A stretch of DNA of 64,000 bases from Diadema setosum. Its lineage: Eukaryota > Echinodermata > Echinoidea > Diadematoida > Diadematidae. Positions 1-64,000 of this stretch are shown here, one piece after another (position 1 is the first letter of the stretch; every line of letters starts with the position of its first letter). The notes beneath the pieces were generated by a model, which saw nothing but the letters and a program-made list of their open reading frames with translations, ran no database searches and had not been told where the DNA came from. Both the position numbers and the translations under genes were made by a program. The stretch spans positions 28,534,447 to 28,598,446 of the forward strand of contig NC_092698.1 of NCBI RefSeq assembly GCF_964275005.1, written 5' to 3'.

Positions 1-1400
1 TAAAAGTGATAGAAAATGTAGAAATGTAGATCTCTTGATAGACGCTATTATCATGATTATGTAAATTGTAAATATAGCCTGCCTGCCTGCCTGCCAACCA
101 CGAGACGCCATACACCCATGCGAAGCCTGTCATGACACTTGTGTACAGTGACAGGGCTGTGTTAGTAGGCGCTATAAGTGTACTTTCGTATCCATGTTAT
201 CTGGTTATTGCAGATATCTCAAATTCCGCTGAATTCAGTTGCACCAAAATCTGATCCAATGCAATCATCAGAAAGTGTTCATACTAATGTCGACTTTCAA
301 GTCGCCGCTAAAAAAAGAAAAGAAAAAAAATCACTCTTTACAAGAGATTGCGGCGTATACTGCACTGAATTTAGCTGTCTAATATGCAAATGGGGTTAAC
401 ATGTGAGCTCAAAATCAGTGTGAGATGTTGTACAAGATCCATTATGGTTTTATCAACATAGCCATGCTAGAAGAAATCAGCATAGCAAAAAATAAAACAA
501 GGAACCACAACCTGTCATACCACCAACCATACTCCAGAGTCAACTACCACCTTTACAGATTTTAGCCCAGAGCCATAAAAATTTGGAACACTCTCCCTGC
601 CAAAAAAGTAGTAACATCAGGTACTTTGATGACCATTAGGGATGCAGCGCCCTACTGTACCTGTCATTAGACAGATGGCGCCGCCTCCTACCCTCAAGAT
701 GCTGTCAAATGAGAGACACACCTGTACTGAGCATCTGCACCTGGATAGACACACTGGAGCTCATATCACCACAGGCATATGCTACAGCACACTGCACAGC
801 ACAGCCCTCTCCAGGAGAGCATCTTTACTTTGAGAAGAGTACTCGTTCAAGGTTCAAGTGTGCAATGATTGTGGCAAGTTGAAAGAAGTTAATTATTGAG
901 AAATGCATTTTATATGTGTGTGTCTGTCTGTCTCTGTCTACCCTATCTATCTGTCTGTCTGTCTGTCTGTGTGATCATGAGCAATCTAGGAATTGCATTT
1001 CTAATCCGACTTCATTCAATTTGCCATAATTCATTTATACCATTTTTTTTTTTTTTTTTTTTTGCTCCCAGATACGTGAAAGATATGTTGCATAATATAA
1101 GACAGCTAATTTCAGTTTCAGATTGTGCAGGCATTGTACGCTGCGATCGCTCGCAATCCAGAGAGTCGTTTTGAGGGACGACATGAAAGTTGACTGCAGT
1201 CAACTGTATAGACCAATAGACCGATTTGGTTCAAATGTATGTGAGTGACTGAAAATAAACTATATATTCTGTGATTTTGGTGCAATTTGGAATTCTGGAA
1301 TTAGAGATATCTACATGGAAAAGAAAGTACATTAGCACCAAAATGTAATTCGTGCAACCTGTTTCATGCACAGCAATACAAGTTTCTCCTTCTTTTTCAG
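1..1400. other. Upstream flank of BLOC1S6, no gene seen
   Basis: No coding exon could be supported here. The stretch holds simple repeats: GCCT units near 78-95, a TGTC/CTGT tract at about 913-973 and a T run near 1044-1063. A pyrimidine tract ending in AG at 1399-1400 looks like a 3' splice site for the exon carrying the BLOC1S6 start codon, so a 5' non-coding exon and the promoter probably lie here or further left. Confidence 0.5.
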
Positions 1401-1508
1401 GTCTGGCAGAAGATTGTGACAATATAGAATTTCAAGGATGAAACTGCTCATTCCCTGCCAGAGCCAGTAGGATTCCCTGAACTTCGACTTGAACTTGGAA
1501 GAGGAGAC

Positions 1509-4500
1509 ATGGAAAGTTCAAGTAAGTCTGCGGACAAGGAAAGTGTTCCCTCGAGCAGCGCGGACTCTACGGGGGAAAGCAAGATATCTGGAAATGCAGA
1601 GGAAGGTGCTGGAGAGGATAAAGGAATAGCAGAACTCCAAGGCGCAAGGCCCAAGGAGAGGAAAAGTGACAAAGGTACAATAACAATCCCATGTTATAAT
1701 CTTATTGTCAACACAAAACTGGATTTGCCATTGTACATGTTCATTTATGAATGAAAATGTTTTGAATTGAATTGATCTGTATCTATGTGGTTGCTGTAGA
1801 AGAATGAATGTTTGTAGGCAAGCAACCACCGGACCAATGGGTTGACATCCCTTCCGAGCTCCAAAGAGCTATAGATGCAATGAGGATAAAGTGGCTTGCC
1901 AAAGGGCACAACTGTTGCAGCCAGGGGACTTGAACCAGTGACCTTGTGATTCACAGTCTATGGTCTTATCCACTGAGCTATAACAGCTCCACAACAGTTC
2001 CTCCTTTGGAACATGATAAATGTATTCTATCTCCAAATGATATCTGGTACTTTTGAATCTGGAACAACAGAATGAAAACCTTGCATGCTGTAGAAAACAA
2101 AGGAAATTCTAGTGGCGTCCTTTTTCACATGACTTGGATGCTAATTTCATAAATTTCTTGTCAGGGTCTGCATGCTTTTATTCAATTTTTTTCATTGGAA
2201 TTCTATTTAAAGGAGAGCAAATATTTTTTTACACATGGGATCAATGCGTGAACAATTTTAGTGTTGACTCGTTAAGTTCAATACATAAAGTGCCTGATGA
2301 GTGTGTCAATTTTGATTTGTCAATTATGCATTTTGTCACCAAATTTGGGTTGGGGGGGGGGGTGGGGTGATGCCCTAGTTATTTTAACACACTGAGGACG
2401 GGCTGATTTTGTTACAACATGCACTTCCTATAGACACCTGCTGCCGGAGTATACTCGGGACTCATCCTCAATGGGTTAAACTCTTCTTGTTGTTTTTCTA
2501 TCTGAATAGATAAACAAACTGCAGAGGAGACAGTCTCAGATGGTGGTATGAAAACAAAGACGGAGGCAAAACTTGCATCCAGTCCAGAGCCTGACATTGT
2601 GTCCTTCCCTGACTCCTGTGTAGAAAACCTTTCGATGGGATTTCTGCGGACGCTCCTTCCCCATTTTCATCAACATGAGCAGTCCTTGACAGAATTGTCG
2701 TAAGTTTGTGTATGCAGATATTTGTTTCTGATCATAACACTGTTCTTTAGAATGATTATTTCCTTGTATGTTTCATTCTTTTGTTTTGATATAAAGGGAT
2801 GACTAGCTCTTGTGAACAGTCAAACTCATTGAAATATGATATCACCTAGGTGATCTGTGGTGAAGAGGGAGATGATTTTGGAGGTAGTTTGGTGCTTTTC
2901 TTCTACAAAGTTGCAAGAATTTATGGAAAAAAAAAGTGGATACTTGAAGAAATGAAATGAAGAACATCAAAATAACAGATAAGGAAACATGTTTTCAAAC
3001 TCTGAACACTTTCAGAAAATGTAACAGTTTTAAAAGTCTGAATATTAGAAAACATAGTGTCCCACCCATAGAGACTGAAAGAGTGGTCTGCTTTATGAGC
3101 CTTTATGTTGCTCACAAACAAATTTCTGTTCTTTTGTACATAGTATATAAGATACCAAAATATGTATTTTCCATATATAGTATTTTCCCTGTAGGAATCA
3201 ACTTCTCTCTCTTTCTCTCTCTGAGGAAGGTAATGAGAAATATGTGACATTTTGGGCATATATAAAGAGAAATCTGTCAGTGTCATCACAGTAACATGAC
3301 CAAAGGTGACAATTTGGAGCTACCGACTGGCATCATGTAAATGATTTTTTAACATTGAACTTATGTTTGGTTTGTCAATATATTTTCCATTTTACTAAAA
3401 ATTTCACTGATATTTACTTGCTCTTCTGCATTCATGCAATATAAATCTCTTCCATTAATTTCCCTGACCAAAAAAAAAAAATGCTTAATTTTCCATTATG
3501 ACTTTACTTTTGCAATTGGATGTCGTGAATTTATATGTATGGTACTCATGTGTTCATTCAGTTTGATATCATTTATAGGAGGAATTAAGTGTTTAGAATA
3601 TTCTTGCCAAAACTGACTTCAGAGGCACAATAATGAACAAGTACACACATTAGTTTGATATGAGTATAAAGTTTGTTTCATGTCTTTTTATTTTCAAGGA
3701 GAGACCAAATAGTACTCATTGAGACCTTGCAACAGGAAAACCGAAAGTTTGCTGAAAACAAGATGGTGTCCGAACTCACACAGAAGGTATGTGGTGTCAC
3801 TTTTCAAAGTTTCTCTTCATAAGGTTATATATACATATAGGCTGTGAAGCAAGTAGAAGTAAGCTATATTGTGTGGCTTCGTTGTTGTTTTTTTATTGTA
3901 AATTCATGGCAGGGAAAGAAGTGGGAACATTGTACGGCCTCCTGGAGCCAGTCGACGGACCTAGTCTCTAAACCAGAAATTTCACTTTCACATTTGAGAT
4001 GTGCTACTGTGGTGGTTGTACCGGAACTGTTGTAATTTGGACCATCTAGTTCAAAAATTATTTCCATTTTAAATGTCAATGTGTACTTTGTCTTTGTTTA
4101 CAACAGATTCCTCCTAAGATTAACCAACAAAAGATGATGATTATGTTTTTATATTTCTACATTTGTTTTGGTTCTTTACGTTTTCAGACTAATTTTTTTT
4201 TTTCAAAGAAAAGTATATCTCGTGTTGTCACATGCAATAATTTTTCAGGAGTGAAAATGGCCATGTAGGAACAATAATTTGTGACTTTGTACAGTGGAAG
4301 GTGCTCTGTTCATTGGAACATCATTGTCTACCGATGTATAGAGAGGATAGAGTTGCAATATACTCAACTCAGTGGCACAGGACGGCACTTTCCTTTGCTC
4401 TCCTAGGAGTGATCCTTGTTTGCTCTGGTCTTCCTTTGATTTGATGTTCAGCCTCTTTCAAGGGGAAGATTCACCATCTTTGAATGTGTAAATATCTGTA

Positions 4501-5761
4501 TTTTTTCCCCCTGCAGATGCAAGAAGCCAAACTGTACCAAGCCAAGTTGATGGCAATCAAGAAAGAGATGACGTCTCTTCATGAAAAGTCCACCAAGCTA
4601 AAGGTAGGAATGCCTCGTCGTGTTTGATATTTTTATCACGCTGTCAAAACTGTTTCTTGTTCAAAGAATGGGGATGTCTCTTGTGGGCCAAACAATCATT
4701 TTTGAGCTTTGTTGTAGAAAGTGAATCTGTCGGCAATTGTGCCCTGTCTCCTACCCTGTTTTATATAGATGAACTGGTATATAGCTAGCAGATTGCACAG
4801 TAAAGTCAAACCATTTCATATGAAATATGTAAAGTGATATGAGGCTGTTAGACTTATCTCAAGCATACACTCTAGTAGTCTAAATCTTTGATTAGTGCCT
4901 ATCTCTTCAGGTGACAAATGTAAGCAGTATCATTGTAATTATTTTTATGATTCTGTTGTTTTTTGTTTTTTTTTTTTTGGGGGGGGGGGGGCAGCGGCGG
5001 GGGAGGAGAGTGGAAGAAACAGGATTGGATGTCTGTCTGTCTCGACTATTTCATTTCAAAGTGTACAGGTTGAATTTCTGGTGCGTGTATCAATTAAAAA
5101 ATGAGAGTTTATTGTCTCTTATTATTTATTAGCTGTATGTTTGCTCATCTCCTTGTATATTAAATATGTAACCATAAGCTTGTAATGCACAGACTTATTA
5201 ACTCACCATTTAGAGAATTGAAGTGAATTTAATGGAATTGATGTGGTTTATTGACTGAAATTAACAGCCCAGAGGCTGAAATACAGTACATTGCATTTAC
5301 AATAAAAACATAAAAATTACAATCCTTGTTTTTTATCAATGTTGAAATTGCAATACTTAACAATTAATGAGCTGTTTACAGTTCACAAACTGTACATGGA
5401 ATTATACATACATATATACATCTAAAACAGCGATACATTTATGTTTAAACATTAAAAGTCAGTCTAAACAATTTTTTTCCCCCTTACAAAACTGGATTAT
5501 TGTGAAAAAAAACATTTTTAGACATTCTATTGACCTATGTAAAAGAGAATGCTTCTGCGATCAGAGACTTTGTCATGTGACATTTGTTTTGCTGCTTCCT
5601 TCCTGCAGAAGAGAGCCCTCAAACTCCAGCAGCAGAAGATGAAGGAGAATTTGGAGCGGGAGCAGCAGCGAGAGAGGGAGATCGAGGAGGACAGGAAGCT
5701 CACGGCCAAGAGGGCGATGACGTCAACGACCCCAGCCCAAGCCCCTGCCCCCCACAGGTAG
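1509..5761 (+). CDS. BLOC1S6: BLOC1S6 / pallidin, BLOC-1 complex subunit
   Basis: Pallidin is a coiled-coil subunit of BLOC-1, a cytosolic complex for sorting to lysosome-related organelles; it also binds syntaxin-13 in vertebrates. Coding exons: 1509-1674, 2510-2699, 3699-3786, 4517-4603, 5609-5761. All join in frame through GT-AG introns to give 227 aa (human 172). Residues 1-90 are acidic, Ser-rich and probably disordered. The family core is about 100-210: 'LTELSRDQIVLIETLQQE', 'EAKLYQAKL', then 'LHEKSTKLKKRALKLQQQKM' and 'LEREQQRERE', near-identical to the human C-terminal helix. ATG 1509 has a purine at -3 and follows an in-frame stop at 1425. A 10-codon upstream ORF starts at 1439. The stop codon overlaps a possible donor (CACAG|GTAGCC), so an extended C-terminal isoform is conceivable. 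The longer N-terminus is the least certain part. Confidence 0.95.
1755..1992 (-). repeat. tRNA-derived SINE
   Basis: Read on the minus strand, the head (1990 downward) has a pol III box A (TAGCTCAGTGG) and box B (GGTTCAAGTCC) spaced as in a tRNA. A body follows with CCCTTTGGCAAGCCACTT, similar to the conserved central block of SINEs in fish and marine invertebrates, then an AT-rich tail of ATTCAA units. It lies in BLOC1S6 intron 1, antisense to the gene. The non-tRNA body argues against a functional tRNA. The 3' limit is approximate. Confidence 0.75.
2384..2479 (+). mobile_element. 96-bp TTAA-flanked MITE, copy 1
   Basis: Starts TTAACACACTGAGGACG and ends CCTCAATGGGTTAA, so the two ends are inverted complements. 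The core is ACACCTGC...GAGTATACTCGGGACT. The same element recurs at 30701, 43246 and 49364. TTAA at both ends suggests a piggyBac-type target site. It stops 30 bp before the BLOC1S6 exon 2 acceptor, so its end may overlap the branch-point zone. Confidence 0.8.
2700..5608 (+). other. BLOC1S6 introns 2-4
   Basis: Outside exons 3 and 4 these introns (2700-3698, 3787-4516, 4604-5608) show no further gene. Visible items are a CT-rich patch near 3204-3222, T runs, and a compound T13-G13 tract at 4966-4991. Around 5246-5320 a stretch resembles the reverse complement of an old retroposon tail (GGTTTATTGACTGAAATT), too degraded to classify. Confidence 0.4.
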
Positions 5762-6586
5762 CCTCCACTGCTGCCATGGCAACGGGAAGTCATCACATTT
5801 AGCTTGGGGAAGAGTTGTAGTGGGTATCACCAGTCCACATGGCCCCACTTGCCACCTCTCCATTGGTACTTTGATTCATGTGTCGATGTGACGATGGATT
5901 AATTTCAAGATAGCAAAGTACTAAAATGATGTTTCTGACTCCATTTTGATGTAGGCTATTTGATGATTTTGCCAGTGTAATTGTATCTGGTATTGCTTGA
6001 CATTTCTAACCCACTAACTCCAGAAGCATTCTTTAGCCTTATATTGATCCTGAAGCAAGCATACCTGTGCATGCGCATAAACTCATATTCCTGTCATCAA
6101 AACAGCTAGAATGATACTTGTAAGGATGCAAGCATAGTCCTGTCCATTCAAAAACGTTTGAAAAGAAAAGAAATTTCTTGTCATGCAACTTTGATTTTAA
6201 GAGGTGCGAATATCCTAGAAGTATTTTTATGACAAGGACATATCAATAGTTACATTTTTACCATGGTTTTGAATTCATGGTACAAACTGCACTTTGTGTG
6301 TGTGATGCAGGATCATTTCCTACTTGTGCTCGTCTTTGAAGTTCAAGTAAGTTCACCTTAGTTAATCAAGTAGACATGGGGAGGAAAAATGAGGAATTGA
6401 GTACTCTGCCATGAAAATATCAAGTCAACTTATTGCTACTGTATATGTCACCTTGTGTGATGCATACTGGCTCCATTGTAGCAATCAAACAAATGCCAGA
6501 GTTTGATTATCACAGCAGTGTATTGTTGCCAAAGCAAGTATGATATTACTGTGTAACGTTGCCTTCTTCCATTTTGTTGCATAAGG

Positions 6587-6750
6587 CAGTGCTCGACACT
6601 AACGGTGGCCCAGTGGCCTGGGGCCACCAAAAATGCACATCGGGCCACCAAAATTTCAGAAATGAAGAATTTGGTGGCCTGATCGGGCCACCAAAAAAGG
6701 TCGGATGTTTGCCTTTGGGCCACCAAAAATAAAAGTTAGTGTGGAGCCCT
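6587..6750 (+). mobile_element. hAT-type MITE with 8-bp target duplication
   Basis: Ends are CAGTGCTCGACACTAAC and GTTAGTGTGGAGCCCT(G), inverted complements with two mismatches. The flanks carry the identical 8-mer GCATAAGG at 6579-6586 and 6751-6758, the duplication length of hAT transposases. The inside is built from alternating GGGCCACCAAAA and GGTGGCC blocks, giving strong self-complementarity. Non-autonomous, about 164 bp. Confidence 0.85.
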
Positions 6751-7494
6751 GCATAAGGTGATGTTGAACAAGGCCCATGCCATGCCATTTTGATGTGAAC
6801 TTGCAGTCTCTATCTCATCATTTGTGGACAGAGGATTCGTGCTGTTACTGTCATGCCGGCAGCTAGGAAAATAATATCACGATAAAGTGAGGTTTTGTTT
6901 TGCTTTATTGTTGTTGTTTTTTTACCACAAATGTTGAATACATAAGAACAGTTTGATCGCAAAATGAGTTGATTCCATTTTTTTCAGTATGAAATATTTG
7001 CGATTAAAGCTGCTAAAAAGCAGACACAATGATACAAATATAAGAGATACTTTAATCATAACTGCAAGAATATTCCTTGCTATGTTATAAATGAGGTATC
7101 ACTGGAAACATTTTACTTTGCTCTATGTGATGATGGACTTATTTTAATGTATCAAAAAATAGCGCTTAACCCATTTTGTGGTCAAACACTTCATACATTT
7201 CAAACGTCTGACAATTTTTTTTTTCTGTATGGTATTTTGGAAGCATTTCCAAAGACGTTTCAAAAACCCTAGCGAGTCAGTCTCCTGTTTATCCTCTTTC
7301 ATTAGTAATAATGAACATCTACACAATGTCAAATTGTCTGGATTAGTAAATGCAACCAGGTGACCTGAAGACACATTGCATTATTGCAGACTTAATACAC
7401 AATCCAAGTATACAGCATTAAACTCAAGCAATACTCTTTATTCTCAGTGCTAAGCCAAGATTTTTTTTCCAGGTTTTTTTTTTTCTTAAAGTAA

Positions 7495-7901
7495 GGGTGC
7501 GTTTGAGCGCTCTCATAAAGCGAACTGTACCGTACCGCCCGCGCCAGAGGAGCGCTCGAACACTCCTAAAGTGTACCGTACCATACTGTACCGAGCCAAA
7601 AGTGGACCACTTCCCGATGTGCTCCAAAAGCGTACCAAAAGCGTACCAAAAGTTCGCTGTAAAGCATGTGCGTATCATGCGCATACGTCACAATGCAAAA
7701 ACATCATTCTCTTTGTTCAGGACAGCCGTAAGTAGTTCAAACGCCAGGTATTGCTACAAAAATGCGTGACCTTTTCTAAAAATAACTCGCGAGGTACGCT
7801 TTCTCGGCAGAGCACTCGAACGCTCCACATCTGGCACAGTTTGGTACGGTACGCTTTGGTTCAGTTCGCTTTGGTTCGCTTTAGAGCGCTTGAACGCACC
7901 C
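7495..7901 (+). mobile_element. 407-bp MITE with GGGTGCGTT termini
   Basis: Left end GGGTGCGTTTGAGCGCTCT and right end AGAGCGCTTGAACGCACCC are near-perfect inverted repeats. Subterminal AAGCGAAC/GTTCGCTT blocks and repeated GTACCGTACC motifs extend the symmetry. It is far richer in CpG than its surroundings. No target duplication is obvious, so the superfamily is left open (PIF/Harbinger or hAT are possible). Confidence 0.75.
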
Positions 7902-9650
7902 ATTGATATGATTTTTGCTTGTTACTGGAATATAGAAACATCTGTTTTGGGCTCATAAAAAGAGAACCTTATACCTTAAAGGTGTACTGGATATTAAAGA
8001 TAGCAAATTACATTTGCACTTGAACAGCAAGATAAATACTCAAATCTGTTTTAGCTATTTAATCATTTAGATTGTTATCTGTATATATGCAATTATTTCC
8101 TTTAAAGTGCAATGCCAACTGATATTTTGTATCTACAGAACTGAGGAGTTTGATGTGTTTATGTCGTGTGTTTCTGAGATTGGAATTTAGACTCTCATTA
8201 CATAGCTCTCCTTTCTGTCATCTATTCTCATGGCAGCTGGAGTGAAAACAAGCCCACGATAAGTGTATTTTTGAGGCAAAATTATCTACTCTTCATAATT
8301 GGCTTTGAAATTCTATGAAACTGTCGGATATGGTCCATCTTAACATTTCTGATAACCACAAGAAATGTTATTGACAAGCTATGGTAAAGAACACTGGATC
8401 GCGGATTCTGAATGCAGACACTGTACTAATTTGTAGTGTGTCGTCTGTATCGCCATGTAGATTCATACACACTCGTACGCGCGAGCTCAGCACACGTAGT
8501 ATGCAGGTGAGCTCTTTGTTTTCACTACAGCTATACCTGAAGTGATATGTACCTGACTATGAGAATTGTTTGTTCTTCTGTGACTGCATATCATAGTCAT
8601 TAATTTCTTTTTCTTGTTGGTTGTGCTGCAATTTGATGTTGCACCGAATGGTGAAGTCTTCCAAGAATTTGCAGCAACCCTCCTCGGGCTTTTAGTGTCT
8701 GCTGGGTGATATTTTTGTATTGTTCGCAAGAAACTCAAGACTTGTGTGATAGTGCATAATCATCATAAACAACGGTGGTCAACTTTCTTATTCTTCTTAC
8801 TGTACAACCGTTTTAAGTGTGAAGCAAACTGCATTTATTCATTCATGGTAGAATTCAAACTTGTAGTTGTAGACATCATGCCAAAGAAATGTCATTAAGG
8901 AGGAATACTTTTCTTTGTTTGTCTGTATATTTGTTTGTTTGTGTGTTTGTTTTTGTCTCAAGAATGATGCGCATAAAATTGTGTATACATATTAAGTACT
9001 GAATGACCAGAAAGATGTGGTGTGATTTTGGTGATAACACAGTATCCTGCAATAATTAGACTCGTTTTGTTTGGGAGATAAACATGTGGCCCTCCTCATG
9101 TTTATATGAATCATGTGAGTCTACAAAGGCTGAAGACAGCTACAAAATCTTGCAAAAGATTGTAGGTACTTACTGATTTTATTATAAATATATGGGACTG
9201 AGACACCCTGTTTTCCTTTCCTTTTTTTTTTAACGCAAGCAAGAAGAGTGATTGATGGGTGATGTCAACCTTCTGTGCTGTGCAGCAATTCATAGTCTGA
9301 TGTAACTCTTGCATGCAAATATGTTGTGTGATGTATTCACTCATACAAAAGTGAATGAAAAGCAAAGATTTATGGTGAGTTATCTTCCATTTTACCAAAA
9401 CTTATGAAGCTTCACAGGCCCGGTATATAGTTACGGTATTGAATGTCATGTTTTGAAAGAACTGGACAATTTTTTGTTGTTATTCGTTGGACATTTAAAC
9501 ATCCATGTGTTTTAATTGGATAGATGATCAAAATTTAAGCTTGAAATTATATTTAAAAAGAATACACAAGACCATACAGTTGAAAGTGCTGACACAAATA
9601 TGGCTATGTAAGGTAGGATGTTATAATCATTCTTTCACTTACGAAAATGA

Positions 9651-10415
9651 TATGTGACCCGCTACAACAAAAAGGTCCTAAAGTCGCGCAAGGTCGAAGC
9701 TGTGAAAATCGAGTTTGAAGTCAGAGCATTAAAATTGGTCAAAACTTACGATTTTCTGATTTTGATATATTATTGGAGTCTAACATGTCTTCTATCATCT
9801 GTCGAAATTTTGAAGCAAAATGATCAAAGGAAAGATTAAAAAATTGTGTTTTTCTGAGCCATGTTTTTTGGCGTTTCAACAAAGCAGAAACTGGTTCAAA
9901 AATTTGGATTGAGCGCCACAGATAGGTTCCGCCCCTAACAACGACCAAAGTGATCTCATTGGTCAGTTTGCTGCTTGCTGCTAACCGAAGCGTGAAGCTC
10001 GCACACTGCCCAGTCGACTGGTGCGTGCGGGCGGGGTGCGCTATGATCAGCCGCTTCTCACATCCTGGTCACTGATTGGTTGGTGAGGAGACCGCCGACG
10101 CTGATGTGCTTGAATGAACTCTTCGGGGGTTGCTAGGGCTTACCTTCTAATGTCTAGAGGTGAAAACTGACTTGCGTGTCCCTTGATCGCGATTGCGTCG
10201 AAAGGAAGACTTTTAGGGTGCTTTTCTCGAAACAGTGATTTTCCAGACGTCTCGACATGCTCTCTTTTAAACGTCGATATCTCCGCAGCCGATTATTTTT
10301 ATAAAATGTGTTATATATCAATTTAAAGCAGAAAGATTAGGGGATTATATCATGCAATTTTCAAATAATCGACCTCGCCCGACTGTAGGATCATTTTGTT
10401 GTAGCGGGTCACATA
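9651..10415 (+). mobile_element. Tc1/mariner-like non-autonomous transposon
   Basis: Both ends read TATGTGACCCGCTACAACAA from outside inward, and similarity continues for about 47 bp (GGTCCTAAAGTCGCGCAAGG against GATCCTACAGTCGGGCGAGG). TA at each border fits a TA target site. The 765-bp body has no long reading frame. It is GC-richer than the flanks around 9940-10140. Confidence 0.8.
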
Positions 10416-11470
10416 TGCCTAGACATGTCAGTTTTACGTGTCTGAACCTGTCGTGCGATATGATATCTCCTCAGAGATAACCATAAAAGAGAAGTGAAGA
10501 TCTGCAATTTTTTTGTTCTTTCGATGGCATACCAGAACAAGGCCAAGCTGCAAAGATTTTGTGCCCATAATTTCTTGATTCACCTTGCTGCAATGTACTA
10601 CATTTTCATCAGAATTGGATGTAATTGGATATATTTTTATATTCAAGGAATTCCTTTCCATTATGAAATATATAGCCAGTAAAAGAAAAAAACAGCATCG
10701 GAGTAATGCTGGTTGAGAGTAAAATTTTCATGCATGCCCCACTTGAAAATTTCCATGCCAGTAGCAGTAAGGTCACATGACCCAACATGACTGGCGTACA
10801 GACCCCATTTTAAGTCATTTTGATGTGGCATGCATTCAAATTGTCTGTTTTTATGGTGCAACATGATTTGTGTAAAGATTATCTGTTTCTTGAATCCAGC
10901 AATTGTGTTAAGAGCATATTACTCACTGGCGTTAATGCCTTTAAATATTTTTATTTATTTATCTACTTTTTTTTAATCTCGTGTTGGATTCTTGAAAAAA
11001 ATAACAAGCAAGATATTGTTACTTCTTGTCTAAAACATGTGGCTATATGGAGCTGTGGGACAGAGTAAATGGATGAGCTAGAATGAGATTCCTTTTACAT
11101 TTTGCGGTTTGATTGACATATCTTTGTAAACTGAGAAACATTCTCTGTAATCTGTGTAGGGGAAACCAGTGAAATGGATTTCTGTTTCCACTACCTGTAT
11201 TTCTTCTTTGTTATGAAATTTCATGAAAGTTAATACACTGTACTCAGTTCCTGTGAAATTAATTTTTGTGTGTTTCTTTTTTAAACAGAATCCAATGGTG
11301 CTAATCAATATTGTATGCAGTCCTAAATGTTATTTGGATATTGCTCTTTTCAAGGGTCATCTGAAGAAATCTTTTTCTTTTTTTTTTGCCATTTGCAGCC
11401 AGTTACTGGTTATGAAAAAAAAAATGACTGCTTAGCAGGCAGGCAGGTGAGATTACATGGAAAAAGGAAA

Positions 11471-11672
11471 TACTGTAAAACACAATATTTTAACAGCATG
11501 AAATTTTTGCGAACTAGAGTCAACAGCCTTTTTCACAGCATGAAATTTTCGTGAGTTGCCTCTAACATTCAATGCATATAGTTTAAACAAGAACTTTCGC
11601 ATGGATGTTAATTTCGTGAATCTTGGCTCTCGCGAAATTAAAATGCACGCAAACATTCCTTGTTTTACAGTA
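11471..11672 (+). mobile_element. MITE with TACTGTAAAACA termini
   Basis: TACTGTAAAACA at 11471-11482 faces TGTTTTACAGTA at 11661-11672. The inside carries repeated GCATGAAATTTT and TTTCGTGAATCTTGG blocks typical of one family; related pieces lie at 60208-60419 and 63190-63326. TA at the borders fits a mariner-type target. Confidence 0.7.
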
Positions 11673-11898
11673 CATGTGAAATCTGAGCAATATGATGCTT
11701 CATAAGTCGGGTAGTATTCAATTTCAAATCCAGTCTCTGTAATAGCTAGTTTGAGCATCTACACTTTTCAAAGGTTTCAAAGCTTGAATTGTATTGGTGC
11801 CATCATTCACAATTCCGGTTTTTACTGTGTATTAATACATTATATTTGCACATGATTGTTGCAAGTATCCACTACCAAAGACACAACAACTCCGTTCA

Positions 11899-12141
11899 GT
11901 TAAAGAGAAAATTTCCCAAATACACATGTGGATTGAGTGAATGCAGCAGTATCAATAGAATACTTCAGTGAAGTTTGAGTCTTCTCATCCAGTGATGGCT
12001 GTACTGAAACTTTAAAAATTCATATCTTTTGAATGGATTGTCCAAATGTCCTCAAACTTCCTTGATATGTTCTATAAATATTGCTGCAAGAGAGTGCATT
12101 TATTTGATCCAGATGCATATTTTGGGAAACTTTCCCTTTAA
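11899..12141 (+). mobile_element. Old shortened copy of the TTAAAGGGAAG MITE
   Basis: Matches the ends of the elements at 56265 and 60418: left part TGTGGATTGAGTGAATGCAG, then CAGTGAAGTTTGAG and CTCATCCA, and a right part with ACTTTAAAAATTCATA, GGATTGTCC and TTTCCCTTTAA. It lacks the central ~300 bp and is clearly more diverged, so it is an older, internally deleted copy. Confidence 0.65.
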
Positions 12142-13436
12142 GTAGCCTGAAAGCCTAAATGAATTATGCCCCGTTACTCCTCATAGTACAGCAGTCAGTA
12201 AGCCTTTTAATTTGAGCTGTGACATTCCTGTTGTGTCTATGCACTGTATTTTCTTTTTCCTTGACATTTTGTTATTGTATAATGATGATGCATGCCATAA
12301 TATGTTTGTTACATTTGGAGATAATATTGTAAATCGTTTATGGATATCATGGAATATATGAGAGATGATGATCATTGTTATATGAATAAAGATATTTGAA
12401 GTATAACCCAACTGCTTTTGTAGATGGTCCATCTGCATATGATATTTACAGAGATGCCAGTTGTTTTATCTTTTGCAATTTTTTTTTTTTTTTTGGTTTT
12501 TTTCCCCACATGTCTGCAATTTTCACGGAAATGACTGTTTTACCCAATACTAGACATGACTATTGCAGGAAAGGTACAAATATGTGCACTTTTTTCACCA
12601 AAAATATGCTTTTTCAGCTCTCAGAAACCTGCAATGCTGTTTTGTAAGGTTGGCATCCCTGTATTTAGAGAACAAAGGGGAATAGCATTGACTCATTCTG
12701 TCAAGTTCATGCTCCTCTGGTTCTGAAGTAATGATATACTAATGTGATAGTGATGGAGATTGAGAGAAAGGGACAAGATTGAAAATGAATAAAATTGAGA
12801 GCTAGAGAGAGAGAGAGAGAAGAGCAAACTTGTATGCAGACTTCATTAGTCGTTTAAAAAGAAAACCTATGTCATTCGTCTTTTCTGTGATATTTTGTGA
12901 AATACACAAATTTTCATTTTTAGGTTTCTTGTAAGGATCAGATATAAAGATTAATACCTTTCCGTCATTACAGATGGCATAGGGGCAACTGAAATCAGAA
13001 CACAAACTAGTAATGAGTCAGACAGTGGGAGAAAAACTCCATTCTTTCTCTCTTGTTGCTGTGATTATCAGCTTGTAAGAAGTGCGGTCTTACAAAAGTG
13101 TGGAATGTACACGGCACTGCTAGTAATAATTTGTGTCCTTATACTTCTATGCAAATCTATGCATATGAAATGTGTCTATGCATATGTTACACATACTTAT
13201 GCTGACCAGTAATGCAAACTGATTTGTTCTTCTTTCACCAAGTAAAAAAAGAAAAGAAGAAAAAAGAAGAAGACACAAACACACACACATATGTGTATAC
13301 ATTCAAAGAATGGAGTTTCCTCCTACAGCCTAATTCTGCACTGGTTTGCTCTCATATTAAAAATCCACTTCACAGTCTGTGTTTTTTTCATTCAGATTTT
13401 CATTCCCTTTATTATTATCATGATATCACATAAATA

Positions 13437-13470
<34 letters not shown>

Positions 13471-14030
13471 TTTGACGAATTCATGCCTCTCAGGATCACA
13501 GCAGATTACTGTACACAAAAATAAAACAAAACAGTACAAACGTACAACATTAGCTCGTGATGGTTAATTTTGTCTTTGGCACCGCATCCCTATTTATGGA
13601 CATGAGCGAAGGTATAATTCATTAATTGACAATTCAGTAACATTTGATATGACACTGAAAAAGAATGCTGCAAAATCTCTTTTTTTTCATGTCATCATGG
13701 TCTTCTGTTTGATCGTGTGCTTGTGTTTGTTTTGCTTTAAAAAATGAAACATTTTGTCTAAGAAAAAAGGGACACACCTCTGTTACGACAGACGATGAAG
13801 CAGAGAGAGAGAGAAAAAAAAAAGTGGTAGCAGCGCGTCATTGATGCCTTGCCAGGTGTAACAGTACATAGTATGTACACAAGCAGACATACTGTATGTG
13901 CAGGTGGATGAAAACTTGCAAGTGGTCAGAGTACAACAGTACAATACTCGTAATGGGTCGTGACAGCTTGAGTCACTTACACGAGGAGTCCCGTCTTGAT
14001 ATGAATTATTCATGACAGATTCTGTAGCAG

Positions 14031-14049
14031 CCAATGAAAGAAAGCCAAG
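14031..14049 (+). promoter_or_regulatory. ERSE-like motif upstream of LMAN1
   Basis: CCAAT, nine bases, then CCAAG: the layout of the ER stress response element (CCAAT-N9-CCACG) with one mismatch in the second half. It lies about 280 bp before the LMAN1 start codon. A separate CCACG is at 14073-14077. Vertebrate LMAN1 is induced by the unfolded protein response through ATF6/XBP1, so the position makes sense, but the match is imperfect and the transcription start is unknown. Confidence 0.4.
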
Positions 14050-14329
14050 TTGGCAAACTGAGTTCCTTCCTCCCACGGTAGTCCCCTAGAAATATCGAAA
14101 TATCTGCTTATTAAAACGTCAGATAAAGTAACCAAGGCCCTACTTTACAGGGAGGTAATATTTGAGGCCTGAATTTGACGAATATTTTTCTCTGAAAATG
14201 TACAGCCAGACAACAAAACCATCAGCAGCTGTTTACGTATGTAAATAAGGTCAATTAATTAGCATAAAGGAGACCTGCAAAATGCATGTGTTTTCTCGGC
14301 CGTAACCCCTCAAGCAAACTTCCTACAAT

Positions 14330-14495
14330 ATGGCGAGGTACGAAGTGATCTCCTTCAGCATTTTCTTGCTAGCGCTGGCAATATCATGCGGTTATGGACA
14401 GTCCCCGTTCAGAAAATTCGAATATAAGTACAGTTTCAAAGGACCTCATCTGATTCAGAAAGACGAAACAGTCCCGTTCTGGCAGTATGGAGGCA
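14330..14495 (+). CDS. LMAN1: LMAN1 exon 1: signal peptide and lectin start
   Basis: Encodes MARYEVISFSIFLLALAISC and the family opening FEYKYSFKGPHLIQKD...VPFW. A hydrophobic core at residues 7-19 and a small-residue stretch before Q24 fit signal peptidase cleavage. Ends in phase 1 at GTAAGT. Confidence 0.95.
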
Positions 14496-17400
14496 GTAAG
14501 TATCGATTGTAATTGTATTTGTCTCCGATTCATCTGACTGCTGAGATTTGTTACTTGTATCGAGTGCTCGGGTGACACCAGCGCAGCCGGAATCGGCCTA
14601 GCGTGCGTGCGCGTGGCAGCTGGCTAGACTAGAGCTCGGCCGCTTCGGCCAGCCAGCGGGGTGAACGATGTTTCGCTGCGAGCCTCCATCGTAATTCGTA
14701 TCATGATTTATGTCCAAGATAAGGAGAGAAATCCAGCTTTTGATTGTTGGTGTGCCAACTGCAAAATAAAATGATAGAGCTTTATAGAGCCCTATTTAGG
14801 CCTAGTGATTTTTTTTTTCTCCTCCGGATTACTATTCTCACTACTTGTCGCAGTTCCCTCTAGCAATGAAATTCGAAAAATATTGGGGGATTTAAGAAAG
14901 GTAGCTAACGCAGGGAACCAACATCTGCAGTAGAGTCTATAATTTATAAAATTACCAAAATGGCATTAAACCGAAACAGCATGTAACGTTAGAAGTAAAC
15001 GTTCCGAGATCGCAAGAATATGATGTTTCTGTTTCCTTTACTGCTTTTATAGTCTTTATCTCTCAGACAGCTTCTATTGTCATCCCTGCCTGCAGTTATG
15101 TAGTGTAGGTATAGGGTTGGACCTACTACTAATCGACCGCCTAATGTTTATTTGCTTGATAAGAATATTTAACACTGAAATTCACGTAAAAAACTTGACC
15201 TATGTGATTGAGAAAATCCAGCTCTATCAAATGCCGTTGTTCCCTTTTCGATTCGAAGTTTCAGTGCAAAAATATCGCCGACGAACTTGCGTGGCCTCGT
15301 TTCAGCTCCTCGCGGTAAATCGCGTTTTTAGGATCGACCGCTGTTTTTGCATTGACAATGCACGTAAACCGAGTTGTATTGAACACCGTGTTGTACGAAG
15401 CTTTTTAGAAGCCTTTTAGAAACTTCCATAGACATTACATTGTGCTGTCATTACGATTCGGTGAAAATATTCATTCGAAATTTTGTCCTCGATTAAAACC
15501 ATTAATGAACAATGAATTATCGCGTTTTCCCACACCATCCTAATCTACATTCAAAGCCAATCCATTCTTATGTGCTTTGCGCGCAGAAAAGTGCGTACTA
15601 AGTGTTCAGTGCGCGAATTATACGCGGTCGGTTTCAATAAGGGTGGTCGATATGTAGTAGGGCTACTATACTAGTATAAGTCTGGATAGAGTCAGAGAGT
15701 ATTTCACACATTATGGTCTGTATTTAATAGTAAAAGATAGAATTTAAGAAACAGCTTGCAACATTAAACTGAGGTATTTGGAAATTCGAGTATCGAGCTA
15801 CCAGGCAACAATCCAATCATACAACAACCTTCACCATTCCATATGTTAGAAACTGTAAACATTTATATTTTGCTCAAGGTGCTGCTGTCATGTGTTAAAC
15901 CATGGCATTGCACTGGTGAAGTACTGGACTCATCCCAATTTACTATAAAACTTAGAAGTGGACATTTTTGCACATTTCACACGTCAGAAAGCACGCCAGA
16001 TTTGTTGCTTGTTATTTGTTACACTGATTTCATGTTTTTATACCACAAAATTAAAAACATGCAAAAGACCTGGCTTGACAAATTACTTGTTGAAAAAGCT
16101 TGAAAATTACTTGTTGGAAAATTTCCACATTTACAGTACATACAAGAAGAACTGCTACCTATAAAAGTTTGATGACATCAAGAAGTAGACCCAGAACTAC
16201 AAATAATATCAGGTTGTTTATTAAGTAGGACTAGGAGAAAGAAGTGTGAGTCCCTTGTAATAAGCCAGAGTACAACTCTTATCAGCAAAAGAAAAAAAGA
16301 AAGAAAGAAAGGAAGAAAAAGTGAATAAATGGAGTTTTGAAAAAAAAAAAAAGGGTTGACTGAAGTTTCACTTGCATATCATGTGTATGAAAGATGCAAA
16401 CATGGTGTGTGTCATAGTACTGGTAATCATTTAGCACTTTGCAAATTGTAGAGATCAGTTTTGTCAATTTTCATTTACAGAATGAAGGGGATATAATACT
16501 AGCTATGTTATAACTTTACATGTAGAGAGATACATTTGTAAGTGTATACAGACAGTAGTCAATGTATATCACGTATTGCTGTAACCTTTATCATATACAG
16601 TACACATACTTATCATTTCCTTGATTTTCTCTTTTAGGTGCTTTGGCCAGTGACGATAAAGTGAGGGTTACACCATCAATGAGAAGCAGAAAAGGTATAC
16701 AATCATTTTTATATGAATCAATTACAGTTTCTTTATTATGCTTTTTTTTTTGCACTTTTAATGTATTTTTATGCTTAAATAATCTATTTCTCCTTTTAGT
16801 AATATGTCAAGGCGTCCAGTCGACAGTAACTTTTATTGTACTTGCAATTGGTTTCACATATCTATTGGATATGAGTCTCTTTGTCCTTACTATCTATAGT
16901 GAGTTAAAAAATCTGCAGTGTAGATAGTATACATTCAGAGATTATGCCTTATGGAAAATATGACCATGGCAAGCTAAAACTCAAACATGAACAGTGTACA
17001 ACATTCATGTGGCACGAAAAAAAAAATCAAGAGGGAACATGGAGGGAACTGCAAGATATGAAAAGAGCTCATTGCTGGAAGGCCATCAAAGGAATTTGTG
17101 ACACTGCAACATGTGGTATGGGAGATGGACTCTGCACCATGAGTGATGAGAAAGGGATCATGGTGGCCCATATGGCATCTCTCTCACAGTTGGACTCTTC
17201 TTATCAATCGAGATGGGTAGCTGATTATTTGATAACTTTTAGTGACCTACACATTGTGGGATATACAAAACCAATTCATTATATTATACTAGAGAATAAT
17301 TGATAATCTGCTTTTAGTAGTCTACTTGATAGTCTACTTTTCTTCCATGGGAGACTGATTTTGTTGGGGAGAAAATTATTTCAAATCTTCGTGATTTGAT

Positions 17401-18568
17401 AGGGGTCGCAACAAATGCACCTGCTCATATTTCAAGACTTGTTTAAGCAGTCAAGAAGGCACAGTTCCCCCTGGAAGTATTCTGTATCATCTGTGTACAG
17501 TGGTATTATTGCATGTGTACCTTGTGTGAACTAACCATTTTTTTTTTATGCCTCCGCCACGAAGTGGTGCCGGAGGCATTATATTTTCGGGTTGTCCGTC
17601 CGTCCGTACGTACGTCCGTACGTCCGTACGTACGTCCGTACGTCCGTCCGCTTTCGTTTACGCGATAACTTGAGTAATATTTACTGGAATTTTACCAAAC
17701 TTGGTCCAAGTATGAAGTATGATGGGGCAATTATTTGATTAGATTTTGGGTAAAATCAGCTAAAGGTCAAAGGTCAAAGGTCAAGGTCAAATCATGAAAT
17801 TGTATCCGTTTACGCGATAACTCAAGACTGCATCAAGCAAATTTCACCAAACTTTGTTGGAGGATGATGTATGGTAAAACAATTACTTGATTAGTTTTTC
17901 AGTGAAATCGGACAGAGGTCAAAGGTCAAAGATCAAGGTCAAATCCTAAAATTTATCTTTTTACGTGATAACTCAAAACTGGATGAAGCAGCTTTCACCA
18001 AACTTGGTCCAAGGATGATGTATGATGGGACAATTAGTTGAGTAGATTTTAGTGACATTGGCAAGAGGTCAAAGGTCAAAAGGTCAAGGTCAAATGCTAC
18101 AAATGTTGCAATTTCCCCCATATCTATGCAATGCCCCAAAGTTATTTTCTTGAAACTTGGTGTGGACATGTACTACTGCGTAAAGATTCTCCAGAGAGAG
18201 TTTCATGTCATAAGGTCAAAGGTCAAAAGGTCAAAGGTGAGGTGAAAATGTTGCAATATCACTTTTCTCGCAAATGGTTCAATGTATCTTCGTGGAACTT
18301 GGTAAATATGCATGTACTGACTGGCAGGGATTATCTAGGGAATTTAGGGGTCATGGGTCAATAGTCAGGGGTCAAAGGTCAAGGTCAACTCCTCAACATT
18401 TTATTATGTCCCTCATATACTAGTATATGCAATGCTTGCATTATTAGTTTCAAAACTTAATACATGCATTACCTAATGGAGATTCTCCGGGAAATTTCCA
18501 GCCAGAAGGTCAAAGGTCAGAGGTTTAGGGTCAAAGGCCAGGTTTCAATTCCCCCCCCCCAAAAAAAA

Positions 18569-18621
<53 letters not shown>

Positions 18622-21600
18622 TACCATTATTACACTCTTTCTTCATACCTTGGAAATTACTCAATGCATAAACTAATAAAAAGGTCCATCAGAATTCAAG
18701 TAAAAATTCTCAATTCCCCAAATATGTGTACCTGCACTCTTAAAAAAAATTATAGCAAACCCAGATCAAGACATTTCTGACAGACCTGTCATTCAATATT
18801 TTGCCAGTTATGTGAAACTGTCATGGATTACACATTGTGAAGACATTGTACTATACGCCTATTGGGAGAATCATGCATTATGGCGGAGGCATCAGTCGCC
18901 ATAGCGACATTTCTAGTTTTTTTTTTTTTTTTTAGATAAAGGCATTATTTACCATTTGCAGATGAAACAAAAACCCAGTTTAAGTGCTGAAAAATAGTTT
19001 TAAAATGTGAGTTAGGGATAGAAACAACCAATGTAGAAATTGAATAAGTATGATTAATGTTAAGTATTGTGAAATATACAAAATGTGAACATGAGTTAAT
19101 GGTTTCTGGAATAAAACTGTCAACAGTTATGGTTAATTGAGAAAAAGAATGAAATCTACCTATATTTTAGGCTTTAATGCAAAATTTTATTTGGTAGGAT
19201 GTTTTGTGATACAACTAACCAACACATATGCATCAAATGTGATAACTCGAACATTTTTTAAATCACTGCTCCCAATGGTAAACAGTACCTTTAAGCCTTC
19301 AATTTTGAAGGTTTATTGAAGTTAAATCTTTCTCCTTAGGAAAAAAACACCTTGTCACAGGCCATTCAAATCATGAGTTTTGTCTCCACACAGATTCTAC
19401 TGTGCAGGTGTAGAAGTGAATTAATAGTTAACTAAACTTTAGTGAGGTGTGATGAAACAAACACAGAATTACTTGTGCAAACAAATTTACATATCTCTGT
19501 GTTTTTATGCATTTTATTGAAAGGTGGCTTACTTTTTATACTTACTCAGGGACAATGTGAAAGGAAGAGTACACATTCTCCCATTTTTAGGGACCATAGA
19601 TGTTGGGCTGATGTTTTTGTTAATACTATATTCAATTTAAGTAATGTACAGTATCTTTCAAGTTTATAAATCTCAATTTTCGTTGTTTTTTGTAGAACTT
19701 GACATCAGAAATCCATCAAAATTGCAATTTACCAATGGCAGGCAGGTAGATTTATATCATTAGGCTTAAGACAAAGATCTGTAACAGGAGAAACAAACAA
19801 ACTGTGCCCCTTAATTAAATGTATTAATAGATTGCACAAGCATACCTCTAGAGCTTTTCTATTCCATTCGCAGTCATGTTAGGCATTATTTGTCGCTGTG
19901 GCGCCTTTTGTTGTGTGCTGTTTGCACAAAGTCTCAAGTTCTGTCATATGATATGTGAAGTGTGTCGAGTGGATCCACAGTAGTTATATTATGATGGAAG
20001 TGCAAATATGAAGTGCATGTACTCATTCCCATGGAAATTTCAGACTTCTGTTGTGTGTAAGGGGAGAATTATTGATTCAACTCCTGTAAGTGAACTAGCT
20101 ACTCACCTGTTCACGATTAAGGAGTGCTTAATCAATCAACGGCGTGAAATTCAACATGCCGGTACCCTGTTTCATCAACATACAAGGACACCTAAACCTT
20201 GCTTTGTTTGAACAGACCATGATAGAGATCTGCTGACCTCGGGCTGATGCGGTTACCTTGCAATTTATTAAATCACTTTTGTATTCCAATTTATAGAAAA
20301 AAAAAAAAGGTTTCGTACTGTCCCTCATTTCTCTCTCTACTCTTTCTACCCTAACACAGAAGAGGAATAGATTCATAGTTGCAAATCTTTGCTTGTATTG
20401 TGGCACATGTGTACATGCGTTGTTTGCACCGCTTGATATTGTCAACCCAAGAGATATGTTCTTCATTCTTCCAAAGGATTCATCTGGTCTAAGCGGCAGA
20501 CAGATTTTGACTGGTGGGAAATAGAGGTCATTTTCAAGGTCACTGGCAGAGGTCGTGTCGGAGCAGATGGCCTTGTGAGTAATACGGATTAAGAAATGTT
20601 TACCTGAGCAGACTTCACCGTTCAATATCCATTTTTTCTTTTTGCAATTTACAAATGGGTAATGTAGTGGATATGATTAGATGGCATGTTTATGCTTAAT
20701 GTTGTATTTCAAATACAGTGCACTCCCGTTATAACGAAATGCTCGGGACCTGCAGTTTTCTTTCGTTATAACGAAATTTCGTTATAACCGAACAAATACA
20801 ATATATAACGAAAACAAGGAAACCGCGTACGTATATCATATTCTGTTTGCTGAATACTCATCATACACTCGAAAGCTATGTGAAATGTGATGGGATAACT
20901 GTATTACAATAATAAACGCAAGTTCCCCTCAGAAACTGTGCGTGACATAAGGAGCAAACACACACAGTGATGTGAAACGTTCACCAATGCAGAGATGCTA
21001 TAAATGCTTGTTTCGCTCCGTATTTTCGACAGCAATTTGCATTTCGTTATAACGGAGCACATTTCTTGTGTTTTTCTTTGTCTGTGGCGCTCGGAAAAGA
21101 CTTCGTTATAACGGAAATTTCGCTATAACCGTGTTCGTTATAAGCGAATTTTGTACCATAGACTTTAATGGTGATAATTTTGGGACCAGAAGATTTACTT
21201 CGTTATAACGAAATTTCGTTATAACCGTGTTCGTTGTAACGGGAGTGCACTGTAATTGTGCTGAGGATATGGAGCTTTTAGGCTTTTAGGATATGGAATG
21301 CTTCATTTTGTGCCTGTTGTGTGGCACAATGCCTATGATGAGGTGTGATAGACATCGAGGGAAACTTATTGATTCTCATTAACACTCTGTGATGAGTAAT
21401 GCTTGTGTTTCCTCCCTCGCTGTTGGAAGTGTATTCTTATTGTTAGGAGACTTGGTATGCAGGGAGTCCTTTGAATTCACAGCCAAAGCTGACTGCATGT
21501 TTTTAAGGATCTTGAGTCAAAGATTCTAGAATCAACTGTCTCAAAAGTGCTATCAACATCATGTATGAAAAGGCTGCCAATGGTGGTGACAATGTTAGTC

Positions 21601-24600
21601 TGTGTACAGCTGGTCCCTGTCCTCACTACTCTATACTTGTCTTCTACCCCAGGCCATATGGTTCACCCAGGAGCAAGGGGTCGAGGGCCCAGTGTACGGC
21701 AGCTCTGACAAGTGGATCGGCATGGGTCTCTTCTTTGACTCATTCGACAACGACAACCAGCGCAACAACCCGTACATCCTGGTCATCACCAATGATGGCA
21801 CAAAGCAATATGAGCACCACAACGACGGCCTGATGCAGCAGATGGGAGGGTGCATGAGGGACTTCCGAAACAAACCCTTCCCAGTCCGCGCCAAGGTGGA
21901 ATACTACAAGAACATACTCACTGTGAGTAGGGTCATCTTAAGTGTCTCAGTTTCTCCTTGGGTCATCGGTTTAGTTGCATTGTTGAATAGGAATAAGCAA
22001 TTGAGCATACATGTTGATGCCTGTAAAACTTGTATGGCTAATGATGTAACTGATATTTTAACTTGTATGGCAAGAGAGTGTGCGCATGTGTCTGAGTGTA
22101 CACGAAATGTATACTTACAGGCCATTTGTCTGAAAGGGATGTATGTATGTGTTTGTTTGGATTTCTGTTGTAAAGTTTTAGAGGTAGGAGGCCAGGTATT
22201 AGTGTGCCTCATGTGATGTAGTCTTCATTATAGAGAGATGGAGAAAGTAAAGACTAGATGGATTATACAGTTTGGAGCAAATAAATTACTTTCTTTGGTC
22301 AATAATCTTATGCAGGATAGATTTGTCTGCATTCCCTGTTTGTCTTTTTACTGATTTTCTTATTTCCATTAAAATTTCAGGTATACTTTCACAATGGAAT
22401 GACTGGCAGTGACCATGATTATGAGCTGTGTATGAGATCAGAGAATGTGTATCTACCAAGCAGAGGATACTTTGGCATCTCCGCTGCAACGGGAGGACTT
22501 GCAGGTGAGATGAATTTTTAGGCAACCTTTTTGATGACCTTTTGCTGAATGAAGTGCAATACTCACAGAAATATATAATACATGTTTAATCAAAGGAATT
22601 GTGGCTCACAAGAACAAGTGTGGAAGGTTCCCATAGCATACTGTAAGTTCAATAAAAGATGCACTCAAAAAGATACAGAATTTTGGAAAAATAAAAGTAA
22701 GGTGAATAACCCTTGCAAATGACAGTTGCTGATTTAGCATTTCCTTGATTAAATGTACCACAATGTATGATATACTTGATGACAGTGATTTTGAAAGTTT
22801 AAGAACTTGAAGTGTTTCTCTTAAATCATACTCGAAACTCCAAAAATAGTACCCTCAAGAGAACTAGATAGTGGCCTTTTATAGCTGTAAATGGCATCTG
22901 TGAATTTCTACACTTTGTTCAATCCTCGCACATACAACACACATTTTTGTTGTGATGGTATTGAATTCATGAGTTAACCAATATTCTCAAATTCAAAACT
23001 TTTAATAAATGCAAACAGAGGGAAACTGACCAGAAATATATATGATATCGATGACTTATATGCTGATGGAATCCCATTTTCTGTGTTCATTTTTTCATTC
23101 AAAATAACAACTTGTGAAAACATGACCTAACATGACACAAATACTTTGCATTTAATCTATAAATAAGAAATTGCAAACTTTTGTCATGAAAAAGAGTGAT
23201 AATTCTTTTTCATTCTGTCATTGTGATTCTCACTTGCAAATTCAGCCACGTGGGAAATTGTCTTATAGAACATGTGGTGCATGCAGTATGTATATGAGCT
23301 TTCAATCATAGCACTTCTACAGCCCTGTTACACTTAGTTGAACTTCCTCTGTGAAAAGTTTTCATATATGGCATAGTTAAGTTATCATCTTTAGATACTC
23401 CTCGTATAAATTTTTAGTAAAATATCTCTCAAGAGATAAAATAAATCCAGGCAAAATGATAGAACACATTTGCTACATATTTACTATCTGCTAAAAACCT
23501 GCTGTGTACAGCATGCATGCATGTTGCTCTAACCTTTCTTTTAGAATGCGCCGGTCATTTGTGTGTATGTGTGTGTATGTTTTGCTTTCTTGCCATAAAC
23601 TTTCTCAAATGTGTATAAAGATTGCTTGTGATGTGTCAATTGATAGAATGAAACTTGTAGAAACAATGTGGTCTGAAGGAAAAAATATTGCCAGAACATG
23701 TGATAATATTGCAATTTATATCATCTTTTGTGTTGTTTTCTTGATCTCCAGATGACCATGATGTCATGAAATTCCTAACTCACAGTCTACAGACTCCAGA
23801 ATCTCGGGTATGAATGGAAATTATGCTTTCAGAAAGAATTGGCATTGACAATAATACACATATATATATATACCAGCCATTATCTTCATTTCTTATATGA
23901 GCCAAGTGTCAGTTGTAGTTTTAATATTTAAGCGATCTTATGTTTTGAGACAACAGAATTGAATATCCAATGTTAAAACTTGACTAGTTCATGAGTGATT
24001 TGGATTTTATTCCATTGCATAGTTACATGCAGTCTCACTCTGTTGCCATGGTTGCTTAGCTTATTTCAAACGGTAAATAATTTGTGTACCCACTGTCTCC
24101 CATTTTAGACTGATCAAGATGGATTCATCACAGATGAAGAGGCCAAGAAATTCAAAGATGAGTTTGATGAGTTCCAAGGAAAGCTCCAAAAGCAGAGAGA
24201 AGAGTAAGTACACTGCAGTCAGTTTCTCTCAAAGTGGTTGAATTTAGGGAACCTGTAGGCAGCTGTTTTTGATGAACAAATTGTCAGCTGTGTAGACTGT
24301 ATCTGTGGAGACTGTATAAATGAAAATTGATCAGGCTACTGTTTGCTGTATGACAGTTCAAGAATTCTTCCTATTTATTAGGTGATCCGAGTATCCTCTC
24401 GGATCACCTTCTGTATCTGTACTGATTCTTTGTTTTTCTTCTTCTTTCTCCGCAAAAGTTGTGTATGGATTAGCTCAGAAAGTCCTCTTCCTATCAATGT
24501 CAAAATCATACCATATATGTATCATGTCCCAAAGACGGCAATCGAACTAAAATCAAAGTGATCAGTCGACCGTGACGTCACTATGACGTCATTATATGAA

Positions 24601-27600
24601 AACACATTCTCAATCATATGTCATTAATGGAATGGAATTTTTCGATGAAATTTACGTCACATATATTTCAAATTATGCGCATTCTACTCATATTTTCAGA
24701 ATTCATATTTTCCCTTAAAACGTGCGCGTACGCGCGCGTTGAAATATTTGCATGCTCAAATCGAGCTCAAATTTTTTTTGCACACGTTTCAGATCATTTG
24801 GAGCATTTTTTGAAAAATTGGAAAAATTGGACGGACGCGTACGCGCGCGCCCATATACGCACGCACAGCTCATATGCAATAGAAATTTTCCGTTTTTTTA
24901 CTTTGATCGGATACCTGAAAAGTCAAGGAATATTTTTACCAAGTTTCAAGTCAATCCGACTCAATATGACGTCACACGGGCCCGTCAAAGTTGAAATTCC
25001 GCGCGCGCGTCAATGGCGATATACAGTGCAACAATGCCAAAAAAACTGCCAATTTTAAATCCGATTTTACTCGTCAGGATGGACGGTGACCCCCCATTTT
25101 CTTTACATATTCTGAAAGCTGATGAGTTGTACATGTCATTTCATGGGTTGGCAATGCTGGAAAAATGATTAAAATATATGAAATTTCTTAATAAAGTTAA
25201 AAAAGTAAATTTTCAAAATGACGTCATCAAATTTCAAGTTCATTCAAGCATATCTCACTTATTCTTTAGTTGATTTTCGTCCAAATTTCAATATGTTGTA
25301 GCTTATTAAATGGTCTTTCAGATATATAATAACAACAATTTGATTGGATGACGGCATCACCTCGTAACAAGGGATTAAAAGTAACATTGTTAAATTTGAC
25401 CAGTTTACGTGTTATCTCTATGGGAGTGCAGTTTTTCTGGAAATGAAAACTGACATGACTATCTTTATCGAGCACTAGCTCACTTATGCTTCGGTGAATT
25501 TCTCCCATATTTTAGTATGTTGTAGCTGAGACTTTGGGCTATCGTTAGTGTGCCCTTCGTTTTTTCATACGGAGTCGGCATCATGCTCAAAAACCTGGTT
25601 GAAATTAAAGCTTATCTTCCATGTATTTTCATATTCCTTTCTTTCTGCAACTTTCTTTGCAATAACTCAAGAAAAACAAGCTCTATCAGCCCAATATTTT
25701 GCACATGTTTAGTTTATGTCACGTGCATTATTTTATAAAATAACAACTACTTGATCGGGCACCTTCTTGGGTATGTAAATTAGGGTCAAAGGTCAAAAAT
25801 GTTTCATCCTGTATCTTGGTGAATACATGTCTTATCTTTCCCATATTTTGCATACGTAAAGACCATGTTACAAGAATCATTTCACAAAATAACCACTTTT
25901 TGCTCAGACGCCATCTTGTCTGTGCAAAGTAGGGTCAAAGGTCATATGTACTTCTTTCTTTATCTTCATTATGACGTGTTATCTCTATGGGAGGGAATTT
26001 TTCTAGATGTGAAAATTGACGTGATTGTCTTTATCTACGACTAGCTCACTTACCCTTCGGTGAATTTCTTCCAGATTTTAGTATGTTGTAGCCAATTTAA
26101 TACTCTTTAAGTTCTATTTATCAAAAATTTAATCGGATGATGTCTTCACCTCGTGAAAATGGATATAATGTAACCTTGTCAAATTTAACCAGTTTACGTG
26201 TTATCTCTATGGGAGGGAATTTTTCTGGAAATGAAAATTGACATGACGGTCTTTATCGAGCACTAGCTCACTTACTCTTCGGTGAATTTCTCCCAGATTT
26301 TAGTATGTTGTAGCTGAGACTTTGAGCTGTCGTCAAGGTTCGCTCTATTTTTTCATACGACGCCGAGATCACGTCAAAAAACTTGGTTGAAATCAAACTT
26401 ATCTTCGATGTATTGAGATATTTCTTTCTTTCTGCAACTTTCTCTGCAATAACTCAAGAAAAACACCCCCTATCATCCCCATATTTTGCACATGTTTAGT
26501 TCATGTCACGTACATTATTTCATAAAATAACAACTACTTGATCAGACGTCATCTTGGGTATGTAAATTAGGGTCAAAAGTCATAAATGTATCATCTTGTA
26601 TCTTGGTGAATACATGTCTTATCTTTTCCATATTTTGCACACGTAAAGACCATGTTCCAAGGATCATTTCACAAAATAACCACTTTTTGCTCAGATGCCA
26701 TCTTGGCTGTGCAAAGTGGGGTCAAAGGTCATATGTACTTCTTTCTTGTCAAATTTAACCAGTTTACGTGTTATCTCTATGGGGAATTTCTGGAAATGAA
26801 AATTGACATGACGGTCTTTATCGAGTACTAGCTCACTTACTCTTCGGTGAATGACTCCCAGATTTTAATATGTTGTAGCTGAGACTTTGGGCTATCGCCA
26901 GTGTCCTCTCTATTTTTCATACGAGGCCGAGATCACGTCCAAAAACTTGGTTGAAATCAAAGCTTATCTTCGATGTATTGAGATATTTCTTTCTTTCTGC
27001 AACTTTCTTTACAATAACTCAAGAAAAACAGGCCTTATCACCCCCATATTTTGCACATGTTTAGTTCATGTCACGTACATTATTTCATAAAATAACAACT
27101 ACTTGCTCAGACGTCATCTTTGGTATGTAAATTAGGGTCAAAGGTCATAAATGTATCATCCTGTATCTTGGTGAATACATGTCCTATCTTTCCCATATTT
27201 TGCACACGTAAAGACCATGTTACAAGGATCATTTCACAAAATAACCACTTTTTGCTCAGATGCCATCTTTGGTGTGCAAATTGGGGTCAAAGGTCAAATA
27301 TACTTCATTCTGTATCTTCGTTAGTGTATACGGAATTGTGTACCATAGATGGCAGGTCTGACTCCCTTTTCTAAATGAGAATCCAAACATCACACGGCCA
27401 ATGTCCACTAAACACAGATGAAACCAGTATGGTCATGCCTATTGGGATCAGGAGACTCAAATCGTTGATTTACGAACAGATCGGATCACCTAATTTGTCA
27501 GTGTTGACAAATTCCAAGTCTAGTTTGAATTGATAATGTAAGTGAGATTTGAGTCAGTAAGGAAATGTTTTATCTATTTGAAAAGAATGAAAGTATGTAT

Positions 27601-30600
27601 TTACAAAGTAATCTAAAATATTATGCATATGTATGAATTTGACATGAGTAAATATGACAATTGCATTTCTTTTTCTGTATTTGATTTGGTAGATGATCAT
27701 CATGTGCTAGTCTTATGAATCAGAAGTCTGATTAGGATTGCCATGTTGCAGTCTGTGTTGACACTACTGCATGTGTACTCATTGTTCTACATTTTTTATT
27801 CCCACACAGTTTCCGACAGCAACACCCAGACAAAGTGAGGGACGAATATGAAGATACAGATTCATTCGTGAGTTGGCTTTCCATTCTGTTGCTTAAAGGC
27901 ATTATTTAACATCTGCAAATGAAACAAAAACCCTGCTTTAGTGCTGCAAAATAGTTCTAAAATGTGAGTTAGGGATAGAAACAACCAATGTAAAAAGTGT
28001 TAATCAGTATAATCAATGTTAAGTATTGAAAAATATGCAAAATGTGAACAATAGTTATAATAAAATTGTTCCCAGAATAAACCATCTACAGTTATTGTTT
28101 ATTGAGAAAAATAGTGAAATCTTACATTTTAGGCTTTATTGCAAAATTTTTAAAGAGAAAATGAACTGTATTGCTCTTTAACAACTTTGTTATGTCAAGA
28201 ATTTATTGCTTCTGAAATTACCAGGATACCTCCCATGTTTGGAAAGGTTTTATGTGTGAGAAAAAATATGTCATGTCATTGGGGGTATTTTTAGAATGGT
28301 ATCTAATCTTGTTTTGCCTGTTTTCCCCTTTGCAGTTTGAAGATGATTTTACAAGAGAATTGAAGCTCATACTCAACGCACAGAATTCTCTCATGACTCA
28401 AGTCAAGTGAGTATCTGAACCCATTGTCTCCTTCACTTGTTGATGAAACGTGGGGAAAAATGAGTGGAAACAAATGTGTTGTGGCTACAGTAGATTGTAA
28501 ATATCAACTTTTGAAATGGTTCTGCCTATTTTGTTTCAAAAGTTTGACTAATTCAATATATCCCTGCAGATGCAAACATGTATTTTGTAGATGGTTGATA
28601 AATGTAAGCTGAAAGGGCCATACAAATAACAAGAAAGGTACATTGAAGAAGGAAAAAAGAAAGAAAAAAAAATTGTAGTATTGTCTTGGCCTAAGCATAA
28701 ATCATGTTTGGATTGTGTAAGCATACCCCATTCCACGAGTAGTTTGCTGTACAAGATTTTTAACTAATTCCGTTGTCCTTATGAATTTATCAATCGTAAT
28801 CTGTAACAAATGACGAGAATAGTGTCGGCCACTCTCTTTCTTGTGTTAAGAGCAAAGTTACAAGAGCTATCACTGACTATATGATGTGCACATACAAAGC
28901 AAGCCAACTTCTGACATGGAAGGCATCCAAGCAACAGTAACAAAATGAATGTGTGGAGTTTGAAATGCTTTTTCTAAGAGAAAATACAGGCTGTACCTAG
29001 AGTTAAGATATTACAAATGAAAGGAAGTATGCATTAAGTTCAATGACTTCTCTCTTAACTTTCATATCTGTAACTTTTTGTGGTAACAGATATGTTTGCT
29101 GAAGACATTCATAATGGCAATGCTGTCATGCAGAGGTAAAATATGACATTAATGCCATCCATTGATTGACCCCCTGTAGAATGCTGGGCAATAAGTTAGA
29201 CGAAATAGTGGGAAGGCAGGAGAGAACGCTGTCTCTCATCTCGTCTGGTCAGCCTCACGGTGGTGGCAGTGCACCCCAGCAGGTCACCGGAAGCGCAGCT
29301 CCTGTGATGCAGAGACACGAGGTAGACTCCATACTCAACACACAGAGGGAGCTCCAACAGAGTGTCAGAGATATCAGGTAGGATATCCGTACCATCAGTT
29401 TGAATGATGTCGGCATCTTTTGTACATTAGCTAAAAAAAAAAGAGGAAAGAGCGTGAACCATTGCACTGAGGAATATTTGTGAGAGAGATGTGTATCTCC
29501 AATGCATCCAAGAGAGAGACAACCTCATCATATGAGAATTAAGATGAGACATTTTTGTAGAAAGTAGATGTCTTGTAGAAGTCAATTCCATGTCTGTGCA
29601 GGACTTAGATGAGTTGATACTCCTTATAAGTTTTGATTGTTTTGTTTTTGTTTTTGGTAGTAACAAACATGAGTCTAGTCTTCTCTCCAGTTCTGAAAGA
29701 TTTGACTTGGTTAAAGTAGGCTGATTCTGTGTACTAAAGTGGCAGTGAATAGCCCCAAGTAATCAATAGATGACACATTGAAGTGAAAAAAAGTTTGATG
29801 TGTAAATATGAAGAACATAAAACAAAAAAGAGATGGAAGGTTATTGAGGGCAAATCTAAGAAAAGTGGAGTAAAGGAAGTGATGACATGTGTGTTAAACC
29901 AGGTTTATCTTATTTGCATTTCCAAACATGTCACTGCTTGCTCCAGTTGAGCTGCCTTAGGCATTCTTTTTTTTTTTCTGTAAACTTATCATGTTTCTCC
30001 ACCCCAGGAAAAGAAAAACATTAACCCAAATTCTCATCCCCTTCCCCCTCACATGTGGAAAGTAGGAATGGTGATCTAACCTGGTGAACACTGAAGTTTG
30101 AGGACTAGAGGTTATTTATTTATTTATTTTTTGTCACTCTATTGGTGTCTCTGTTCCTCAGGAGTGTAGTTGGGGATGTCCAGACCAAGGCGGGCCTTAT
30201 ATACAACAGGCAGCCAACCCAAGGTGGCACTCAGATGAATCAGGGCAACCCCCTGGTCAACCATGAGATGCAGGACAAAATCAACTCCATACAGGACCAA
30301 GTCCTCCAGCTTGTTCGCCGACCGGAGGTGAGTGGTTGAGTGGTGGAGGTGACCGGAGGTGACCTTCATGAGGTCTGGCAGACAAACTGACACTTAACCC
30401 ATTCTATATGGGAACCTGTTAGTCTGTGTATGAAGTGTGTGGGGATTTCAGTATTCAGTTTGGAACCGGTTAATAGTATTTCTGTCTCAGTCTACCTTGT
30501 CTCTGTTTAGCTTTCTGTGAAAAAAAGTTTGGTTGCCATTTTCTGGTTAAATGAGTTCAGATATTTCATTGGCATTGGAAAGAAGTGTTTAAGAAATGTT

Positions 30601-31483
30601 TAGAGGAGTTCTAACATACTCTATGACAAGTATTGCATTGATCTATAATCATCCATTCAAGGGAAAATGGTCATACTGCTCTTTATATGGTGATGCCAAA
30701 TTAACCCGTTTAAGACAGACTGATTTTGCTACAACACGCATTTCCCATAGACACCTGCCTGAGTAAACTCGGGACTTGTCCTCAACAGGTTAAAGGAATG
30801 ATTTTCTCTCCTCTCGGTGTCCTATCCTCTTCTCTTTTATTTTTATTTTTTTTTCTGCCCATCACTTCCTCTTCGCTAACCCTTGGCTCTCTCTCCCTCT
30901 CTCCCTCCTACCCTCATCTCTTTCTCTACATTACTTTTTTTATTTCATCCATGTCCTCTCTTCTAACCTTGTGTCTTCTTCTCTCATTCCATCAGGTGAA
31001 GCAACAGGGGTGCCCCCCGATGCCAGAAATGCCTTCATGTCTCACGCCAACATTATTCTTCTTCTTTGTCCTGTGCCAGTTTCTAGTAATATTCTTGTAC
31101 ATGGCATATAGGTGAGTTGCTTATATATGTCATGTGACTCGTATTCTCTTGTTTTTGTTTTCATCTACTAGATATTCTTTGGACACGTAATTAGAGTTTT
31201 GGTGTAGGATAGATATAAATGAATAAGTGAAATAGATGGATTTCAAAATGACTTCTCAGAGACATTATACTGATACGTATAGTCACACACACACAAAAAA
31301 CAAAACAAAACAACAATCATTTTTATGTTGTTATGTTCCCATGTCCCTCTTGACCCAGGAGTATAAATGGGTACCTGGTAACGCTAAGGTAATAATAATG
31401 GCAGGGCCCTCTGGTAGAGAGCAGTGGCAACACTGAAGAGGCTGCCCCAGATGCAAAATACATTATAATTATTATTGTTGTTG

Positions 31484-31574
<91 letters not shown>

Positions 31575-31641
31575 CATTATTATTATTATCATCATCATCA
31601 TCATCATCATCATCATCTTTATTATTATTATTATTATTATT

Positions 31642-31674
<33 letters not shown>

Positions 31675-31860
31675 ATTATTATCATTATTATTATTATTAT
31701 TATTATTGTTTAAGCAGTACATGTATGTCCTTAATTGATAATCTATATCTATGTATGTAAAAAAAATATCATAAGTAACCCACTGTTCTTGTGTTTTTGT
31801 TTCCTCCCATTTTCTCTTTGCAGGAGTAAACAAGAAGCAGCAGCAAAGAAATTCTATTAG
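14330..31860 (+). CDS. LMAN1: LMAN1 / ERGIC-53 mannose-binding cargo receptor
   Basis: Type I membrane lectin cycling between ER and Golgi; with MCFD2 it exports glycoproteins. Thirteen exons join in frame: 14330-14495, 16638-16694, 20477-20574, 21653-21922, 22381-22504, 23752-23807, 24109-24203, 27810-27867, 28336-28406, 29180-29377, 30162-30327, 30996-31111, 31824-31860. Product 503 aa (human 510). Signal peptide is ~1-23. The L-type lectin domain (~27-255) keeps D105, D136, N140, H162, D165 and the C174/C214 pair, each matching human numbering minus 16 (D121, D152, N156, H178, D181, C190/C230). A helical stalk (260-450) follows, then the oligomerising cysteines C459 and C468, a membrane span ~470-491 and tail RSKQEAAAKKFY. 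The start has A at -3 and G at +4. LMAN2/VIP36 is excluded by the stalk and tail; the LMAN1L paralogue is less likely. Confidence 0.98.
14496..16637 (+). other. LMAN1 intron 1 with CpG-rich start
   Basis: The first ~180 bp (about 14570-14680) are much richer in CpG than the rest (GTGCGTGCGCGTG, CTCGGCCGCTTCGGCC), as is common next to a housekeeping promoter. The rest shows no gene. Near 16288-16365 there are A/G-rich simple repeats. Confidence 0.45.
17548..18916 (+). mobile_element. Helentron/HINE-like element 1 with ~150-bp internal repeats
   Basis: Left end: palindrome ATGCCTCCGCCAC / GTGGTGCCGGAGGCAT (17548-17579). Next is a CGTCCGTA microsatellite (about 17588-17650), then ~150-bp units starting TTTACGYGATAACT at 17657, 17809 and 17960, followed by three more diverged units to about 18550. 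Each unit ends in AGGTCA direct repeats. A C10-A26-(TA)n tract lies at 18551-18617. Right end: TGGCGGAGGCAT (18881-18892, complement of the left arm), hairpin GTCGC-CATA-GCGAC (18895-18908), then ATTTCTAG before a T run. The other border is also a T run. This plan fits non-autonomous Helentrons (HINE/DINE-1 type); the family call is inference. It lies in LMAN1 intron 2. Confidence 0.6.
18936..19294 (+). mobile_element. TTAAAGG-type MITE, family D, copy 1
   Basis: Left TAAAGGCATTATTTACCATT and right AATGGTAAACAGTACCTTTAA are imperfect inverted repeats. The inside (GTGAGTTAGGGATAGAAAC, AACAACCAATGTAGAAA) recurs at 27893-28181. It begins 20 bp after the end of the HINE-like element, past a T run. 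Confidence 0.65.
20716..21252 (+). mobile_element. pogo/Tigger-like MITE
   Basis: CAGTGCACTCCCGTTATAAC at the left faces CGTTGTAACGGGAGTGCACTG at the right, flanked by TA on both sides (20714-20715, 21253-21254). CAGT ends and a TA target are typical of the pogo/Tigger branch of Tc1/mariner. The inside holds many copies of TTCGTTATAACGAA, itself a palindrome. It lies in LMAN1 intron 3, about 140 bp after exon 3. Confidence 0.85.
21653..22504 (+). CDS. LMAN1: LMAN1 exons 4-5: core of the lectin domain
   Basis: Exon 4 (21653-21922) carries the Ca2+/mannose site: FFDSFDNDNQRNN with D136 and N140, and YEHHNDG with H162 and D165, plus C174 in GGCMRDFRNKPFPVRAK. Exon 5 (22381-22504) supplies the partner cysteine C214 and the sheet ending YFGISAATGGLA. 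Coding GC content is well above the introns. Confidence 0.97.
22505..23751 (+). other. LMAN1 intron 5, nothing found
   Basis: AT-rich intron of about 1.2 kb. No repeat with recognisable ends and no coding exon could be supported. Confidence 0.5.
24379..27523 (+). mobile_element. Helentron/HINE-like element 2, 3.1 kb
   Basis: Left end: AGGTGATCCGAG tatc CTCTCGGATCACCT (24380-24409), a palindrome. Right end: one arm TCGGATCACCTAA (27481-27493), overlapping the perfect hairpin AATTTGTCA-GTGT-TGACAAATT (27492-27513), then CCAAGTCTAG|T. The plan is the same as element 1, but the arm sequence differs. Inside are CG-rich CGCGCGTACGCG tracts (24725-25010), CRE palindromes TGACGTCA, and overlapping duplications: the block with TTACGTGTTATCTCTATGGG recurs near 25405, 25975, 26193 and 26765. 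Modules of ~158 bp end in GGGTCAAAGGTCA. No transposase is encoded. It fills most of LMAN1 intron 7. Confidence 0.6.
27893..28181 (+). mobile_element. TTAAAGG-type MITE, family D, copy 2
   Basis: TTAAAGGCATTATTTAACAT then GTGAGTTAGGGATAGAAAC and TTACATTTTAGGCTTTATTG match the element at 18936. The right end is poorly preserved (TTGCTCTTTAA). It starts 25 bp after the donor of LMAN1 exon 8. Confidence 0.6.
28407..30161 (+). other. LMAN1 introns 9-10
   Basis: Introns at 28407-29179 and 29378-30161 flank exon 10. Only T- and A-rich tracts are seen; no element with recognisable ends. Confidence 0.4.
30701..30793 (+). mobile_element. 93-bp TTAA-flanked MITE, copy 2
   Basis: TTAACCCGTTTAAGAC...GTCCTCAACAGGTTAA with the shared core CATAGACACCTGCC and GTAAACTCGGGACTTG. 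It lies in LMAN1 intron 11. See copies at 2384, 43246 and 49364. Confidence 0.8.
30996..31860 (+). CDS. LMAN1: LMAN1 exons 12-13: membrane span and sorting tail
   Basis: Exon 12 encodes the juxtamembrane GCPPMPEMPSC, whose cysteine spacing of nine matches human C466/C475, and the span LTPTLFFFFVLCQFLVIFLY. Exon 13 (31824-31860) adds SKQEAAAKKFY. KK at -4/-3 is the COPI retrieval signal. The terminal aromatic pair (FF in human) acts in COPII export; here it is FY. Confidence 0.95.
31337..31720 (+). repeat. SINE 3' region with giant trinucleotide tail
   Basis: A piece with CCCAGGAGTATAAATGGGTA, CCTGGTAACG and GAGGCTGCCCCAGATGC resembles the body of marine-invertebrate SINEs. It is followed by about 240 bp of trinucleotides at 31466-31709: (ATT)n, (ATC)n, (ATT)n, (GTT)n, (ATT)n. 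The tail probably grew from the SINE's own ATT-rich 3' end. Long poly-Asn, poly-Ile and poly-Leu reading frames across it are translation artefacts. It lies in LMAN1 intron 12. Confidence 0.6.
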
Positions 31861-33700
31861 GATTTATGTTTGTATTGTTATTCTAAGACTTTAATGTATG
31901 ATAATTTTATGGGAATACAGGCACTTGACCAACTTAAAAAAACTGAACGTATAAGGCAATCCAAAATGTCTTTGTGACTAGCCCAAAGATTGTGTCGGAA
32001 GTTCACTCTTGTTTAGATGATAGTTTGTTTCTGCATAGATTTACAGTATACTTTTGTCCTGTTATCGTTTTCCTTAATCAAGGCTTCTGGTGTATTTATT
32101 CAGGATTTCTTGAACAAGTGTAGCTAGAGAGAGATGTGAGTATGGAGGGCAAGTGTTTATTACAAGGCATAAAAGTGGCATGAAAATAGGTGCTATGTAA
32201 ACATGTGCAAACACACCATACATTTATATTAAGTGTGAAGTGTAACAGGTAATGACAACAGATTGTAGTCTACCTGTGTTGAAGGTGTAGACCCTGTAGT
32301 CTGCTGCTACATAGAATATTTTGAGGAGGATACAATCACATGTCTTTTGCAGAGCTCTGCACTCCTCACATGATCCTCACAGCTGTTGCCAGTTTCTGTG
32401 CTGAGCATTTAATATTGCAGAGCATTTAGTCGTTTTTGCTCACACATTCTTGCTGAATGGAACGCATCATGCCACATCAGAAAAATGAAAACAAAATGCA
32501 GGTATCTCAGGTCACAGGGTGTTACAAACAATATTACTTTTATAACCCAACTGAGTACATGGGCAAAGGCCCCATACTTTAAAGAGGCCAGGGCCCACGT
32601 ACAGATATTTTACTTGCCTGACAATCAGTTTTAGTAGCCCTGGACAAGTGGCCCAGAGGGCTAATAACACCCGAGGGCTTCACTAAGAGCTAAAATCAAT
32701 CCTACTTTCCATTCAACTGATCTTAGGGACAATTTTAAGATCAGTCAGTCCTCAGAAGTAAAGAACTGTTTCACTAAGCCATTTTGGAACAATATATTGT
32801 GCCTAGTATACCACATTCTAGAATACAACTGTACATCTTGTATGTCTCTGTATCTAAATCTGTCCCAACTTAAAGCTCACAGTTTGGCTCGATATACATG
32901 TAGTTCCCATGTTAGTGAAACAGCGCCCTCATCAGGATCGGCACAAACTAGTTCAGTGGTGGCTGTGGTCTTGATAAATCAAGCATTATGTAGTCATAAC
33001 ATTTGCAGACCCACACCAAGAGGTGGGGCTTTTGTAATGATTTTTTTCTGTATAGAAATAAATGAGTGAAAAAACAACAACAACTTTGTGACCTCAGTTA
33101 TGCCAGTATGTGGATCCTAGAGTTGTAGTGAAATATAATTTTATATGCCTATTGGTTTATGCTGCAGCCCACTACAAAGTGTTGTGGTATAGGCCTAGTA
33201 ACCTGAAAATGTTGTCATTGCTTCAGGCAGAGAAACATAGAATGTAATGAAAGGGCAGAGATAAATGTTTCTGGGATTCTACAACTTAAGTTTTCTTGGA
33301 TAGCTTGCTTTCACGTTGATGTTCTAAAATGTGTGCTAGAATTGAATTGCAATATTTTGTTCCTTATGATTTCCATTATACAAGCATTACTTGGTTCAGA
33401 GTAGTCTTCCATGAGGTCTAATGTGCCCCCGTCCCCCACCCTGGCAAAGTGTACAACTCTCAGATAAGTGACATTAGAAATGGTAGAATTCTCTTTATGA
33501 AATGAAAAACAACCCCACAGCAAGACATAGACATGAGACAATAATTGTATCTTAATGAGCCATCATATAGTAAGAAAAACATTTGCTATATTGTGAGTGT
33601 AATATCTTCGTATCAGTTATGAACCTTTTATTTTTGGTTGATGGTAAAATACCCTGGGTGCTCAGAAAAAGAAATAAAAGTGTATGAGAGATTGAGTGTC
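31861..33700 (+). other. LMAN1 3' untranslated region (probable)
   Basis: Runs from the stop codon to the best poly(A) signal at 33673. A shorter form could end after AATAAA at 33057-33062. A stretch near 32620-32790 with repeated CTTCACTAAG/TTCACTAAG and ATCTTAGGGACAATTTTAAG looks like an old palindromic repeat, too diverged to classify. Confidence 0.5.
33673..33678 (+). terminator. LMAN1 poly(A) signal
   Basis: AATAAA followed within 10-30 bases by GT-rich sequence (AGTGTATGAGAGATTGAGTG). It is about 1.8 kb after the stop codon and is the best-formed signal in the region. Confidence 0.55.
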
Positions 33701-36700
33701 TAGTTCTTTACTTAAACTGCAGTCAGATAGTCTGAGCATGAATTTGACATGTGATTTCAATACCTAGTCATGTGTTCCTACAAAATACTACTGAAATTGA
33801 GAGGGCTTGCGAAATGAAGGAGCACAATTTGATATGAATGCAAAGGGAATCTTATTTGTGTCTGTATGACAAGAATGCTTAATTCATGTTAGCACACTGC
33901 GCTTAGTTATTGCATGAAAATTTATATCGTAGCAACTACTGGACAGGACACAACAACGAGGTTTGTGTATGTACTGGGATCTTGGGTTCAACTCTGAAAA
34001 ATGTGTCGTGTATTCAACTCTGTGTTTACTGGATGATTTGATGATTTCATGAGACCCATGACAATTAGAAAGAAGAAAATAGGCATTGTTTAGCTAGGAG
34101 TGTGAGAGACTGTTTGTGTTACTTAATTTACTTTTCTTTTCTTTCTGCCTTTTTTTGTAAACATGATGTAATGGTATGGGATATACTAAGTATTTTAAAA
34201 CTGTATTAGTCTTTCTGTGATGTCATTTAATGAAAGTATATTAAGTAGCCTAATGTATGTACAGAGTAGTTTGGTATGATGTCATTCACAGCCAGATTGA
34301 AATTGTCTTGATGGTTAACGATATTATTTGAAAATTATTTGAATTGCCGGCTTTGAGGATAGCAAAGCAAAGAAATTTTTTAAAGAAATCACATTCCAAT
34401 TTTTTTTTTTTTTACTTCAATTGCTGTTTTCTTTTGTTTAATGTAAGATAATCTACAATATGTGTTTTATGTTGTAGCAGCCAAGTTGACTCATTTTGAT
34501 ATCAACTTTGAAAGCAATCAGGGATGACCTCATGCACTAGAGGTCAAATGACGGATGATGCTGAGATGACTTTTGGGTCCAGGTGTATTTTGAAAGCAGT
34601 TTAGTTGGGCTATGGTGAACTGGGTTTATGATATTGGACAGGTGATGGGATAATTAAAAGTGTTTAGTTATGATGTCATCTCTGACATTCTGTTCTTGGT
34701 TTCAGGCATTATTTCTTGGGATTTACCTTTGATAAGGGCCTGAGGAGCTGTCAATACCTTGTAGAGATGTGCTATAGAATCAGTGTATGCATCTCTGTCG
34801 GCTTACTCTTGTGTGTTACCCACCAATATTGATCTCACTTGGTAGAAAGGCTCTCCTGTTCAGGGGCAAGTACCACTATTTTGTGCTTTTGTTTTTTTCT
34901 TCCCGCCTCGCTTCGACTACATCACGTCATTGAAGACAAGAAATTCATGAGTGAAGTTTTCTTCTTTTTTTTTCCATTCTGTTAATTTTAGATAATTTTG
35001 GTGTTGAATATGAATTTATAGACCTTTCACAGACAATAAAAAAAAAAGAATTGTTGTGCATAATTTGAATGATTGAACTGTTGCCTAGCAAGTGGGAGTA
35101 GCAACGGTTTTGTTACCGGTATTTCATCCAGTGCATTATGCAAATTCATAACTCTTGTTATGAGCACTGGTTGTCTTGTGACCTCTGCAAATTGTATGGT
35201 GCTCTCCACAAAATAGTTATGGAGCAGGTTGACAGATCTAGAATGTTAAGTACTTTGCAAGTACTGAATGCCGCACCAGCTGTATTCAAAGTGCTTGTCT
35301 CACCTGCACACATAGCCTGCTCGTAAGAAGTGTTTTCAACCCCAGCCAAAGAAATCTTGTGCAAGGGCATGTGGTCGTTGAATGTCGCTATGATAAGTTT
35401 GTGTTTTATGTTTTTATGTTTAATGTTCATCAATGTTGTCAAGTGTATTGTTTGTTTCTCTGATAGTACGATCATAATTGCTGTCGGATGTTTCACCCCC
35501 AACTGCAAGGGAAATTCGTGTGAGCATTACGCACGTGCTGGAGGCAGAACGGAGTCAATTCTGAATTATGAAAGTGCTGAAGACGCAAGGGAATGCAGGC
35601 ATTGGGACTTGAATGTATACAGAACAGTGAACTCTTTCAGAGAAAATCACCGTCTGCTGCACATAACCTGCACGGGCCACTGGGAATGGCAACATGCCAT
35701 TATTCAAGTGAATGTATGTCCAGTGGTATTAATGACTCTGTGCTAAAGAAAGTTGATGTCTGAGTTTGACAGGAATCACTTTGTAAGCCATTATTTTCAT
35801 GTACAGATATTTTCATGCATTTGGACATGGACATTTACGCGAGATGTTGTTTTCGCAAATTGGAAAGCACATGGTGACATTTTTGCGTGTTGTTAAATTC
35901 GCGGTCCAATCGTAATTTGGGAAGTCACGAAAATTGTACCCTCACAAAAACAACAGCTTATACAATAATGGATGTGTGTGGACTTCATCAGAGAGAGCTA
36001 TCCATACCAAAATATGTCACCAGGATTTAGGGCTACAGAGTTGTGTTTAGGGAGCAATATTGATGTCATTATGGTCACTAGATGTGGTGTTCACCTTTTT
36101 CTTTTTAGGTCAGAACTTAATAGTTGTGTTTGTCTTTTTTTTTAATGTAACAACTTGACATATCTTAATGTTCTTACCACTTTTATCTTTTACCTTTTCA
36201 TCATTGTCATTTTTCTTTGGTTGAAATGGGTGCATTTAAGCCAAGGCCCCATGCTTTTTCAGTGTTACTATTTGATCTACTTGATACTTCTATCCAGTAA
36301 GGATCAAAAGCTTTCTGACACTCATTTTCAGAAAGGCTCCTCGCCCCATCTTACTCTACAGGCAACAAATCCTGTGATTGCAGGCATATTTGTATGTGTT
36401 TATTGTAATTTTGGTTCTAACTGATGAGTACAGCCTAAGGAAGTTGTATAAGATAATGAAATTTGATGGCATTAATTATTGTGTATTGTTTGACCCTATC
36501 TCTGTCTAAAATGCCATGACTTGGTCAAACTCATTACTGTGACTTCTGCAGGGCTTGCAAACTTCCATACTGAATTGGGCATTGCTTTGTCTTCTTACTC
36601 TCGTGAGGAGAATACAAAGAAAAATGAATTCAATTAGAGAATGTATGCAACTTGAAAAGAAAAAAAGATAAGAAAATCAAAGCAATTGTGTGATTCTATG

Positions 36701-39700
36701 CTCTTGTTGTATATTCATGTATCATAGTGTGGTAATTTCAGTAGAATTCCTAATGTCCGATGAGAATTTTCAAGGTAATGATTTATCAGGTGCAAACAAC
36801 TTTAACCAGTATTATTACAAGAAAAAAAAATTCAATTTTTTGTATATGCTCTGACAATAACTACCTAGGCAATCAAAGGCTTGTTCATCTTCCTCCTAGG
36901 GTCACTGTACTTTAGAGCTATACGAAGTTGTTCATGCAGATGTGCTATACTGTGTCTGTGCATGAATAGGGGAAGATTGACAGGCATGAAATCTCATATG
37001 CTGCATTTGTCGTCACTTTTCTGTGGGTACATTGACCATTTCCGGGAAACTGAGTCTGTGGCAGATGGTTCACTCTCGTGTATACGATATGGAAGTATGT
37101 GGAGCATAAATCAGTTCCACAATCGCAAAGTGCTTGGAATGATGCGTGCAACGATTTATATTGATCTATTCATGTGTTACCATCTCTGTGAGGGGATGAC
37201 ACTTCTTGGAAATTATGTAGGATGGTTCATGTGAAAGGAACATACAAATCATAGTTCTGTTGTGACATCTCTGTCTGAATATTCTGAATAAAAGGAGGAC
37301 ACTGCCACACAACAGCAGCTGGAAGATGTTTGCAAGAAAAGTCCCCCCCCCCCCCCCCTTGGAATCACTTTGAACGGAAGCAGTGAAATGGAGCAGCGTC
37401 AGCTTACTGGTGTGGCAAAATTTGAGATGTTCAAGTCATTAGGGGTTTGAATGTCACTCATCTGTGTAGTTTTGGAGCCTACGGGCTACTGGACATGGCC
37501 ATTTTGGTCACCTGATCATGACATCACTGGCATAGTTCTCCCCATTTGACATACAAAAACAAGCAAAGTAATTTCCTCCTGATATTGTGCGAGTAGATCC
37601 TTTATCTTTTTTCTTCTTTTTTTTTTTTCCAGGATAAGGAGGGGTCTTCTGTCATATATCATGGACTATCATGAAAGAAAATTTGTCTTAATGATATAAA
37701 ACCAGACATAACTCCTGCTCTGTATGAAACAAAGGAACTAGGGCAAGACGTTACACAAGCTGTGAGACATTCAAAAGACTAAAGCAGATTATCTTGGGGT
37801 TACAAGGACCACCGTTTCGGAGCACGTAATGACAGTTGAGAAGAAGGAAAAATATTTTTGACTGATGTTCAGGTTCCCCAAGATTTCTACTGGTTGTTTG
37901 CTGCTTCTTATTCCTGCATCTATTCAATAATAACTTTACTGAAGGGTGAATGATCTGCTGCAGGACTCAAAAGAAAAAAACAAACAAACCCGGTAAGAAA
38001 AAAATGTGTTTTGTTCTGTTTTCGACTCATATCCTGACTAACAGAAAAATTTGAAGTAAAACAAATGTGCAATTCTGGTACTAAATGTGTAGTTGTCTGT
38101 TGGGGAGAGCTTGCACAGTTGGGGCTCTTGCCTTTCTCGTGTCAAATTTGGTTGGATCCAATTTCTTTTAACTTGTATTATTTTTTTTCTGTATGCCATG
38201 GTATGTCATAGCTTGACCAACTGACCCAAACTGTAGATCCCACAGAACATAGGTGACGAGTTTGCCTGTTTTCTTGCCTTGAAGATTGCGATAATGTGGG
38301 GTTGGTCATACTCTTTGTGAATACGTTCATGATACCACTGTATATCTATTTGGTGAATTAAAACAAAAAAAAAATGTGATAAAATATATTGACAATACAA
38401 TGCAAGTCAAAGGACTTTTACATGTGTATTTGTGAAATGTGTGTACTGTATGTTGAAAGCAAGAGCCTTCCTTCAAGTTTGTGAAAGTGAGTGCACTGCA
38501 TTTGATTTTCCAAAGTAGCTGTAACAGGTAAGATTACATCACATACTACAGAAAAGTGGGTGTTTCATTGCAGCAATAAAGTTCTTGGATTTAGGTACAC
38601 ATTATTTTTGCCAAGCAGCGTTAAAGGCCCAAGTCCACACTAATATCAAGTTGATTTCAATAAAAAGAGAAACATTAAACAAGTATAACGCTGAAAATTT
38701 CATCAAAATTGGATGTAAAGTAAGAAAGTCATGAAATTTTAAAGTTTGGCTTAATTTCACAAAACAGTTATATGTACATCCTGGTCAGTATGCAAATGAG
38801 GGAACCGATGATGTCATCCACTCACTATTTCTTTTGTATTTTATTATATGAAATTTGAAATATTTCAATTTTTTCCTCATTATGATGTAAAACAAAAATT
38901 GGTTCCTCACTGAACTTGTGGAATTGCCATTTTTCTAACATTGTGATTCAAGGAAAAGCTTCCTTAATGTCAAATCTGCAAAAATTGTAATATTCTATAA
39001 TTCATATAATAAAATACAAAAAAAAAAAAATAGTGAGTGTGTGACATCATCAGCTATCTCATTTGCATATCCCCCGTGTTGTGCATATAACTGTTTTGTG
39101 GAAATAGGCGAAACTTTAAATTGTCATAACTTACTTATTTTACATCCGATTTTGATGAAATTTTCAGCATTATGCTTGTTTAATTTTACTCTGTTTATTG
39201 AAATCAACTTGATATTGGTGTGGACTTGGCCTTTAATGCTCTATGTATGCAAATTAGGAGAGTCAATGATAACATCGCCTTGCAACACTCCCATTGAGTG
39301 TTAAAAAAAAAAAATGTACTGAGAATAATGTTTCTGGTTGATATATTCACCAACGCCCCCACCCCATGATAATTAAAACTGCTCGATTGTGACTACAATT
39401 ATTTGATGTAAAGGATAAAAGGATAAAGTCACGGTCCTGTAAAAGCATATAAACCCTTCCCCACCCACTAAAAGCATGGTTTTCTTATTTAAAGTCTGAT
39501 CATCATGAAACTTGTATCATTCTGTCTTTATAGCTCTACTCCACATCACAGCCAACTTGCATTTAAAATGAAATGGCAGTTTCAAGTGGAATTTGGCTAA
39601 CTTGTAATGTACAAAAATCCCTGTCTAGTCAGTTAAAGGAAAGCTGCTAAATCTCTGTGTAATGGTCCACATTCATCATCTGGTGTGAGTAAACATGTTA

Positions 39701-40250
39701 CATTTTCAGCTTCTTGAAAACCTTGTGGCTGATTTTCTCCAAAGTTGGCAGGGCACTCCCTAGGGTAATAGGATTTCAATTTGTTCAAATGGGCACCATG
39801 TCCCCCCCCCCCCCCTCCCCCCAAAAAGAAAGAAAAAAAAAAAAAAAAAGAAAGTTAGGAATCTTTAATAAGAATCTTCTCCAGAACCAGAAGTTATAGA
39901 GCTAATTTAATGCTAGTGAGTACATTGGTGACTGTAGTTTCTAGTTCACGACAGATCAAGGAGTGCACCCCTCGAGTTTGGGGGGGGGGGGGGGTGCAAA
40001 TTGGGCAACAATTTGAATATTTTCATCTTCTTAAAAATGCATGGCCAAATTTTTACAAAACTTGGCAGGTACTATCTCAAGGGTGGTACAATATTTACAT
40101 ATTCAAATGGGAACCATGCACCAGAGTGGGGGTCAATTTTTACATTTTGATCTTCTCTGTCGGAATTCTACATTGGCAGGTATTATCGTCAGTGAGATGA
40201 TTTACTAACAATCACTTTAAAAAAAAAAATCTTAATGGACAAGCTGAACA
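33701..40250. other. Intergenic region between convergent LMAN1 and SMAD4
   Basis: No gene recognised. The longest open frames (35330-35746, 138 codons; 36881-37234, 117 codons) have no family signature, no coding-like GC and no splice partners. Contents: a degenerate piece near 35815-35960 with TTACGCGAGATG and AAATTCGCGG motifs akin to the 11471 MITE family, a C16 run at 37343-37358, the MITE at 38631, a C-then-A tract at 39802-39850 and a G run near 39979-39992. Confidence 0.5.
38631..39236 (+). mobile_element. 606-bp TTAAAGGCC palindromic MITE
   Basis: TTAAAGGCCCAAGTCCACAC at the left faces GTGTGGACTTGGCCTTTAA at the right. Inverted similarity continues inward (ATATCAAGTTGATTTCAATA, TTTGATGAAATTTTCAGC, ATTTGCATA...GTGATGTCAT) for well over 150 bp. 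TTAA at both borders suggests a TTAA target site. No coding capacity. Confidence 0.85.
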
Positions 40251-40269
40251 ACATACCATAAACACAACT

Positions 40270-40275
40270 TTTATT
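40270..40275 (-). terminator. Candidate distal SMAD4 poly(A) signal
   Basis: AATAAA on the minus strand followed by GTTGTGTTTATGGTATGTTG, a GT-rich downstream element. Several nearer signals exist, so this may be only the distal site. Confidence 0.35.
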
Positions 40276-41926
40276 CATGGGCAACTCATGAATTTAATGT
40301 GCACTGGTCAAACATTACACTATAAAACATGTACAGAATAAAGCTAGAGAAAGAGAGAGAGAGAGAGTGAGAGAAAGAAAGAAAGAATGGAATATACCAC
40401 AATACATAATAGATTGTACACCCCAAATGTGCATAATTACATAACATGATTGCTTTATAAAACACTCAGTCAAGAGGCAGCACTGTTCTGTATGTTCCAG
40501 GTTGCAAACAACTGATGCAGTATAACAAGTCGACCTCCCAACTTTTCAGTTATTTGTAACCTTTTTCTTTTTGAAAAATCAAAAATAAAATACAAAAAAC
40601 TGCCAACCTGTTAGGAAAAACAGACACTACACCAAACATACTCTAAAAAAACATGTTATCATTTAACATGACACAAATTGTCGCATACCTATATTTACAG
40701 TACGGTAATATGTATAAAGGTACAATTGCTTCTCTTTACAAATATATTTCATGTGGATGGAGTTGTACGCAAGGACTATTGTGTGGTGTGGGTGATTTTA
40801 CAAAATCTTTTTGGTACAGGTACAATCGTATTTCTGATGAGCGGTAAGTTGTTTGGTCGGAGAAAACAACATTCAGAGAGGGGGGATTATCACATCATAT
40901 CAAATATGATGCAGGATGCATCAAACACAGTGTTGACACAAGTTGACACCGCTGTCACCAAGTTGGGCCCAGGTACATTGTAGCAACCCCTTAACACCCT
41001 GCACTCCAGCGAAGTCTAACTACGAAATTCAAGTTTAGGACCAAAGAATTCACATCCTAATTCTTGTGTTTTTATCTTTCTTTTTGCTACAGCATCTCCT
41101 TTGTAAAGAGAGAACTAATCTTGATTGCAACGTTTTCACTATTTTCAATGACATGATAAAGAGATTTCTTCCCATTCATTCACGCCTGCAACATAGTATT
41201 TCTATTTACTGTCACTGTTGTGCCCCCATTTTTTTTTGGATGTGATATTTGTCAATAGGACTGTAATTGAGAAGTTAATTTTTTTTTTTGCAACACAAAA
41301 AGTACCAGTACTGACATCCTTCTGTGCACGTCAGAACAAAGTTACCTACTTTAACCATGCATGCCCCCCTCCCCTCCCTCAAAAGATCTGTGCAAAATTT
41401 AAATTAAATCACACGGTGTGGAACAAACCTCTACTGCAAATGACCTTTTTTTTGCTGTAGTATTGAATACCAAGGCTCGCATACCACACCTGTTTCAGAT
41501 TCTGACATTTTAAGAACCCAAGGCCCAAGGGAGAAACTTGGCATTTTCCTCGCAATTAATGACTTTCTATGGCTGAACGTAATGACGTATTTTTAAAATG
41601 CAAGCGATTTAAACATGATGGCCTACCAAAATAAAATCATATGATCCTGATATTCTAAAACTTTTTTTTATAACTTATTTTGCATCGGATTTCTGACACC
41701 TCTTGTCACATTTGCACTCTTACCACACAGGCATTTACTCTTGGTGGGTCGACACATGTGCGCACCTTGCTATGTCACATGACGCATGACAAAAATGACT
41801 GGAATGTTTTGATGGTGTGTGTTTGTTTGTGTTTGTGTTCTCGTAAACTGTTTCAATCAGGGACATTGGTTGGTACTGCTCTGGGCAACCGAGAAAACAT
41901 TTCACATTGGGCATAGGCCAGTTTGT

Positions 41927-42050
41927 CCAGGGCCTCGTTTTATCAAAAGATAAAATCAATTTTACATTTCCTTACCACATAGGATGCCATAGACTTACAG
42001 TTAAAATCAACTATAAAATCAATTTTATATCTTGATAAAACAGGGCCCTG
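41927..42050 (+). mobile_element. Short MITE with CAGGGCC termini
   Basis: CAGGGCCTCGTTTTATCAA at the left and TTGATAAAACAGGGCCCTG at the right are inverted repeats, with subterminal AAAATCAATTTTA blocks adding symmetry. About 124 bp. The superfamily is not resolved. Confidence 0.65.
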
Positions 42051-43245
42051 AGTAGTTAAATGAAACGATGCACTCATAAGGCCCTAGGGGTACCAGTACC
42101 TTATAAATGTATAATGCATCTGCCCATTCTGCATACTCAGTGCCTGTGTGTAGGCAATAACAGTACTTCACACTATCCAAATGGGGTTACTGAAATTTTG
42201 ACACATCCTTGATTGCTGTGTAGGCCCCCATCACTACATGAAGCCTGGTTTTTCATGAAATAAACTGAACTATTAAAGATATAAAATTTGATGGTTTTCC
42301 ATTTCAATTATTCAATTTATCATTAAAAAACAAAAATCAGAAATGAATAATGGGACTTTGCCTGGATGCCCGTGAGCAAACGGTCATTTACCCATTACAA
42401 GCCTCACACGAGAAAGTGTGTGTGTATGAAGAGCTGTGTGATTACCACTATCCCCCCGCCCCTCCCAAAATGAATCAGATAACAAGATAATAAATGTGTG
42501 TTCCAGAATGAAAGCCAAGAAAAGTATGAAGAGTAGATACAACATGAAGTCGGCACTGGCGAAGAAAGATATATGATACAAATATCATCAATGAACAGAT
42601 GAATGGCAGTATGAAAAAAAAAAAAAAAAACCAAGCAGGTAAATGAGTGTATACATTCAAGGCATTGTTTTAAGGAGTATTTTGAATTATATGCATTGCA
42701 TAAGAAACAACACAAGAACAAAAGAACCACTGCAACTGCGAGAGTAATACATGTCTTTTTCACGAGCAGAAATGTGAAGTTTGCCCTCAGGCAAGTTGCT
42801 GAAGTCAACAATGAAAATGCGCAAAAAACAAACGGCTTTGTCAAAAAAAAGGAAGAGAGAATAGAAAAGACTGAAAACTGTGATGACACGACTAACAAGA
42901 AGGCTGACCAATACATTCACTCTTTCTTACAGGTGAGGGCAGTATCTTTTCTTAGCCTGTTTTGTGCAAAGAATTGTGGGTAGCTCTCTCACTGATGCAT
43001 GATAATGGTCACCTGTGTCCATTCCCCACACCCACCCTTTTCCTCATGTAGTGGGGCTTAAGCAACCCCGATGAAAGTACAGGACACTCAGGGAGTTGGA
43101 CTGCCACTTTTCAGTGCTGAATTCATTAATAGTTTGGACAAGCTTTGGACTTATGCTATCCAGATTGGGATTTTCATCTTCAGACAAAAGGTGCACAAAA
43201 TCACAGGGTGTAGAAAAAAAGAAACAACCAAAACCAGTGTCTACC

Positions 43246-43338
43246 TTAACCCATTAAGGACGAACTGATTTCGCTATAACACATATTTTCTATAGACACC
43301 TGCCCGAGTATACTCGGAACTAGTCTTCAAAGGGTTAA
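43246..43338 (+). mobile_element. 93-bp TTAA-flanked MITE, copy 3
   Basis: TTAACCCATTAAGGAC...GTCTTCAAAGGGTTAA with the shared core CTATAGACACCTGCC and GAGTATACTCGG. It lies in the probable SMAD4 3' UTR, in the same orientation as copies 1 and 2. Confidence 0.8.
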
Positions 43339-46300
43339 CATGTAAAAGAGCTAATGTGTGACCCAGACTAAACTTCCTACAAGTGTGACCTTGTTGCTAT
43401 TCATTATTTACCCCCTTATGTTAGAGTCAAACTTTATAATTCAACTACACACACCAATAGCTCCAGTCACTGGCTTGTCTGTGCTATGGCAGGTGAAGCA
43501 ATAAACAGTAAAGTGTGTCAACACCTCATTCCTTTGGCATTGTTAAACACAAGAAAAGCAATGCTTTCATGACATCACGCAAAGAACATCCCGTCAAATG
43601 ACGCGAACGAATGACCACAATCACAAAATCATACGAAACAAACAGTGGAAGACCGGTGTAGATTCGCTGAAGATTTTTGATCGGCGCCCATTCATTCATT
43701 CTTCAAAGATCAACATTAGTGTAGATGAAATCCGCCCCTGACCGACAACTGTAACTGAGTCGTCTTGACATGCGACAGAAATCTAACAGAGTCCACCATT
43801 AGATTACTTTTGAAGTCTTACATTAAAAGATATGTCACTGCCTACTTTCACATAATGCCATCTTTAGACATAGGGTGATACATTTGACATCAGCTGGTAA
43901 TGTTACATAATAGACACCTCAAGACAAGTCAGTGCTGTTAAGAAAGAGTAAAATCTTCCCCTTACCGTCACAGCTTGTGAAATAATTCTACTCACGATCA
44001 TCTGCGCTTACGCACTGGGCACACAAAGGGACTTTGTGTACGTTGTGAGCTTATTCTAGTTACGATAGTGACCCACTGACCTAGAAAACCATTTCAGAAC
44101 AACACCACACTTGTTACGACAGTAGAATCATTGTATGAATCAATAGACTGGTTGACAATGAAAGATGAATAATGAGAATGTCGGTGATTTTGCCTTAGCG
44201 TAGAAAAAATGTATCAAATATCAAATTGCAATATCATGTCATATCATATCAATACCATTATCAATTTAAGTCTTTCATAAAGATTATCTTCTTTATTCCT
44301 CTTTATTCGAGAGCCATCAGTTGATATCATTTGAAGCAGACATTTGAAGCAGACCTTCATTTACGAAACGTTCAATATCCAATCATCCCATCATTGCTTT
44401 AAGTTGGCAAATCATGATTAAGTTGAATCACTCACTTATTTTATTTCATGTGGAAAAGTAGTAATAACCTGGAAATATGGTTTGAATATTATAGAACTAC
44501 ACAATTACATGATTCTTGCTCTAAAACTCATTTGGCTATCATGTTAAAACCCTGGATTTCAGTGATTAACTCTATACATGTGACCTTGGGAAATCATTGT
44601 CGAAAGATATTTGATGAAACCTGGTATTGTCATTGCAATCATTGAAAAATATTGAGCTGTTCATCTTCAGGAGTATCTTTCAATATTTCTTCATTTTACT
44701 TAAGGGATGTAACAGAGAACAACTAGGAGAGATAAATAAAAATGCTGCACTTCACCTGCATAACTTTTGCCCTCATTTTTACATCAAGAACTTGAATTTA
44801 AAATTGAATTTAACACTTAAAGCTGAAGCAATAGTGAGTTGTGTGTGTATGTGTGGTGGGTGGGGGGGGGGGGGGGGTGGGAGGAAACACCATGACATTA
44901 ATAGTGAAATTTAGCATACCACTATTTAGTGACATTTCCAAGAAAAGACTCTATCATACTACATTTTCTGACTATGAAGATTGCAAGACAGAAATCATCG
45001 CACTGGGTGTAGGCAAGCATTGGTATCCCAATGGTAATGTTCATGCTATTTGAAACTTTGTGTAAATTTTTAGTATATTTTGCAAGTCCTAATGCAAAAA
45101 ATATCAAATAAAAATTGGTGCAATCAACACTTATCAAATCAACGTGTCTTCTACCGGAAAGGATTGCAGTGCCAAAAGTATGCTGGTATGCTATACAGGC
45201 TAACAGAAATGCTATCCCCTGCTTTGTTTTAAAAGATTTATTGGTTGACATACAATGTACTTTTACTTTTCTTTGGCATATTATCCTTATCTCCCTACAT
45301 ACATAATATTTCAAGTTCAATAAACAATGCTTTCTTCTTTCATACATCTCCCTACCCCCCCCCCCCCCCCCCCCCCATCGCAAAACATTGTCAAAACTTG
45401 GTTGGGTTCTCAGTACAGGGTAAGCAAGTGATAACCTTGACTATGGGAACTATTGATTTGCTGCAATGAAACTTACACACATCAACAGAAAAAGAACACA
45501 TGGTTTGTTAAACATATCATCAACTGAATATATGCTGAGACAGAAATATTTTTTACTTGATGGCAGTTATTTAAGAAAATGTTTGTGCTGTACAGATGAG
45601 TGAAATTCATTCTTTATGCATTATGGGTCATCCCAGGGCTGTGACCACATGAAGATGAAAGAAACACTGCCTGTCCTGATGCCAGTAGTTAAGGTACATT
45701 AGTCGACAGACAAGCAGAATTGATAAGAGGCAACAAATTTTATTGGCCTGGGGGAATATCTTGGAAGAGTAAATGCTGACAGAGGCTATCACGTGGCACA
45801 TCATAATGATCCTTGTCAATTATCTCCGTTTCACAAAGAATGCATGAACCAATGCATCAGTGAGACAGCGAGCAGTGTGTGTCTGAATTACGTGAAAGCA
45901 GAACGCCATTTGACTTTATGATTATACAGAGTGTTGCTGATGCGTTACAAATCAATGAACCTGCCGTTTTCATAAATGTTTTCCTTCTTCCACAAGTGAG
46001 CCACTGCTCTCGAATAATGTAACTTTCAATATCACGTCATAGTTTTATGTCGCGAATCAATATACTGCAGTGACAAGCTGCCTGGAGCTTCTTGCACGAG
46101 ACCCCGGCTCCAGATTAGCCGGGAACTCGTCAGTATGTTATCAGACTCCAAGGTGGTTCTGGGTCTTCAATCATGTCCTCCACTGTGGTTGGCTGCACAG
46201 GTCAATCAACAATAATAATAAAAAACTCTTACAAAACACAATGCATTTCCTGTCCACTCAGCATCACTCCAAATTTAGCTTGGCCTGGAGAATTGTCTGT

Positions 46301-46485
46301 ATGCGTAGTGCACAGTGCAATGTGGTGCATGGGGGTGAAGCCTCTTTCTTTTAGGAGTCCACATCACATCTTTATTGTCAGGAGCTGGGCAAGGAGGGGG
46401 GGGGGGGCTGAACCTGTACCCCCTGCCCCATCCAACCCCCATCAGTCCTCTTCCACCAACAACATTCTCACTCCCCTTCTTCCCT

Positions 46486-61815
<15,330 letters not shown>

Positions 61816-62950
61816 CTGTGAAAATGAAAGGTAGAAGAGAGAAAGAAAAAAAAGTTGTAGTTCTTACTGCAAAACTAGTTAAATTGTTACATTTTTGAAA
61901 ATATACACACACCTGTTATCATACCAGCTAGAACAAGGGGGAATGCTCATTCCTCAATGAGTAGATTGCAGATGAATTCAGGACTACATCATGTATCTCC
62001 CTTAAAGTCACAGAAATGTAACTGAGACAATTTCATGTTTGGTTTGATCTGGTTTAATAGACTGTGTCAAACAAAATACTCTCAACTCAAACTCATTGAT
62101 GAGGTATGTGTACTTGACAATAATAACGTACACACAGGGGATGTTTATTTACACTATAAATTGGATATAAAAAAAAAACACACAACAGCCTACAGTAAAA
62201 TCAGGGAAAATATAAGATATGACTGCTTGAGAAATGCCACAGCAGTTTTTGAATTGTGTCCTGTGTGACTGTAACAAATTAATTTTAACCCCTTCCTTGT
62301 TGGAGTCTCATATTCTCATAGACTTTGTACATGAGTCTTGACTCACCATGCACAATGTACTCATGGGCAATGGCTTTACTATGAGACTGGTAAGCTGTTT
62401 GGAAAAGACTCTTCAAAAATTTTGTTCTTATTTTTCATTCTTTTTTTTTTCTTATAAGAAATTTCAGATCTTTCCCAAGAAGTACTTTCTACACATATAT
62501 TTCAATATGATTGGAAGTCATATTCTTCGTTCCGATGATAATGACAACTTTTGGTCTCAGCACTGCAAAAAGAACTGCATAACAGATATCACAGTCAGAT
62601 ATAAAGCCAGAAAGGTTCTTTGGAGTGAAATTGGATACTGAACTGGATGATACACCCTCGACATTATAAGCCTAACCATAACTTTCCAATCAAAAGTATG
62701 CTTTCCATACAATCTTCAAGGATCTCTGGTTTCGAAAACACTGTTTGTTTTTTTGCTGTTTTTTTTTTAGAAAGAGAAGGTCTCCTTCAAAAACCAATGT
62801 CAATGCACTCGGCCCCTCTTTGCTGAACTTTTAACCAGCATTCAGTATATTCTTTCTGCACAAACCCACACAGGCATTACAAAATGTGATAGTCCTGCAC
62901 GAGAAGCCATTGACATGAGATAAGACTTTGGTAGGATTATGTGATCACTT

Positions 62951-62994
62951 CACAACAGACAGTGTTTACCACTGGGTAAATACCGTCTGTTGTG
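62951..62994 (+). repeat. Hairpin followed by an A27 tract
   Basis: CACAACAGACAGTGTTTACC folds onto GGTAAATACCGTCTGTTGTG with two or three mismatches and a tiny loop. An A27 run follows at 63003-63029. It may be a minimal MITE remnant. The stem is too short for a normal pre-miRNA. Confidence 0.5.
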
Positions 62995-63002
62995 GTTCCA
63001 TT

Positions 63003-63033
<31 letters not shown>

Positions 63034-63189
63034 TACTTTTGGTGACTGAACTCTTAACAATGATATCTTAAATGGATAACAAAACACTCACATTATTGCA
63101 ACTGATTAATGAATTGCCCTACATCTCGATGGATGATGGATGGATGATTTCATAAATTTGAAAACATCACATGTTAAGCAAGATGTAAA

Positions 63190-63326
63190 GCAAGATGTTT
63201 TCGTAACATGAAATTTTCGCGAATTGGAGCCGACAGCCTTTGTTGCCAATTCAACCACTTGTGACATTTGGAAGCTCCAATTCGTGAAAGATCAGACTCA
63301 TTAAATATATGGTTTATACAGTATTC
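63190..63326 (+). mobile_element. Fragment of the 11471 MITE family
   Basis: AACATGAAATTTTCGCGAAT, GAGCCGACAGCCTTTGTTG and the end TTTATACAGTA match motifs of the element at 11471. GAATTGGAGC and GCTCCAATTC form an internal palindrome. The left end is not clear. Confidence 0.5.
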
Positions 63327-63948
63327 TAAACAACTGTATATGGGGGGAGGGGGAGTATGGAGAATCCAGTCACCCACAGATTTTTACTTTTTGAAGCGTT
63401 AAGCACTCATCTTCTATATTCTACCTTCAATTAGCGCTTTGTATCCAATGGAAAAAAGGTGCTCTAAAAATACCAACTATTATTAATCTGACCATGAACA
63501 GCAATTGAACTCCGGGCACCTTTACTGGTTACTCCAGAATGGCACATCAGTGGATGCAATGAACGGCAAAAATTCATACTTGGAACGCTGGCTCCTAGTA
63601 GTCTGACTGTTAATCAAAACTTCATCTTTTGTAGTAGAAAGGCCCTGCAACAATGATCTCCATATCTATTTTTTTTTTTCAGAGTATTGGTATGTGTGTT
63701 TTACACTGACATATCAAATTCGCGGTCTCTTCGACCTGTGTATTTGATTCCGCTGCATATATAGGTTATCTTGAAGAGTACACCCAAGTCTTTGACCTTT
63801 TCTTGTTTACACTGCTCTACTGAAAGATCCAGACTGGAGTCACAAACTGCAGTGTTTGAAAAAAACATATACGAAGACTGAAAACAAAGCAAAACAAAAA
63901 TAAGGAATACTGGGCAAGGACATGCCCCTGCCTTTCACACAGATACAG

Positions 63949-63949
<1 letters not shown>

Positions 63950-63981
<32 letters not shown>
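63950..63981 (+). repeat. AC microsatellite
   Basis: About 16 uninterrupted CA units near the right edge of the window. Confidence 0.9.
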
Positions 63982-63986
<5 letters not shown>

Positions 63987-64000
63987 AGGCACAGACACAG

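Follow-up and report, generated by a model that had tools for sequence, protein, structure and literature searches.

Two elements of Helentron type with a common end plan and different arms in the genome of Diadema setosum

The window analysed here, a 64,000-nucleotide stretch of the Diadema setosum genome (C14:28534447-28598446), contains two elements that share one end design and carry different arm sequences. A first-pass annotation of the window compared both with Helentron-derived elements and proposed that a single transposition machine recognises the structure of their ends rather than the sequence of their arms. The locus therefore raises two questions: what kind of element these are, and whether one enzyme or several would move them. 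We searched 913 Mb of the host genome in 102 contigs for copies of each element and for genes encoding a candidate transposase. With a probability of roughly 0.93, both elements are non-autonomous Helentrons (HINEs), members of the Helitron2 branch of the rolling-circle transposons, moved by a Helentron Rep-helicase-endonuclease.

A common end plan with different arms

Both elements follow one layout, consisting of a 5' hairpin, a single 3' arm, a 3' hairpin and CTAG, with T as the next base (Table 1). Asymmetric terminal inverted repeats and a hairpin at each end are present in both, as is the Helentron/HINE anatomy of a 5' palindromic repeat, a single 3' copy of that repeat and a near-terminal 3' palindrome. 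The complete layout occurs twice in the window, counting both strands, and in none of 100 dinucleotide shuffles, a result that is optimistic because the limits of the scan were chosen with both elements already in view. The common plan with differing arms described in the first-pass annotation is thus recovered in full. Folded as DNA, the four ends have z scores of -4.5 and -3.5 (element 1) and -7.5 and -3.3 (element 2); in the same order, 0, 0, 0 and 1 of 200 shuffles each fold equally well. The bounds first given for element 1 (17548-18916) and the 3' end of element 2 (27523) are exact, and element 2 begins one base later than first described, at 24380. The 5' palindrome ascribed to both elements is a perfect 12-bp stem in element 2; that of element 1 is imperfect, with a 9-bp stem and a further 4 bp separated by a 3-nt bulge.

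Table 1. Features of the two elements, in positions of the window
Feature	Position	Strand	Basis or remark
Element 1, HINE (non-autonomous Helentron-type)	17548..18916	+	layout scan, genome copies
5' hairpin, element 1: arm ATGCCTCCGCCA and near-complement	17548..17579	+	-12.1 kcal/mol, z -4.5
GTCC/GTAC microsatellite behind the 5' end of element 1	17594..17650	+	
Tandem modules of ~151 bp with AGGTCAAAGGTCA cores, element 1	17688..18104	+	TRF, period 151 x 2.7 copies
Lone 3' arm TGGCGGAGGCAT, element 1	18881..18892	+	
3' hairpin GTCGC-CATA-GCGAC, element 1	18895..18908	+	copies differ in loop
CTAG 3' terminus of element 1, then T	18913..18916	+	
Element 2, non-autonomous Helentron (HINE)	24380..27523	+	layout scan, copies, Rep-bearing relative
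5' hairpin, element 2, arm AGGTGATCCGAG	24380..24409	+	12-bp perfect stem, -13.1 kcal/mol, z -7.5
Modules of ~150 bp and larger internal duplications, element 2; GGTCAAAGGTCA in several modules	25404..27318	+	
Lone 3' arm TCGGATCACCT, element 2	27481..27491	+	
3' hairpin AATTTGTCA-GTGT-TGACAAATT, element 2	27492..27513	+	z -3.3
CTAG 3' terminus of element 2, then T	27520..27523	+	

The internal modules of about 150 bp reported at first are also found by TRF, with a period of 151 in element 1 and a period of 149 (1.9 copies, at 27043-27318) in element 2. At the sequence level, homology between the two elements beyond the shared plan is unproven. Direct alignment of the modules places 231 columns in register and scores 131, compared with a best score of 139 among 200 shuffles; when the AGGTCA cores are masked, 81 of 200 shuffles score as well. 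A profile built from 65 element-1 modules matches element 2 with an E value of only 0.85, and one of 200 shuffled sequences does better. As neither the alignment nor the profile beats the best shuffle, a common origin of the two sets of modules was dropped as an explanation. An 11-mer, GCCTATTGGGA, lies upstream of both 3' arms, and 20 of 500 shuffles give an equal or better match.

Rfam at gathering thresholds gave no match in the window, and Pfam gave none for 24600-25058, the sole listed open reading frame of at least 110 codons inside element 2. A scan for the layout in 357,850 bases, mostly DNA fetched with these two families, yielded no third arm family. A full-text literature search with the arm and end strings matched 204 papers, and the 15 of them that were listed look unrelated by title.

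Element boundaries and target site

The predicted boundaries are common to genomic copies of both elements, as an alignment of copies had been expected to reveal. For element 1, 40 of 1681 candidate 5' ends and 40 of 851 candidate 3' ends were scored, and identity over 91 bp is found among 24 of the 40 listed 3' ends. The fetched loci and the window together provide 34 rows of complete copies, 1158-1417 bp in length, of which 32 are distinct, the window copy having been counted three times. TT precedes the 5' arm in 33 of 33 distinct flanks, and T follows CTAG in 39 of 39. Among 1188 exact-pattern 3' ends genome-wide, the next base is T in 1176 and another base in 12; the hairpin loop varies among these ends (CATA, CGTA, TGTA and others), and the stem is fixed by the search pattern, which makes its constancy there uninformative. 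Element-1 ends are of the form TTATGCCTCCG...CTAG.

For element 2, 40 of 2834 candidate 5' ends and 40 of 1378 candidate 3' ends were scored; from each list of 40, 20 ends were picked by hand and fetched. All 20 fetched 5' ends read TT followed by AGGTGATCC, and all 20 fetched 3' ends read CTAG followed by T, with TT in 17 of these. In distinct flanks, TT stands ahead of the 5' arm in 24 of 24 and T after CTAG in 19 of 19. Genome-wide, 2132 of 2137 exact-pattern 3' ends have T as the next base and five have another. A 3' end lies immediately ahead of eight of the 20 fetched 5' ends (one of these 3' ends belongs to a variant ending in CTCG), and three of the 20 fetched 3' ends abut a 5' end in the head-to-tail junction CTAG-TT-AGGTG. 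On contig C1, 49 of 100 listed element-2 ends are grouped in six runs, each of 4 to 12 ends on a single strand and often with 2-2.6 kb between neighbours; element 2 therefore forms head-to-tail arrays. These arrays may derive from rolling-circle multimers or from insertion next to existing CTAG-TT ends.

Empty sites for element 1 are paralogous and cover three insertions (L009, L013 and L038) in the fetched DNA and the window. They provide 24 junction-spanning comparisons, 22 of them distinct, at 75-90% identity. In 15 of the 24, the occupied site is longer by exactly two bases on the 5' side (within 12 bases) and of equal length on the 3' side; the other nine differ by +6/+3 (three rows, one sequence), +1/0, +4/0, 0/0, +2/+10, 0/+3 and 0/-4. 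The host DNA of two of the three insertions is itself other element-1 DNA. Element 2 provides one insertion, in a dispersed repeat, where AATT-element-TTTAC is matched by an empty AATTTAC, so that two T's are extra. This copy spans C2:33540387-33543531 and was taken for an element-2 copy because its ends lie one element length apart; the site was judged by eye, BLAST having stopped at the junction, and the match on the left is about 10 bases long. An 8-base stretch on the left of this copy is not repeated on the right and is absent from the paralogues. The element 2 of the window itself has unique flanks, and no empty site for it is visible.

In most comparisons, element 1 is inserted in T runs without target duplication. 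The insertion between T's without duplication that the first-pass annotation predicted is thus seen in 15 of 24 comparisons for element 1 and in one short case for element 2. Because the empty sites show an extra TT, the T's appear to be partly owned by the element, and the comparisons suggest that they belong to it. TT at 17546-17547 is then probably the first two bases of element 1, and TT at 24378-24379 probably the first two of element 2. Partial ownership of the T's at a TT target has been described for Helentrons and HINEs (Thomas & Pritham 2014, PMC4067079).

Ends and target also bear on two other classes of transposon. Inverted arms and high copy number are what MITE-like cut-and-paste elements with ordinary terminal inverted repeats would display, and DINE-1-like elements were once filed as MITE-like by earlier authors (PMC4067079). 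However, the 3' arms are not terminal, lying 24 nt and 32 nt inside the elements, CTAG followed by T stands at nearly all ends, a Rep locus carries element-2 ends, and the empty sites contradict a cut-and-paste origin by their lack of a target duplication; we regard this reading as extremely improbable. Canonical Helitron1 elements, with 5' TC, 3' CTRR and insertion between A and T, are very unlikely as well. The CTAG terminus is compatible with CTRR and a 3' hairpin is present, but the 5' TC is absent, a 5' hairpin is present and insertion is into T runs, so that both the target and the 5' end contradict this assignment, as do a Rep motif of Helentron form and an endonuclease at the C-terminus of the candidate transposase.

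Rep-helicase genes and their relation to the elements

Helitron_like_N, the Pfam Rep family of Helitrons, has 49 matches at 46 positions in the genome, and open frames of 3276-3517 codons are reported for 21 of the 49. One Rep copy, on C18, contains a stop and was searched for domains in pieces. Its frame includes two OTU stretches, a stretch resembling Herpes_teg_N, the Rep domain, a PIF1 helicase and a C-terminal Exo_endo_phos domain. The combination of OTU, Rep, PIF1 helicase and endonuclease in this broken copy is the Helentron set. The second piece of this C18 frame is matched by two stretches of the Helraiser transposase (PDB 7lcc), most strongly at residues 177-365. Helraiser is a canonical bat Helitron. 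Rep motif 2 has the RGSPH form, with S between G and P, at 30 of 30 fetched loci, a form that is diagnostic of Helentrons (PMC4067079, section 7). Two variants of the motif are present, IEFQQRGSPHTH in 27 loci and IEFQMRGSPHVH in three, and the latter three form a second, distant clade in the Rep tree. The frames on C1 and C18 are 90% identical across the 541 bp compared, and their flanks have one 150-bp stretch in common, at 74.5% identity; frame and flanks can therefore part.

There is a strong association between Rep loci and the ends of element 2. Eight of the 46 Rep positions have listed element-2 ends at most 35 kb away, giving 11 pairs compared with 0.28 expected if the 80 listed ends were scattered uniformly, a count to which both ends of one copy can contribute, so that the pairs are not all independent. 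No pair was found within the same distance among 80 listed element-1 ends. At seven of the eight loci, the Rep gene runs opposite in direction to element 2. On C1, where the element-2 ends are listed completely up to 39.4 Mb, all three full-length Rep frames in that range lie less than 17 kb from an element-2 3' end, a proximity shared by just 4.7% of the sequence; the lone Rep fragment lies 100 kb from one. For the element-1 matches listed on C1, the minimum distance to any of the four Rep positions is 37 kb. On C12, one element-1 end that is not followed by T lies 29 kb from a Rep, a single case that is close to chance.

The most complete candidate is on C17, the sole locus at which element-2-type ends are seen on both sides of a Rep gene, with about 19 of its 30 kb read. 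Read in the direction of the ends, the 3' end of a further copy is followed by TT and a 5' hairpin of element 2. Next come a nested element 2 and what remains of the element-2 body, then the Rep gene, which lies on the opposite strand, a 34-bp minisatellite, an element-2 3' region, CTAG followed by T, and the next 5' end. The candidate is about 30.2 kb long (25.8 kb when the nested copy is subtracted), and its Rep frame is reported open at 3446 codons. The nested element 2 sits in a TTC tract, where length differences are not judgeable. Three other loci are less complete. On C3, an element-2 body lies on the predicted side of the Rep gene, and element-2 sequence is absent from the 6.5 kb covered upstream of its frame. 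On C18, the Rep frame has an element-2-type 3' end at a distance of 2.55 kb, and the element-2 body is absent from the stretches read on the far side. At C1:14829700, the 10.5 kb covered next to the frame contain no element-2 sequence, and same-strand element-2 runs flank the locus at -14.8 and +34 kb.

Because Rep loci associate with its ends, on both sides at C17, element 2 is a HINE with a candidate autonomous partner. Element 1 qualifies as a HINE on the grounds of its anatomy and target. For the Rep-helicase element with shared ends that the first-pass annotation proposed to look for, element 2 has a candidate in the C17 Rep gene flanked by element-2-type ends; no partner of element 1 was found within 35 kb of its listed ends.

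The same pattern bears on whether one machine reads the structure of both sets of ends. Retention of the plan with differing arms favours that proposal, and the count of 0 element-1 against 11 element-2 Rep pairs weighs against it. We give even odds to the alternative that each element is moved by a different Helentron lineage whose Rep reads its own arms, the plan being a product of common descent. This alternative fits the clustering of element-2 ends near Rep loci, which the listed element-1 ends do not share, and the second, distant Rep clade (3 of 30 fetched loci) with its own motif-2 variant. However, a Rep locus with element-1 arms was likewise not found, and the C1 and C18 frames, alike over 541 bp with little in common between their flanks, indicate that frame and flanks are separable. 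A first count placed seven of the eight Rep loci near element 2 in one 15-row clade of the 30-row tree (Fisher p 0.035, for a clade picked after the fact). C1:14829700 falls outside this clade and also lies in an element-2 array; element 2 is therefore not tied to one Rep clade. More tentatively, one Helentron lineage might move families with unrelated arms by reading the 5' hairpin, the 3' hairpin and CTAG followed by T, with the arms acting as a zip code that lets an element's own ends meet. A single enzyme could serve both arm families, and two related enzymes account for the data equally well.

Known relatives and a proposed transposition pathway

Several described systems resemble the elements in the window. 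In Helitron2 (PMC3627910), a 5' arm lies 0-2 bp from the end and forms a hairpin with a downstream complement, and a 3' arm lies just ahead of the 3' hairpin. Its non-autonomous Helitron-1N families insert after T's with no target duplication, some members have a reversed Rep gene, and pairing of the arms was proposed as an end signal. In contrast to the C18 frame with its Exo_endo_phos domain, Helitron2 has a Rep-helicase without endonuclease according to PMC4067079, and CTAG as a word is missing from the text of PMC3627910. Helentrons and HINEs (PMC4067079) have palindromic sub-terminal repeats of 12-15 bp, a 3' palindrome, tandem repeats in some members, a TT target, a Rep-helicase fused to an endonuclease and the RGSPH motif; a minus-orientation Rep is described in D. 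ananassae, and OTU proteases occur in some. Unlike the mite open reading frame of 1,881 aa (PMC4067079), the frames found here are single, approximately 3,300-3,500 codons long and inclusive of OTU, and the C17 candidate reaches about 30 kb with its nested copy.

In the genome of the Pacific oyster, 11 Cg_HINE elements were told apart (PMC7492417). These have 11-12 bp arms with an inverted copy at the left, a right arm followed by a palindrome, a GTCY/GTCC microsatellite, satellite-like tandem repeats and TT insertion; they differ in that a Rep partner is not named in the available text. FoHeli of Fusarium oxysporum (PMC5148889) has a reversed Rep and doubled 5' ends, both explained by self-insertion, and the nested copy at C17 illustrates this explanation. 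The doubled 5' ends at C17 and C18 resemble those of FoHeli. FoHeli differs in being fungal and in having different termini.

The end plan, insertion at TT, the coexistence of several arm families in one genome, GTCC microsatellites, tandem modules and tandem copies are thus already in print (PMC3627910, PMC4067079, PMC7492417), the layout itself having been published in 2013 and 2014. Retention of structure despite sequence change was likewise put forward in 2013, on the basis of compensatory changes between a pair of related elements (PMC3627910). The two elements in the window are of a known kind, being well-preserved Helentrons, and do not define a new type. Boundaries common to the copies and insertion in T runs with no duplication in most comparisons uphold the Helentron/HINE reading of the first-pass annotation.

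These parts suggest how the elements would move. A Helentron Rep-helicase-endonuclease would nick at the 5' TT-hairpin, which would serve as the start mark, and one strand would be peeled off through the 3' hairpin and the CTAG that precedes T. Once the copy is complete, the 3' arm may pair with the 5' arm and open the 5' hairpin, so that arm pairing and the 3' hairpin together would constitute the end mark, with CTAG followed by T terminating transfer. Arm pairing as an end signal is the model of Bao & Jurka 2013 (PMC3627910). The peeled strand would then be joined into a new site, between two T's and with no duplication of the target. Element 1 may be served by the same enzyme or a close relative.

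With thousands of exact-pattern ends and 21 reported open Rep-type frames, this genome is a usable test bed. Its two arm families with the same target allow one to ask whether the enzyme reads the sequence of the arms or the structure of the ends, a question already raised in the literature.

Arrays and compound ends of element 2

The 3′ ends of element 2, the longer of the two non-autonomous Helentron-type elements, form head-to-tail arrays on contig C1, with 4 to 12 ends per same-strand run and a spacing that is often 2–2.6 kb among the matches listed. Doubled 5′ ends also occur, in which a 57–71 bp stub is followed at once by another full 5′ end (genomic loci L069:228-2356 and L122:199-303); these look as if element 2 had inserted into itself, and they adjoin Rep loci on contigs C18 and C17. 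At locus L084, a different 3′ end (TATCACCTAACTCGTC...GACGAGT...CTCG|TT) precedes an element-2 5′ end and is another arm/hairpin variant.

Neighboring features

Noncoding DNA adjoining the C3 and C17 Rep frames is 84% identical over 214 bp to window positions 60208–60421. Elsewhere, copies of the dispersed AAAGGCATAATTTACCATTTGCAGATGAAAC... repeat are the target of one element-1 copy and one element-2 copy. The TA-flanked element, presumably a pogo/Tigger-type non-autonomous element from its appearance, contains GTTATAACGA palindromes.

Features in the window and elsewhere in the genome (G000)
Feature	Location	Remarks
AAAGGCATAATTTACCATTTGCAGATGAAAC... repeat, copy 1	window ~18937-19176	just downstream of element 1
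AAAGGCATAATTTACCATTTGCAGATGAAAC... repeat, copy 2	window ~27894-28122	just downstream of element 2
~540-bp element	window 20716-21252	inverted ends CAGTGCACTCCCGTTATAACGAA...GTAACGGGAGTGCACTG; TA on flanks
ORF with ERGIC-53/LMAN1-like lectin exon	window 21599-22216 (+)	between elements 1 and 2
Matches of window 60208-60421	L115:8412-8625, L116:1001-1214	noncoding; beside C3 and C17 Rep frames
Element-2 3′-end array	G000:C1:180939-208455	14 kb from a Rep frame
Element-2 3′-end array	G000:C1:14793842-14891580	surrounds Rep frame of opposite direction
Element-2 3′-end array	G000:C1:20708574-20714758	
Element-2 3′-end array	G000:C1:25313602-25391364	

Receptor-type repeats in the modules

The internal ~150-bp modules of element 1 (window 17688–18104) and element 2 (window 25404–27318) contain AGGTCAAAGGTCA-type repeats; nuclear receptors, RXR/HNF4 among them, bind direct repeats of this form. 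The many copies of both elements could seed nuclear-receptor-type sites.
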